DNA from: Acidobacteriota bacterium
Lineage (GTDB): Bacteria > Acidobacteriota > Terriglobia > 2-12-FULL-54-10
Assembly: GCA_016191085.1 (NCBI GenBank)
Contig: JACPPJ010000021.1
Coordinates: 1 to 64,000 of the forward strand
Length of the DNA: 64,000 bases
Direction: 5' to 3'
The translations under genes were made by a program, and so were the position numbers. Positions 1-64,000 of the stretch are shown piece by piece. The notes beneath the pieces were generated by a model. The model was given only the letters and a program-made list of their open reading frames with translations. It did not search any database and had not been told where the DNA came from. The stretch's first letter is position 1; every line of letters starts with the position of its first letter.

Positions 1-231
1 TCCCCACTCGTTCTTTCCCAAGAAATCCCGGCGCTGCCCCGATCCCCTCAGGAAATCCCTCTCTGAAAATACCCCCAAGCGCCCTCCCTGCTTTGATCTG
101 CCTCCCATCCCCGCCATTTCGAATCCCAAAACAGTCCCTTCATGCCGAACTTCCGAAATAGCTGGGGTGTCTGACTGCGACTAGACCTTAGCGCGTTGGG
201 GCGGTAGGATGGTATCTTTCCAACTTACCTA

Positions 232-1581
232 GTGAGGCGAGCCATGCATCCGAATGTAGACACGTCCCACGATTCCTCCATCCCTGAGCAACCGGCGTTA
301 GCCGTGCCCTCATTACCCGAAGTATTCTCGACCGTCGCAATTCCTCCCACCGGCAATTGGTTCCGGAGATTATTCGCATTCGCAGGTCCCGCCTACCTGG
401 TCAGTGTGGGCTATATGGACCCGGGTAACTGGGCCACTGATATTGAAGGCGGCGCTCGATTCGGCTATCGCTTGCTATGGGTTTTGTTGCTCTCGAACTG
501 GATGGCCATCATGTTGCAAACGCTGGCGTCGCGCCTGGGGCTGTTTGCGGGAAGAGATTTAGCCCAAGCATGCCGCGATTATTATTCGCGTCCGGTTTCC
601 ATTGCGCTGTGGGTGCTTTGTGAAATCGCGATCGTGGCGTGCGATTTGGCGGAAGTGCTCGGCACCGCCATCGGCATCAACCTTCTTTTCCATATACCTC
701 TGTTGCCAGCAGTGATTATTACTGCGGCGGACGTCCTTTTGCTGCTAGCTTTGCAGAAGCACGGAATTCGCAAATTCGAAGCCTTGATTTTTTCATTCAT
801 TATGGTGATCGGTTTTTGCTATTTGGTTGAAATGTTCCTGGTCAAACCGGATTTGGGCCAGATTGTTTCTTCCACGTTTGTTCCGAGCCTGGACTCGTCG
901 AGCCTGTACGTCGCGATTGGAATGCTGGGTGCAACGGTGATGCCGCACAACTTGTACTTGCACTCCTCGCTAGTGCAATCCAGAAAGGTACAGCGTCGCG
1001 AACGTGACCTGATTGCTGCCTCGAAATTCAATCTCGTGGATTGCGCGGTTGCCCTGAATATCGCGTTTCTGGTCAATGCGGCCATTCTGGTGATGTCGGC
1101 ATCCGTGTTTCATCGTAACGGCGTTCTGGTCACGGAGATTTCCCAGGCTCACGCCACGCTTACCCCATTGGTGGGGACCTCGCTCTCCAGCACTCTGTTC
1201 GCTATTGCGCTGATCTGCGCCGGGCAATCGTCAACGCTCACCGGCACTCTGGCGGGACAGATTGTAATGGAGGGATTTCTTCAGATCCGGGTGCGTCCAT
1301 GGGTGCGCCGGCTGATAACGCGCTCGCTGGCGATCGTGCCTGCCGCACTCGTGATCGTATGGAAGGGTGAAGAGGGGACCTACCAGCTATTGATTCTCAG
1401 TCAGGTGGTGCTGAGCTTTCAGCTTCCGTTCGCCATCGTTCCCTTGGTGCAGTTCACCAGCAGCAAAGCAAAGATGGGGCGATTTGCGAACCCCACATGG
1501 CTGAAAGCGATCGCCTGGATCGTGGCGGCGTTCATCATTTCACTGAATGTGTGGTTGTTGGTTGAGACGCTGTGGGGATGA
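232..1581 (+). CDS. mntH: Nramp family Mn2+/Fe2+ transporter
   Basis: Nramp signature GPAYLVSVGYMDPGNWATDIEGG and MPHNLYLHSSLVQ; start may be internal Met at 244. Confidence 0.93.
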   Translation: MRRAMHPNVDTSHDSSIPEQPALAVPSLPEVFSTVAIPPTGNWFRRLFAFAGPAYLVSVGYMDPGNWATDIEGGARFGYRLLWVLLLSNWMAIMLQTLASRLGLFAGRDLAQACRDYYSRPVSIALWVLCEIAIVACDLAEVLGTAIGINLLFHIPLLPAVIITAADVLLLLALQKHGIRKFEALIFSFIMVIGFCYLVEMFLVKPDLGQIVSSTFVPSLDSSSLYVAIGMLGATVMPHNLYLHSSLVQSRKVQRRERDLIAASKFNLVDCAVALNIAFLVNAAILVMSASVFHRNGVLVTEISQAHATLTPLVGTSLSSTLFAIALICAGQSSTLTGTLAGQIVMEGFLQIRVRPWVRRLITRSLAIVPAALVIVWKGEEGTYQLLILSQVVLSFQLPFAIVPLVQFTSSKAKMGRFANPTWLKAIAWIVAAFIISLNVWLLVETLWG

Positions 1582-1680
1582 CTACCTCTCTTGGAATGAA
1601 GCGCCTTACGGCGGCCGGATGCGCGCGACTGGCGTGCTATACTCATTTCGAGCTTTCACGCGCATTTCGGGGTTTTTTCA

Positions 1681-3936
1681 ATGGCTGGTCCGGCGAGAGC
1701 TGATCGAAAAGCCGATCTGAAGATGCGCCCGGGCTTCATCATAGGCGTGGGCGTGATCGTGTTGCTGTCGATTGTGAGCCTGTTCGGGCTCACATCGCTC
1801 AATCTACCTTTTATTAATCCCACCGATTCAGAACAAACGATTCTGCTGTTCGTTCTTTCGACCATCATCTTTCTCGGCCTCGTCATCTTCGGCTTTATTT
1901 TGTTCCGCAGCCTTTTGAAACTGTACCTGGAGCGACGGGCGAATCAACTTGGGTCTAAGTTCAAGACCAAGCTGGTTTGCGGAGCATTAGGTCTCTCGTT
2001 GCTGCCGGTCTGTTTTCTGTTTTTGTTCTCGTACAGCCTTATGAATCGCACGCTCGACAAATGGTTCAGCAGGCCTTACGAGACGATGAGCCAGGACACC
2101 CATCGTGTGGTCCAAACTCTGGAGGTGTACGCGCAGAAGCAGGCTGTCTCGGATGCACGGCAGATTGCACAGCAGCTTCAGACGTCAGCGGGGCAGGGGA
2201 ACCGCCTTTCCGCGATCCAAGAGAAGCTTGCCTCGATCGCTCGGCCCGAGGATGTCGATTACATCGGTATCCTTGATGTCGCGGGTAAACCGATTGCCGA
2301 GCGCCGGTTTGAGCCGGAATTCCCGATAGTCGGGTCGCTTGCCAATCGTGACGTTCCAACGGGCGACAGAGCGTCCACGCTTTTCGAGATGCGCGGCTCC
2401 GGCTTTGTACTCGGGGGCGTGCCGCTCGCCCTTGCCGACGGAGCAGCGGGAATTCTCGTGACCGGCGCGGCTTTGCCTGCTCACATATCGGAAAGCGCGA
2501 CCAGACTGAACGAGCAAAGCGTGATCTATGGCGAGCTCAGCCGCCAACGGAAATTCCTGCGGAAGACCTATATTTCGATTCTCTTTCTGCTCACTGTTGT
2601 AATCCTGTTCATTGCGACGTGGTTCGCTCTGTTCCTATCACGCCAGATCACCGTTCCTATTCAGGCGCTGGCGGAGGCAACGCACGAGGTCTCGCGGGGC
2701 AATCTGCATTTCCGCGTCCGAACCAGGGCCGCGGACGAGTTAGGCATCCTCGTGCAGTCGTTCAATGAAATGACTGAGCAGTTGGCGGCAGGGCGCTCGG
2801 AACTGGAGAAATCGCGCAATCACCTCGAAGAGATGAACCGGCAGTTGGATCAGCGCCGGCGCTTCACCGAGGCAATTCTCGAGAGCATTCCCACAGGTGT
2901 GATCTCGCTTTCTGGCAAAGGAATCGTCTTAGGCAGCAACACCGCAGCCAGCAGGCTATTTGGGCGGGATTTGCGCTCAGTCGGGCATCTCTCAAACCTG
3001 TTCGGGCCGGAGGACGTGCGCGAATTGGATTACCTGATGAAGCGCGCCGCCCGCATGGGACAGGCGATGCGCCAGTCGGAGGTGAAGCTCGAGGGGCGCG
3101 TGCTCAACCTGGCGATTACGGTGTCATCACTCACCGGCGATCCGCCCGGTTCGGCCACTTCCGGCCGTGAAGCGGGGTGGTTTGTGGTGGTGCTCGAGGA
3201 TATGAGCGAGTTGTTGCGCGCCCAGAAAGCCGCTGCCTGGGGAGAGGTGGCCCAGCGCATTGCGCATGAGATCAAGAATCCGCTGACGCCCATCGCACTT
3301 TCCGCTGAGCGTATTCGACTGTGGTTCGATCGGCGGAAACGGGCAGGAAATGGGTCTGCCGAGTTGGGTCGTGTGGTCGAGCAGTCTTGCGCGCTGATTC
3401 ATCAGGAGGTAGAAAACCTCAAACGTCTGGTGGACGAATTTGCGCAATTCAGCCGCTTCCCCAAAGCGGCCCCAACTCCTGCGAGTCTCAATCGGATCGT
3501 GGAGAGCGCGGTTTCGCTGTTCAACGGTAGACTCGACGGAGTATCTATCCGGACGAGTCTTTCTCCCGACTTGCCCCAAGTAATGGCGGACTGCAACCAG
3601 TTCCGGCGAGTGCTGGTGAACCTGATTGACAACGCCTGCGACGCCATGGAGAACTCCCTTATTCGCGACTTGGTGATTGAGACACGCGCCGACGCGGTGC
3701 GCGAGGTGGCGGAACTGATCATATCGGACACGGGACATGGCGTCAGTCCTGAAGACAAAGAAAAACTGTTTCTCCCATATTTCTCTACGAAAGAGCGCGG
3801 CACGGGTTTGGGACTCGCCATTGTGAGTCGCATCATTGCGGAGCACGACGGAATCATCCGAGTGGAAGAAAATCATCCCGTGGGAACGCGATTCATTATC
3901 GAGCTGCCGGTGGTCACCTCGAATGCTGTGGTTTAG
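1681..3936 (+). CDS. NtrY-like membrane sensor histidine kinase (HAMP-PAS-HisKA-HATPase)
   Basis: N-terminal TM segments, HAMP, H-box AHEIKNPLTPIALSAERI, G-box GTGLGLAIV; followed by sigma-54 response regulator. Confidence 0.92.
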   Translation: MAGPARADRKADLKMRPGFIIGVGVIVLLSIVSLFGLTSLNLPFINPTDSEQTILLFVLSTIIFLGLVIFGFILFRSLLKLYLERRANQLGSKFKTKLVCGALGLSLLPVCFLFLFSYSLMNRTLDKWFSRPYETMSQDTHRVVQTLEVYAQKQAVSDARQIAQQLQTSAGQGNRLSAIQEKLASIARPEDVDYIGILDVAGKPIAERRFEPEFPIVGSLANRDVPTGDRASTLFEMRGSGFVLGGVPLALADGAAGILVTGAALPAHISESATRLNEQSVIYGELSRQRKFLRKTYISILFLLTVVILFIATWFALFLSRQITVPIQALAEATHEVSRGNLHFRVRTRAADELGILVQSFNEMTEQLAAGRSELEKSRNHLEEMNRQLDQRRRFTEAILESIPTGVISLSGKGIVLGSNTAASRLFGRDLRSVGHLSNLFGPEDVRELDYLMKRAARMGQAMRQSEVKLEGRVLNLAITVSSLTGDPPGSATSGREAGWFVVVLEDMSELLRAQKAAAWGEVAQRIAHEIKNPLTPIALSAERIRLWFDRRKRAGNGSAELGRVVEQSCALIHQEVENLKRLVDEFAQFSRFPKAAPTPASLNRIVESAVSLFNGRLDGVSIRTSLSPDLPQVMADCNQFRRVLVNLIDNACDAMENSLIRDLVIETRADAVREVAELIISDTGHGVSPEDKEKLFLPYFSTKERGTGLGLAIVSRIIAEHDGIIRVEENHPVGTRFIIELPVVTSNAVV

Positions 3937-3948
3937 CTTCGTCCCGCT

Positions 3949-5307
3949 ATGAACGGACATCTCCTATTGGTTGACGACGAGCAAGGAATACGGCAATCGC
4001 TTTCGGCTGTGTTGCAGGACGAAGGTTATCGCATTGTTGCCGTCTCTAACGGCGAGGAGTGCCTGCGCGCGCTGGAGACTGACCGGTTTCAGGTGGTGTT
4101 GCTCGACGTATGGATGACTGGCATGGACGGTCTGGAGGTGCTGCGCTACATCCAGGAGAAGCATACCGAGATGGTAGTCGTGATGATTTCAGGCCACGGC
4201 AACATCGAGACTGCGGTCAAAGCCACGAAGCTCGGAGCCTTCGACTTTCTGGAGAAGCCGCTCTCGATAGAAAAAACGCTCGTGGCCGTCAAGAACGCCC
4301 TGGAGCACCAGGCGTTGTTAATAGAGAACCGGCAGCTTCGCGATCAGGTTGAGATGCGGTACCGCATCATCGGCGAAAGCGTTCCCATGAAGGCGCTGCG
4401 GCAGCAACTAGCGCTCATGGCCCCAACTAACGGCCGCGTGCTGATCTACGGCGAAAGCGGCACGGGCAAAGAGTTGGTGGCGCACGCACTGCATTCGCAG
4501 AGCCTCCGCGCCAAACAGCCTTTCGTGGAACTCAATTGCGCCGCTATTCCGGAAGAGCTGATTGAGAGCGAACTGTTCGGCCACGTCAAAGGAAGCTTCA
4601 CCGGAGCGTCAGACGATAAGATCGGAAAATTTCAAAAGGCCGACGGCGGAACGTTGTTTCTGGACGAAGTCGGCGACATGAGCCTGAGGACACAATCGAA
4701 GGTGCTGCGCGCGCTTGAAGAGCAGCGCTTCGAACCGGTCGGTTCTTCCACTACAGTCACGGTGGATGTGCGAGTGATCGCCGCGACCAACAAAGATCTC
4801 GAAGAGGAGATTGCGAAAGGCAACTTCCGCGAGGACCTGTTCTACCGGTTAAACGTCGTGCCGTTCGTAGTTCCTCCGCTGCGCGAGCGGGCCGAGGACA
4901 TTCCGCTGCTCGCCGAACACTTCCTGCGTGACTTCGCGTTCAGCTACGGACGAAAGCCCAAGCAGTTCGCGCCCGAGGCGATTGCGGCACTCACCTCCTA
5001 CAGTTGGCCTGGCAATGTTCGCGAGCTGCGGAACATGATCGAGCGGATTGTCATCATGAACCCCCAGGCGCGCATCGAGCGGAAGCATCTGCCTACGCTT
5101 TTGTTCCGCGACAATGCCCGCCGAGGAAACGGAGACGGCGCGGCATCTACATTGCAACAGGCCCGCTACGCTTATGAGCGGGATTTCATTTTGCGGAAGT
5201 TAGAGGAGAACGAATGGAACATCAGCCGCACTGCTCTGCTGCTCGGGCTTGAGCGCAGCCACCTCTACCGCAAGATGAAGACGCTGGGAATCGCCCCGCG
5301 GGGATGA
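3949..5307 (+). CDS. NtrC/NtrX-type sigma-54-dependent response regulator
   Basis: Receiver domain LLVDDEQGIRQSL, AAA+ GESGTGKELVA and ELFGHVKGSFTGA, C-terminal Fis-type HTH. Confidence 0.95.
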   Translation: MNGHLLLVDDEQGIRQSLSAVLQDEGYRIVAVSNGEECLRALETDRFQVVLLDVWMTGMDGLEVLRYIQEKHTEMVVVMISGHGNIETAVKATKLGAFDFLEKPLSIEKTLVAVKNALEHQALLIENRQLRDQVEMRYRIIGESVPMKALRQQLALMAPTNGRVLIYGESGTGKELVAHALHSQSLRAKQPFVELNCAAIPEELIESELFGHVKGSFTGASDDKIGKFQKADGGTLFLDEVGDMSLRTQSKVLRALEEQRFEPVGSSTTVTVDVRVIAATNKDLEEEIAKGNFREDLFYRLNVVPFVVPPLRERAEDIPLLAEHFLRDFAFSYGRKPKQFAPEAIAALTSYSWPGNVRELRNMIERIVIMNPQARIERKHLPTLLFRDNARRGNGDGAASTLQQARYAYERDFILRKLEENEWNISRTALLLGLERSHLYRKMKTLGIAPRG

Positions 5308-5409
5308 AAACGCGCAAGCGGCAACGGCGCCTGAACATTACGTAATAAACTTAGTTGGCGCCTGCAAACAGCTTCCAGCATCAGCGCTGCTAGATGATCG
5401 CGTGCAGCG

Positions 5410-6363
5410 CTACTCCCCCACCATTTTTCGCCAATCGAGTGACTCGACAAAGTGTGGATCTTCGCGCCACTTCTTGAGCACACGAACGCGCAGCTCAAGG
5501 AAGACTTTGTTGCCCAGAATCGTTTCGAGCTCCTGGCGTGCCAGCGTTCCGACCCGCTTCAGCATCTCGCCGCCCTTGCCAATGATGATTGCCTTCTGCC
5601 CTTCGCGCTCGACGAAAATATCGCAGGCGATGTGGATCAGCTTGGGCTTCTCCTCGAACGTGTGGACCACCACCGCACTCGAATACGGCAACTCTTCGCG
5701 CGTCTCGCGAATGATCTTTTCGCGGACGATCTCGCCCGCGAGGAAGCGGACCGGCTGTTCCGTCAAGTGATCGGCAGGGAAGTAAAGCGGTCCCTCAGGC
5801 AAATATTTGATGATCTCACGCTGAAGCACATCCAGGTTGTCGCTCTTCAAAGCCGAGACTGGTACTACCTCGGCGAATTCGTGCATGCGGCTGTACTCGG
5901 TAATGCGCTGCAGCAATATGTGTTTTTTGATTCGATCAATTTTGTTGAGCACCAGGAAACAAGGCACGCCCCCTTGCTTGGCAAGATCAAGCGCGGCGCG
6001 GTCGCCGGGGCCCGGCGCACGGGAAGCGTCTACGAGCAGGAGCAGAAGATCGCGCCCGGAGAGGCTGGCGCGTACTTCCCGCATCATCTTCTCGTCGAGT
6101 CGGGATTCCGGCTGTTGGATACCCGGTGTGTCGAGGAAGATGATCTGAGCTTGCCCGGTCTGCCTGTTTGTTGGCTTCGTTTCGTCTTTTTGCTGGGAAC
6201 GCTCCGTAGGCGCAACGGTAAGCACGCCTTGGATTGCGGCGCGGGTCGTCTGTGGTTTGTCGGAGACGATAGCGATCTTTGCGCCGACCAGCGCGTTCAG
6301 GAGTGTTGATTTGCCTGTGTTAGGTCGGCCCAGGATGGTTACGAAGCCGCTTCGCGTTTTCAT
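5410..6363 (-). CDS. era: GTPase Era
   Basis: GRPNTGKSTLLNALVG, DTPG, NKID and KH domain IIIGKGGEMLKRVG. Confidence 0.96.
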   Translation of the reverse strand: MKTRSGFVTILGRPNTGKSTLLNALVGAKIAIVSDKPQTTRAAIQGVLTVAPTERSQQKDETKPTNRQTGQAQIIFLDTPGIQQPESRLDEKMMREVRASLSGRDLLLLLVDASRAPGPGDRAALDLAKQGGVPCFLVLNKIDRIKKHILLQRITEYSRMHEFAEVVPVSALKSDNLDVLQREIIKYLPEGPLYFPADHLTEQPVRFLAGEIVREKIIRETREELPYSSAVVVHTFEEKPKLIHIACDIFVEREGQKAIIIGKGGEMLKRVGTLARQELETILGNKVFLELRVRVLKKWREDPHFVESLDWRKMVGE

Positions 6364-6396
6364 CTCGGGTGGGCTGCGATCCTCGGCACTGGTTGC

Positions 6397-7698
6397 TTAA
6401 CTCGCCTGAGCTGGGTTTCCAGCAGCAGGAGACGCGCTGGATCGTACCGGTTGGTTGTGTGAGTCGGCACTGATCAGCAGGCGCACCACCTTACGTCCAT
6501 TCGATTCTGTGACGCGGAAAACTAATCCGTCTTTTTCGATCCATTCACCGGACGCAGGGACTCGCCCCATGGTGCTCGTTACCAACCCTGAAACGGTGGT
6601 TGCCTCCCCGGCGTCCTCGATTCGCACACCGAACAGGTCATGCAAGCGGTCCACATCCATATTGCCCGGGACGCTGAAAGAACGCTCTCCTTGAGGGATC
6701 ACATCTTGCATTTCATGTTCATCGCGAATTTCTCCGACGATTTCCTCGACCATGTCTTCGATCGTGACCAGGCCCGCGACGGAGCCGTACTCGTCAACGA
6801 CGATGGCAATCTGCGTTTTCTGCTGGATCTCTTTCAGCAGTTCGGAGACGCTCTTGGTTTCAGGTACAAAAGTGATTGGCCGCAACAATTTCCTTACTGT
6901 AGTTTGCTCCAGTTCGTCGTCCGCCAGCGGCAGGATGTCTCTGGCATGAACAAATCCCACGATGTGGTCGAGATTGCCCTCATACACCGGAATGCGCGAA
7001 TACCGGCGCGTCGCCAGCATTTGCTTCAGTTCGGCGAGCATAGTTTCGGCCGGCACAGCAAATATCTCCGGCCTTGGCGTCATCACTTCGCGAACGGTTT
7101 TATCGCCGAATTCGACGACGGATCGAATGAGTTCCGTGTCCTCCTTCTCGATCAGACCCTCTTCTTCGCCAGCCTGCATCAGAGCTTCGATGTTCTCACC
7201 TGCAGTGGGCTCCTCGGACTCCGATTCGTCTTCTGAATCGACAGTGGTGAAGTGACGCAGGAACTGGGTAATGCCTACCAGAGGGAAGATGGCCAAAATG
7301 GAAGCGCGCAAGAGTGGCGTGAAGCGCAGTAACCACGTTCCGGCAGTGCGGGCCAGTAGTGCCCGGGGAAACACTTCGGCAAAGAACAGTACATCGAAAG
7401 CGACGAAGACGGCGGCCTCCAACAACGCGCTCCACTGCAACGGCTGCCCGATATTCCACGCAATGACGAGCACGACGAGTAACACCAAACTCAAGTGTGT
7501 CAGCAAAGGAAACGTCAGCTCGGCCTCTTGAGCGCCGATCTTCAGTTTCGGCTCAACGTGTTCCTCAAAGAAATCGACGTTATCTTTGGAGCCGCGAATC
7601 AAGAACCGACCCTTTTCTGTGTACAGGTGATTTACATACGAGTACAGCGCCAGCAGAAGGGTGTCCGCGGTTATCAGAAATGCGAGTAAAGCGCGCAT
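6397..7698 (-). CDS. CorC/HlyC (CNNM-CBS) family protein
   Basis: [23 protein letters not shown] pair and CorC_HlyC C-terminus; gene order with ybeY/phoH/era. Confidence 0.92.
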
Positions 7699-7699
7699 A

Positions 7700-8236
7700 T
7701 CAGTAGCGCCCTCCTGCGGACAAGAGAGCCCGTGAAGCGCGTGTCCTGGCTGTCAATCCGGCGGCCAAGCCCATGCGCGAGGACCAGAGCCGTTCAACCC
7801 GTGACATTTCACCGCGATCCGATTCGTGATCATACCCCATCAGGTGCAGCACACCGTGCAGCGCGAGAATCTTGATTTCATCGTTTAGTTTGAGCCGGTA
7901 GTTGGCCGCATTTTCCTGCGCCGTTTCGACCGAGATCACAATGTCTCCCAGGTACTCGGGATCGTTTTCCACTCGAAACGATAGCACGTCGGTGGGTTTA
8001 TCCTGGTGCCGGTACTGCCGGTTGTAGCGCCGGATGGCGCGATCGGATACCAGGCACACGCTGAACGGCTTTCGCGCGACGTGCGATTGCACTTTGAACA
8101 GGAATGCGCGGAGATCGCTCCAGTCCGCTCGCACCTGCCGTTGACGGTTCAATAGAACCGGTCCGAACGCACCCTCAGGCTCGGTGTAATTTTGATTATC
8201 TCCGTCGTCCGGTTCGGACTCATTGGAAGAGCACAT
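7700..8236 (-). CDS. ybeY: Endoribonuclease YbeY
   Basis: HGVLHLMGYDHESD metal-binding motif; adjacent to phoH. Confidence 0.93.
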   Translation of the reverse strand: MCSSNESEPDDGDNQNYTEPEGAFGPVLLNRQRQVRADWSDLRAFLFKVQSHVARKPFSVCLVSDRAIRRYNRQYRHQDKPTDVLSFRVENDPEYLGDIVISVETAQENAANYRLKLNDEIKILALHGVLHLMGYDHESDRGEMSRVERLWSSRMGLAAGLTARTRASRALLSAGGRY

Positions 8237-8256
8237 ATGTGTGGTTTTAGTAGGAA

Positions 8257-9270
8257 TTAAGGCGTTGATTTATCCGGCTTCCCCGGATCAGGCTGTAACG
8301 GGTTGGAGGCAAACAGTAACCCGCTGCCGTTCTGCTCATGTTTTTCGTAGGCGCGAATGATTCGCTGCACCAGGTAGTGCCGCACCACGTCCTTCTCGCT
8401 GAAGTGTACGAAGCTGATACCCTGCACCTCGCGCAACACATCCATAGCGGTAATGAGTCCGCTGCGGCGCCCGTCCGGCAGATCAATCTGCGTTATGTCG
8501 CCAGTGATTACGGCTTTGCAGTTGAACCCCATCCGGGTCAGGAACATCTTCATCTGTTCGCCCGTGGTGTTCTGGGCCTCGTCCAGGATGACGAAGCTGT
8601 CGTTCAGCGTCCGTCCACGCATGAACGCAATCGGCGCGATCTCGATGATTCCGCGGTCCAGAAACCGTTCCACCTTCTCGGTTTCCAGCAAATCGTATAG
8701 AGCGTCATACAAGGGACGCAGATACGGATCTACTTTTTCCTGGATCGTACCAGGCAGAAAGCCCAGGCGTTCGCCAGCTTCCACCGCAGGCCGCGCCAGG
8801 ATGATCCGGCTGACCTTGCGTGCCAGCAGGTAAGACACCGCCATACCGACGGCTAGATAGGTCTTTCCCGTTCCGGCAGGTCCAATGCCGAAGACCATGT
8901 CGTGGGCGTCAATCGCGTCCAAGTAGGTCCGCTGATTAGGGCTCTTGGGAACGACCGATTTCTTGCCGAATGCGCGTTGCCTCCCCGTCATCACCAGTGA
9001 GCGCAGACTCCGAGACGGATCTTCCGCGGCGACTTTCAAATACCCTCGCAGATCTCCATTGGTGAATGTAATGCCTTCGCGCGTAAGCTGGCCGTAGTCT
9101 TCCAGGATGCGCTCCATGCGCTCCACGTTGGCGTCATCGCCTTCAATTTCCAGGGAGTCTTCCTTGAGAGAGGACGTAAGGTTGAGGCTGGATTCCAACA
9201 TCCGAAGATTTTCGTCCAGGGTGCCAAACAGTATCTCTACGTTGCCGCTCAATTTTACTTCTTTGATCAT
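8257..9270 (-). CDS. PhoH family ATPase
   Basis: [45 protein letters not shown]. Confidence 0.95.
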
Positions 9271-9466
9271 CTAAACAGCTGAAAAATCAGCAGTTGTCTC
9301 CAATTCAAATTTTGAGATTCACACCGATGAGGGGTGGTTCGCATCTGAAGAGAATCCTACACCCTTGGGTCCAAACCGTCAAGAAGTTTTGACTTCGGAT
9401 GCCTCATTCTACTCAATATCTTAGATGCTGAATGTGCCGTCAGAGATTCCCGCCTTGGCTGCGGGT

Positions 9467-10186
9467 TTAGCTGCGCGCCACGTGCAGGCCGCATTCCTTT
9501 TTCGAATCGTCCTCCCACCACCAGCGGCCGGCTCTGGGGTTTTCGCCGGGCTGGGTAGGGCGAGTGCAGGGCAGGCATCCGATGCTGGAGTAGCCTTTGC
9601 TGTACAGCGGGTGCCGAGGGACTTTGTGAGCATGGGCATACTGCTCGAGCTGCTCCCAGCTCCAATCCGCGATGGGATTCACCTTGGTAATGCCTCCGTT
9701 AGCAGCATCCACTTCCACTTTCTTGATATCGGTGCGAGTCGCCCATTGATCGCGCCGCAGGCCCGTCACCCACGCTTCGAGTCCGGCTAGATGCTTTTGC
9801 AACGGGTTCACTTTGCGGACTCCGCAGCATTCGTGCCGGTCATCTGTGCTGTTGTAGAAGAGATTCAGACCCTTGGCTCGGACCATCTTTTCGACTTCGG
9901 CCGAGTCGGGAAACAGGACAGTAAGCTCGATTCCGTAATGCTCGCGGACGCGATCCATCATGTCGTAGGTTTCCTGATGTAGTCGGCCGGTGTCGAGCGT
10001 GAACACGCGTACGGCCGGCTGAATCCGCCAGGCGATGTCCAGGACAACCATGTCCTCGATTTGCAGGCTATTCGAGAGCGCAACCCGGGGGTAAAAGCGG
10101 TCGAGCGCCCAGCGCAATACTGCCTCGGCTGATTCGCTTTCGAGCTTCTGTGCCCAATCCTGGACTTCTTCTCTCACAAGCGGCAT
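9467..10186 (-). CDS. cysH: Adenylylsulfate (APS) reductase, assimilatory
   Basis: PAPS_reduct fold; ECCGVRKVNPL plus GCLPCTR cysteine pairs typical of [4Fe-4S] APS reductases; start MPLVREE chosen because it has AAGGAG upstream and the longer ORF start (10228) lies in a REP-like hairpin. Confidence 0.9.
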   Translation of the reverse strand: MPLVREEVQDWAQKLESESAEAVLRWALDRFYPRVALSNSLQIEDMVVLDIAWRIQPAVRVFTLDTGRLHQETYDMMDRVREHYGIELTVLFPDSAEVEKMVRAKGLNLFYNSTDDRHECCGVRKVNPLQKHLAGLEAWVTGLRRDQWATRTDIKKVEVDAANGGITKVNPIADWSWEQLEQYAHAHKVPRHPLYSKGYSSIGCLPCTRPTQPGENPRAGRWWWEDDSKKECGLHVARS

Positions 10187-10209
10187 GCCAAACTCCTTAT
10201 TTCTTCTTG

Positions 10210-10290
10210 GTGCCCACGGCGAACGCATTTTTCGCCGTGGGCACGTTCTTAGATAAATCCACGGCGAGGAAAAACACTCGCCGTGGCTAC
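10210..10290. repeat. REP/BIME-like double hairpin (family 2) between cysN and cysH
   Basis: Perfect 14-bp stem gtgcccacggcgaa(10210-10223)/ttcgccgtgggcac(10231-10244) and 10-bp stem ccacggcgag(10259-10268)/ctcgccgtgg(10277-10286), ending CGTGGCTAC. Confidence 0.85.
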
Positions 10291-10300
10291 CATCTGCGGA

Positions 10301-11944
10301 CTATATTATTCGCTCCTCCTGCAACATGCGCAGCAGTTGTTCTGCTTCCAGATCGTCAGTATTGACGGACCACGTCGTGTGATGTTGCCCTGCCGATGGT
10401 TTATTCAGCGTCGAGATGCAAATGAGACCGGCGTTGTTGAGCGCTTGCGCGATAGAGGCAACGTGAGCACTTGCAGACTCATCATCCAGCACGACTGCTG
10501 CGTGACCGAGGTCGAACAGCATCCGTTCGAGCCGGTAGGCAATCTTCCAGGCATTGTGACCGCTCAACCACAGCGTAATCGCTTTTTGATCGAAGCGCGC
10601 CGCACGCTCCTGCGGAGTCACCCTGCGCGTTCTGCCGGCATTCTCCGCGAGACCGACAATCATTCCCGCGCCAACGGTAACGTTGGTAAGGCGGTCGATG
10701 ATGATGAACGACCCCGTTCCCTTGCAGCGCGCGTATGCGTCGAAAGCGAGCGGCGCGTTCAATGAGAATTCGCATAGCGCGATCCCGTTGAGCTTCAGAT
10801 GGTCCGCTGGGCGGCGGTCGAGCGTGTTCACGTCAATACGGTGATGGATCTGCGAGATCCAACCTGTAACCACCTTGGTAGTCTGCTTGATGTAATACTG
10901 CTTGCCGGGGATGAGCGGCGTCTCGCTCATCCAGACCACATGTGCGTTGAAGCGGGTGTCGAGCAGCGGCGGATTATCCGGACGCACCAACATATCGCCG
11001 CGGCTGACGTCAATCTCATCTTCCAACGTGACGGTGATCGCCTGCGGCGGAAAAGCCTCGGCCAGATCACCATCAAAGGTGACGATGGATTTCACGCGAC
11101 TGGTCTTGCGCGAGGGCAGCGCCATCACGGGATCGCCGGGATGCAAGATCCCCGCAGCCAATGTTCCGCTGTAGCCGCGGAAGTCCAGGTTGGGACGATT
11201 CACGTACTGCACAGGGAATCGCAGGTCGTCGAAATTCTGGTCGTCCACGATCTCGATGGTTTCGAGCAGTTCCATCAGCGGCGGCCCGTCATACCACGCC
11301 ATATTCTCGCTGGCTGTGACTACGTTATCGCCCTTCAGCGCCGAGATGGGAATGAATCGTATGTCATGCGGCTCCAGCGTCGAGATGAACTCCATGTAAT
11401 CGCGCTGGATCATGTTGAACACCGCCTGGCGGTATCCCACCAGATCCATTTTGTTCACCGCTACCAGAATGTGTTTGATTCCCAGCAGTGAAACGATGAA
11501 GCTGTGGCGCTTGGTTTGGGTGCGCACGCCATTGCGCGCATCTACGAGAATGATGGCGAGGTCGCACGTGGATGCCCCGGTGGCCATGTTGCGGGTGTAC
11601 TGCTCATGTCCAGGCGTGTCGGCGATGATGAACTTGCGGCGGGAGGTGGAGAAGTAACGGTAAGCTACGTCAATCGTGATGCCCTGTTCACGCTCGGCTT
11701 GCAAGCCGTCCACGAGCAGCGCCAAATCGATGTCCCCGCCCGTGGTTCCGAACTTCACGCTGTCTCTGCTGATGGCGGCGAGTTGGTCCTCGTAGATCAA
11801 CTGCGAGTCGTGCAACAGCCGCCCGATAAGAGTGCTCTTGCCGTCATCCACACTGCCGCACGTCAGGAAACGCAGCAGTTCCTTGCGCTGATGCTGGACA
11901 AGATAGTCGTGAATATCAGTAACGGTTTCGGTCTGCTGTATCAC
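10301..11944 (-). CDS. cysN: Sulfate adenylyltransferase subunit 1 (GTPase) with degenerate APS-kinase-like C-terminal extension
   Basis: [36 protein letters not shown]-terminal ~107 aa resembles CysC but lacks a P-loop. Confidence 0.94.
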
Positions 11945-11946
11945 AG

Positions 11947-12867
11947 CTAAAAATAGCCTTCCTTCTTCTTCTCTTCCATCGAGCCGGCCTGGTCAAAATC
12001 AATCACGCGGCCCTGGCGCTCGGAGGTGGTGGCGAGGAGCATTTCCTGAATGATGTCCGGCAGCGTGTCGGCGCTCGACTCGACAGCGCCGGTCAGCGGA
12101 TAGCAGCCAAGAGTACGAAAACGCACCAGCCTCATTTCCGGTCTTTCGCCGGGCCCAAGCGGCAGGCGGTCGTCGTCTACCAGGATCAAAACTCCATCGC
12201 GCTCGACAACGGGCCGCTTCTTGGCGAAATAAAGCGGCACGATGGGAATGTTTTCCAGGTAGACGTATTGCCAGACATCGAGTTCGGTCCAGTTGGAGAG
12301 CGGAAATACGCGGATGCTCTCCCCGCGGTTGATCTTGCCGTTATATACATTCCAAAGCTCAGGCCGCTGGTTCTTCGGGTCCCAGCGATGGTATTGATCG
12401 CGGAAGGAGTACACGCGCTCCTTGGCGCGGGATTTTTCCTCTTCGCGGCGAGCCCCGCCGAAAGCAGCGTCAAACCCGTACTTGTCCAGCGCCTGCTTCA
12501 GGGCCTCGGTTTTCATCACGTCGGTATGCTTTTTGCTGCCATGCGTGAACGGACCGATGCCTTGCCGCACGCCGTCCTCATTGATGTACACGATGATATC
12601 CAGTCCCAGTTCCCGAACGCGGCGTTCGCGGAATTCGATCATCTCGCGAAATTTCCAGGTGGTGTCGATGTGCATCAACGGGAACGGCGGCTTGCCGGGA
12701 TAGAATGCCTTCATCGCCAGGTGCAGCATCACGGACGAGTCTTTGCCGATGGAATAGAGCATCACCGGCTTCTCGAACTCGGCCGCCACCTCTCGAATGA
12801 TATGGATACTCTCCGCCTCGAGCTGCTTCAGATGGCTCAATTTATGCTTGCTAATCAGGTCGTTCAT
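11947..12867 (-). CDS. cysD: Sulfate adenylyltransferase subunit 2
   Basis: [50 protein letters not shown]. Confidence 0.97.
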
Positions 12868-12970
12868 TTACGTCCAGCCAATACGTGAAAAGGGCTACAG
12901 ACCGCCCATGGCTGCCTGTAACCCTAGGTGGAGCGAATCAGTGTTCGAGAATGGGGACCTGCTGTGGTTG

Positions 12971-13861
12971 TCACAGCATCTTCAAGCCGCCCGCCAGGAC
13001 CAACAGCGCCACTGCATATCGCAAAGGCCGGCCCGGCGTGCGATACGCCAGCCGGCTGCCAATAACTACACCGGGCAGAGAACCAATCAGCAGATTCGCA
13101 GCTAACGGCACATTGACCGTGCCGATCTGCCAGTGCGCCAGAGCCGCCGCTGTCACCAGCAACAAAGCGTGCGCGATGTCCGTGCCCACGATGGTGGTTG
13201 ACCGCAGCCGCGAGAACATGATCAAAGCCATGGCGATCAAGCTGCCGCTGCCCACGGAGGTCAGGCCTACCAGAAATCCCACCACCACGCCCAACAAAAT
13301 TACCTTCACTTTGTGGTGGGAGGGATCCACCTCGGATTGGAAGCTTGCGGCGCGCTTGCGATAAATCTCGTTCACCAAGGATGCAATCGCCGCAAAAACC
13401 AGGACCACACCCAATCCAGTCCGCACCATCTTGTCCGCCGAGCCGTAGTGCACGCTGACAAAGTGGATCAGGTAAGCAGCGACCACCGCTGATGGTACGC
13501 TGCCGATAGCCATGTACAGCACCCATTTCCAATTGATGCTGCCCTGTTTCCAGTGCTGATAGCTGCCGACCATCTTGGTCAGCGAGCCGTAGAACAAGTC
13601 GGTTCCGACCGCGATGGTGGGAGGAACGCTCAGCAGAATCAGCACCGGTGTCAGCAGAACGCCGCCGCCGACGCCCGTCAGGCCGATCAGGAATCCTACT
13701 ACCAATCCCGCGATGATGATCAGAATCCGGAACTGCGACAGCATCTCCCAGGTATCGTGGGATAACTGCCCTTGGAAGAAGTGCCACAGCATGGCCGCTA
13801 ACGGCGTCTGTGTTATTCCCATCGCGATCGCATTCACCGAATCAACTGGAGCAGTCAGCAT
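12971..13861 (-). CDS. TauE/SafE family sulfite exporter / sulfur-compound permease
   Basis: TauE/SafE signature GFLIGLTGVGGGVLLTPVLILL and internal repeat GFLVGLTSVGSGSLIAMAL; first gene of cys operon; SD AAGGA at 13867-13871. Confidence 0.92.
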   Translation of the reverse strand: MLTAPVDSVNAIAMGITQTPLAAMLWHFFQGQLSHDTWEMLSQFRILIIIAGLVVGFLIGLTGVGGGVLLTPVLILLSVPPTIAVGTDLFYGSLTKMVGSYQHWKQGSINWKWVLYMAIGSVPSAVVAAYLIHFVSVHYGSADKMVRTGLGVVLVFAAIASLVNEIYRKRAASFQSEVDPSHHKVKVILLGVVVGFLVGLTSVGSGSLIAMALIMFSRLRSTTIVGTDIAHALLLVTAAALAHWQIGTVNVPLAANLLIGSLPGVVIGSRLAYRTPGRPLRYAVALLVLAGGLKML

Positions 13862-13892
13862 AACGTTCCTTGGATAGCCCAGCTCAAAACAA

Positions 13893-13929
13893 AAAACCCA
13901 CCATCCGGGCTATCCGGCTGGTGGGTTTT
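13893..13929 (-). terminator. Intrinsic terminator (predicted attenuator) upstream of tauE-cysDNH
   Basis: On the minus strand: AAAACCCACCAGCCGGATAGCCCGGATGGTGGGTTTTTTGTTTTG. 7-bp GC stem CCCACCA/TGGTGGG extended by AAAA/TTTT, inner CCGG/CCGG, followed by a U tract. Confidence 0.85.
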
Positions 13930-13953
13930 GGTGAAATCTAACTAATTAGTGCG

Positions 13954-14058
13954 CTAGTTCAGACCACCTCCACAGCCGGACACAGGACAACAACACGTAC
14001 AACAACAGACCATGTTGCTGTTCGTTGTGCTTGCCGGGCTGTGAGAAGTCAGACTCAT
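13954..14058 (-). CDS. Cysteine-rich leader peptide MSLTSHSPASTTNSNMVCCCTCCCPVSGCGGGLN
   Basis: Manually translated (not in ORF track); 7 Cys of 34 aa with TGT TGT TGT ACG TGT TGT TGT run; lies between a promoter-like motif and the terminator upstream of the sulfate-assimilation operon; start could be internal Met at 14013. Confidence 0.75.
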   Translation of the reverse strand: MSLTSHSPASTTNSNMVCCCTCCCPVSGCGGGLN

Positions 14059-14059
14059 A

Positions 14060-14088
14060 TAAATACAAAAACACACTTCGAGAATCAA
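14060..14088 (-). promoter_or_regulatory. Putative sigma70-like promoter of the cys leader
   Basis: TTGATT (14088-14083) - 17 nt - TATTTA (14065-14060) on the minus strand. Confidence 0.45.
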
Positions 14089-14388
14089 GCGTAGACGAGC
14101 AGATTACCTCTGTCAAGCACTTTTTCCATTTTTTTTGAGCACCTACTGGATCAGCGGCCCGTGCGGCATCTGCTGAGCCAATTCATGTATACTAATGCAC
14201 TCATATGCCCCGAACAGAAGTCGCGCCGTACGGGCACGCGCCGACTGTACACCACGCCGCCACCATCCGCAATAAGATTCCTGTTCCGGCATCCCGAGTT
14301 TGACAGACCCGGCCGATCATTGCCGCGCCTCACGCGTGCGTACCGCTCCAATCGATCCGCCGTTACTCCGCCGTTCCTGGGAAGCAGC

Positions 14389-15078
14389 ATGAAAATCCAA
14401 ATCATTTCCGACATTCATGGTAATTTCGACGCCCTTTCAGCTCTGCCGCAGGATTATGACGAGCTGTGGGTGCTGGGCGACCTGGTCAATTACGGCCCGC
14501 AGCCCGCCGAGGTGGTGGACTACGTATCGCAACGCGCATCGCTGGTGGTGCGCGGCAATCACGATCACTGCATCGCGTACTCGGAGGACCCCCGCTGCGC
14601 TCCGCGGTTTAAAGCGATGGCGGAAGCAACGCGGGGCTATACCAACGCAATTTTGAATGATGAACAGAAGGATTTCCTCAGGCGTCTCCCAACGCAAACG
14701 GAAGCCGAGCGCGAAAACATCAAATTCCAGTTGCTGCACGCCATCCCCTCCGACCCGCTGTACGGCTATGCGGCAGGACAGTCCGACCGCTGGCCTGCCG
14801 AAGTTGAAGGCAGCGAAGCTGATGTGCTGCTGGTAGGCCACACGCATATTCCGTTCATGCGGCGCGTAGGCAGCCGAATGGTTTGCAACCCCGGAAGCGT
14901 GGGCCAAGCCAAAAGCGGAAAAGCGTCAGCATATTATGCGATCTGGGAAAACGGCAAGCTGCGACTCAGATCGGTTCCGTACCCAGTCGAAGAGACTGTC
15001 CGCAAGGTCGAAGCCATGCCCATTGACGAAAAGATTCAGCAGGACCTGATCAAAGTGCTACGCGAGGGAGACTTGTAA
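14389..15078 (+). CDS. Metallophosphoesterase family protein
   Basis: MKIQIISDIHGNFDAL, GDLVNYGP, RGNHD, GHTH motifs; ORF-track start at 14161 judged too far upstream. Confidence 0.9.
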   Translation: MKIQIISDIHGNFDALSALPQDYDELWVLGDLVNYGPQPAEVVDYVSQRASLVVRGNHDHCIAYSEDPRCAPRFKAMAEATRGYTNAILNDEQKDFLRRLPTQTEAERENIKFQLLHAIPSDPLYGYAAGQSDRWPAEVEGSEADVLLVGHTHIPFMRRVGSRMVCNPGSVGQAKSGKASAYYAIWENGKLRLRSVPYPVEETVRKVEAMPIDEKIQQDLIKVLREGDL

Positions 15079-15088
15079 TTGATGTACC

Positions 15089-16633
15089 ATGGCTGCTGTG
15101 AGCGATCCTAATGAAACAAGCGGAAAAATCTACCTCGTTGGCGCCGGGCCGGGCGATCCTGGCCTGCTGACCGTTAAAGGCGCGGCTGTGTTACGCCAGG
15201 CCGACGTCATCATCTACGACTACCTCGCCAATCCCGAGTTATTGCTCGAAGCCAAGCCCGGCGCTGAGCTGATCTACGTTGGCATTCACGCGCAGGAGCG
15301 CTTGTCGCAGGACCAAATCAATAGTCTCCTGGTTGACCGCGCAAGACAGGGCAAGCTGGTCTGCCGCCTCAAAGGCGGGGACCCGTTCATCTTCGGCCGG
15401 GGAGGCGAAGAGGCTGAGTTCATTGCCTCGTCCGGTATTCCGTACGAAGTCGTGCCCGGCGTCAGCGCCGGCTACGCTGTTCCCGCATACGCCGGCATTC
15501 CACTGACGCACCGAAAGCTCTCCTCCAGCGTCGCGTTCATCACCGGCCACGAAGACCCCGAAAAAGAGGGCGGTTCCGATGTGGACTGGAACAAGATCGC
15601 CCACGGCGCTTCCACTCTGGTGTTCTTCATGGGCGTGAAGAATTTGCCGCACATCGCGCAAAACCTGATTCGCTCGGGGAGATCGCCCGATACCCCGGTG
15701 GCGATGATCCGCTGGGGCACGCGAGGCGAGCAGCAGGTCGTCACCGGAACTCTTGAGAACATCACCGATCGTTCGACCAGTGCGGGCTTGCGGCCGCCCG
15801 CGCTGGCTGTGGTCGGTGACGTCGTCACGCTGCGCGATAAGCTGAGATGGTTCGAATGCCTGCCATTGTTCGGCCAACGGGTATTGATTACCCGAGCACG
15901 CGAACAGGCCGCCGAGCTTGCGGCTCCGCTGCGAGCACTTGGAGCGGAGACGCTGGAATTGCCCGCCATCGCCATTCAGGACCCGGACGACTGGGCGCCG
16001 CTCGACCAAGCCGTGCGCTCGGCGGCGAGCTACGACTGGATTATTTTCACCAGCGCCAATGGCGTCCGGAAATTCATGTCGCGGGTGGCGGCGACTGAAA
16101 CCGATATTCGATCCCTTGCCGCGGCGAAACTGTGCGCCATCGGGCCGGCCACGGCCGCCGAGTTGCGCTCGCATTTGTTGCAGGTAGCCAAACTTCCGCG
16201 CGAGTACCGCGCCGAGGGTCTTCTCGAATCGTTTACAGGAGAGGAGATCGCAGGCAAGCGGTTCCTGGTTCCAAGGGCGAAAGTTGCGCGCGACGTACTG
16301 CCCGACGAATTACGCAAAAGAGGTGCGCACGTTGATGTCGTCGAAGCGTACCGCACCGTCGCTCCCGCGGAGTCTTCCGAACGAGCACGCATTATCTTTT
16401 CCCGCCACAAGCCCACCATTATTGCGTTCACCAGTTCATCCACTGTTCAGAATTTCCTATCGCTCCTGCCGCATGAAACCAGAGAACGGGACCTGCGCGA
16501 TGTGAAGATCGCGTCCATCGGTCCCATCACCAGCGAAACACTGCGCCGTAACGGTCTTCGCGTGGATATCGAGGCGGCGGAATACACCATTCCATCTTTG
16601 ATTGAAGCAATTCGCCGCGCGGTGAGAGGCTGA
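15089..16633 (+). CDS. cobA-hemD: Fused uroporphyrinogen-III C-methyltransferase / uroporphyrinogen-III synthase
   Basis: SUMT motifs [14 protein letters not shown] and [16 protein letters not shown]-terminal HemD fold ([20 protein letters not shown]). Confidence 0.94.
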
Positions 16634-16662
16634 TTGCGGCCGCGATGTTAGATTTAAAGCGT

Positions 16663-16690
16663 TTGACAAATTCCAAGATACTAGTATTAT
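16663..16690 (+). promoter_or_regulatory. Promoter and putative ArsR operator of the ars operon
   Basis: TTGACA (16663-16668) - 16 nt - TATTAT (16685-16690); perfect 10-nt palindrome ATACTAGTAT at 16678-16687 overlapping the -10. Confidence 0.6.
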
Positions 16691-16696
16691 CGAAAT

Positions 16697-17068
16697 ATGG
16701 CGAAGCGTTCGAACGCGGTAAGCCGCTATGCAAAGATGCTGGCGGCGATGGGAGCGGAGCAGCGGTTGCGCATCGTGCAGTTGTTGTTGCAAGCGCATCC
16801 GCGCGGCTTGACAGTCGGAGAAGTTCAACAGGAACTCCGTATTCCGCCTTCAACGCTCTCGCATCACCTCGATAAACTGCGAACGGAGCAGTTGGTCCGC
16901 GTCCGGCGCGAGAGCACATTTCTGTGGTATACGGCTGACGTCGAAAGCCTCCGCGAGATTCTCTCGTTTCTGTACGCGGAGTGCTGTACGCGCAGCCGTG
17001 TGATAGCAGCTGACGAACTCGTTTGCATGGTCGAGAGATGCAGCGTGCCTGGAAAGGAGAAGAAATGA
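16697..17068 (+). CDS. arsR: ArsR family transcriptional repressor
   Basis: Winged HTH with PPSTLSHHLDKLRTEQLVRVRRES; upstream of arsM/acr3. Confidence 0.9.
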   Translation: MAKRSNAVSRYAKMLAAMGAEQRLRIVQLLLQAHPRGLTVGEVQQELRIPPSTLSHHLDKLRTEQLVRVRRESTFLWYTADVESLREILSFLYAECCTRSRVIAADELVCMVERCSVPGKEKK

Positions 17069-17904
17069 GTACTCCAAACAGTGTAGAAGCCACGAAACAA
17101 TTCGTGAAAGAGAAATATGGTGCGGCCGCACTGCGCGTGATGAGCGGCGGCGCAAGCTCCTGCTGCGGTGCGGCTCAGGACACCTCAGCCTGTGGTGATG
17201 CGATCACTTCGAATTTGTATGACGCCGCGCAGGCGGGCCAGATCCCGGAGCAAGCGCTGCTTGCGTCGCTGGGTTGCGGCAATCCTACGGCGCTCGCGGA
17301 ATTGCATCCAGGCGAGACCGTGCTGGACCTGGGATCGGGCGGCGGTATCGACGTGATGCTCTCCGCCAGGCGTGTGGGACCGCACGGCAAAGCGTATGGT
17401 CTGGACATGACGGACGAGATGCTGGCGCTGGCGCGCGAAAACCAACGCACAACGGGGATCGAGAACGCCGAGTTTCTAAAGGGCGAGATCGAAAACATCC
17501 CGCTGCCGGACAATTCCGTGGATGTCATCATTTCAAACTGCGTCATCAATCTCTCGGCCGATAAAGACCGCGTGATGCGCGAAGCATTCCGCGTGCTCAA
17601 ACCCGGCGGGCGATTTGCGGTGTCAGATGTGGTTGTGCGCGGCGAGGTTCCCGACGTTATCCGTCGCAATATGGAACTGTGGGCGGGTTGTGTTGCCGGC
17701 GCTTTGGAAGAGGCGGCTTACGTCTCGAAGCTCTCCGCGGCAGGATTTGAGGCAATCCAGGTTGAGCCGACGCGCGTTTATCGCGCCGAGGATAACTCCC
17801 AGTTTCTGGCGAGCGCCGGAGTTGCCGCTGACGCCATCGCGTCACAAATAGACGGCAAATTCATGAGCGCCTTCATCCACGCGAACAAGCCGGTTCAGCA
17901 GTAG
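17065..17904 (+). CDS. arsM: Arsenite S-adenosylmethyltransferase
   Basis: [50 protein letters not shown]; overlaps arsR stop. Confidence 0.93.
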
Positions 17905-17912
17905 ATGCCAGC

Positions 17913-18995
17913 ATGGAACATATTGGGCGAAAGCTTTCTTTCTTGGACCGGTATCTGACGCTGTGGATCTTTCTGGCTATGGTGATAGGCGTTGGCGCCG
18001 GTTACGTTCTCCCGGGAATTGTTGGTGTCATCACAGGCTACCAAGTGGGGACCACCTCGATTCCGATTGCGGCGGGGCTCATCCTTATGATGTACCCACC
18101 GCTTGCAAAAGTCCGTTATGAGGAGATGGGGAAGGTTTTCCGAAACAGAAGAATTCTGGTCCTCTCCCTCATACAGAATTGGGTGATCGGGCCAATTCTC
18201 ATGTTCGCTCTCGCTGTGATCTTCCTCCGAGGTTATCCGGAGTACATGGTCGGTCTCATTATGATCGGCATTGCCCGCTGTATCGCCATGGTCATCGTGT
18301 GGAACCAACTGGCCAACGGTGATACCGAGTACGCGGCCGGTCTCGTCGCCCTCAACTCCGTATTCCAGGTGCTCTTTTACTCCTTGTATGCTTGGGTTTT
18401 TGTGACGGTCCTTCCGGAGCTGTTCGGGCTTAGAGGCTATGCCGTGAATATCTCAATCGGCGAAATTGGCAGGACTGTTTTCATCTACCTTGGGATTCCA
18501 TTCCTGGCAGGCATGCTCACGCGACTGGTTCTCGTCCGAACCCAGGGACGGGAATGGTACGAAAACAAATTCATGCCGCGAATCAGTCCGCTGACGCTGA
18601 TCGCGCTGCTTTTCACCATTGTGGTGATGTTCTCGCTGAAGGGTGACTACATCGTGCGGCTGCCGTTCGATGTGCTTCGGATCGCGCTTCCTCTTTTCAT
18701 CTATTTCGTGGTGATGTTTCTCATATCTTTCTGGATGGGACGCAGGCTCGGCGCGGATTATTCGAAGACAGCAACCTTGTCATTTACTGCCGCGAGCAAC
18801 AATTTCGAGCTTGCCATCGCTGTCTCAGTTGCCGTCTTCGGAATCCATTCCGGCGTGGCGTTTGCGGCTGTTATTGGTCCTCTGGTGGAAGTGCCCGTAC
18901 TCATCTCGCTGGTAAATGTTTCACTGCGGTTCCAGGAGTTCTTCGTACCGCCCTCACAGTCCCCGGTCTTCGCGCCTCAAGAGGTGCAACGCTGA
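17913..18995 (+). CDS. acr3: ACR3-family arsenite efflux transporter
   Basis: Ten-TM ACR3 motifs ([33 protein letters not shown]); ars operon. Confidence 0.94.
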
Positions 18996-19180
18996 GCCGG
19001 ACGGCTTCTAATCCCGTGCTGGCGCTATCTCTCCCCTTCCGTCCATACTTCCCAAAGAATCACTGATACGAAGCTTTTCGCGTTGCGGCGGCAGGGGGCT
19101 TCCACATCGTGTAAACTTTGCATAGAATTACCGTTAGACCTAACCTGTGTAAATTGACCTAAAAGGGGGAGATTAGAGCT

Positions 19181-21286
19181 ATGGCCGTCCGTCAAGATGT
19201 CGTGCCTGGAGCCGAGACCACTGAGGCGCAGATTGCTGTCCATTGGAAAGAAGAAGAGTATGTGTATCCGCCCGCAAAGTTCATTGGGCAAGCAAATCTA
19301 TCCGACCCTGCCATCGCGGAACGGTTTCAAGAGAAGAATTTCCCGGAATGCTTCCGCGAATATGCCGACATGCTGACGTGGGACAAATACTGGCACACCA
19401 CTCTGGATGCCAGCAACCCGCCTTTCTGGAAATGGTTTGTGGGCGGCAAGCTCAATGCTTGCTACAACTGTGTGGACCGGCACTTGCCGAAATACAAGAA
19501 CAAGGCGGCACTGATATTTGTTCCAGAGCCGGAAGATGAGCCGGTTGCGTTCATTACTTATCAGGAGCTCTATACCAGGGTCAACGAAGTGGCGGCCGTC
19601 CTGCGCGACTTCTGCGGGCTCAAGACCGGCGATCGCGTCACCATTCACATGCCCATGATTCCGGAGCTGCCGATCACCATGCTGGCTTGCGCGCGGCTGG
19701 GCATCATCCACTCGGTAGTGTTCGGAGGTTTCAGTGGCGAAGCCGCCGGGCTTCGGGCCGCCGACTCCGGCAGCCGTGTGATGATCTATGCCGACGGCTA
19801 CTACCGAAATGGGAAGATTGCGGATCACAAGGCGAGCGCGGATATCGCTGTTGAGCATGCTGAGAAGGAAGGGCAGAAAATTGATAAAGTCCTGGTTTGG
19901 CGCCGCCATCGCGGGCAGTATCTTTCGGCCAAGCCGATGGTCGAAGGCCGCGATTATTTCATGGATGACATATTGAAAGATTTCCGGCTTCGCAAGGTGG
20001 ACCCGGTTTCGATGGACGCAGAAGCTCCGCTCTTCCTGATGTACACCAGTGGGACGACTGGTAAGCCGAAAGGCTGCCAGCATCGCACCGGCGGCTACCT
20101 GGCTTATGTCACCGGAACCGCCAAGTATTATCAAGACATTCATCCTGAAGACGTTTACTGGTGCATGGCGGATATCGGTTGGATCACCGGTCACTCTTAC
20201 ATCGTGTATGGCCCCCTGGCTCTGGCCGGCAGCAGCGTCATATTTGAAGGTGTCCCTACTTATCCGGACGCGGGACGGCCTTGGCGGATCGCGGAGCAAC
20301 TTGCAGTCAATATCTTCCATACTTCTCCGACTGCCATTCGCATGCTGAGGAAGACCGGCCCGGATGAGCCTAAGAAGTACAACTACCACTTCAAGCACAT
20401 GACCACCGTCGGCGAGCCGATCGAGCCCGAGTCCTGGCGGTGGTATCACGAGGTGGTGGGCAAACGCGAGGCGGCCATTGTGGATACTTGGTGGCAGACC
20501 GAGAATGGCGGCTTCCTCTGCAGTACCAAACCCGCCCTCGATCCCATGAAGCCCGGGAGCGCTGGACCGCCGGTTCTCGGTATTTTCCCGATCATCTATG
20601 ACGAGCAGGGCAAAGAAGTGCAGGCGGGTTCCGGCCGCGCCGGCAATATCTGCATTCGCAACCCCTGGCCGGGAATCATGCAGACTGTCTGGAAGGACGA
20701 TGAGCGCTTTGTGAAACAGTATTATACGAAGTACTGCAAGAACCGCGAGAGCAAGGACTGGCACGACTGGCCCTATTTTGCCTCGGACGGCGCGGTCCTC
20801 GCTCCCGACGGATACTATCGCATTCTAGGGAGAGTAGATGACGTCATCAACGTTGCTGGACATCGTCTCGGTACGAAAGAAATCGAGTCCGCTTGTCTGA
20901 CCGTTCCAGGAGTGGCAGAAGCGGCGGTGGTTCCTGTCGTTGACGAGATCAAAGGACGAATGCCTGTCGTGTATATCGCGCTCCGGCCGGGCGTGTCCGA
21001 TGGTAAGCGCGTCGAGCAAGAGATCGTTACCACTTTGGAAACTATGATCGGAAAGATCGCCCGGCCTAAGGCCGTTCATATAGTAACGGACCTGCCCAAA
21101 ACGCGATCGGGCAAGATCATGCGCCGCGTACTCGCCGCGATCACGAATAGCATGGACACCGGCGACGTCACCACGCTGGCCAACCCCGACGTGGTGGACC
21201 AGATTTGGCAGGAAGTACAAGGAACAGGCCCTGTGGTGAAGAAGGAAGGCCCGGAGGACCTGAAACGATTCGGCGAAGTGGAGTAG
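19181..21286 (+). CDS. acs: Acetyl-CoA synthetase
   Basis: MYTSGTTGKPKGCQHRTGGYL, WWQTENGGF, LPKTRSGKIMRRVL. Confidence 0.96.
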   Translation: MAVRQDVVPGAETTEAQIAVHWKEEEYVYPPAKFIGQANLSDPAIAERFQEKNFPECFREYADMLTWDKYWHTTLDASNPPFWKWFVGGKLNACYNCVDRHLPKYKNKAALIFVPEPEDEPVAFITYQELYTRVNEVAAVLRDFCGLKTGDRVTIHMPMIPELPITMLACARLGIIHSVVFGGFSGEAAGLRAADSGSRVMIYADGYYRNGKIADHKASADIAVEHAEKEGQKIDKVLVWRRHRGQYLSAKPMVEGRDYFMDDILKDFRLRKVDPVSMDAEAPLFLMYTSGTTGKPKGCQHRTGGYLAYVTGTAKYYQDIHPEDVYWCMADIGWITGHSYIVYGPLALAGSSVIFEGVPTYPDAGRPWRIAEQLAVNIFHTSPTAIRMLRKTGPDEPKKYNYHFKHMTTVGEPIEPESWRWYHEVVGKREAAIVDTWWQTENGGFLCSTKPALDPMKPGSAGPPVLGIFPIIYDEQGKEVQAGSGRAGNICIRNPWPGIMQTVWKDDERFVKQYYTKYCKNRESKDWHDWPYFASDGAVLAPDGYYRILGRVDDVINVAGHRLGTKEIESACLTVPGVAEAAVVPVVDEIKGRMPVVYIALRPGVSDGKRVEQEIVTTLETMIGKIARPKAVHIVTDLPKTRSGKIMRRVLAAITNSMDTGDVTTLANPDVVDQIWQEVQGTGPVVKKEGPEDLKRFGEVE
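21153..21283 (+). repeat. acs 3'-end direct repeat, copy A
   Basis: 131 nt, 119 identical to 22676-22806 by manual alignment, no gaps. Confidence 0.9.
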
Positions 21287-21302
21287 TAAGGGCGGAGATT
21301 AG

Positions 21303-21593
21303 TTGCGCGTGAGAATCGAAGGCATAATTTGGTTAAGAGAAATTGTCGACAAACTTGCCTTCAAACACCACGTACAACCTGCTGAAGTCGAAGAAGTCAT
21401 TAGGAACAACCCCAAGTTCCGGTTCGTGCAAAAAGGAAGGCGCAAGGGCGAAGACGTTTATATGGCTTTGGGACAGACTGACGCGGGTAGATATTTGGCA
21501 GTCTTGTTCATTAGGAAGCGAGCCAAAGAGATTTTGATTCTGAGTGCAAGAGATATGGCTAGCAAAGAGAGAAGACTTTATGCCAAGAAATAA
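21303..21593 (+). CDS. brnT: BrnT-family toxin-like protein
   Basis: RYLAVLFIRKRAKEILILSARDMASKERRLY, typical BrnT C-terminus; followed by antitoxin-like ORF. Confidence 0.7.
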   Translation: MRVRIEGIIWLREIVDKLAFKHHVQPAEVEEVIRNNPKFRFVQKGRRKGEDVYMALGQTDAGRYLAVLFIRKRAKEILILSARDMASKERRLYAKK

Positions 21594-21843
21594 ACCCAAA
21601 ACGCTGCCTTCGTTCGATTCCTTCGACGACCTTGTGACGTTCTTCGAGAGACATGACATGGGTGAGTATTCGGATCAAATGCCAGAAGTTCGCTTCACGG
21701 TAAATCTCAAAAGACGCAAGCATCTCGTCGCCATCGATGAAGACATCAGCACTCAACTGACTCGAATCGCAAAATCGAAAAAAGTCTCGGCTGAAGCACT
21801 GATTAACTCCTGGCTAAAGGAAAAGATTCAGAAAGTCAGTTAA
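21580..21843 (+). CDS. BrnA/CopG-type antitoxin-like protein
   Basis: Small ORF overlapping brnT with C-terminal RHH-like HLVAIDEDISTQLTRIAKSKKVSAEALINSWLKEKI. Confidence 0.65.
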   Translation: MPRNKPKTLPSFDSFDDLVTFFERHDMGEYSDQMPEVRFTVNLKRRKHLVAIDEDISTQLTRIAKSKKVSAEALINSWLKEKIQKVS

Positions 21844-22493
21844 GGCAGCCGCGGGTCACTCGCGTCGGCACACTCGGGGATATCACGGGCCTCCGGCATT
21901 TGGGCCGCATCCTCACACGCGGCCTTCCGGACATCGGGATCCATAGCGGAGGTGTAAAGACGCATGGTCATTCGACGACGTTCGGGCGTATCTCGCCAGC
22001 CGTCGAACTGCAACCAATCTGGCCAGTTATGGTCGCGACGGTGTTGAATCAAGTACTCCGCCCTTGACGTACAACTTTCCAGCCAATCCGAAAGAATCTT
22101 GGCCTTGATTCCTTCCGAATCCGCTTCCATCGCGAGACGGTATGCCTCGCATCGCCCGGGAAATTCGCGAGCAGCCGCACTGCATGCGGCGAACCTCCCA
22201 AACCGGTTATCGAAATTATGGCAGTATGAATCTAACCTGCTAGCCATGAAGAATGGGCTAGTTAGCCCCATCAGGTCCATCATGTCACGCGGCCAATAGT
22301 TCTCCTCAAGTGTAGAAGATTTACGGAGCTCTGCCCGTAGCTGAGCATCGGCGATTCGCTCGAAGATGTCTGACACGCTACTAGAGTTCCCCTCCGAAAT
22401 GAAATCCTCCGCCGAAATGAATCTATTATAGAAGGGAGAACGGAGTTCCAAAATCATAGTGCGGATAGTCGCCAACTGTATGCAAGTAACCAT
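21840..22493 (-). CDS. Hypothetical protein (217 aa)
   Basis: Intact ORF in a lower-GC segment; no recognised domain; stop overlaps the antitoxin stop through TTAA. Confidence 0.6.
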   Translation of the reverse strand: MVTCIQLATIRTMILELRSPFYNRFISAEDFISEGNSSSVSDIFERIADAQLRAELRKSSTLEENYWPRDMMDLMGLTSPFFMASRLDSYCHNFDNRFGRFAACSAAAREFPGRCEAYRLAMEADSEGIKAKILSDWLESCTSRAEYLIQHRRDHNWPDWLQFDGWRDTPERRRMTMRLYTSAMDPDVRKAACEDAAQMPEARDIPECADASDPRLP

Positions 22494-22675
22494 AGTCCTC
22501 TTTTAGAAAGAGGACATGAACGGACCGTGAGGACACGTTAAGCAGCCTTGGCCCGCCGTGCTTACCCGATGCCCACAGCCAGGAATAAAACTCAATGGTA
22601 TTGTGCTCGCTTCCTCGGATAGTGAACAGAACTGTCGCAAAGATTTGGGCCAAGTGAAGCGGAATCGTAGGGGAC

Positions 22676-22812
22676 TGGACACCGGCGACGTCACCACTCT
22701 CGCCAACCCCGATGTGGTGGACCAAATCTGGCAGGAGGTCCAAGGAACAGGTCCGGTGGTGAAGAAGGAAGGTCCGGAGGATCTGAAACGATTCGGCGAA
22801 GTCGAGGGTTAA
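22676..22812 (+). pseudogene. Detached acs 3' end (copy B)
   Basis: Encodes DTGDVTTLANPDVVDQIWQEVQGTGPVVKKEGPEDLKRFGEVEG, same protein as the acs C-terminus; no acs upstream sequence attached. Confidence 0.9.
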
Positions 22813-23474
22813 AGCTTAACCAACAACTTCAACCGGGCTCCTCTATCATCCCAGGTAAGAAATAATTTCTCCAGCGGCTCAGAATAGCTACCGACGTTGC
22901 GTGGCCCAGAGGTAACCTGGAATGTTGCCCAATAGGTATTGACGTGGCAGAGAATTGCAGAGTGTTCCCCCTGCCATCGCAAATGGCCGCGTATGCTTCT
23001 CTCTTGGTAGCTGACCGAGCCCGAGTCACCCTCAACGGTAACTTCTTTTCGAAGCCATTTCGCGAGTTCCCGGACCTTACCTAGTCGGAATTCGATTAAC
23101 CGTTGGAACACATCATCACTCGCTGGCAGCGTGTCCGACCCGCGTCGCACCCAAGCGATACCACCGAAATGCGGCGTTGCGCCATCGTATTCAATTTCGA
23201 CGCGAACACATGGTTTGCCTTCCTTCTCATAAATTCGGGAACGCCAAGCAATCGGCGGATAAATCTTTTCACATTGCTTCCGTACAGTTCTTTGAATTTC
23301 ATCTGGATTCTGCACGCCTTGGGCGGTTCCATCGTCTTTTTCACCTATCAAAATAACCGCAGTGTGGTCTGGACGAACTGAATTTGCGAAGGCCACCAAC
23401 GTTTTTAGCAAGTCTTTCAAATCCGATCCCACCTTTCGCTCAAGTAGGCCATCTTCCCAGGGGAGTTCTTCCAT
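22809..23474 (-). CDS. AlbA_2/Schlafen-type putative DNA-binding protein
   Basis: LPWEDGLLERKVGSDLKDLLKTLVAFANSVRPDHTAVILIGEKDDGTAQGVQNPDEIQ; start MEELPWE. Confidence 0.75.
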   Translation of the reverse strand: MEELPWEDGLLERKVGSDLKDLLKTLVAFANSVRPDHTAVILIGEKDDGTAQGVQNPDEIQRTVRKQCEKIYPPIAWRSRIYEKEGKPCVRVEIEYDGATPHFGGIAWVRRGSDTLPASDDVFQRLIEFRLGKVRELAKWLRKEVTVEGDSGSVSYQERSIRGHLRWQGEHSAILCHVNTYWATFQVTSGPRNVGSYSEPLEKLFLTWDDRGARLKLLVKL

Positions 23475-23723
23475 ATCATCGTTCTCCTTCGCAGCGGGTA
23501 AGCACAATTGACGCGCGCAGCATATCACAACTCGCTCGCACGAAGTGATATGTGTCCATGAGAACAAGGGCCACACGCAACGTTTTCTTTTCGCGCCTTT
23601 ATTGCCAAACTGTTTGCACCAGTTTCGAGTCCTGGAGGTTGCGGTCGCGGGTGATTAATCGAGCGCCGGTGACTCGGCACACGCCCCGCACTCCAAGACG
23701 CGTATTCGTCGGCCTACCCGGCT

Positions 23724-24101
23724 CTATCGGCAGACTTTCCCATTGGCTGGGCGGTAGCCGCTCGCTTGCGCGTCTTTCTGACTCATGTACTTGCCCGATT
23801 TCGTGTTGCCGTACCACCTTGTGCCGGGACAGTGATAGATCCCCGAATTCGTATTGACCCAGACCTTCACATCTGGATTTCCCGCAGTCTGTTGGGCTGC
23901 CGCCGAAACCGGGTGAGGCGTGAGAACCCCAGGAGAGGTTAACAGTGCCAGCACCACGAAAAAGGCGGCAAAGAATCCACGCACGTTCACTCTCCATCCA
24001 ACCAAGTGAAACTGACCGGAGCGAGGGTACGCGAATGGGGTTGTGGTGTCAACGAGAATCGTTGAAAACAGTTCTTGGATTCGGTTGTTCCCTGCCGCCA
24101 A
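23724..24101 (-). CDS. Small secreted protein with C-terminal YHCPGTRWYG...GKYMSQKDAQASGYRPANGKVC module
   Basis: Signal-peptide-like FFAAFFVVLALLTSPG; conserved-looking Cys-containing C-terminus; start uncertain. Confidence 0.55.
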   Translation of the reverse strand: MAAGNNRIQELFSTILVDTTTPFAYPRSGQFHLVGWRVNVRGFFAAFFVVLALLTSPGVLTPHPVSAAAQQTAGNPDVKVWVNTNSGIYHCPGTRWYGNTKSGKYMSQKDAQASGYRPANGKVCR

Positions 24102-24181
24102 ATGTCGTCCCTGGAAAGGCGCTAAAATAGGGGAGTGTTGCGCTGCGCATTGGTGTTGTAATTGCAGAAAACCGAAACTTC

Positions 24182-24787
24182 TTGGGGAATCCGGTGTTTA
24201 GAGACAATATGGAGGCTGTGGTTACAGGCTCCGATGCCGAGTTGATGCTCCGCGTCAAGGAGGGGGATGAAGGCTCGTTCACTTCCCTGCTGTCGAAACA
24301 TCGCGACCCGGTTATCAATTACCTGTATCGCATGGTGCAGAACGCAGCGGTTGCCGAGGAGCTCGCGCAGGATGTCTTTTTGCGCGTCTATCGTGCGCGG
24401 CAAACTTACGAGCCGACGGCCAAGTTCACGACCTGGCTCTACCGCATCGCGACGCACGTGGCCTTGAATGCCTTACGCGACGGACGTCACGCCCGGCGAG
24501 ATCAGCCGCTGGACGACCCGCTCGGCGAGAGGCCCCGCGAGTGGCGCGATCCGCAGCCGAACGTTGAGGATCACATGGTCGCCGATGCCCAAGGCTGGGA
24601 GATCCGGCGCGCCGTCCAGTCGCTTCCGGAAAAGCAACGCGCCGCGGTGATTCTGCACAAATTTCACGACCTGGACTACAAAGAGATCGCGCAGACGTTG
24701 AGCTGCTCGGAGTCGGCCGTGAAGTCTCTCTTATTTCGCGCTTATGAAACCTTGCGCCTGCGGTTGGCGCATTTGGCCCGGAGGTAA
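24182..24787 (+). CDS. ECF RNA polymerase sigma factor
   Basis: Sigma70 r2 AEELAQDVFLRVYRARQTYEPTAKFTTWLYRIATHVALN; r4 LDYKEIAQTLSCSESAVKSLLFRAYETLR. Confidence 0.93.
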   Translation: MGNPVFRDNMEAVVTGSDAELMLRVKEGDEGSFTSLLSKHRDPVINYLYRMVQNAAVAEELAQDVFLRVYRARQTYEPTAKFTTWLYRIATHVALNALRDGRHARRDQPLDDPLGERPREWRDPQPNVEDHMVADAQGWEIRRAVQSLPEKQRAAVILHKFHDLDYKEIAQTLSCSESAVKSLLFRAYETLRLRLAHLARR

Positions 24788-24791
24788 AACA

Positions 24792-25313
24792 ATGGCAGGC
24801 AGCATGAATTGCGAGCAAATCGAGAGCCGCCTGATGGACTACATGGAAGGAGCCCTGCGAGAGCAGGATCACCAGACCGTCCAGGCGCATCTGCATAGCT
24901 GCTCGAGTTGCGCTCAACGAGTCGAAGGTTTCATGGACGTATTTAATGTGCTTGATTCATGGAAGGGCATCGAGCCATCGCCGAGTTTCAACGCCGGGCT
25001 TCGCCAGCGAATTGAACAGGAATCCGCCTCAGCGGGATGGTGGGGGACCGTCTTCGCGCGATTGATTCCTCTGCCTGCTGGGAACCCGGTGTTTGCACTG
25101 GCGTTGTTGTTGATTGTCTCGGTCGCCGCTGTGGTGGTGCGCTACTCGCCGGCTCCTCCGGCTACGACGCTTGCGCGCCAGCAGCCTACGCTGGTAGCAA
25201 ATGCGGCAGGAGTAGATGACATTGCTCTGTATCGAAACCTGCCGGTCTTGGAAGATCTGGACGTCTTGAGAAACTTTGAAGTGTTGCAGGATTTAAGCGA
25301 CGCTAACAATTAG
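24792..25313 (+). CDS. Anti-sigma factor with putative zinc-finger
   Basis: MNCEQIESRLMDYMEGALREQDHQTVQAHLHSCSSC zf-HC2 motif, one TM, directly after the ECF sigma gene. Confidence 0.85.
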   Translation: MAGSMNCEQIESRLMDYMEGALREQDHQTVQAHLHSCSSCAQRVEGFMDVFNVLDSWKGIEPSPSFNAGLRQRIEQESASAGWWGTVFARLIPLPAGNPVFALALLLIVSVAAVVVRYSPAPPATTLARQQPTLVANAAGVDDIALYRNLPVLEDLDVLRNFEVLQDLSDANN

Positions 25314-25317
25314 TAAA

Positions 25318-26184
25318 ATGAAGCGCTTTGTCTGGTTGTCCATTTTGAGCGTTCTGATACCGGCAGCATTAGCCGCCGCGGAAAGACCGCCTGTCGTGTG
25401 TGAAGACGCAATGCCGTCTACGGCACGACTGAAGTCGTGCCCTTACGAGACACTTACACACTTCGATACCGACGACGAGATCAGCAGTGCCGTGTTTTCG
25501 GAAGATTCCCTCGTTCCTGTTCTCTTTCAGCGTGATCGCGACCGGCGTCGTGGTCCCGGGCTCGGGCCGCGTCCTGGAATGCGCCGGATGCCGCCGCCCG
25601 GCTTCCCACGGCGCGACCGCGGTCCCCGCGACGCTCCTCCCAGTGATGCAGGGCCTCGTGGTTCCAGACCGCCGCTGCCGCCTCCGCTAATGGATAAGCT
25701 CAAAGACTTGCCGCCGGAGGAGCAGGAGAACGTCATCCGGAATAACGAGCGATTCCAGCAGCTACCGAAAGAACAACAGGATCGCATCTTGCGTCGCTGG
25801 CACAGATTCCAGGCCCTGCCTCCCGAGCAGAAGGAAATGATCAGGAAGCGGCGGGAGGCGTTCGAGCGGCTTACGCCGGAGCAGCGGCAGAAGGTCCGCG
25901 AGTTGTTCCCACGCTGGCGCGATTTGCCGGATGAGCGGCGCCGAGCGTTACAGGATGAGTTTCGCAAGATGCGGGAGATGTCTCCCGAAGAACGGGACGA
26001 GTACCTCAGCAGCAAAGATGTCGAGAACCGCTTTAGCTCCGAAGAGCGCGAGTTGCTGAAAGACCTGAACAGCCTCGGCCCGCCTCCTCCACTAGCAGGT
26101 CGAGGAAGGCGGTTCGGCCCACCTCCTGGCCCTGCTCCCTTCGGTTCTCCCGCAGACCCAGAGCAGGCACAACCCAAACCGTAA
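25318..26184 (+). CDS. DUF3106-type protein (ECF-locus secreted protein)
   Basis: Signal peptide; repeated LPPEEQENVIRNNERFQQLPKEQQDRILRRW... motifs. Confidence 0.85.
   Translation: MKRFVWLSILSVLIPAALAAAERPPVVCEDAMPSTARLKSCPYETLTHFDTDDEISSAVFSEDSLVPVLFQRDRDRRRGPGLGPRPGMRRMPPPGFPRRDRGPRDAPPSDAGPRGSRPPLPPPLMDKLKDLPPEEQENVIRNNERFQQLPKEQQDRILRRWHRFQALPPEQKEMIRKRREAFERLTPEQRQKVRELFPRWRDLPDERRRALQDEFRKMREMSPEERDEYLSSKDVENRFSSEERELLKDLNSLGPPPPLAGRGRRFGPPPGPAPFGSPADPEQAQPKP
25422..25447. repeat. REP-like half element (family 1) inside the DUF3106 CDS
   Basis: GGCACGACTGAAGTCGTGCCCTTACG; same palindrome as 49218-49237 and near-identical to 59621-59640. Confidence 0.8.
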
Positions 26185-26364
26185 TCGAATTTTAGCGGCG
26201 TGGTGGCGACGCGGCTCCCGCCCCGTCCTAAAGAGAGCGGCCTGGAGGCGCGTCTCTACTCCGCGTGCGCTGACGTCGCCCTGCGCTGATATAATATTCA
26301 GGATCGCCTGTAGCTCTAACTTCCGAATCAGACTGGTTGCTGCAACTGCGTATTGGAGGTGTGT

Positions 26365-27630
26365 ATGAACTTTCCCGTCAGCGATATGCACACGATGGAT
26401 ATTGAGGAGTCCGATACTACTAAGATTCTCGCCAATGCGGCCAAGCAGCGGGACGAGAGAAAGTTCAACGATTTTCTGATCATTGATGCAGACTGTCATC
26501 ATTACGAAACTGAATCGCTGAAAGAGATCATCGACTTCATCGAAGATCCCGTTCTGAAGCAGAAGGCGAAGCTGGAGACCGGCACGGGAAGCGGTGTGGT
26601 TACGTCTCTTCTGCCGCCGCGTGTTGGAGAGCAAAACCTGTCGGGGCGCATCACGCGCTACTCGCTTCGGAAGGCAGAGAAGACCGAACCCGGCAGCGGG
26701 CGGCGACCTGCCCAGATCGCTCTTCGCGGCATGGACGCCATGGGAGTTGATTACGGAAATCTATTCCCAACGCCCATGTTGTCGCTGGGCCTGCACCCAG
26801 AGGGCGAGGTTGAGAACCAGTTATCGTGGGCTTACAACCGGTGGCTCACCGAAGTACTGCTGCCTCAGGAGCCGCGCATAATCGCGATGCCGTATCTGCC
26901 GTTCAACGATCCCGACGCAGCTTACCGCACCGTGAAGCAGTTTGGCGACTGCAAGGGAGTTGCAGGGTTCCTGGTGACGAGTGTGCGGTACAAGGCGGTT
27001 TACGAGAATCCATACATGAAGACCTATGCGCTGCTGGAGGAGATGGGCAAACCGCTGGCGTTCCACGCCGCGTATAACTGGATGGACCGGATGTTCTCGA
27101 CCACGAACAAGTTTATCGTCGCGCACGCCTTCGGTTTTACTCTGTTCAACGCCATTCCATGCGCCAATTGGATTGTCAATGCGTTGCCGGAGCGTTTTCC
27201 AAAGCTCAAAGTGATCTGGATCGAATCGGGACTGGCCTGGATTCCCTGGCTGATGCAGCGGCTCGACAACTCTTACAAGATGCGCAGCTCCGAGTGCCCC
27301 GGCTTGAAGAGGCTGCCGAGCGAGTACATGCGGGAGATGTATTACACTACGCAGCCCATGGAGCTGCCCGACGACCGCACTCTGATCGAGGCGACGTTCC
27401 GGGCCGTCAACGCCGAAACGCAACTGCTGTGGTCGTCCGACTACCCGCACTGGGACATGGACCTGCCCAGCCGCATCTATGATCTGCCGTTCCTCTCCGA
27501 GCAGGCCAAGCGAAACATCCTTGGCGAGAACGCCCGCAGGGTCTTCAATCTCGACGTCAGTGATCGGTTTCCTAAATACAAAGCTAGCCAGGATACAGCA
27601 ACGGAAACAGCCGCGCTGCCCAGCCGCTGA
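26365..27630 (+). CDS. Amidohydrolase-2 family protein
   Basis: LIIDADCHHYETESL, ALRGMDAMGVDY, ESGLAWIPWLMQRLDN, SSDYPHWDMDLP; SD GGAGG upstream of this Met. Confidence 0.9.
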   Translation: MNFPVSDMHTMDIEESDTTKILANAAKQRDERKFNDFLIIDADCHHYETESLKEIIDFIEDPVLKQKAKLETGTGSGVVTSLLPPRVGEQNLSGRITRYSLRKAEKTEPGSGRRPAQIALRGMDAMGVDYGNLFPTPMLSLGLHPEGEVENQLSWAYNRWLTEVLLPQEPRIIAMPYLPFNDPDAAYRTVKQFGDCKGVAGFLVTSVRYKAVYENPYMKTYALLEEMGKPLAFHAAYNWMDRMFSTTNKFIVAHAFGFTLFNAIPCANWIVNALPERFPKLKVIWIESGLAWIPWLMQRLDNSYKMRSSECPGLKRLPSEYMREMYYTTQPMELPDDRTLIEATFRAVNAETQLLWSSDYPHWDMDLPSRIYDLPFLSEQAKRNILGENARRVFNLDVSDRFPKYKASQDTATETAALPSR

Positions 27631-27633
27631 CAT

Positions 27634-30600
27634 TCAGAAGCGGTAGCGCAGCGAGAATTGGATCTGGCGGGAGTCCGTGACGGTTCGGAAGATCTGCCCG
27701 GCGCTACCTGCGGGAACGCCGGAGGCGTCCGGAAAGACAATCACGCCGCCGTTCACCTGCGGCGCAGTGGGGCTGCTGGGGGTGGCGAAGTTGGGATGAT
27801 TCAGGAGATTGAAAACATCGGCGCGAAATTCGAATTGGTGAGAATCTCTGATCGTAACAGTCTTATTCAGTGACAAGTCGAGGTTCGCGAACGCCGGACC
27901 TCTCAGCGCGTTTCTACCCACATCGCCGTAGAATCCGGCGGGTTGCAATACGAACGCCGCCGGGTCAAACCATCTCGCCGGGTCAGCCAGAATCACTTTG
28001 CGTTGGAAGTTCGGATTCCAGTTTGGGCGGTCGGCAATGGAATTGTCCGTCTGCAAGTTCCCCGAGCGGTTGAAGCCGTCAATCACGGTAAATGGGTAGG
28101 CGGTTGAGAGAGACGCGACGCCAGAGAAGATCCAGCCGCCCAGCAATGACCGCCACTGGCCCCATGATGGCGTTTCGTAGATGAAGTGAAGTACCAAGCG
28201 GTGACGGACATCGAATGCGGAAGGTCCCTTGTCGAGAAATGGATCAGTAGGGTCTTGGGCGTTCGATGGCTGGTTAGGAAAAGCGGTGAATGACGAGTCG
28301 CTGGTGCTGAGCGATTTACTCCAGGTGTAAGAACCCTGAATGGTCCATCCTGCGCGGTAGCGTCTCTCCAAGCTCAACTGCAACGCATTGTACCAGGAGT
28401 TCCCATCCGAGCTGCGGCCGCGAATAGGCCCAAAGTTCGGATTCCGCCGGGGCAGGCCTGGCGCGAAGAATTTGCGTCCATCCGGGAGAATAGTGGGCGT
28501 CGCGGGGTTCGCCTCGAGGGAGCGAATGAGGTGCAGGCTACGGTTGCCCACGTATGCTGCCTTTGCAACGACGTTCCTTGCGATCTGCTGCTCCCATAGC
28601 AAATTCCACTCCTGCGCATAAGGTTGGCTGAGGTCATAGCTGATCGATTGACCAGTCGTCGACTGGGCGGGCGTTCTTCCCGCCGCCAAGGGATCGGGAA
28701 AGCTGGGGAGAGCAATCACCACTTGCCGCACAAACGGCGGAACCAGCCGCGAATTGCCAAACATATTCACGACCAGCGGATTATGAAAAATTCCATACCC
28801 GCCGCGCAGCACGGAGCGGCTGTTGCCAAACAGATTCCAGGCAAACCCGAACCGAGGCGCGATGGAGCGGTTCAGAGAATTGAAGAGCTGCTCGCCGATC
28901 GTAATCTGCGCGTCCAGTGGAGAGCGCAGATTGGCCATGCGGCCGTTGACTTCAACCGGCGAGTTGGTGAATTCATACCGTATGCCCAAGTTCAGGGTCA
29001 GATTGGGCGCGACCTGGAAATCATCCTGAGCGAATAGGTTCAAAGCGGTCCAGCGCCATCCAGCAGGGGAGGCGATGTTGCCTGCATTGGTTCCGCCAAG
29101 CACGCCCAGCCAACTATTAGGCGCACCCGCCAGGAACTGCTGAATGGGCCCTCCGGGGAATTGCGGCAGACCTGCAAAAGTGTATTGACCGTTAAAGAAA
29201 GTGCCACGATATTCGTTTGCCTGATACCGCTGCACCGATCCGCCGTACTTTTGGGAGTGACGGCCACGGCGATACGAGAAGTTCTCGACGGTTTCGAAGA
29301 CGTTCTGCTTCACTCCAAACGGCGCGAACACCTGATTGCCAATATTGGATAGCCCGCCGACAGCCAGCACACCCAAAGATCGTCCGGGAAACGGCGTGAG
29401 GCTCAGCCCTCCTGGAGCCGGAGGCAATAGAATGTCCTCTCCCGTGCGGTTGAAGGCAAAATGGAACTCGTTCACCGCGCTCGATCCGATCGCGCTGGTC
29501 GCTCCCACCATCGAGTAAATGTTGCGGTGCGGGACTTCGTCGGGAAAACCGGGCACTGGGCTGCCGTGAAAGGCAATCGTAGAAGATCCGTTCTGAATCG
29601 CGACTCGTGCCACTATGCTGGTGTTTTCGTTCCACCGGTGATCCAAGCGCGCCAGGCCGTAATCTTCCTGCGTGGGCTGATTGCCTATGCTCAACAGTCC
29701 CGCAGTTTTGCCGTCCGCGTTCTCGGGCAGATTTGGCAGAGGATAAAGCTGCAGGAACGGCACGACGGCGGGCGAGATGGCAACGGGAATTGTCCGTCCG
29801 GGACTTGCAGGATCGGGAAAGATTCCACGGCGCGCTGCAGCAGACGGCACGGTAGACACGCTGGTGATTCCCTTAGCTTCCCGCAGGGCTTCGTAATTAA
29901 CGAAGAAGAACGTCCGGTCGCGCCGGACGGGTCCTCCCAACGATGCGCCGAACTGGTTGCGGCGAAACGCGGGAATCCGCGTCGTTGGGAAATCGAAGAA
30001 GTTCTTCGCGTCGAGCGCACTGTTGCGCAGATATTCGTAAACGGAACCGTGAAACTGGTTCGACCCCGAACGAGTCGCCACGTTGATTACACCGCCGGAA
30101 TTCCTGCCAAACTCCGCGCGGTAATTGTTCAGCAGCACGCGGAACTCCTGGACTGAATCCAGGCCCAGTAGCAGTCCGTTTGAGCCGCCGGGTGTGCGCC
30201 CGGAGAACAAGTCGTTGATGTCGGCTCCGTCCACCAGGAACAGCGTGGACTGATCGATCTGCCCGTTCACCAGGAAGTTGGACCACTTCCCTCCAAAAGG
30301 CGTGTTCACTGCTCCGGTGTTGTTCGGGACGATGCCAGGCTCGAGCAGCGTAAGCAACGAAAAATCGCGGCCGTTCAGAGGAAGCTGCGAAAGCCGCTGC
30401 CGGTCCACCAATCCGGAAATGGTTCCGCTGGTGGCGTCCACCAACGGTGCTTCGGCAGTCACCTCGATAACCTCGCGAACGCCGCTGACCTGTAATGTGA
30501 AATCGTAAATGAGGATTTGATTTACCGTTAGCACCACGCCTGCTGTTTTTGCTGGTGCCAAGCCGAGTGCCACCGCTTCTGCTTCATAATTCCCGGCGGG

Positions 30601-30879
30601 GACGGCCGCTTGATACCGGCCGGCGGAGTCGGTGTTTGCGGTATACACCAGCCCACGATCGGTGTCGCGGATGCTGATGCGGGCTCCCGCCACGGCGCCG
30701 CTGGAGGCGTCGGTGACGCGTCCTTTGATGATTGCACTGACAGATTGCGCCGGCAGCAGGCGTTCACCGGCACATAAGACGAGCAGGCACAGCGTCGCAA
30801 GCGCAACGGTTCTCAATCGGGGGGCGGCCGATCGGGGCGTTTTAGTAGATGACTCAGAAACTGGCATAGAAGGCGGCAA
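27634..30879 (-). CDS. TonB-dependent receptor (Oar-like) with N-terminal carboxypeptidase-regulatory-like domain
   Basis: IKGRVTDASSGAVAGARISIRDTDRGLVYTANTDSAGRYQAAVPAGNYEAEA; plug GRDFSLLTLLEPG; C-terminal beta-barrel ending SLRYRF. Confidence 0.92.
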   Translation of the reverse strand: MPPSMPVSESSTKTPRSAAPRLRTVALATLCLLVLCAGERLLPAQSVSAIIKGRVTDASSGAVAGARISIRDTDRGLVYTANTDSAGRYQAAVPAGNYEAEAVALGLAPAKTAGVVLTVNQILIYDFTLQVSGVREVIEVTAEAPLVDATSGTISGLVDRQRLSQLPLNGRDFSLLTLLEPGIVPNNTGAVNTPFGGKWSNFLVNGQIDQSTLFLVDGADINDLFSGRTPGGSNGLLLGLDSVQEFRVLLNNYRAEFGRNSGGVINVATRSGSNQFHGSVYEYLRNSALDAKNFFDFPTTRIPAFRRNQFGASLGGPVRRDRTFFFVNYEALREAKGITSVSTVPSAAARRGIFPDPASPGRTIPVAISPAVVPFLQLYPLPNLPENADGKTAGLLSIGNQPTQEDYGLARLDHRWNENTSIVARVAIQNGSSTIAFHGSPVPGFPDEVPHRNIYSMVGATSAIGSSAVNEFHFAFNRTGEDILLPPAPGGLSLTPFPGRSLGVLAVGGLSNIGNQVFAPFGVKQNVFETVENFSYRRGRHSQKYGGSVQRYQANEYRGTFFNGQYTFAGLPQFPGGPIQQFLAGAPNSWLGVLGGTNAGNIASPAGWRWTALNLFAQDDFQVAPNLTLNLGIRYEFTNSPVEVNGRMANLRSPLDAQITIGEQLFNSLNRSIAPRFGFAWNLFGNSRSVLRGGYGIFHNPLVVNMFGNSRLVPPFVRQVVIALPSFPDPLAAGRTPAQSTTGQSISYDLSQPYAQEWNLLWEQQIARNVVAKAAYVGNRSLHLIRSLEANPATPTILPDGRKFFAPGLPRRNPNFGPIRGRSSDGNSWYNALQLSLERRYRAGWTIQGSYTWSKSLSTSDSSFTAFPNQPSNAQDPTDPFLDKGPSAFDVRHRLVLHFIYETPSWGQWRSLLGGWIFSGVASLSTAYPFTVIDGFNRSGNLQTDNSIADRPNWNPNFQRKVILADPARWFDPAAFVLQPAGFYGDVGRNALRGPAFANLDLSLNKTVTIRDSHQFEFRADVFNLLNHPNFATPSSPTAPQVNGGVIVFPDASGVPAGSAGQIFRTVTDSRQIQFSLRYRF

Positions 30880-31007
30880 ACAGGCTCGGGGTTATGTTAA
30901 CTTTGCTTTCGGTGGGGCGCAACCGCATATTGGGCGTGCTCTCATTGCTCGGCATCCCGCTTCGACTTATGATTGTCTGCTCGGAATTCAACGGAAGGGA
31001 AGTACTT

Positions 31008-31832
31008 ATGAAACGAATCCTCCAGAGCGTAACGTGTTTGATCGCATTGTTTTCCTATGCCGCGACGATTGCTTTGGCCGGAGTAGTGATTCAGCAGGAG
31101 GGCGGGGAAGTCGGCGGCGGCAAACCGAAGCAGAAGACGACGGTTTACATCCAAGCCGGCAAGATGCGTGTCGAGGGAGAAGCCCCCGATGCAAAGAAGT
31201 TCGCGATGATCTTCGATGACAGCAAGCAAGTGATGTGGATGCTCAGTCCGGATGAGGGTGTTTACCGCGAGCTGACAGCCAGCCAAGTGCAGCAGATGGG
31301 GCAGCAGATGAATGCGGCTATGCAGCAAATGCAGGCGCAGCTCGCCGGATTGCCGCCCGACCAGCGAAAAATGGTCGAAGACATGATGAAGGGCAAGATG
31401 GGAGGCGCAAACGTGCCGCCGCAGATTACAGTGCAAGAGAAAGGAAGCGGCGAAAAAATCGGTTCGTTTACCACCACCCGATACGCGGTGCTGGCGAACG
31501 GCCAACTTTCTGAGGACATCTGGGCCGCCTCTCTAGATCAGTTGCACCTCCAGGACGCCGATTTCAAGACATTTCAAGCCATGGCGAAGTTCTACGAGCC
31601 GCTGGCCCGGAACGCGCCGAAAGGCTCGTGGTCCGCGCCAACGATGCAGCAGATCAAGGGAATGCCGGTCCGCACGGTTACATACGACGGCGGACGTCCC
31701 GCGCACCAATGGGATGTGCTGGCTGTGCAGGAGAAGTCTTTGGACAATGGGCTGTTCACGTTGCCCGCAGGACTCAAAAAGCAGGAAATGATGCCGGGCA
31801 TGGGCGCAGGGAGGGGAATGGGCAGGCAGTGA
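31008..31832 (+). CDS. DUF4412-like secreted protein
   Basis: Signal peptide MKRILQSVTCLIALFSYAATIALA; KTTVYIQAGKMRVEGEAPDAKKFAMIFDDSKQVMWMLSPDEGVY. Confidence 0.75.
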   Translation: MKRILQSVTCLIALFSYAATIALAGVVIQQEGGEVGGGKPKQKTTVYIQAGKMRVEGEAPDAKKFAMIFDDSKQVMWMLSPDEGVYRELTASQVQQMGQQMNAAMQQMQAQLAGLPPDQRKMVEDMMKGKMGGANVPPQITVQEKGSGEKIGSFTTTRYAVLANGQLSEDIWAASLDQLHLQDADFKTFQAMAKFYEPLARNAPKGSWSAPTMQQIKGMPVRTVTYDGGRPAHQWDVLAVQEKSLDNGLFTLPAGLKKQEMMPGMGAGRGMGRQ

Positions 31833-31883
31833 CTGTGAGTCGCTGCGTTTGCAAAGCATCGCTGCCGATGCCAAAATAAAGCC

Positions 31884-32390
31884 ATGGTGCAAAGTAATTC
31901 TGCCGACGGGCAGCGGTTTGAAGGGATTATCACCGCCTCGCTGGATCAGGCGATTAACTGGGCGCGAAAATCATCGCTGTGGCCGATGTCCTTTGGCTTG
32001 GCCTGCTGCGCGATTGAGATGATGTCCATGGGTGCATCGCGCTTTGACATCGCGCGGTTCGGAGCGGAGGTCTTCCGGCCGTCGCCGCGACAGTCCGATC
32101 TGATGATCATCGCGGGCCGGGTGTCGCAGAAGATGGCTCCCGTCATCAAGCAGCTTTATGACCAGATGCCGGAGCCGAAATGGGTGATCTCGATGGGGGC
32201 ATGCGCCACCTCGGGCGGAGTCTTCAACAACTACGCCATTGTTCAGGGCGTCAACCAAGTGATCCCCGTGGATGTGTACGTACCTGGCTGCCCACCGCGC
32301 CCGGAACAGTTGATCTACGCCATTCTTCTCTTACAGCAGAAGATCCAAAAAGAGCGCGGTACTTTCCAACGCACCGCGAACTTGGCTTAA
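31884..32390 (+). CDS. nuoB: NADH-quinone oxidoreductase subunit B (orphan)
   Basis: [64 protein letters not shown]. Confidence 0.93.
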
Positions 32391-32473
32391 CAGCCATGAC
32401 GAATCAAGAGTGGGAAAACAGAATGGCCGAACTGCGCCCGCAATGGCTTCTCTGGTCGAGCATATAGACCGCT

Positions 32474-33556
32474 TCATTCAGGGCCGATAGTCCAACGGAC
32501 ATTAGTCGGCAGTTCGGCCACTGTGGCTCGCAAGCTGCCCACCATCACCTGCTTTCCCGGTTCCGCGTACTCCCGACGCACATAACCGAACGCCACAGTC
32601 TTTCCCAAACTGAAGCAATACGCGGAACTGCCGGTTGATCCCACGGGCTCCCCGTCGATGACGATCTGCGTCTCTGGCGTGATCTCCTTGCGCTCCTCCA
32701 CCAGCAGGTGCACCAGCGTGCGGTTGGCGTGACCACGGGAACGCACTCGCTCGACGACTTCCTGCCCGATGTAACATCCTTTCGTGAAGCTCACGGCCTG
32801 CATCTGCCCGGTTTCCTGGAGCAGATTCTTGTCCGTGACATCCACGCCATAGCGCGGAATGCCCGCCTCTATCCGGCAAGTTTCCATGGCCTGAAATCCT
32901 ACCGCCCTGATGATGTCCGCACGGAGCCGTAAGAGTCTGCCCACTATATCGCCCGCTTTTTCCGCGGCGGCGAGTATCCAGTAGCCGTGATCGCCGCTCG
33001 TGGATCCCTCAACGAAGCGGGCCTGGAGGTCGTCACGGTACACGTGAGCCAGGGCGCCCGGCCCCGGAAGTCCCGTGCCGATGGCCTGCCTCAACATGTC
33101 ACGCCCCAACGGTCCCTCAACCGCAAAGCAGGCAAGTTCCTCGCGTTGATCCAGCAGTGCAACATCATCCGCAATGATATGACGGTCAAGCTGCTCCCAA
33201 ATTGTTTCATATGATTGCGGCTCGCAGTCGAGCAGATAACTCTTCTCATCCAGCCGGAGAATCCGCGCGTCAGCCAGGATATGTCCCCGCACATTCAACA
33301 GAAACGTGTAATTGCCTCGCCCGATCTCCAGGCCTGTCACTTCGTTCGTCACCATTCCGTGCAAGAAGCGGGGAGCATCTTCGCCGCGGACGAGCAACCT
33401 GCCGCGATGCGACAGATCGGCAACGCCAGCCGATTTCTTCAATGCCCAGTATTCTTCTTCAACGGAGCCGAAATACGCGGGGACCTCCCAACCGTGGAGA
33501 TCAATCCAGTGCTGCGTCATGGTTTGGAATTTGTCGAATAGGGGACTGCGTGGCAT
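32474..33556 (-). CDS. Folate-binding YgfZ/GcvT-like protein
   Basis: TKGCYIGQEVVERVRSRGHANRTLV YgfZ signature; N-terminal GcvT-like fold. Confidence 0.9.
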   Translation of the reverse strand: MPRSPLFDKFQTMTQHWIDLHGWEVPAYFGSVEEEYWALKKSAGVADLSHRGRLLVRGEDAPRFLHGMVTNEVTGLEIGRGNYTFLLNVRGHILADARILRLDEKSYLLDCEPQSYETIWEQLDRHIIADDVALLDQREELACFAVEGPLGRDMLRQAIGTGLPGPGALAHVYRDDLQARFVEGSTSGDHGYWILAAAEKAGDIVGRLLRLRADIIRAVGFQAMETCRIEAGIPRYGVDVTDKNLLQETGQMQAVSFTKGCYIGQEVVERVRSRGHANRTLVHLLVEERKEITPETQIVIDGEPVGSTGSSAYCFSLGKTVAFGYVRREYAEPGKQVMVGSLRATVAELPTNVRWTIGPE

Positions 33557-33747
33557 GATAGTATCTGCAAATGTTCGGGTCGTTATGCTTCCACAATCAT
33601 TTTAGTATGCGTGGCAAAGCCAAGCCACAATCAGCAGAGCGATTGCTGAATTCTGATGCTTCTTTGGTCCGAAAAGCTTAAGATCAAGACATCCCTGTTC
33701 ACAACAGCGGGTAAGAGATCGAGTGCTGGCCAGGTTGCGCAGCGCGC

Positions 33748-35010
33748 GTGAGAAGTATGGCTGAAGAATTTGAACAACCTTCTGTGGCGACGCGCCACCC
33801 GAGCGTGCTGTCAAGGACCTTCCGGGCCTTTCATTATCCCGATTTTCGCCTGATGTGGTCGGGCGCATTCACCTCCACCACCGGCACATGGATGCAGACC
33901 GTAGCGCAAAATGTGCTGATCTATGAGATGACCGGTTCGAAGTTCTACCTGGGTTTGATCGCTTTCCTTGGAGACCTGCCGATTGTGCTGTTCTCACTGA
34001 TCGGCGGCGTGGTCGCGGACCGTTTTGACCGCCGCAAGCTTCTGCTGGGCTCTCAGTACACCCAAATGACCTGTGCTTTCATATTGACGACGCTGGTACT
34101 GCTCCATCGCGTCGAGGTGTGGCACATGCTGGCGCTAGTTTTTATTGCGGGTACGGGTCAATCATTCGGAGGACCAGCGTACCAGGCCCTCATTCCCGGA
34201 TTGGTTAAACGGGAAGACGTTCCCAACGCCATCGCACTGAACTCCATCCAGTTTAATCTCGCCCGCGTCTTTGGGCCGCTACTGGCGGGCGCAACTCTGG
34301 TCGCCTTTGGCGTGGCACTGTGTTTCTTCCTGAACGGTATTTCATTCTTCGCTGTCATCATCAGCCTGTACATCATACGTGCTACTTTTAAGCCCGAGCG
34401 CACCACAGAATCCATCTTCACAGGCATGCGAAACGGCTTCTCCTACATGGCCAGTCGGGGGGCTCTTTGGCAGTTGAGCGTGCTGGGCTTCATTAGTACC
34501 TTCTGCGGAGTGCCGCTGCTGACTCTGCTGCTCGTTTTCGCCAAGGACATCTTTCATACCGGCGACATTGGATATACCTACCTGCTGGCCGCTTCCGGGT
34601 CCGGCTCGATCACCGGCGCGCTGCTCTACGCCAGCCTTTCGCGGCGCGAGAACCACGGCATGTTGGCGCTGCGCGTTCAAATCGTTTTCGCCTTGCTGCT
34701 GGCTGCTTTCGCACTCTCCCGCAACTTGGTGCTCAGTTATCTGGTGGTGTTTTGCGCGGGCGTCTGCTTAATTACATTGTTCTCCTCGATCACGTCCCTG
34801 GTGCAGTTGAACGTGGCGGACAGCCTTCGCGGGCGGGTTATGAGCATCTTCATGCTGGCATTCCGCGGCGGCATGCCGCTGGGGAACCTGGTGGCGGGAT
34901 ATGTAGCCTCGCAGTTCTCGCCATCCGCGGCACTGCTTGCCGGGAGCGTTCTGCTGGGTTCTACTGCTATCGCGTTCCTGATATCCGGCAGCAGCATCAA
35001 ACGGCTCTAA
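33748..35010 (+). CDS. MFS transporter (EntS-like, MFS_3)
   Basis: FRLMWSGAFTSTTGTWMQTVAQNVLIYEMTGS; GGVVADRFDRRKLLLG; 12 TM. Confidence 0.9.
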   Translation: MRSMAEEFEQPSVATRHPSVLSRTFRAFHYPDFRLMWSGAFTSTTGTWMQTVAQNVLIYEMTGSKFYLGLIAFLGDLPIVLFSLIGGVVADRFDRRKLLLGSQYTQMTCAFILTTLVLLHRVEVWHMLALVFIAGTGQSFGGPAYQALIPGLVKREDVPNAIALNSIQFNLARVFGPLLAGATLVAFGVALCFFLNGISFFAVIISLYIIRATFKPERTTESIFTGMRNGFSYMASRGALWQLSVLGFISTFCGVPLLTLLLVFAKDIFHTGDIGYTYLLAASGSGSITGALLYASLSRRENHGMLALRVQIVFALLLAAFALSRNLVLSYLVVFCAGVCLITLFSSITSLVQLNVADSLRGRVMSIFMLAFRGGMPLGNLVAGYVASQFSPSAALLAGSVLLGSTAIAFLISGSSIKRL

Positions 35011-35023
35011 GAGAGCCGTAAGG

Positions 35024-35165
35024 TCCAAGCACCAAATCTCAAATCCCAAATAAATTCAACAGCCCAAGCAGCAATGACCAAACAGCGCGTGTTTAGGTGC
35101 TGGCGTTTAAAAATCTTGAGTTTTGAGTTTGGAGCTTGTGTAGGATTTGAGGTTTGGTGCTTGGA
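35024..35165. repeat. MITE-like foldback element
   Basis: Terminal inverted repeats TCCAAGCACCAAATCTCAAATCC (35024-35046) / GGATTTGAGGTTTGGTGCTTGGA (35143-35165), 22/23 complementary. Confidence 0.8.
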
Positions 35166-35187
35166 GCTTCTTATCCGCACGATAAAG

Positions 35188-35209
35188 CTGGGGCGCCGAA
35201 GCGCCCCAG
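35188..35209 (-). terminator. Hairpin downstream of the RRM gene, possible terminator
   Basis: CTGGGGCG-ccgaag-CGCCCCAG 8-bp stem immediately after the RRM stop; followed on the minus strand by only a weak U tract (CTTTATCG). Confidence 0.5.
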
Positions 35210-35229
35210 GAAAGCGTGTCTTGAGGTGA

Positions 35230-35556
35230 TTACCAGCGGGGTTCACGATGGGACCGTCCGCCGCCGCCGCCACCGCTGCGGTATCCACCACCACCGCCGC
35301 CGGTGCGTTCCGGCTTGGGACGAGCTTCGTTTACGTTCAGGGCGCGTCCATCGAGCTCTCTGCCGTTCAGAGCCGCGATGGCCTGAGCCGCTGCGTCATC
35401 ATCCGCCATTTCCACGAAACCAAAGCCACGGGAGCGGCCCGTCTCGCGGTCTGTCATAACTTGAACTCTGGTGATTTCCCCGAACTGCTCGAACAGCGCC
35501 CGCAGATCGCTCTCCGTCGTCTGAAAATTCATATTACCTACGAACAGATTCTTCAT
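35230..35556 (-). CDS. RRM-domain RNA-binding protein with glycine-rich tail
   Basis: MKNLFVGNMNFQTTESDLRALFEQFGEITRVQVMTDRETGRSRGFGFVEM (RNP1/RNP2), Gly/Arg tail. Confidence 0.93.
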   Translation of the reverse strand: MKNLFVGNMNFQTTESDLRALFEQFGEITRVQVMTDRETGRSRGFGFVEMADDDAAAQAIAALNGRELDGRALNVNEARPKPERTGGGGGGYRSGGGGGGRSHREPRW

Positions 35557-35790
35557 TTCTCTACGTTTTTCTCCTTTGAAATATCGCCGTGCGAACGAAT
35601 CCGGGGGACCAGAGACGATCCTAAGCAGCGATCGGAATTTGAACGGAGTCAAGTGTGGCAGGAGTCAAGCAGCTAAAAGCAGACCAAGCGAAACCGACTT
35701 CTTCAAAATTCACAGTTTAGATCATCACACGCTTTCTGCGTAAATGCAAGAGGGGGTAATTGGTAAGTGGACGAACCATTTTGTTTCCCT

Positions 35791-37599
35791 CTACAGCGGG
35801 TACTTACCATGTCGCACCACAACGGCCGCGATTTCCCTTCTCAACCCGATCACGTTCACGATATTGCGGCGCACCAGCCGATTCAAGAACGCAAGGTGAG
35901 TTCGCAGGGAATCGCCTCCGGCAGTAGCGGCGAGGGCGGTTCGCGCGCGCTGTTCAACCAACTCCAGACGCGTATGCACCCATAGCCGAGCCATGTTGGC
36001 GGCCAATCCCGCTTTCTCCGGGTCCGCCGCGCGGGAGGCGATCTTCTGCGCGCGCAACACTACGGATTCCATGGCGAAGGCTTCCATGACGATATCAGAA
36101 ACGGCTGCCACGATCTCCTGCTGGTTGGCAAGGTCGTTCAGGTATTTCTGATACGCGAGCGCCGCCACCCAAAGAGCTGCTTTCTTCACCGCTGTGACGA
36201 TCTGCTTTTCTGTTCCTAGTAGACCGGCGGCGCCAGACGCCGTCTCAGTGGCTGGTGAGAGCGCTTCCTGCATGAGCTGCATGGCGCCAGGCATCAACGC
36301 GAGTTGGCCCGAGGAGCCACGTTTCAGAAGCATGTTCACGGTTACCATGCGATTGATCTCGTTAGTCCCTTCGAAGATGCGATTGATCCGGGCATCGCGA
36401 TAAGCACGCTCGGCGGGATAGTCCTGATGGTACCCGTATCCGCCGTAGATTTGCACACACTCGTCTGCAACATAGTCCAGAATCTCGCTGCAATAGACTT
36501 TGTTGATGGAGCACTCGATGGCGTACTCCTCGATGGCCTTCACTTCTTCGGCGCGCGCGCCAGCAGCGAGCAGCGCGTCAATCAATCCCGCGGTGCGATA
36601 TACGATGCTTTCGCCCGCAAAGGTGCGTGCCGCCATCTCGGCGAGCTTTTCCTGTATCAGTCCGAACTCAGCGATGGCTTTGCCGAAAGCGCGCCGCTGT
36701 TTCGCGTAAGTGGCCGCGTCTTCGAGCGCCTGTTTGGAGCCGCCGACGCATCCAGCAGCAAGGCGCAGCCGCCCGACGTTGAGAATGTTGAATGCGATTA
36801 CGTGGCCGCGTCCGGCTTGGCCCAGCAGATTTTCGACCGGCACCGGGACGTTATCCAGGATCAGCGCGCGTGTTGAGGAGCCCTTGATACCCATCTTCTT
36901 TTCTTCCGCTCCGGTTGAAACCCCGGGGAAGTTCTTCTCGACAATGATGGCGCTGAACTTCTCACCATCGATCTTTGCAAAGATGATGAACAAATCGGCG
37001 TAGCCGCCGTTCGTGATCCACATCTTTTCGCCGTTCAGCAGGTAATGCTTGCCATCGGCGGAAATCGTGGCACGGGTGCGCGCCGCGAGTGCGTCCGAGC
37101 CGGCCTCCGCCTCGCTGAGGCAATAGGCCGCGATCAGTTCACCCGTCGCGAGCCGGGGCAGGTACTTGCGTTTCTGCTCCTCGGTCCCGAAGTAGACAAT
37201 CGGCAGCGTGCCGATACCAGTATGCGCGCCGTAAGACACCGCGAAGGAGGCGTACTGCGACATCTGCTCCGTCGCGATCATTGACGAGGCGATGTCCAAC
37301 TCCATTCCGCCGTATGCTTCCGGTATGTCGATCGAAAGCAGCCCCAGCTCGCCTGCTTGGCGCAGCAGTTTCTCGGTCAACCCGGGCTCCTGGTGCTCGA
37401 TCTGTTGCCATCGCGGAAGGACCTCCTCTCGCATGAACCTATCGGCGGTCTGTAAGATGAGGCGATGCTGCTCAGTGAAATCTTCGGGCGTGAAGATGTC
37501 CTCGGGCCGGCGCTCCTCGATCAAAAAGCTGCCGCCGCGGATGGGTGCACCGCTGGTGGTGGGAGTGGCTGGGACGTTTTGCTTTAAGTTGGTGGACAT
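35791..37599 (-). CDS. Acyl-CoA dehydrogenase family protein
   Basis: AYCLSEAEAGSDALAARTRA; YGGYGYHQDYPAERAYRDARINRIFEGTNEINR. Confidence 0.93.
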   Translation of the reverse strand: MSTNLKQNVPATPTTSGAPIRGGSFLIEERRPEDIFTPEDFTEQHRLILQTADRFMREEVLPRWQQIEHQEPGLTEKLLRQAGELGLLSIDIPEAYGGMELDIASSMIATEQMSQYASFAVSYGAHTGIGTLPIVYFGTEEQKRKYLPRLATGELIAAYCLSEAEAGSDALAARTRATISADGKHYLLNGEKMWITNGGYADLFIIFAKIDGEKFSAIIVEKNFPGVSTGAEEKKMGIKGSSTRALILDNVPVPVENLLGQAGRGHVIAFNILNVGRLRLAAGCVGGSKQALEDAATYAKQRRAFGKAIAEFGLIQEKLAEMAARTFAGESIVYRTAGLIDALLAAGARAEEVKAIEEYAIECSINKVYCSEILDYVADECVQIYGGYGYHQDYPAERAYRDARINRIFEGTNEINRMVTVNMLLKRGSSGQLALMPGAMQLMQEALSPATETASGAAGLLGTEKQIVTAVKKAALWVAALAYQKYLNDLANQQEIVAAVSDIVMEAFAMESVVLRAQKIASRAADPEKAGLAANMARLWVHTRLELVEQRARTALAATAGGDSLRTHLAFLNRLVRRNIVNVIGLRREIAAVVVRHGKYPL

Positions 37600-38026
37600 T
37601 TTTCGCTTTTCCAGTGGCGGCTCTTAGCTCCTACCATCCCTGCTCCTTCGCTTGCTCGGTGCGCGGTGTAAGGGCGGTACAACACCAGCTCCCGCTACTG
37701 CCCCCGCGCCTAGCACGGGCATTTACAAGCAATTTTCGGCGACCTGCATCGTGGTTGCTCATGCTCCCGGACCTTCCCTGGATATTAAACGTTATACAAC
37801 GAATGCGAGGATTTTCATACGCGAAGCCGGAACCGCTCGTTTGGGTCGCGGCTCTGATCTGTGGTTCCACTGTTCTCTGTCACCTGTTCCCTCTTCCCTA
37901 AAACGCCGGACGGAAGTAGAATTCGTGGGAAGCATTGCCTCCTGACCATCTGCAAGGCAGGCCAAGCTCTCAGCCGTTGAGATCCGGCGGCTGTTCCGTT
38001 CCAATCCCATTTACAGAGAGGTCACC

Positions 38027-38770
38027 GTGGAAATTGTCGCGGAGAGAATTACAACGCCCGAAGGCGTCGGCGGATTCGTAGCTTACCCGAAAGCTCAAAA
38101 GTCTCCCGCCGTGCTGGTGAACTTTGAAATCTTTGGCGTCAACAGCCACATGGAGAGCGTATGCAGGCGCTTGGCCGAGGCGGGTTATGCGGCATTAGCG
38201 CCGGACTATTATTGGCGGCTGGACACCAAAACGGCTCCTTACTCCGACATGAAAGGGGGTTTTGCTCTGGCCAGCACGCTCAAGGACGACCAGATCATGT
38301 CCGACGCTGGAAGTGCCATTCGCTACCTGCAATCTCAACCATTCGTGGAGCGCGACGCCATCGGGACGATCGGCTTCTGCATGGGCGGGCGGCTGTCGTT
38401 TTTGATCGCCGCTAATTTCCCAAATGACATTTCGGCGGCGGTTTCGTTTTATGGCGGCGGACTGGCAGGCGAAAACATGCGTGCCGGACAGACGCTGAAT
38501 CCGGTCGCTGAGGCTTCCAAAGTGCGCTGTCCCGTCCTGCTGTTCTACGGTGAGAAAGACCAGTTCATTCTGCCGGAGCACGTCCAAAAATTCACAGGAC
38601 GGCTAAAGGAGCTAGGGAAGAAGTTTGAGAGCAAGATCTACCCAGGCGCGGGTCACGGCTTCTTCTGCGACGATCGCGCCAGCTACGAGCCCAAGGCAGC
38701 GAAAGACTCATGGCAGCGCGTTCTGGAGTTCTTTGAAAAGAATCTCACGCGGGCCAAAGCCGAAGTCTAA
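38027..38770 (+). CDS. Dienelactone hydrolase family protein
   Basis: IGTIGFCMGGRLSFLIA nucleophile elbow; YPGAGHGFFCDDRASY. Confidence 0.9.
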   Translation: MEIVAERITTPEGVGGFVAYPKAQKSPAVLVNFEIFGVNSHMESVCRRLAEAGYAALAPDYYWRLDTKTAPYSDMKGGFALASTLKDDQIMSDAGSAIRYLQSQPFVERDAIGTIGFCMGGRLSFLIAANFPNDISAAVSFYGGGLAGENMRAGQTLNPVAEASKVRCPVLLFYGEKDQFILPEHVQKFTGRLKELGKKFESKIYPGAGHGFFCDDRASYEPKAAKDSWQRVLEFFEKNLTRAKAEV

Positions 38771-38777
38771 TTCAAAG

Positions 38778-38863
38778 GTAGCCACGACGAACGTCTTTTT
38801 CGTCGTGGGCCTTTCATTTGTACGGAACGAACCCACGGCGAGAAAAACGCTCGGCGTGGCTAC
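38778..38863. repeat. REP/BIME-like element (family 2)
   Basis: GTAGCCACGACGAACG...CGTCGTGG ... CCACGGCGAGAAAAACGCTCGGCGTGGCTAC. Confidence 0.85.
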
Positions 38864-39450
38864 CACTGGCTGAGTGCTGTCCAGATAATCTTTGCTGTTT
38901 CTAGGAAAAAAGTTTTGGCCCATCTTCGCTTCCGCCACCAGTGCACATCCCAATAATCCGAATTGTAGACAGGGTGCATCCGAACAGTAATGCCCGTGCC
39001 GGCAAGCTCGCGGCGCAAGAGCTTTGCGGCGCGGCGCGTGTGATATTCGGAGGTGACGACGGTAACCTGGCGAGCGCCTGTGCGTTGGAAGCACGACCGC
39101 AGCGCGCGCGCCTCCTCCTCAGTCGAATCGGCAGTGTTGGGACACTCCTCTAGCTGCGAATCGCTCAGCCCCTTGCGCTTCAAGTAAGCGCGGAGGATTT
39201 GCGCTTGGGGAACCTCAAAGAATGGAACGGCATTGACGTCCATCAACATGATGCGAGCATTGACCACTGGAAATACCCTTAGCGCCTCATTGATTCGCCT
39301 GTTCTCTTCTGCATTGTCGCCGCGAAGCGCCACCACCACGTCCGACGGGTGCAGCCCGTCGTCCACCACGTAGCGGCTGGCCAGCCATGCCAGCGTGAAT
39401 GGGTTGAAAAGCAGAATTAGCAGGAACAATCCGGCCAGCGCTTTCACCAT
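38860..39450 (-). CDS. YdcF/SanA-like DUF218 family protein
   Basis: N-terminal TM, SDVVVALRGDNAEENRRINEAL, VVTSEYHTRRA. Confidence 0.7.
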   Translation of the reverse strand: MVKALAGLFLLILLFNPFTLAWLASRYVVDDGLHPSDVVVALRGDNAEENRRINEALRVFPVVNARIMLMDVNAVPFFEVPQAQILRAYLKRKGLSDSQLEECPNTADSTEEEARALRSCFQRTGARQVTVVTSEYHTRRAAKLLRRELAGTGITVRMHPVYNSDYWDVHWWRKRRWAKTFFLETAKIIWTALSQW

Positions 39451-39464
39451 TGTGAAGCACCCTC

Positions 39465-40004
39465 TCACACAATCCAACCCATCCAGCGCATGGCTGCGAG
39501 CACCAGAGCCGCGGCGACCCCCGCGCCAATATCGTCGCACACTACGCCCCAAGCGCCGGGGAGCCTCTCCAGCTTCCAGACCGGATATGGCTTGGCTGTG
39601 TCCATAGCTCGAAAGAGGACGAAGCTGACGGCGATAGCCAGCCAGTAGGAACCCGGCCTCTCGGCGATCAGAGGCAGCGGGAGCATAGTTATGAGTTGCC
39701 CGACGACTTCATCGAGTACAATTTCCTGCGGGTCCTGGACGCTGAAGCTTCGCAGCGCGATCGAGACTACCAGGATAGAAAGAGTGGCGAGAACCAGCGT
39801 GATCGCTATCATCAGGAAGCGCGCATGAGGCAGCGGCGCGAGCAGGGCCGCTAACAAAAGGTATAACCCAACGCCTACAGCCGAGCCGTATGTGCCAGGC
39901 ATAACGGGGCCGTTGCCAACCCCCAAACCGGTGGCGAGCCAGACTGCCCACGCGCGACGTGGACGCGTTGGCGAAATATTTTGAGTGGAGAGTGACAAAA
40001 ACAT
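39465..40004 (-). CDS. pgpA: Phosphatidylglycerophosphatase A
   Basis: GPVMPGTYGSAVG, DPQEIVLDEVVGQLITM, PGAWGVVCDDIGAGV; longer ORF start (40016) lies inside a repeat. Confidence 0.9.
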   Translation of the reverse strand: MFLSLSTQNISPTRPRRAWAVWLATGLGVGNGPVMPGTYGSAVGVGLYLLLAALLAPLPHARFLMIAITLVLATLSILVVSIALRSFSVQDPQEIVLDEVVGQLITMLPLPLIAERPGSYWLAIAVSFVLFRAMDTAKPYPVWKLERLPGAWGVVCDDIGAGVAAALVLAAMRWMGWIV

Positions 40005-40008
40005 TTCG

Positions 40009-40117
40009 GTAGCCACGACGAACGCTTCATTCGTGGTGGGCTTTCAGTGGCGGATCAGGGACAACTGAGGGCGAGAAATACGCTCCAGGGCTCGCCGGGA
40101 CCGGTCGCCGTGGCTAC
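40009..40117. repeat. REP/BIME-like element (family 2)
   Basis: GTAGCCACGACGAACG...ATTCGTGGTGG ... TCGCCGTGGCTAC; same termini as 38778-38863. Confidence 0.8.
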
Positions 40118-40118
40118 A

Positions 40119-41423
40119 TTACTGCAGAACCTCGTAAACTAGGGGGCGGGTTTCCGGCGCGTTTGCCGAAATGTGAAACGCGTCCTCGACTGTCTGGCAA
40201 GCTTCTTCAAGGTGCGCGTTCGAGTTGTAGTAAATGGTGCAGAGCCGCTCGCCTGCCTGGACGCGATCGCCGACCTTGTGTTCGAGCACGATGCCCACGG
40301 CGGGGTCGATCTGCGCTTCCGGTGTGATACGCCCGGCTCCCAACAGCGCCACGGCTTGCCCAATGTCATCCGCCGAAATGCGCGAAACAAATCCGGCGCG
40401 CGGCGAAGAGACCACGAATTCTTCAGAGGAAGTGGGGAGCAACTCGAAGCTGTCAATCACTTGCGGATTGCCGCCCTGGATCTCGATCAACTGCCGGAAC
40501 TTTTTCAGAGCCGAGCCGTCGCCGAGCAGCTTGAAAACCTGTTCCTTGGCGGATTCCAGGTCGCGGTCCGGAAAGGCCAGGCGTACGATGCGGGCTGCCA
40601 GTTCGAGCGAAAGCTCCACCAAGTCCGGAGGCCCGTTGCCTCGCATAGCCTCTACCGCCTCCATCACCTCCAGGGCGTTGCCAATAGCATTGCCAAGAGG
40701 CTGATCCATATCACTGATGAGGCAAACGGTTTTCTTGTCCATGCGCTTGGCGACATTGGCAAGCGATTGTGCCAGCCGGCGGGAATCGGTCATCTTTTTG
40801 ATCAACGCGCCCGAGCCGGTTTTTACGTCAAACACGATGCTGTCGAGGCCGACGGCCAGTTTTCCCGAAAGCAGAGCCGCCGTAATCAGAGGGACGCTTT
40901 CGGCAGTTCCTGTGGCCTCCCGTAAAGCGCGAATTTTCTTGACTGCGGGCGTCAACTCCTCGTCTTCCGCAATGACGGCGAGTCCGGCCGAGCGCAGCGC
41001 CGCTTTATATTCAGGCGATCTTAGGTGAGCGTTGAATCCGGGGATGGACTGGAACTTGTCGAGCGTACCGCCCGTGTATGCCATGCCGCGCGAGGCGACC
41101 ATTGGCACAGTAACGCCGGCAGCGGCGGCCAGCGGTCCGACGATCATGGAAGTCTTGTCGCCAACACCGCCAGTGGAATGCTTATCAACCTTGGGTCCGG
41201 GAACATCGCTGAGGTCGAAAACAGGCGCAAGGCTTAGTATGGTCTGCGTCCAATCGACCAGTTCAACATCGGTCAGTCCGGTGAAATATATGGCCATCAG
41301 CAGCGCCGACGCCTGGTAATCCGGGATCTCTCCCTTGTGATAACCCTGAATGAAGAACTCAATTTCCTCTTTGCCCAGCTCTCCACCGTCACGTTTTCTT
41401 TGAATCAGGTCCACAATTCGCAT
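40119..41423 (-). CDS. Thymidine/pyrimidine-nucleoside phosphorylase
   Basis: DKHSTGGVGDKTSMIVGPLAAAAGVTVPMVASRGMAYTGGTLDK. Confidence 0.95.
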   Translation of the reverse strand: MRIVDLIQRKRDGGELGKEEIEFFIQGYHKGEIPDYQASALLMAIYFTGLTDVELVDWTQTILSLAPVFDLSDVPGPKVDKHSTGGVGDKTSMIVGPLAAAAGVTVPMVASRGMAYTGGTLDKFQSIPGFNAHLRSPEYKAALRSAGLAVIAEDEELTPAVKKIRALREATGTAESVPLITAALLSGKLAVGLDSIVFDVKTGSGALIKKMTDSRRLAQSLANVAKRMDKKTVCLISDMDQPLGNAIGNALEVMEAVEAMRGNGPPDLVELSLELAARIVRLAFPDRDLESAKEQVFKLLGDGSALKKFRQLIEIQGGNPQVIDSFELLPTSSEEFVVSSPRAGFVSRISADDIGQAVALLGAGRITPEAQIDPAVGIVLEHKVGDRVQAGERLCTIYYNSNAHLEEACQTVEDAFHISANAPETRPLVYEVLQ

Positions 41424-41441
41424 GAGAATGATTTTTCTCTC

Positions 41442-42824
41442 CTATGAGGTCTTCTTGAGCTTGATCGAAGAAGTCAGCCCTAGATTGCTTCCGGTTTGAG
41501 TACCGGTCTCCGACTTCTGATTCCTTTCGTTCAATAACAACTCGAAATTATGTACTTTAGCCTCCCTAGACAGTTCCTGTAAAACTTCCTCACCGTGACG
41601 CTCGTCCTCGGTCCCGATGAGGATTTCGATCTCTGCTACGTCGGAAATGCCGGGCGGCGACGCCCGGCGCAGATCCCGAACCGTGGCCCTCTTTCGCCGC
41701 AGCAAGTCCAAAATATACCCAAGTTGCCCGGGCTCGTCCTTGATGCGTATGGCGAGAGCCTGCTCACGGCCATTCAGCGCCATACTCCGGCCGATGACCC
41801 GGTGCAGCGTGAGCGTATCGATGTTGCCGCCGGTCACCAGCACGACGACTCGAGCGTCGGGGTGAACACCGGCATCCAGCATCTTGCGGCGTGCGGCAGG
41901 GTTCAGGAGCGCCGCAACGCCCAGAGCCCCGGCGCCTTCCGCGACTAACTTAGCTTCTTCTGCCAGGAACAGGATGCCTTGATACACCTGGGCATCGTCC
42001 AGGATAATTGTCTCGCTCACTACATCGCGGGTAATGCGCCAGCAAAGCTGGCCGGGTTGCCTGACGCGCACGCCGTCCGCGACGGTCTCCTGCGTGGGCA
42101 CATTCAAAGGGAGCTGGCCCGAGGCTCCGGTCTTGTATGCTTCCCAACTGCGCGCATAACCCGGCGCGCAGGAGCTTTGAATCGCGATCAGCTTACAGCT
42201 TGGTAGAGCCTGCTGCAGAACGCTTGCCACGCCGGCGAGCAACCCTCCGCCTCCGACCGGGACCAGAACCGCGTCCGGAGGCTCCTCCTTCATCTCTTCC
42301 AGGACCTCCCAGGCGACTGTAGCCTGGCCCGTTATGACGTCGGGGTCGTCGTAAGGAGAGATGAACTCGCGCCCTTCGGCGGGTGCATAATGAAGGGCAT
42401 ACGCGAGAGAATCATCAAAACAACTACCTTCCAGCAGCACCTTGGCGCCATAACGCGCCGTAGCACGGCGCTTCGGCAGCGGTGCCCGTTCCGGCATCAC
42501 AATGACGCAATCGAGACCCAATTCGCGGGCGGCATAAGCAACTCCTTGCGCGTGATTGCCCGCACTCGCCGCAATTACCTTTGTCGCACCACGCTGCCTC
42601 TGCAAACGATGCAGCTTGTAATATGCTCCGCGAATTTTATACGAGCCGGTGCGCTGGAGGCTTTCTGGCTTGAGCCAGACGCGATAACCGCTCACCTCGT
42701 CGAGCGCTAAACAACGCAGCAGGTGAGTGGGCAGCAAAACAGGCCGGAGTATTCTAGAGGCTTCCGCGACTCGTTCGAGAGGAATACTCTCTCTGGCAGA
42801 TTCCGAGTTGGAGGAGCTATCCAT
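41442..42824 (-). CDS. ilvA: Threonine ammonia-lyase with C-terminal ACT-like domain
   Basis: SLQRTGSYKIRGAYYKL PLP motif; ASAGNHAQGVAYAAREL; C-terminal ALAIRIKDEPGQLGYILDLL. Confidence 0.93.
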   Translation of the reverse strand: MDSSSNSESARESIPLERVAEASRILRPVLLPTHLLRCLALDEVSGYRVWLKPESLQRTGSYKIRGAYYKLHRLQRQRGATKVIAASAGNHAQGVAYAARELGLDCVIVMPERAPLPKRRATARYGAKVLLEGSCFDDSLAYALHYAPAEGREFISPYDDPDVITGQATVAWEVLEEMKEEPPDAVLVPVGGGGLLAGVASVLQQALPSCKLIAIQSSCAPGYARSWEAYKTGASGQLPLNVPTQETVADGVRVRQPGQLCWRITRDVVSETIILDDAQVYQGILFLAEEAKLVAEGAGALGVAALLNPAARRKMLDAGVHPDARVVVLVTGGNIDTLTLHRVIGRSMALNGREQALAIRIKDEPGQLGYILDLLRRKRATVRDLRRASPPGISDVAEIEILIGTEDERHGEEVLQELSREAKVHNFELLLNERNQKSETGTQTGSNLGLTSSIKLKKTS

Positions 42825-43074
42825 TTTCCAATGTCCCCTCCGTCGACCGGCTTGTTTTCAGTCATATTCATCGCTTGGAACCCGAATCGGGCGCCACCAG
42901 AGCTGCCGCTGGTAAGTACCCCTTCAGGCTATCAGTGTCTCACGACTAGGCTTGGATGTGTAGAGGAATGTTAGAAAAATGGCGCGAACGGCGCGAGCCG
43001 ATTGGCAGTTCACGTGCATATCCTTTTCCAGTCGCCACTCACCACTCGCCACTCGCTTTGTATACAATACCCTG

Positions 43075-43950
43075 GTGTCAAACTTCGATAGACTCGCGCG
43101 GCGGAACGCGGAACTCAAATTCGGCAAAGACAACGAGGCTGCCATTGAAAAATGGGTGGGCTACTGGACTGATACTTTGTCCAGGAATTTGGGACTAGTC
43201 GAGAGCTTCCGCACCCGCATCAAAATTGATTTCCGCGGCAAGACTGTCCTTGACCTCGGCTGCGGTACCGGCGGGCTGAGCAAAATGGTCACGGACGAGG
43301 GCGGTTTCTACATCGGCTCTGATTATTTCCCCGCCATTCTGGAGATGGCCTACGCCTTCATCAGCGACCTGCCTAACCCGAATCACGCCTCATTGATTCG
43401 AGCTTCCGGGACCGACCTGCCCCTGGCGGACGGCTCCGTTGACGTGGTAGTTACGTTCGATGTCATCGAGCACCTGGAAGGAGGCGAAAGCTGGCAGCAG
43501 AGTTTTCTGAAGGAAATTCGCCGCGTCCTGCGTCCCAAGGGCGTTCTGCTACTGGTAACGCCTAATCGGCTCTACCCCTTCGAGGGTCACACGTTCCTCT
43601 ACGGTCCGCAATTCATGCCCGTGTGGCTCGCCGACCGCTACATCCGTTGGAAGAATCCGAGTTTTCTTCAGGAGTATAAAACCTATGCTCAGGTGAAGCT
43701 GCTGCACCCATGGACCATGAAACGCCTGCTGGATCGAGCCAAGCTGAAAATCATACATGATTTTCCATGCGGTCTCGATTGGGACGACTACCCGAGGCGC
43801 ACGCGCCTGATGCTCTGGTTGCTCGGGAAGATCGGTCTAGGCTGGGCCCTCACCAGCGCCTTTTGGTTTTCCGCCGGGCGCGAAGAGGATTGGGACTACC
43901 TCACGACGCTGAAGAAAAAAGAGCGCTGGGGAGTGATGCTGCGAATTTAA
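43075..43950 (+). CDS. Class I SAM-dependent methyltransferase
   Basis: GKTVLDLGCGTGGLSKMV; VTFDVIEHLEGGE; GTG start proposed because upstream extension is low-complexity intergenic sequence. Confidence 0.8.
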   Translation: MSNFDRLARRNAELKFGKDNEAAIEKWVGYWTDTLSRNLGLVESFRTRIKIDFRGKTVLDLGCGTGGLSKMVTDEGGFYIGSDYFPAILEMAYAFISDLPNPNHASLIRASGTDLPLADGSVDVVVTFDVIEHLEGGESWQQSFLKEIRRVLRPKGVLLLVTPNRLYPFEGHTFLYGPQFMPVWLADRYIRWKNPSFLQEYKTYAQVKLLHPWTMKRLLDRAKLKIIHDFPCGLDWDDYPRRTRLMLWLLGKIGLGWALTSAFWFSAGREEDWDYLTTLKKKERWGVMLRI

Positions 43951-44044
43951 GTGAGGGAATTGTACTGGTAGCCATGACGAATTCTCGCCGTTGGATGGTT
44001 CTGGACGCGCAATGAAAAATCCACGTCGAGACGCGTGTACACGG

Positions 44045-44401
44045 TCAAGCGGAGCCAAGCCAGGAGAGCAAAAACCGATTCTCTTCGGGCGGGCCGGAGA
44101 CCTTCACCATCGTCGAACCGTTTTCCGCCGTCATCACTTCGGAGGATTGAACCTTCGCCAACTGCTCGGCCTGCGGTTTTTCCAGTGTCTCCACTCGATC
44201 TACACCCACGGTGCTCTCGAGTTCCCGAATGATTTGCTCGATGGTGATCGGCGCCGCCTCGGTGAGCACGGTGGCGCGGTGGCGCTCGCCGACAGGAGCA
44301 CACCACACCGCCTGTATCACCAAACCGCGTCGCGTAAAGCAATTCAGCACGCGCATCATCGCGCCAGGAATATTGAAAAAGTAAATTGCTAGTCCAGTCA
44401 T
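44045..44401 (-). CDS. ilvN: ACT-domain acetolactate synthase small-subunit-like protein
   Basis: Short ACT-type protein (FFNIPGAMMRVLNCFTRRGLVIQAV) downstream of ilvB. Confidence 0.75.
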   Translation of the reverse strand: MTGLAIYFFNIPGAMMRVLNCFTRRGLVIQAVWCAPVGERHRATVLTEAAPITIEQIIRELESTVGVDRVETLEKPQAEQLAKVQSSEVMTAENGSTMVKVSGPPEENRFLLSWLGSA

Positions 44402-44416
44402 ATTTTTGGGAAGCCA

Positions 44417-44495
44417 GAAGTCAGAAGCCGGAAGTCAGAATGAAAAGCATATCCCTCGCTGCGCTCGGGATGACATCAACAGTCGGCTTCTGACT
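44417..44495. repeat. Inverted repeat between ilvB and ilvN
   Basis: Perfect 13-nt arms AAGTCAGAAGCCG (44417-44429)/CGGCTTCTGACTT (44483-44495), enclosing ATCCCTCGCTGCGCTCGGGAT hairpin. Confidence 0.75.
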
Positions 44496-44525
44496 TGTGT
44501 CTCCTGAATTCTGCTCCTATTTCTC

Positions 44526-46211
44526 CTATTTCTTTTCTTCCAAAATCATCTCTGAGAGTGCTGCGCCCGCGGGAACCATTGGGTAGACGTTCGTCTCCGC
44601 AGGGCATTCGACCACTAGTTGTGCAGCGCCGGGCGCCGCTAGGAACTCACGCAGTTGGCGCTCCATGTCGTCGGCCTGGTTCATCAGCACGCCGGGTATG
44701 CCGTAGGCCTCACCGATGCGCACGAAGTCGGGATTGTCATAGAGGTCAACTTCGGAGTAGCGGCGATCCCAGAAAAGTTGCTGCCATTGGCGCACCATGC
44801 CGAGGTACTTGTTATCAATCACCAGCAACTTAAGGGGCAGGTTGTAGCGTTGCACCGTGGCCAGCTCTTGAATATTCATTTGGAAGCCGCCATCCCCGCT
44901 GATACAGACCACCTGGCGATCCGGGTACGCGAGCTGCACTCCGATCGCGGCAGGGAGAGAGAAGCCCATCGACCCCAGTCCGCCCGAAGTGATGAACTGT
45001 CGGGGATCAGCTACGGAAGCGCGCTGCGCTGCCCACATCTGGTGCTGACCCACGTCGGCCGTGACTAGCGCGTCGGGCTCAATCATGCGGAACAATAAAT
45101 CCAGCAAATGAGTCGGTGAAGGCTTCCCTCCCGCGACATGCTCTTTCGCTTTGGGGTTGTGAATCGCTCGCGTCTCTTCCACCCACGCACTCCAATCCGG
45201 CAATGGATTGGGGAGCGCTGCCAGCAGTGCGGGCACGGTATCCTTTAGGTCGCCAATCACCGGCAGTTCGCAGGTGCGGACGCGGTGCAGTTGCGCGGGA
45301 TCAATTTCGAAGTGAATGATTTTTGCCTGGCGCGCAAAGCGCGAAGCATCGCCGGTCACGCGGTCGTCCAACCGGGCGCCCAGCACCAGCAACAGATCCG
45401 AATGGCTGACGGCGAGATTCGATTGCCGCGAGCCATGCATGCCCACCATCCCCAGATAATACGGGCGGTCCTCAGAGATAGTTCCCAAACCTTGAACCGT
45501 GGCGACCGCTGGAATCCGCAGGCGATCGAGCAACTCCCGCACGCTTTGGGTAGCTCCCGCCCACTTCGCACCCGCGCCGATCAGAGCCACAGGGTGCTTG
45601 CTCGCCACGAGCATGGAAGCAACTTCTTCGAACGGCAGCGAAGCGCCGGTCTCTGGCCTGTATCCGGCCACCTGCACTTGGCTGCGTTCGGGGTAACTGA
45701 CCTGCTCCAGTTTTTCGCGGCTCACGTCAACGGGAATGTCTATCAGTACGGGTCCCGGGCGGCCGCTGCTGGCGATGTAGAACGCTTCGGCAAACAGGCG
45801 AGGAAGGTCTTCCGTTTTGGTAACGAGACAGTTCCACTTCGTGATAGGCAGCGTCAAACCGGCTACGTCGGTCTCCTGAAATGCATCGGTTCCGATAACA
45901 GCGCGGCGCACCTGGCCCGTGATGCAGATCAGCGGTACTCCATCCATCTTGGCATCGGCGATGCCCGTCACCAGATTGGTCGCCCCTGGGCCAGAGGTAG
46001 CCAGGCACACGCCAGGACGGCCCGTAGCGCGCGCGTACCCGCCGGCGGCGAATACTGCTCCCTGCTCGTGCCGCGTCAGGATGTGACGTATGGGACTGTT
46101 ATAGAGTGCGTCGTAGATCGGGATGTTGCAGCCACCAGGATAGCCGAACACAAATTCTACTTCTTCCCGCCTCAAACACTGCAGGATGATTTCAGCACCG
46201 CTGATAGACAT
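44526..46211 (-). CDS. ilvB: Acetolactate synthase large subunit
   Basis: GYPGGCNIPIYDALYN; GDGGFQMNIQELATVQRYNLPLKLLVIDNKYLGMVRQWQQLF; SD GGAGGGG upstream. Confidence 0.96.
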   Translation of the reverse strand: MSISGAEIILQCLRREEVEFVFGYPGGCNIPIYDALYNSPIRHILTRHEQGAVFAAGGYARATGRPGVCLATSGPGATNLVTGIADAKMDGVPLICITGQVRRAVIGTDAFQETDVAGLTLPITKWNCLVTKTEDLPRLFAEAFYIASSGRPGPVLIDIPVDVSREKLEQVSYPERSQVQVAGYRPETGASLPFEEVASMLVASKHPVALIGAGAKWAGATQSVRELLDRLRIPAVATVQGLGTISEDRPYYLGMVGMHGSRQSNLAVSHSDLLLVLGARLDDRVTGDASRFARQAKIIHFEIDPAQLHRVRTCELPVIGDLKDTVPALLAALPNPLPDWSAWVEETRAIHNPKAKEHVAGGKPSPTHLLDLLFRMIEPDALVTADVGQHQMWAAQRASVADPRQFITSGGLGSMGFSLPAAIGVQLAYPDRQVVCISGDGGFQMNIQELATVQRYNLPLKLLVIDNKYLGMVRQWQQLFWDRRYSEVDLYDNPDFVRIGEAYGIPGVLMNQADDMERQLREFLAAPGAAQLVVECPAETNVYPMVPAGAALSEMILEEKK

Positions 46212-46483
46212 TACTGATCCCCTCCTTCGCTCGCACACCCGCCTTTTGCGCTGTGCTGCTGCCGCTGGCTCATCTCTTTCTCGGCTCTGCATCCATCCGC
46301 TTCAACATGCCGCATAAACAGCCTCTTGCGAACCGAAATAGAAGCAGCCATTCCATTAGAACGTATCGGTGCCCATTTGTAAAGATCATAATCATTATTT
46401 TCTTCATAAATTTTATTTATAACCACCACGCGCCGTTCAGTATTCGCTTGAACCGACGATTGAGAATCTTATAAGCTTGAGCT

Positions 46484-47035
46484 ATGGCCGAAGATAGTTA
46501 CGCGCTGGTCAGCTATATCCCCGGCAAACTGGGGAATTTCATTGACAGTCTGCGGCGGCGATTCGACCCGGGGCTCGCCTGCTGGCTGGCACACGTTACG
46601 CTTCTTTCCCCGCGTTCGTTGCCCGAGCCTCTTGACACCTTGTTGGAGGCCATTCGCCAGCAGTCCGCATCTTTCGAGCCGTTTGATGTGACGATTAGCC
46701 GTGTAGAAACATTTTGGCCGGTCTCCGGAGTCGTGTACCTGGGGATCTCTGAAGGTGCGGAGCGGCTGGCGCAACTCCACGAGTCGCTCAACGCAGGACC
46801 GCTCGCATTCGCCGAACCGCACCCCTACGTTTCTCACGTAACAATCGCGCAACAATTGAGCCAGATCGAAAAAGACGCCATTATGAAAGAGGTACGCGAA
46901 GAGTGGGTGCGCTACGGTGTAGAAACCTGTTTCCGCGTTGAATCACTTTTTTTGGTGAAGAAGACTCCGGAGAACCGCTGGATTGACCTTGCACCGATTA
47001 GGTTGGGTGAGAGGCTCGCTCACTTCAGCATATAA
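46484..47035 (+). CDS. 2'-5' RNA ligase/phosphoesterase superfamily protein
   Basis: HVTLLSP and HVTIAQ paired HxT motifs. Confidence 0.85.
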   Translation: MAEDSYALVSYIPGKLGNFIDSLRRRFDPGLACWLAHVTLLSPRSLPEPLDTLLEAIRQQSASFEPFDVTISRVETFWPVSGVVYLGISEGAERLAQLHESLNAGPLAFAEPHPYVSHVTIAQQLSQIEKDAIMKEVREEWVRYGVETCFRVESLFLVKKTPENRWIDLAPIRLGERLAHFSI

Positions 47036-47157
47036 ATACAGGTACCGTGTAGCTTTTGAGTGAACACCGTACCTGCCAGTACGTATGCTACCCGCACCAA
47101 TCCATTCCCGACGCGAGCTTAATTCCACAATTAATTTCTGCAAATAAAAGATTTTTC

Positions 47158-47221
47158 TTGACAACATTCCCGCCGTTGCGGTAAGAAGTGGTATGAAGTG
47201 GAATAAAGTAGGTGAAATTGG
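47158..47221 (+). promoter_or_regulatory. mraZ promoter with MraZ operator repeats
   Basis: TTGACA (47158-47163); four 10-bp-spaced repeats GAAGTGG (47185), GAAGTGG (47195), AAAGTAG (47205), AAATTGG (47215). Confidence 0.8.
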
Positions 47222-47272
47222 AGTGACAGCGCCCGATTTCCAGAGGGCAACGAGAGGTCCTACGGTATAGCG

Positions 47273-47707
47273 ATGCTGCTCGGCAATTTTCCAGCTCGGA
47301 TAGACGACAAAGGACGTCTGAAGATTCCTGCCCAGTTCAAGGAAGAACTGGAACGGAGCTATAGGGGAGACTTTTTCGTCTCAAGTCCGGATGGCCAATA
47401 CGCGTGGGTCTATCCAATGGAGGAATGGGCCAAGATCGAAGAGAAACTGCTGGCAAGCTCCGTTTCAGGTCAACTCCGCCGCAAGTTTTTGGACCGCGCC
47501 AATTATTACGGCCAGGCGGTGAAGTGGGACCCTCAAGGCAGAATCTTGATCCCGGCGCAACTGCGCGAATCGGCAGAGATCAAAGGCGACGTGGCAGTGC
47601 TTGGCAACCTGACTCACTTGACCGTGAGAAACAACGAACGCTATCTCGCGGAGATCCGAGAGAACCCGATCACGCCCGAGGAAATGGATGCGCTGGGAAT
47701 CTTCTAA
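47273..47707 (+). CDS. mraZ: Transcriptional regulator MraZ
   Basis: GNFPARIDDKGRLKIPAQFKEEL; head of dcw cluster. Confidence 0.96.
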   Translation: MLLGNFPARIDDKGRLKIPAQFKEELERSYRGDFFVSSPDGQYAWVYPMEEWAKIEEKLLASSVSGQLRRKFLDRANYYGQAVKWDPQGRILIPAQLRESAEIKGDVAVLGNLTHLTVRNNERYLAEIRENPITPEEMDALGIF

Positions 47708-47748
47708 TGTGGTAGCGGCTTCGCTACCAATGCGCCGAAAGGCCGCCG

Positions 47749-48690
47749 ATGCACATCTCGGTATTGGTTTCGGAAGCTCTCGAATGGCTGGCAATCAAGC
47801 CGGAGGGCATTTACGTCGATGCGACTGTTGGAGCGGGCGGACACAGCCGGGCGATTTTGCAGTCACTGACCACAGGACGCCTGATCGGGTTGGACAAGGA
47901 CCCCAGCGCAATCGAAATGGCGCAACGCAACTTATCGGACTTTGGGCAGAAGCTTACATTAGTGCAGCGAGACTTCGCCGGGTTACTCCCACTTCTGCAT
48001 GAGATGCAGATTAGTGGAGTGGACGGGATTTTAGCAGACTTAGGGCTGTCGCAGATGCAGATAGATAACGCAGAACGCGGGTTCAGTTTTCGCGCGGCGG
48101 GACCGCTGGACATGCGCATGGACCCGACGCAGCCCTTAACTGCAGCCGAGATCGTGAATCACTTCGATGAGCGCGAGCTAGCAGATCTGATTTACGAATA
48201 TGGAGAAGAAAGGAGGTCGCACAGAATCGCCAGAGCGATTGTCCGGGCGCGGCCGATCCGGAACACGGTACAGTTGGCAAAGCTGATCGAAGCCTGCCTG
48301 GGGGGCAGGCGCAGGAAGGTCGCGCCGCGGACAATCAAACCCATTCACCCTGCCACGCTGACGTTCCAAGCGTTGCGTATCGCAGTAAATTCCGAACTCG
48401 CATCGCTAGTTCAGTTGCTCAAAGATTCTCCGTCATGCCTGCGCGGTAGCGGGCGGCTGGTCATCATAAGTTTTCATTCACTCGAAGATCGTTTAGTGAA
48501 GCAGCATTTTCAACAGTGGGACCGGGCAGGGCTGATGCGGAATCTGACTCGCCACGTGATCAGGCCCGGTGTCCCGGAAGTGGGTTCCAATCCACGGTCG
48601 CGAAGCGCGCGCTTGCGTGCCGCTGAACGGCTCGTCAACACCAACGAAACTGATCCCGGAGACCAGCCTCACTCCGGAGCGTCGATGTAA
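47749..48690 (+). CDS. rsmH: 16S rRNA m4C1402 methyltransferase RsmH
   Basis: HISVLVSEALEWL, DATVGAGGHSRAIL, IISFHSLEDRLVKQ. Confidence 0.97.
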   Translation: MHISVLVSEALEWLAIKPEGIYVDATVGAGGHSRAILQSLTTGRLIGLDKDPSAIEMAQRNLSDFGQKLTLVQRDFAGLLPLLHEMQISGVDGILADLGLSQMQIDNAERGFSFRAAGPLDMRMDPTQPLTAAEIVNHFDERELADLIYEYGEERRSHRIARAIVRARPIRNTVQLAKLIEACLGGRRRKVAPRTIKPIHPATLTFQALRIAVNSELASLVQLLKDSPSCLRGSGRLVIISFHSLEDRLVKQHFQQWDRAGLMRNLTRHVIRPGVPEVGSNPRSRSARLRAAERLVNTNETDPGDQPHSGASM

Positions 48691-48703
48691 GGAAGAAAGC
48701 GCA

Positions 48704-49132
48704 ATGAGAGAGATCTATTACGTGAAATCGATTGACAACTCCCGGCTGGCGCCGGTTATGGACCCCCGAGCTCCCAAACAATACGCAAGCATTCTGATGC
48801 TGGCCGCCGCGATCTTTGCAGTGATCCTGTTCTCGTCGTGGCAGCGCTACACTGGTGTGGCAGATGGGTACAAGCTGGAGACGCTGCAGAAGCAAAAACA
48901 GGATATGCTCGAGTCCAACCGGAAATTGCGGCTTGAGGAAGCCTCACTCGTCAATCCAGTCCGCATCGATACCATTGCGCGGAACGACCTCCAGATGTCC
49001 CCCCTGGCACCTGCTCAGATCATTCGCGAGATGGCTCCGACCGCGAATGATCTGAGCGTGACGGCTGAAGCCCGCAAGCCGGTCGGTCCCTTGGCATATC
49101 AGATGAAAAATGTAGCGGCCGCGGTGCCGTAA
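48704..49132 (+). CDS. ftsL: FtsL-like division protein
   Basis: One TM, coiled-coil following; position between rsmH and ftsI. Confidence 0.75.
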   Translation: MREIYYVKSIDNSRLAPVMDPRAPKQYASILMLAAAIFAVILFSSWQRYTGVADGYKLETLQKQKQDMLESNRKLRLEEASLVNPVRIDTIARNDLQMSPLAPAQIIREMAPTANDLSVTAEARKPVGPLAYQMKNVAAAVP

Positions 49133-49217
49133 CCGCATTTGGGACGGATAACGACCTTAACAAGTACTTTGTCAGGACATGGCTTCGGAGTGTGTGAAAA
49201 CGTCGGATTTGCGGAAG

Positions 49218-49422
49218 GGCACGACTTCAGTCGTGCCGTAAGTCGCGAGCTTTCAATTCGGCTTTAGCCGCTGAGGTCAGTCATGCAGGTTTCGCACACA
49301 CTCTTCAGCCTTGCCGAAATCTGTTGCCCGGCAGAGCGGCTTTAGCTGAGGTGCGAGGCATTCCCTCAGGGGCTAAAGCCTCCGTTTTCTCGCCCTCGGA
49401 TCGGCACGCCTAAAGGCGTGCC
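49218..49422. repeat. Composite REP/MITE-like element (family 1) between ftsL and ftsI
   Basis: GGCACGACTTCAGTCGTGCC (49218-49237); CGGCTTTAGCCGCTGAGG (49259-49276); CCTCAGGGGCTAAAGCC (49364-49380); GGCACGCCTAAAGGCGTGCC (49403-49422). Confidence 0.85.
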
Positions 49423-49438
49423 CTGACGGCTAGCTGTT

Positions 49439-51631
49439 ATGACCTCATCGAGCCGCAGCTTCGTCGTGGTCTCCGCGCTGGTTGCGGCGTGGACCCTCCT
49501 CGTTGTCGCACGGCTTTTACAACTGCAGGTGTATCGGCACGACTCATTTGTTCGGCAGGCACGCCGGCAGCAGGAGCGCACCATTGAGGTGAGCCCTGTA
49601 CGCGGCGTGATCTACGACCGTAACTACCACCCGCTGGCCATGAGCGTGCAAGTCGACTCGATTTTCGCCGTGCCGGGCGAGATTCCCAATCCGCGGGACA
49701 CCGCGAAGATGCTTTCTCCGATTCTGGGTATTTCCGAAGCCGAGCTGCAACGGCGTCTCAAATCGGGCCGCTTCTTCAGTTGGATCAAGCGCAAAGTTTC
49801 CGATCGGGAGGCCAAGCGCGTCCGGCAGTTGAATCTGCAGGGCATCTATACCCAGAAGGAAAACAAACGTTTTTACCCCAAGCGCGAGCTTGCCGCGCAC
49901 GTGCTGGGCTATGTGGGAATGGACGATCACGGGCTGGCGGGTTTGGAATTGAGCTATGAAAGCAGCATCCGCGGACGTCCTGCGCAATTAGTGATTGAAA
50001 CAGACGCTAAACAACGTTGGCGAGGCCGCGAGGGCCGGCCGCCGGAGCCGGGCCAGAATCTGGTGCTGACGCTGGATGAGAACATCCAGTACATTGCCGA
50101 GCGCGAATTGGCCGCAGCGGTAAACCAATTTCGTCCTCTATCGGCGACCGTGATCGTGCAGGAACCGCACACCGGCGAGATACTGGCCATGGCCAACCAG
50201 CCGACATTCAATCCGAACAGGTATTCTGATTTTCCCCCCGATTCCCTTAGAAATCCCGCAGTGGCCGCCTCGTATGAGCCGGGTTCAACCTTCAAAATCG
50301 TAACGGTCGCATCCGCGCTGGAAGAGAAACTCACGGAACCGGGAGAGCGAATCGATTGTCAGATGGGCGCGATCGTGCTCGCCGGCCATGTGATTCACGA
50401 CCACCACAAATATGGCGTCCTGACAGTCAACGAAATCATGCAAAACTCAAGCGGCGTGGGCGTTATCAAGCTCGCACTGCGTTTAGGCAATGAAAACATG
50501 TACCGGTACATGCAAGCTTTCGGATTCGGCGCTCCCACCGGCATCGAACTTCCAGGCGAGGCTCGCGGGTTGACCAAGCCCCCGGAGCGTTGGTCGAAGA
50601 TCTCGATCGGCGCTATTGCCATGGGTCAGGAAGTCGGAGTTACGTCACTTCAGATCGTCAGCATAGCGTCCGCCGCTGCCAACGGCGGCTGGTGGATGCG
50701 TCCAACAATCGTCCGTGAGCAATTCCGCAAAGCGCGCTCCTCCATGCCGCCTGCGCCGAGAAAGGTCATGAGCGAGGAAACGGCGGCAGCGATCCGCAAA
50801 ATGCTGACGATGGTGGTCACGAGCGGTACGGCGAAAACCGCACAGCTGAACGGCTACACTGCTGCCGGAAAAACTGGAACGGCGCAAAAGATCGACCCCA
50901 GGACAGGCACGTATTCGAAACGCGATTATGTCGCCTCGTATGTCGGATTCGCGCCGGCCGAGTCTCCCATGTTCACAATCCTGGTGGCCGTCGACTCCCC
51001 CCGTGGAAAGATTTATGGTGGCGAAGTAGCCGCTCCGGTATTCAAACGGATTGCTGAACAAATATTGGCATATCGCAATGTGCCGCCATCGCTACCCGTC
51101 AAACCCGCATTGCGCCAGGCTGCCTGGACTGGCCAGAGGCAACCGGCGCCGGCCGACTTCGCTGCGGAACTGCCTTCGTCGGATTGGAATGATGCTGAGG
51201 CGCTGGACGGAAGCGGAGCTGCAATGCTGTCCATTGACTCTGGTGTGGCGGCCCCCAACTTCATAAGCAAAACGGCGCGGTCGGTTGCCGGGGAATCGCA
51301 GCTACAAGGCGTTCCGGTTCGGTTGATTGGCAGCGGCCTCGCTTACCACCAGTCGCCCGAGCCCGGAAGTCTGTTGCGCGTGGATCAGAAGATCACCGTC
51401 TGGTTCAAAGTCGGGAGCGCTGCTGGTTTGGCTCAGGCGCAGCAGTCAACGGGAGTCCAGGCACAGACCGCGAATCGACCGAAAGAAGACCAGCCTACCG
51501 ACCAGGGCGCCATCACCGCGCCAAAGCGCCAAGACAACCCTTGGACTTCTCCAGGCATCCACAAAACGGGAGGAGCGACCCAGCGCAGTGTCCGGCCTGC
51601 AGGCGTCACTCCCATTGCGGCGCCAGGTTGA
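49439..51631 (+). CDS. ftsI: Peptidoglycan D,D-transpeptidase FtsI with PASTA-like C-terminus
   Basis: EPGSTFKIVTVASALEE, YTAAGKTGTAQKID; PBP dimerisation domain. Confidence 0.93.
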   Translation: MTSSSRSFVVVSALVAAWTLLVVARLLQLQVYRHDSFVRQARRQQERTIEVSPVRGVIYDRNYHPLAMSVQVDSIFAVPGEIPNPRDTAKMLSPILGISEAELQRRLKSGRFFSWIKRKVSDREAKRVRQLNLQGIYTQKENKRFYPKRELAAHVLGYVGMDDHGLAGLELSYESSIRGRPAQLVIETDAKQRWRGREGRPPEPGQNLVLTLDENIQYIAERELAAAVNQFRPLSATVIVQEPHTGEILAMANQPTFNPNRYSDFPPDSLRNPAVAASYEPGSTFKIVTVASALEEKLTEPGERIDCQMGAIVLAGHVIHDHHKYGVLTVNEIMQNSSGVGVIKLALRLGNENMYRYMQAFGFGAPTGIELPGEARGLTKPPERWSKISIGAIAMGQEVGVTSLQIVSIASAAANGGWWMRPTIVREQFRKARSSMPPAPRKVMSEETAAAIRKMLTMVVTSGTAKTAQLNGYTAAGKTGTAQKIDPRTGTYSKRDYVASYVGFAPAESPMFTILVAVDSPRGKIYGGEVAAPVFKRIAEQILAYRNVPPSLPVKPALRQAAWTGQRQPAPADFAAELPSSDWNDAEALDGSGAAMLSIDSGVAAPNFISKTARSVAGESQLQGVPVRLIGSGLAYHQSPEPGSLLRVDQKITVWFKVGSAAGLAQAQQSTGVQAQTANRPKEDQPTDQGAITAPKRQDNPWTSPGIHKTGGATQRSVRPAGVTPIAAPG

Positions 51632-51774
51632 CGCTCGGCTGCGGACTGGTCCGGCAGCACCGCTGTCGGGGAACGGTTATAATGATGTCAGCGCGCCTCG
51701 GTAAGTGCCAGCGCGCCTGGTAACACAATGGCCACCATCAGAGCCCGATCCGCTGGGCAGGCAGCCACAGTTTA

Positions 51775-53280
51775 ATGGTTCTCCAGCAACTCTTGGAAGC
51801 GATTCCCGGCAGAACTCTAGTTTTTGGCAATGGAAATTTGGAGATCACTGGCTTGGAGTACGACTCGCGGCGAGTGCGGCCGGGACAAGTGTTCTTCGCA
51901 ATTCGCGGCCTGAAACAGGATGGCGCCCGCTTCATTCCGGAAGCGCTGTCCCGTGGCGCGGTCGCGGTGGTCTCGGAGGCGCCCCCGGACTCTGTACCAA
52001 ACGAGCGGTTGCCGGCTTGGATATGTACTCCGAACACCCGCGTAGCTATGGCGCTGGCCGCTCGGGTTTATTATGGCAACCCATCAAGTCAGATGAAACT
52101 GTTCGGAATCACTGGGACCAACGGCAAAACAACCGTCGCGTTCTTGCTGGCGTCGATCCTGCAGTCGTCCGGGTGGAGGCCAGGACTGTTCGGAACGATT
52201 GAATACGACATTGAATTTGGCGGTGAGCCGATTCTCAGCCATCTGTCTGCCCCGAATACGACTCCGGAGTCGCTGGATCTGCAGAGACTGCTCCGGGCTG
52301 TGGTGGACCACGGCGGAAGATCTGCGGTGATGGAAGTCTCCTCCCATGCCCTGGCACTGGACCGTGTGGAGGGCTGCAGTTTTTATACGGCCGTGTTCAC
52401 CAACCTCTCCCGTGATCACCTGGACTTTCATAACGATATGGAGAGTTACTTCGCGGCCAAGCAGAAGCTGTTCGCCGGCTCGGCATCGGCTCCGCCACCC
52501 ACTTATGCGGTGCTGAATGCAGATGACGCTCGCTGCTCTTCCCTGCGCGCCAGCACTCCCACCCAGGTGCTAACGTACGGAATGAGCGCGCCTGCTGATG
52601 TGATCGCGCGCCAGTGGAGCACCGGCAAGAGCGGAATCGAAGCCGTCCTGGAAACACCATGCGGCACTGTCGAGGTTCAGTCTCCTCTTCTCGGGCGGCA
52701 CAATGTTTATAACCTAATGGCGGCCACAACCGCGGCTCTGACGCTGGATATAGCTCCGCAGAAGATCAGCGAGGCTGTCAGTCGCCTCAGAGTTCCTGGA
52801 CGCGTCGAATCCATCGATGAAGGTCAGCCATTCAGGGTGGTGGTGGACTACGCGCACACGGATGATGCTTTGCGAAACCTGCTGCAATCTGCGCGCGAAT
52901 GGAGCGCTGGCCGTGTAATTCTGGTATTTGGATGCGGAGGAGAAAGAGATCGTACCAAGCGTCCGCTGATGGGAATGGCCGCCGCTGCCGCAGATAAGAC
53001 GGTGCTGACGTCCGACAATCCTCGGGGCGAGGACCCGATTGCTATTCTCAACGACGTTATTGTTGGGCTGCAAAAATCCAAGGCAATCTATGACGTCCAG
53101 GGGGACAGGCAAAGAGCTATTGAGATGGCTATCCTCGATGCACGTCCCGGCGATACGGTGTTGATCGCGGGCAAGGGGCACGAGACGTATCAAATAATCG
53201 GCAATCAGAAACTGCCATTTGACGATCGCGAGACCGCCCGTGCCGTTTTGCGCAAGCTAGGCTTTGACAAGACTCCATGA
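51775..53280 (+). CDS. murE: UDP-MurNAc-tripeptide synthetase MurE
   Basis: GITGTNGKTTVAFLLASIL; FTNLSRDHLDFH; DYAHTDDALRNLL. Confidence 0.95.
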   Translation: MVLQQLLEAIPGRTLVFGNGNLEITGLEYDSRRVRPGQVFFAIRGLKQDGARFIPEALSRGAVAVVSEAPPDSVPNERLPAWICTPNTRVAMALAARVYYGNPSSQMKLFGITGTNGKTTVAFLLASILQSSGWRPGLFGTIEYDIEFGGEPILSHLSAPNTTPESLDLQRLLRAVVDHGGRSAVMEVSSHALALDRVEGCSFYTAVFTNLSRDHLDFHNDMESYFAAKQKLFAGSASAPPPTYAVLNADDARCSSLRASTPTQVLTYGMSAPADVIARQWSTGKSGIEAVLETPCGTVEVQSPLLGRHNVYNLMAATTAALTLDIAPQKISEAVSRLRVPGRVESIDEGQPFRVVVDYAHTDDALRNLLQSAREWSAGRVILVFGCGGERDRTKRPLMGMAAAAADKTVLTSDNPRGEDPIAILNDVIVGLQKSKAIYDVQGDRQRAIEMAILDARPGDTVLIAGKGHETYQIIGNQKLPFDDRETARAVLRKLGFDKTP

Positions 53281-54758
53281 TTCTCACGTTACATGAAATC
53301 GCGAGGGCTCTCGGCGTTGCGGCTCCTTCAAGCCCTGATGCGCCTGTAACCGGCTATTCGATCGACTCTCGAACACTGCAACGGGGCGACCTGTTCTTTG
53401 CCATTCGCGGAGATCGGCTCGATGGACATGAGTTCGTGGCGCGGGCTCTCGATTCAGGCGCGGTTGCAGCGGTCGTCGACGCTGCGCGGGCGGCAAAGTA
53501 CAGCGAGTCAGTACAGCAAAAACTGTTCGCGGTGCCGAATGTTGTGGCAGCTCTGCAAGAGCTTGGCGCCTATGTGCGGCGGCGGTGGGGCGGCCCTGTG
53601 GTGGCGATCACAGGCAGTGCGGGAAAAACCACCACCAAACAAGCGATAGCCGCTTTGCTCTCGACGCGTTTCCGGGTGCTGCAAAGCGAAGGAAATTTGA
53701 ATAATCACCTTGGATTGCCGCTGTCGCTTCTGCGCCTGAGCCCGGAATCGGAAGCAGGAGTGTTCGAGTTGGGTATGTCGGCGCCAGGCGAAATCCGGCT
53801 GCTCGCAAATCTAGCGAGGCCGGATATTGGCGTTGTCACTAATGTCAGCGCCGTGCATCTGGAGTTCTTTCCTGACAGAGACGCAATCGCGCGCGCCAAG
53901 CACGAATTGATCGAGACATTGGATTCCGGCGCATGGGCCGTTCTGAATGCGGATGACCCGCGCGTCTGGAAATTCGGTGAGCACTTACCGGATCGTACAC
54001 TGTACTTCGGGACATCAGAGCGCTCGCACATTCGAGCGCTGCAATTACAGCCTTTACCCACGGGCGGCTTCTCCTTTACCGTACCCGCGAAGGCGTTTGC
54101 ACAGGTGCCGCCCGGCGCTTTGCGCGCGGGCAGGTTTCGCGTCAAGCGCGCCGAACCGGAACGTCCCAGCGATGTGCGATTTGAACTGCCGCTGCTGGGC
54201 CGTCACAATGTTCTAAACGTTCTTGCTGCTCTGGGCGTCTGTTACACTTTCGGCATTCTACCCCAGGTTCTTAGAGAGGCCGTGGCATCGCTTCGACCCG
54301 GAACCATGCGCGGCGAAATGGTACGGCTTGCGAATGGCGCGCTGGCAATAAACGATTGTTACAATTCAAATCCCGAAGCGCTCGAGACCATGCTGGCGGC
54401 GGTGACGTCGCTACCGGCGAGGCGTCATATCGCCGTGTTGGGCGGGATGATGGAACTCGGTGGCGCTTCCGAAGAGCTGCATCACGGCTGTGGCCGGCGG
54501 GTCGCGGAGTTGCGATTCGACGTGCTGCTCACGGTGGGTGACCACGCCAAAGCGTTTGCCGAGGGTGCGAGGTCGGCGGGCATGGCCCCCGCATCACTGC
54601 ATCATTTCGATTCGCCGGAAGAAGCAGGCTCCTACTTGAGAGAACTGCTGGATGACGGTGATGTTGTATTGCTCAAGGCGTCGCGCTCGGTGCATCTTGA
54701 GAAGATCTGGCCGGAACTGGAGCCGCTGAAAGCCGCCGCTGCCCGCCAGCGGCGCTAG
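53277..54758 (+). CDS. murF: UDP-MurNAc-pentapeptide synthetase MurF
   Basis: ITGSAGKTTTKQAIAALL; NDCYNSNPEALETML. Confidence 0.95.
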   Translation: MILTLHEIARALGVAAPSSPDAPVTGYSIDSRTLQRGDLFFAIRGDRLDGHEFVARALDSGAVAAVVDAARAAKYSESVQQKLFAVPNVVAALQELGAYVRRRWGGPVVAITGSAGKTTTKQAIAALLSTRFRVLQSEGNLNNHLGLPLSLLRLSPESEAGVFELGMSAPGEIRLLANLARPDIGVVTNVSAVHLEFFPDRDAIARAKHELIETLDSGAWAVLNADDPRVWKFGEHLPDRTLYFGTSERSHIRALQLQPLPTGGFSFTVPAKAFAQVPPGALRAGRFRVKRAEPERPSDVRFELPLLGRHNVLNVLAALGVCYTFGILPQVLREAVASLRPGTMRGEMVRLANGALAINDCYNSNPEALETMLAAVTSLPARRHIAVLGGMMELGGASEELHHGCGRRVAELRFDVLLTVGDHAKAFAEGARSAGMAPASLHHFDSPEEAGSYLRELLDDGDVVLLKASRSVHLEKIWPELEPLKAAAARQRR

Positions 54759-54791
54759 GTGAGTGTTTTATTACCCTGAAGGCGCAACACT

Positions 54792-55925
54792 GTGCTGTAT
54801 TGGCTTTTTTACGTCGAGCTTTATCCCTACTTCAGCCCCTTCCGGGTCTTCCGTTATCTTACGTTCCGTACTGCGTTTGCCAGTATTACAGCTCTGCTGA
54901 TTTGTTTGTTTATCGGCCCCTGGCTGATTGCTCGTTTAAGAGAGTTTCAGATCGGCCAGTACATCCGGCAGGAAGGGCCAAGCTCTCATCAAAACAAGGC
55001 CGGAACGCCCACCATGGGTGGAGTCCTGATCAACATCGCTATCCTGGTCCCAACGCTGCTCTGGGCGGACCTGAGCAATCTGCTGGTTTGGCTGGTCATT
55101 TTGGCCACGCTGGCGTTCGGCGCCGTCGGCTTCGCCGATGATTTCTTGAAGATTCGTAACCGACGCAACCAGGGTCTCACAGTCAGGACCAAGATATACC
55201 TTCAGGTGCTGATCAGTTTCGGCGTCGCCGTGTCGCTGCTACTGTTCACGGCACGCGGGTCTTACTCCACGCATCTGATCGTGCCATTCGTAAAGACTTT
55301 CACTCCGGACCTGCTCATACACAGCCTCATGGCGAACCCATATACGTACCCTCTCGCCTTCATATTTTTCTTCATCTTTGTCATCTTAGTCATCGTCGGC
55401 GCGAGCAACGCCGTGAATTTGACTGACGGCCTGGACGGGTTGGCGACTGGTTGCTCCATCGTCGCCGCCGGTGCCCTCACTGTGCTGACCTACGTCACGG
55501 GTCACGCCGTATTTGCGCGTTATCTGGAGATCAGCAATCTGCCGCAGGTTGGCGAAGTCACCGTGTTCTGCGGCTCGATCGTGGGAGCATGCCTCGGCTT
55601 CCTTTGGTACAACGCGTACCCGGCTGAGATCTTTATGGGTGACGTGGGATCGCTGTCGCTCGGCGGCGCCATCGGTACTGTTGCAGTGATCATCAAGCAG
55701 GAGATTCTGCTGATATTCATCGGCGGGGTATTCGTCGCTGAGGCTCTGTCAGTCATTTTGCAGGTGGCATCATTCAAGTTGTCGGGGCGGCGCATCTTTC
55801 GCATGGCGCCGTTGCATCACCACTTTGAGATGAAAGGCTGGTCGGAATCCAAAGTCATCATCCGCTTCTGGATTGCCGCCCTGGTGCTGGCGTTGTTTTC
55901 ACTTTCCACGCTCAAGCTGCGCTGA
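54792..55925 (+). CDS. mraY: Phospho-MurNAc-pentapeptide transferase MraY
   Basis: HQNKAGTPTMGGVLI; NAVNLTDGLDGLATG; MAPLHHHFEMKGWSE; translation taken from GTG/ATG-type start as in ORF track. Confidence 0.96.
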   Translation: MLYWLFYVELYPYFSPFRVFRYLTFRTAFASITALLICLFIGPWLIARLREFQIGQYIRQEGPSSHQNKAGTPTMGGVLINIAILVPTLLWADLSNLLVWLVILATLAFGAVGFADDFLKIRNRRNQGLTVRTKIYLQVLISFGVAVSLLLFTARGSYSTHLIVPFVKTFTPDLLIHSLMANPYTYPLAFIFFFIFVILVIVGASNAVNLTDGLDGLATGCSIVAAGALTVLTYVTGHAVFARYLEISNLPQVGEVTVFCGSIVGACLGFLWYNAYPAEIFMGDVGSLSLGGAIGTVAVIIKQEILLIFIGGVFVAEALSVILQVASFKLSGRRIFRMAPLHHHFEMKGWSESKVIIRFWIAALVLALFSLSTLKLR

Positions 55926-55978
55926 ATTCCCAAACGCGCTTTAGCGTCCTACGGTCAAGCTGGAGCAGAACGAGACGT

Positions 55979-57106
55979 ATGGCCCGAAAATTATCCGGTG
56001 ATCGCATCCTGTTTATCGTGACCGTTTCGCTGGTGGTGTTTGGTTTGCTGATGGTCTTCAGCAGTTCCGTCATGCTGGCCACGGCGAATTACGGCAGCCC
56101 GCGCGCGTTCTTCTGGCGGCAACTGGCTTGGGCGGCCATGGGCATGGTGGCCCTGTGGTTCCTCATGCACATGGATTACCGCATTCTCCGACACCCGGCG
56201 ATCGTCTTCCCCGGGATTTGCGTAGCTCTGGCAATGCTCGGGCTGGCCCTTGTTGCGGATCCCCATCAGGCCACTCATCGTTGGTTGCGATGGGGAATGT
56301 TTTCATTCCAGCCATCCGAGTTCGCCAAGCTGATGCTGGTTGTGTTCCTCGCCTATTTTCTTGAGAAGCGCGTCGGAAAAATCAACGACCTTGCCGGAAC
56401 TATCGCTCCATCGCTCGTCATTATCGTGCTGATGCTTGGGCTCATCGCGAAAGAACCCGATTTGGGAACGCCAGTCGCGATGCTGGCGACAACAGCAACG
56501 ATCTTCTACATAGCCGGGCTGCGGCTTCGTTACTTCTTGTACGCTCTCGCCGGGTGCCTACCGCTGCTGTACTTCGCCATCGCGGGTGTCGGCTACCGGC
56601 ACCGACGCATCCTGGCGTTCTTGAATCCATATGCCGACCCCCTGGGCACAGGTTTTCAGATTATCCAATCTCTCATCGCGGTTGGAACCGGCGGGCTGAC
56701 CGGCTTAGGCCTGATGAATGGGAAACAGAAGCTGTTCTTTTTGCCTGCGCCGCACACAGATTACATCTTTGCGGTGACAGCGGAAGAAACGGGTCTGCTC
56801 GGCGCGTTGATCCTCATTGCGCTATTCGGAGTTTACTTTTGGCGCGGTTGGAGGGCGGCACTCTACGCGCCGGATGATTTCGGGCGCTACCTTGCGGCTG
56901 GTCTCACGATCACTGTGGCATGCCAGGCCTTGATCAACATGAGTGTCGTGCTCGCGATGGTGCCCCCCAAAGGCATTCCCTTGCCGTTTCTGAGCTACGG
57001 CGGAAGTTCCCTATTCTTCAGCCTGGTGTCCACGGGAATATTGCTTAACATCAGTCAGCGCGCCGACTGCGGAGTCAAGATGCGTTCGTTACAAGTTACT
57101 GTCTGA
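55979..57106 (+). CDS. ftsW: Lipid II polymerase FtsW (SEDS family)
   Basis: SEDS motifs FQPSEFAKLMLVVFLAYFL; AVTAEETGLLG; LPFLSYGGSSL. Confidence 0.95.
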   Translation: MARKLSGDRILFIVTVSLVVFGLLMVFSSSVMLATANYGSPRAFFWRQLAWAAMGMVALWFLMHMDYRILRHPAIVFPGICVALAMLGLALVADPHQATHRWLRWGMFSFQPSEFAKLMLVVFLAYFLEKRVGKINDLAGTIAPSLVIIVLMLGLIAKEPDLGTPVAMLATTATIFYIAGLRLRYFLYALAGCLPLLYFAIAGVGYRHRRILAFLNPYADPLGTGFQIIQSLIAVGTGGLTGLGLMNGKQKLFFLPAPHTDYIFAVTAEETGLLGALILIALFGVYFWRGWRAALYAPDDFGRYLAAGLTITVACQALINMSVVLAMVPPKGIPLPFLSYGGSSLFFSLVSTGILLNISQRADCGVKMRSLQVTV

Positions 57107-57115
57107 GAATTCAAC

Positions 57116-58195
57116 ATGAGATTTCTCTTCGCTGCGGGCGGCACAGGCGGCCATGTAATCCCGGCTCTGGTCGTCGCGCGCGAGCTCGTGGCGCGCCACC
57201 CGGGTGCGAAGGTCCAGTTTGTAGGTACGCCCAAGGGTGTTGAAAACCGTCTTGTGCCGCAGGCCGGTTTCGATCTGGCATTAATCACAGTCGGAGCGTG
57301 GCAAGGGCAGGCGGTCGCGAAACGCTTGACGAACCTGCTCGGAGCGCCGCGCGCGTGGTGGCAGGCGCAGCAGATTCTCCGCAAATTCCAGCCGAACTTG
57401 GTACTCGGCGTCGGCGGGTACGCCGCCGGACCCATCATGTTGGCCGCCGGCATTGGGGGCGTGCCGTTGGCTGTCCTCGAACCAAATGCGTTCCCCGGCA
57501 TGGCGAATCGTTGGGTTGCGCCTTACGTCGGGCGCGCATTTCTGGCGTTTCAGGAAACATCCTCCTACTTTCGTCCGGGAACGGCGCTGGTCACCGGCAT
57601 TCCCACACGTCCGGAATTCTTCCAAGTAACGCCGCACCGCCATAGTTCGCCATTCACCGTATTGATATTCGGAGGCAGTCAAGGCGCTCGCAGTCTGAAC
57701 CGCGCCGCGGTGGAGGCATTGCCCCAACTGGAAAGTTGGGGAAAAGATCTGCGCATCGTGCATCAGACCGGGCAAAGTGAATATAATGCGGTGAGGGAAG
57801 CGTATGAAAGATCCCAGGTTCCCGCAGAGGTTCTTCCCTACATCGAAAACATGCCCGAGAGGTTCGCGGAAGCTGACTTGGTCGTTTGCCGCGCCGGCGC
57901 GAATACTATAGCCGAACTGGCGGCAGCAGGAAAACCGGCGATTCTGATTCCGTTTCCGGCGGCGGCCAATCAGCATCAGTTGCGCAACGCCGAGGCGCTG
58001 GTCAGAATTGGCGCTGCGCGGCTCATAGCGGACCGCGAACTGAATGGCGAAACCTTGGTGCATGCGATCAGCGAATTGCGCAACGATCCAGCGAGAATGG
58101 TGCAAATGAGCAGGCGTATCGGAACCATGGCTCGACCGGATGCGACGCAAATAATCGCGGACGAATTGGAGCGGCTGGCGGGACTCGGAGTTTAG
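57116..58195 (+). CDS. murG: MurG glycosyltransferase
   Basis: AAGGTGGHVIPALVVA; GGSQGARSLN; CRAGANTIAELAAAGKPAILIPFP. Confidence 0.96.
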   Translation: MRFLFAAGGTGGHVIPALVVARELVARHPGAKVQFVGTPKGVENRLVPQAGFDLALITVGAWQGQAVAKRLTNLLGAPRAWWQAQQILRKFQPNLVLGVGGYAAGPIMLAAGIGGVPLAVLEPNAFPGMANRWVAPYVGRAFLAFQETSSYFRPGTALVTGIPTRPEFFQVTPHRHSSPFTVLIFGGSQGARSLNRAAVEALPQLESWGKDLRIVHQTGQSEYNAVREAYERSQVPAEVLPYIENMPERFAEADLVVCRAGANTIAELAAAGKPAILIPFPAAANQHQLRNAEALVRIGAARLIADRELNGETLVHAISELRNDPARMVQMSRRIGTMARPDATQIIADELERLAGLGV

Positions 58196-58201
58196 GTACA
58201 G

Positions 58202-59701
58202 ATGTTCTTTACGGCACGGCGGGTACATTTCATCGGGATTGGCGGCATCGGCATGAGCGGAATTGCCGAGGTGTTGCTGAACCTGCGCTACCAGGTCTCA
58301 GGTTCCGATTTGAAGCTCTCGCCGGTGACGGAACGCCTGGAGCGATTGGGCGCGCGCGTTTACGAGGGTCACAACGCGCGAAACGTAGAGGGCGCCGAGG
58401 CAGTCGTGACCAGCTCGGCAGTTGGACCGGAGAATCCAGAAGTTGTGGAGGCCCAACGCTTGCAGATTCCGGTGATTCCTCGCGGCGAAATGCTGGCCGA
58501 GTTGATGCGCCTCAAGTACGGTATCGCCGTAGCGGGTAGTCACGGCAAGACGACCACCACTTCCATGATTGCCGCCGTGCTGGCAGCCGCTGCCCTCGAC
58601 CCGACTTTGGTGGTGGGTGGCCGCATCAACAGCATGGGCAGCAATGCGCGGCTGGGCAAGGGCGACTTCATGGTAGTGGAGTCAGACGAGAGCGACCGCT
58701 CGTTCCTGCACTTGGCGCCGATCATCGCCGTGATCACGAACATTGACCGCGAACATCTGGACCACTACGGCTCGCTCGATGAACTGCGCCGCGCCTATGT
58801 GGAGTTCTCCAATAAGGTTCCTTTTTACGGCGCCTCCATTTTGTGCTTGGACGATGAGAACGTGCGCGGTATCTTGCCTCTTACAGAGCGGCGTGTGATG
58901 ACTTACGGGTTTGCGCCTGCCGAGGAGGAGCAAGCCGCAGCCGGTTCGGCGGTCCCGGATTTGGTTGCGGATGAGGTCTCCTGCGGGCATTTTCAATCCC
59001 GCTTCCACTTGACGTTTCGAGGTGCTGATCTCGGCGACTTCACTTTGCGTGTCTCTGGCCGTCACAACGTGCTGAACGCCATGGCGGCGGTGGGCGTGGG
59101 ACTGGAATTGAAGATTCCCGCGAATATCATTCGCGGGGGACTCACCGCGTTCGAAGGAGTGGAGCGGCGTTTTCAAGTTCGCGGCGTGGTCGATGGAATC
59201 ACCGTCGTTGATGACTACGGCCATCACCCCAGCGAGATTCGCGCCACGTTGAATGCTGCCGCTGACTGCGATTACCGGCGCGTCATTGTCATCTTTCAGC
59301 CGCACCGCTATAGCAGAACGGCGCTGCTGCTGGACGATTTCGCGGCCGCCTTCTCCGGCTGCGATAAGCTCTTCGTGATGGACATCTACGCCGCCAGTGA
59401 ATCGCCCATTGAAGGTGTCTCCGCATCCCTGTTGGCCGAGCGAGTCCGCGCGGCGGGCCACCCGGCCGTGGAATACGAGCCCGACGTGCAGCAGCTTTTG
59501 CAGCGGCTTGATGCAATCGTACGCCCCGGAGATCTCGTGCTGACGCTGGGAGCCGGGAACGTGTGGCAGGTCGGCGAAAGGATTTTGGAACTCCTCGAAA
59601 GGCAGAGAGAGGGGCGTAAGGGCACGACATCAGTCGTGCCGGAAGAAGCGGTTGTTGATGCGGCTTCAGCCGCTGAGGGCAAGACAGACCTCAGGGGCTA
59701 A
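58202..59701 (+). CDS. murC: UDP-MurNAc-L-alanine ligase MurC with repeat-encoded C-terminus
   Basis: [46 protein letters not shown]; last ~26 codons coincide with a repeat element. Confidence 0.96.
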
Positions 59702-59751
59702 AGCCCAGTTTTTCGTCCGGTTATCGGCATGGCTGAAGCCATGCCCTGACG
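59621..59751. repeat. Composite REP/MITE-like element (family 1) overlapping the murC 3' end
   Basis: GGCACGACATCAGTCGTGCC (59621-59640); CGGCTTCAGCCGCTGAGG (59661-59678); CCTCAGGGGCTAAAGCC (59689-59705); GGCATGGCTGAAGCCATGCC (59726-59745) CTGACG. Confidence 0.85.
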
Positions 59752-59778
59752 CAGAGTAGAACGCCAGCAGAAATAGCC

Positions 59779-60447
59779 ATGAAATTTCAACTAGAAGAAT
59801 TTCATCGAAATGTTACCGACGACGATCTGATTGCCGACTTAAAGCACGTTGCCAACGACTTAAACAAAAGATCCGTCACGTCCCGCGAGTACAATGAACG
59901 AGGGAAATTTTCTGCGGCGACCTTGCAATTAAGATTTGGAAGTTGGTTAAAGGCACTTGAGAAAGCCGGGCTTCAAAAAACAAAGGACCGTAACATAACC
60001 GAGGAAGAATTATTCGAAGACCTAGAAAGAACTTGGATAAAACTAGGACGACAGCCTAGATTTAGAGAAATGGGCAAGCCGCTTTCGAAGTACAGTCCGC
60101 AAACTTATGCATACCGCTTTGACACCTGGCAAAACGCATTGGGAAAATTTGTTGATTATGTGAACAAGGAGGAACAGATTTCTTCCGAGGAAGCAATCAA
60201 GAATTTAGAAATTGAGCCAAGTACCAGGCACAAAACAAAGCGGACGATAAATTGGCGACTGAACTATATTGTGATCAGAAGAGATTATTTCAAGTGTAAA
60301 GCTTGCGGCAGGTCGCCAGCAACCGACCCAAGCATTATTCTGCATGTCGATCACATAAAGGCTTGGGCAAATGGCGGAGAAACAGTGCTTGAGAATTTAC
60401 AAACGCTCTGTTCAAAACACAATATTGGGAAAAGTGACCTGGAATAG
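59779..60447 (+). CDS. HNH endonuclease with two homing-endonuclease-associated repeats
   Basis: Repeats VTDDDLIADLKHVANDLNKRSVTSREYNERGKFSAATLQLRFGSWLKALEKAGL and ITEEELFEDLERTWIKLGRQPRFREM...YAYRFDTWQNALGKF; HNH motif CKACGRSP...LHVDHIKAWANGGETVLENLQTLCSKHN; visibly AT-richer than neighbours. Confidence 0.9.
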   Translation: MKFQLEEFHRNVTDDDLIADLKHVANDLNKRSVTSREYNERGKFSAATLQLRFGSWLKALEKAGLQKTKDRNITEEELFEDLERTWIKLGRQPRFREMGKPLSKYSPQTYAYRFDTWQNALGKFVDYVNKEEQISSEEAIKNLEIEPSTRHKTKRTINWRLNYIVIRRDYFKCKACGRSPATDPSIILHVDHIKAWANGGETVLENLQTLCSKHNIGKSDLE

Positions 60448-60465
60448 AGGTTTCCGCATTCACAC

Positions 60466-61374
60466 ATGATTCTCAACGACCCAGAATTCGTGGAGCAAAT
60501 GGAAGGCTGGGGCGCATGCTTTCTCCCCGACCAGCGGCTCAGTGAGTACACTTCGCTCGGCGTCGGCGGCCTTGCCGACATGATTGTGATTCGCGACACG
60601 GAAGCCGTCGAGCCGGTCGTCGCAGGCCTACGGGAGCGCGGAGTTCCCTGGGGCGTGCTTGGCGGCGGCACCAATGTTTTAGCAGCCGACGAGCCGCTCA
60701 AGCGGGTGTTACTGCATCTCGCGCCCGGTCCTCGGGACGTTGTGTTTGATGGAAACACGGTCCGCATCTCTGCGGCGGCATCGCTAGGCCGATCTGTGAT
60801 GGAATGCGCCAAGCGCAACTTGGGCGGGATGGAAGGTTTGGTTGGCGTGCCGGGCTCCGTGGGAGGTGCGTTGCGGATGAACGCCGGCGCCTACGGCACC
60901 GAGATCGGGCCGCTGGTGCGCTCCGTGCGCGTTTTTCGCGGCGCTACGGGAATCACTGAGAAGCTGACGGCCAGCTCTCTGGGATTCAAGTATCGCAAGA
61001 GCAGCTTCGCGCCCGATGACATCATGCTCTCGGTGACGCTCGATCTGCCTGACAAGCCGTTCTCCCAGATTATTGAATATGTGAAGCAGCTCAACAAGCG
61101 CCGCCTCTCTTCGCAGCCGCTAAAAGAAAAGAGCGCAGGCTGCATTTTCAAGAATCCGCCGGGGCTTTCCACCGGCAAGATGATTGACGAGTTGGGAATG
61201 AAGGGGCTGCGCGTCGGAGGTGCTGTCATCAGCGAGCGCCACGCCAATTTCATAGTGAACCGCTTCGATGGCACCGCGTCGGATATCTTTGCGCTGATAG
61301 ACATCGTGAGGCAACGCATTCACAAGGCCCACGGCGTGGAGCTGGAGCCGGAAGTCATCATCTGGAAGAATTGA
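60466..61374 (+). CDS. murB: UDP-N-acetylenolpyruvoylglucosamine reductase MurB
   Basis: LGGGTNVLAADEP; GVPGSVGGALRMNAGAYGTEI; KEKSAGCIFKNP. Confidence 0.96.
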   Translation: MILNDPEFVEQMEGWGACFLPDQRLSEYTSLGVGGLADMIVIRDTEAVEPVVAGLRERGVPWGVLGGGTNVLAADEPLKRVLLHLAPGPRDVVFDGNTVRISAAASLGRSVMECAKRNLGGMEGLVGVPGSVGGALRMNAGAYGTEIGPLVRSVRVFRGATGITEKLTASSLGFKYRKSSFAPDDIMLSVTLDLPDKPFSQIIEYVKQLNKRRLSSQPLKEKSAGCIFKNPPGLSTGKMIDELGMKGLRVGGAVISERHANFIVNRFDGTASDIFALIDIVRQRIHKAHGVELEPEVIIWKN

Positions 61375-61421
61375 CTCGCGATTGGCAGCTTTGTATTTGC
61401 AGTTGCACTCATGATGAAATT

Positions 61422-61564
61422 CGTCAGGGTATGGCTTCAGCCATGCCGACAGCTTTGTGGTAGCAGGGCGGCTTCAGCCGCTGAGGTGGACTGACCATAT
61501 CTCAGGAGCTAAAGCCCCCTTCTTGGCAGGTTTTGAACGGCACGCCTGAAGGCGTGCCCTGACG
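61422..61564. repeat. Composite REP/MITE-like element (family 1) between murB and ftsQ
   Basis: Ends CGTCAGGG (61422) ... CCCTGACG (61564); terminal palindromes GGTATGGCTTCAGCCATGCC and GGCACGCCTGAAGGCGTGCC; central CGGCTTCAGCCGCTGAGG / CTCAGGAGCTAAAGCC. Confidence 0.88.
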
Positions 61565-61589
61565 TGAATATGTCATTCTTCAATTGTTT

Positions 61590-62504
61590 ATGGCCGTAGA
61601 ACTGTTTGACGAAATCCCCGAACTTGGCGCCGGCGAGGTTTCCGCCGTGCGCCGGCAAACTTCCGCAGCCCCAAAGACCCGTTCGAGAAAGATTCCCAAT
61701 ACCTTGCGCAAGAAGATTCTTCTGGCCTGCGGCGCGCTCACGATACTCGCCGCAGTGGGGTATATGGTCGGGCGCTTCGCACTGGATGATCCCCATTTCC
61801 GGGTGACCTCCGTGCAGGTCCAGGGCGGCAAGTACATCACCGCCATTGAGGTGGATGATAAGTTCACTGCCGACAAGGATCGGAGTGTATTGCGAGTGCC
61901 TTTGGAGCGGCGACGGCGACAAGTGGAGCAGATCCCGTGGGTCCGCTCCGCCACTGTTCGCAGGATTCTTCCCAATTCCATATCGGTAACGGTCAGCGAA
62001 CGAGTCCCGGTGGCGTTTGTGGCCGGCCAGGAGGGAATTGCGCTGATAGATCAGGATGGCGTTTTCCTCGATGCGCCCAAAGATACGGCTTTCCATTTTC
62101 CGGTAGTGCGCGGAATTTCAGAGGCCGATTCGCCTGCGTCGCGCCGGGACAAGATGCGCTTATTCACCGCGCTGATGGATGATCTTCGCCGTGGGGGGCT
62201 GCAGTCGAGCGCCAGCATCTCGGAAGTGGATGTTCAAGACCCGCAGGATGCCCGCGCGGTGGTATCCGACTCCTCGGGTACGGTCCTGGTGCACCTCGGG
62301 AAAGAAAAGTTTCTGGAGCGATACTTGATTTACCTTGGACACATAGACGAGTGGAAGAAGAAGTTTCCGAGCATTCGATCCGTCGATCTGCGGTACGAGG
62401 GGCAGGTGGTCGTGAATGCCGATCCGCAGCCTGAACTCACCGCGTCGCGCGACACTGCGCCGCATACGCCTTCGAAATCCACACGCAAGCCCCAGGCCCA
62501 CTGA
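61590..62504 (+). CDS. ftsQ: Cell division protein FtsQ (POTRA)
   Basis: N-terminal TM, POTRA FRVTSVQVQGGKYITAIEV, WVRSATVRRILPNSISVTVSERVPVAF. Confidence 0.93.
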   Translation: MAVELFDEIPELGAGEVSAVRRQTSAAPKTRSRKIPNTLRKKILLACGALTILAAVGYMVGRFALDDPHFRVTSVQVQGGKYITAIEVDDKFTADKDRSVLRVPLERRRRQVEQIPWVRSATVRRILPNSISVTVSERVPVAFVAGQEGIALIDQDGVFLDAPKDTAFHFPVVRGISEADSPASRRDKMRLFTALMDDLRRGGLQSSASISEVDVQDPQDARAVVSDSSGTVLVHLGKEKFLERYLIYLGHIDEWKKKFPSIRSVDLRYEGQVVVNADPQPELTASRDTAPHTPSKSTRKPQAH

Positions 62505-62513
62505 TTGAATTCC

Positions 62514-63752
62514 ATGGCTAACAAACAACAAGATCATGTCGCGGCGCTCGACCTGGGCAGCGCCAAAACCCGTGTACTCATATCGGAATTGCTCGGCGGC
62601 AACGGCGATGGAGCCTCACGGCTCCGGTTTGCCGGTTTTGGCGAGGTGGAATCGCGAGGCTGGCGCAAGGGGAGTATCACTGATCTGGGCGAAGTGACCG
62701 CGTGCGTCAAAGAGGCCTCCGAGCAGGCCGAAAAGATGGCTGGCGTAGCGGTCGAATCAGCGGTCGCGGGTATTGGCGGTCCGCACATCCAGGGAGTTTC
62801 GGCGAGCTGCGGCCTCACTGTCTCTTTGCGTCCTCGAGAGCTGACCCGGGAAGACATTCGTCGGTTGATGGACACCGCCAAAGACGTGCCGCTCTCTAGA
62901 GACCGCGAGATTCTGCATCTCGTTCCCGAAGAGTTCGTTCTGGATTCACATCACGGCATTCAAGACCCCATCGGGATGCAGGCATCCTACCTCGCGGTGA
63001 AGGCTCACATCATCACCGGCTCGATGATGGCCGCTGCAAACATAGTGACGGCCGTGAACCGGGCCGGCATTCTCGTCGAAACCACTGTTTTCGAAGCGCT
63101 TGCCGCCGCGGAAGAAGTTCTCTCCAACGAGGAGCGAGAGCTAGGAGCTTTGGTGATTGTGCTCGGGGGCGGCACGACCGAGATCGCCGCATATCAGCAT
63201 GGGAGTCTGCGCCTCGCATCAGTGATTCCTGTTGGTGGAGATCACTTCACCAACGACGTGGGGGTCGGTCTGCACACGTCTGTAACCGATGCTGAGATTC
63301 TCAAGCAGACCATGGGATCCGTGTTGTCGAAGCAGAGCAGCCACGTGAGCTCCATCGAAGTTCCTGGACTGTCGGACCAGCAATCGCGTTTTGTTCCACA
63401 CAGGGCGTTATCCGAAATCCTGGAATCGCGCGCCGAGGAACTGTTGTGCCTCATCCGCGATGAACTGCGCCGCAGCGGGCTCGACCGTGGGCTGGGCGCC
63501 GGCGCGGTGCTTTGCGGCGGTGGAGCGCGCCTGGGCGGCATCTGCGATCTCACCGAGCAGGTGCTCGGGACGCCCGCTCGCCTGGGGCTGCCTCCGAAGA
63601 TAATAGACATGCCCGAGGAACTCGACTCGCCAGAATACGCCACAGTCGTGGGCCTGCTCCTGTACGCGTATCGGCTGTGGAGAATGCGCAACCCTGCGCG
63701 GTCTCGCTCCACCGGAAGTCGCTGGAAGATGCTCTTAGCTGGGCGGGCGTGA
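62514..63752 (+). CDS. ftsA: Cell division protein FtsA
   Basis: AALDLGSAKTRVLISE; LVIVLGGGTTEIAAYQHGSLRLASVIPVGGDHFTNDV; CGGGARLGGICDLTEQVLG. Confidence 0.95.
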   Translation: MANKQQDHVAALDLGSAKTRVLISELLGGNGDGASRLRFAGFGEVESRGWRKGSITDLGEVTACVKEASEQAEKMAGVAVESAVAGIGGPHIQGVSASCGLTVSLRPRELTREDIRRLMDTAKDVPLSRDREILHLVPEEFVLDSHHGIQDPIGMQASYLAVKAHIITGSMMAAANIVTAVNRAGILVETTVFEALAAAEEVLSNEERELGALVIVLGGGTTEIAAYQHGSLRLASVIPVGGDHFTNDVGVGLHTSVTDAEILKQTMGSVLSKQSSHVSSIEVPGLSDQQSRFVPHRALSEILESRAEELLCLIRDELRRSGLDRGLGAGAVLCGGGARLGGICDLTEQVLGTPARLGLPPKIIDMPEELDSPEYATVVGLLLYAYRLWRMRNPARSRSTGSRWKMLLAGRA

Positions 63753-63966
63753 CTCGCACGCTTGCCCATCCAATCACTGCCATCATTTGAACTCGTTCTT
63801 ATAAGGCAAACGCTCGCGTTGTGACTGCGGCTTTGATATGCGACCGTCACGTTTAAGAGACAAAACCGTTCTCAGGCAGAAAAATTACTGACGCCCTCGC
63901 CTAGGTGTCGTATCGTAATCTTCCGCACATTTCTGGCTTCAACATCTCACCGAAGGGGCAACGAAC

Positions 63967-64000
63967 ATGGACGTGGAAAACGTGGACCCGGTGGAACCGA
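63967..64000 (+). CDS. Partial CDS, probably ftsZ start (MDVENVDPVEP...)
   Basis: ATG with purine-rich upstream AAGGGGCAACGAAC; ftsZ expected after ftsA; truncated by window edge. Confidence 0.45.
   Translation, partial: MDVENVDPVEP

Follow-up and report, generated by a model that had tools for sequence, protein, structure and literature searches.

A probable cysteine-responsive ribosome-mediated attenuator upstream of the tauE-cysD-cysN-cysH operon in an Acidobacteriota bacterium

Our analysis of a 64,000-nucleotide stretch of Acidobacteriota DNA (hereafter the window) indicates that the leader of its tauE-cysD-cysN-cysH operon is very probably a cysteine-responsive, ribosome-mediated transcription attenuator, a reading drawn from sequence and well supported by comparison with homologous loci. 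Because a Cys-codon leader gene and a switchable terminator stand upstream of them, the sulfate-assimilation genes would probably be switched on when cysteine runs low. The relevant features of the window are as follows.

9467 to 10228, minus strand: cysH, (phospho)adenylylsulfate reductase (PF01507, Pfam)
10301 to 11944, minus strand: cysN, sulfate adenylyltransferase GTPase subunit (PF00009, Pfam)
11947 to 12867, minus strand: cysD, sulfate adenylyltransferase subunit 2 (PF01507, Pfam)
12971 to 13861, minus strand: tauE, sulfite exporter TauE/SafE (PF01925, Pfam)
13885 to 13925, minus strand: intrinsic terminator, hairpin (13925-13897) plus T-run, from folding and from stem covariation across 20 relatives
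13914 to 13925, minus strand: segment 3, the terminator 5' arm, CCCACCAGCCGG
13954 to 14058, minus strand: uORF for a putative 34-codon leader peptide, MSLTSHSPASTTNSNMVCCCTCCCPVSGCGGGLN, from sequence, with starts that align in the relatives G003 and G004
13970 to 13979, minus strand: segment 2, CCGGCTGTGG, partner of either segment 1 or the terminator 5' arm
13987 to 14007, minus strand: Cys codon run TGT TGT TGT ACG TGT TGT TGT, the predicted sensing site, kept in relatives
14034 to 14043, minus strand: segment 1, CACAGCCCGG, protector helix partner of segment 2
14088 to 14116, minus strand: probable promoter TTGACA-17-TACGCT, from sequence, with a counterpart in G003 and G004

All seven Cys codons of the uORF are TGT, and six of them belong to the run. 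The intrinsic terminator separates the uORF from the first structural gene, its hairpin starting 28 nt after the uORF stop. A first-pass annotation had placed the uORF, the Cys run, the terminator, this spacing, segment 2 and tauE at these positions, and the sequence confirms each of them, as it does the proposed pairing of segment 2 (13979-13970) with the terminator 5' arm (13925-13914) through 7 bp, a 1-nt bulge and 3 bp. Segment 2 starts 7 nt beyond the Cys run and is followed after 13 nt by the stop codon. Given this placement between run and stop, and judging from usual ribosome footprints, segment 2 would be exposed by a ribosome stalled early in the run and partly covered by one at the stop codon. 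The start codon and translation of the uORF are predictions from its reading frame, which has no clear Shine-Dalgarno sequence.

The Pfam search bore out the TauE protein, two PAPS_reduct-type proteins and the GTPase. Upstream of the operon and divergent from it lies a CobA-HemD-like fusion for siroheme synthesis (15089-16633, plus strand), followed by an apparent arsenic operon (16697-18995, plus strand) with an ArsR-like regulator, an ArsM-like methyltransferase and an ACR3-like transporter; these names are based on sequence resemblance.

In the mechanism that we propose, a ribosome would translate the uORF as RNA polymerase transcribes the leader. At low Cys-tRNA(Cys) the ribosome would stall in the Cys run and mask segment 1, and segment 2, left free, would pair with the terminator 5' arm to form an antiterminator, permitting transcription of tauE-cysD-cysN-cysH. 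With ample Cys-tRNA the ribosome would reach the stop codon, segment 2 would be either covered or paired with segment 1, and the terminator could then form and turn the operon off. What is observed is the anatomy of the leader, together with the fact that it is conserved and associated with sulfur genes; translation of the uORF, ribosome stalling and the response to cysteine are what these features predict. The leader combines a short uORF carrying a run of end-product codons, an intrinsic terminator and a mutually exclusive antiterminator segment past the regulatory codons, and the genes downstream belong to the pathway that makes the amino acid to be sensed.

As to the promoter, the sequence favors the upstream candidate, which has a perfect -35 box TTGACA (14116-14111), a 17-nt spacer and a weak -10 box TACGCT (14093-14088); G003 and G004 carry TTGACA-17-TAGAAT at the corresponding position. 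The promoter named in the first-pass annotation, TTGATT-17-TATTTA, is the weaker of the two candidates and lies downstream of this conserved TTGACA box; it is doubtful and probably wrong. A consensus promoter scan of the window accepted neither of the two.

Folding statistics indicated that each of the competing helices is stronger than expected from composition. The 167-nt leader RNA folded with a z of -5.9 against shuffles, and, taken alone, the terminator (segments 3:4; -24.9 kcal/mol, z -6.0), the antiterminator (2:3; -29.0 kcal/mol, z -4.2) and the protector helix (1:2; -35.5 kcal/mol, z -3.3) were each matched by 0 of 200 shuffles. In a separate duplex shuffle, the 2:3 duplex of the window reached only p = 0.05. 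At the gathering score, Rfam gave no match in the window to a T-box, a SAM or other riboswitch or a known leader; across 11 leader loci it returned tRNAs only, and the leader peptides had no meaningful NCBIfam match.

The pattern (TGY)3-ACN-(TGY)3 occurs a single time in the 3.47-Mb genome, which argues that the leader did not arise by chance. Used by itself as a leader marker, a poly-Cys pattern proved noisy and was set aside; its class-wide matches fell mostly in other frames of coding DNA. That a Cys-rich ORF happens to sit next to an ordinary terminator, with no regulation at all, could draw on the peptide being unannotated; we regard it as exceedingly improbable, as it is contradicted by an architecture conserved in many genomes and enriched over the reverse strand. 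Of 90 Sir upstream regions, 41 contain a short Cys-run ORF on the forward strand, compared with 3 that contain one on the reverse strand.

This conservation begins within the family. G003 and G004 carry a Cys-run uORF (peptides MRFCYSKPANTQTMADGLMACCCMCCCTSAGAGVVV and MRNSYSKLADKRGAKACAIVCCCMCCCCAPAGREQRFFM), a terminator and tauE in the same order as in the window, and in all seven same-family genomes, that of the window included, sir (sulfite reductase) is preceded by a Cys leader and, after it, a CCCACC..GGTGGG-like hairpin; the second leader copy in the window's own genome, before sir, encodes MISFGETRGTCCCCCRTSSWRVGGAES. A strict automatic filter for a Cys-run ORF plus terminator in the sir upstream regions accepted 5/7 in the same family, 16/19 in family f4, 16/23 in f6 and 1/1 in f8, and none among 40 regions from families f2, f3, f5, f7 and f12.

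To follow the leader further, we used two covariance models, which found additional leaders ahead of sulfur genes. Full-length matches to the model R1, built from 20 leaders, came from further families of the class as well as from other acidobacterial classes. At E<=0.01, R1 matched 159/299 class genomes and 67/297 phylum genomes. These counts are overstated, since many of the weak matches consist of a terminator alone; those scoring below about 30 bits, often of this kind, were left out of the leader count. A clustered-Cys uORF was present in 19 of the 21 strong loci inspected, L272 in G417 being one weak case, and the leader-bearing strong loci extend to a new family of the class, f9, and to other classes (for example G306, MKKTMCSMCCCCCMCRGR..., and G316, ...CCCCCCCRPTRPTGGSG). 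Because R1 includes the Cys run, the presence of a uORF in its matches is partly built in; the open frame and the downstream sulfur gene are independent of the model. R1 scored no higher than 28.4 bits in 43 control genomes of other phyla, where its matches were mostly terminator-only.

The leaders fall into three RNA types. Type A, the type of the window, occurs in f1, f4 and part of f6 (segment 2 GCCGGCGTGTGG versus arm CCCACCGTCGG); type B occurs in f4 before tauE, cysH and sat (GTTAGCGG versus CGCCCGCTAACG); type C occurs in f6 (CTCTGGC versus GCCAGAG). In type A, the terminator shows double changes at seven pairs among 20 relatives (0/500 shuffles), and RNAalifold recovered it as the only structure in the alignment. 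The type A antiterminator (2:3) is 86.5% paired, compared with 31-64% when the segments are slid, and has no significant covariation, the signal being weaker still across 57 matches. In type B, pairing of the antiterminator is 93.3% in 6 leaders; it is 89.2% in 29 leaders whose alignment followed the terminator and a Cys-run hairpin and not the antiterminator helix. Four pairs carry double changes, with 13 double-changed cells versus 5.3 in shuffles (0/500). The duplex-shuffle test, in which the G004 tauE row used a misplaced segment, gave p<0.05 for 16/27 type A and 4/6 type B leaders; no type C leader reached this level, leaving the type C 2:3 duplex, as defined here, unsupported. In genus g11 of f6, the sir leader peptide is strongly conserved and ends in ISGQRSFRT (L190, L191, L193-L196, L198, L199, L201, L185 and L187); the antiterminator of these leaders is likewise unsupported in the duplex test.

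The first-pass annotation had proposed aligning homologous upstream regions and looking for covariation in the competing helices. The alignment bore out the attenuator reading: the Cys uORF, the terminator and the competing segment 2 recur before tauE/cys and sir operons. In the f4 tauE/sat-type leaders, antiterminator and terminator alike show compensatory changes; the class-wide type A antiterminator is conserved but does not covary significantly.

These terminators also bear on how a Cys-codon signal might be read out. Cys codons could sense Cys-tRNA and have a Rho-dependent or translational output that does not use the intrinsic terminator, a scheme put forward for poly-Cys uORFs of actinobacteria and mycobacteria. 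Terminator-less Cys leaders have been described before the cys operons of actinobacteria (PMC1262725), and PMC9031893 reports leaderless poly-Cys sORFs as mycobacterial attenuators. We consider such an output very unlikely here, given the strong covarying terminator with its T-run between uORF and first gene in the window and its relatives.

Under the attenuator reading, the genes behind the leaders should be related to cysteine supply, and most are sulfur genes: sir, sat, tauE, cysH, cysDN and cobA. The order in G306 is leader-cobA-cysH-cysC-sir. In G226 two leaders occur, one ahead of a transporter protein with cysD-cysN-cysH behind it, the other ahead of sir-cobA. In both genomes, gene names outside the Pfam-tested set are by sequence resemblance.

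Other contexts were also observed. At ten f9 loci (L269, L271, L273, L274, L277-L280, L283 and L284) a Cys leader precedes a 1-Cys peroxiredoxin and not a sulfate gene, and at L276 (G364) a Cys leader and terminator precede a gene for a RimK-like ATP-grasp protein, which is not obviously a sulfur gene. Locus L317 (G199, f9; about 1485-1640) encodes a His-rich leader peptide, MSFQGFHHGHHHHHAMSVLAAVSGVAK, with a terminator just upstream of hisI; this is likely a histidine attenuator, and weak R2 matches in about ten other f9 genomes may represent the same hisI-type element.

In other systems, Cys-rich uORFs occur before copper genes. A poly-Cys nascent peptide might arrest the ribosome on a metal such as copper or on thiol stress, so that the signal would be something other than cysteine supply, and the leaders before 1-Cys peroxiredoxin would fit such a role. 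This reading appears very improbable, marginally more so than a Rho-dependent or translational output: sulfate-assimilation genes make up most of the downstream genes, the leaders of different families share Cys codons and little other peptide sequence, and they favor the rarer codon TGT (176/226 Cys codons in leaders, versus 39/158 TGT and 119/158 TGC in window genes).

If the cysteine attenuator is real, it would give an assigned function to attenuators of Acidobacteriota, a phylum in which almost none of the predicted attenuators had one in a 2010 survey (PMC2965389). It would show how sulfur assimilation could be tuned in abundant soil bacteria, and dozens of natural variants are available for testing cysteine attenuation. 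More tentatively, and with the balance of probability leaning against it, the ribosome might be the main cysteine sensor in a large part of the phylum, with one attenuation regulon of several RNA types, spanning the uptake, activation and reduction of sulfate, the synthesis of siroheme and, in one family, peroxiredoxin, replacing a dedicated cysteine repressor or activator.

The first-pass annotation knew of no description of this architecture in such organisms, and our literature search, with subscription papers mostly outside its reach, likewise found none for a Cys attenuator in Acidobacteriota. The closest described motif is uORFC-8-2 of Rhodobacterales cysS (PMC8632094), likewise predicted to work by ribosome-mediated attenuation and combining an intrinsic terminator with a uORF that contains tandem Cys codons. 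It is confined to Alphaproteobacteria, stands before cysS and has two Cys codons, whereas the present leaders belong to Acidobacteriota, precede sulfate-assimilation genes and usually have 3-7 clustered Cys codons, differences drawn from the published description of the motif. The leader in the window, before a tauE operon in Acidobacteriota, is accordingly not a member of that motif, which by definition precedes cysS in Rhodobacterales. Runs of Cys codons in uORFs before cysteine or sulfur genes are shared with the leader peptides of actinobacterial cys operons (PMC1262725) and with mycobacterial poly-Cys leaderless sORFs (Canestrari 2020, as cited in PMC9031893), reported as functional attenuators. 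No conserved terminator hairpins were found at the actinobacterial leaders (PMC1262725), in contrast to the intrinsic terminator and competing helices of the present one.

The mechanism itself is classical ribosome-mediated attenuation, already known in kind. The enterobacterial trp, his and leu attenuators follow a four-segment logic of regulatory-codon leader peptide, protector, antiterminator and terminator. The present leader shares this logic and differs in its cysteine signal and in its phylum.
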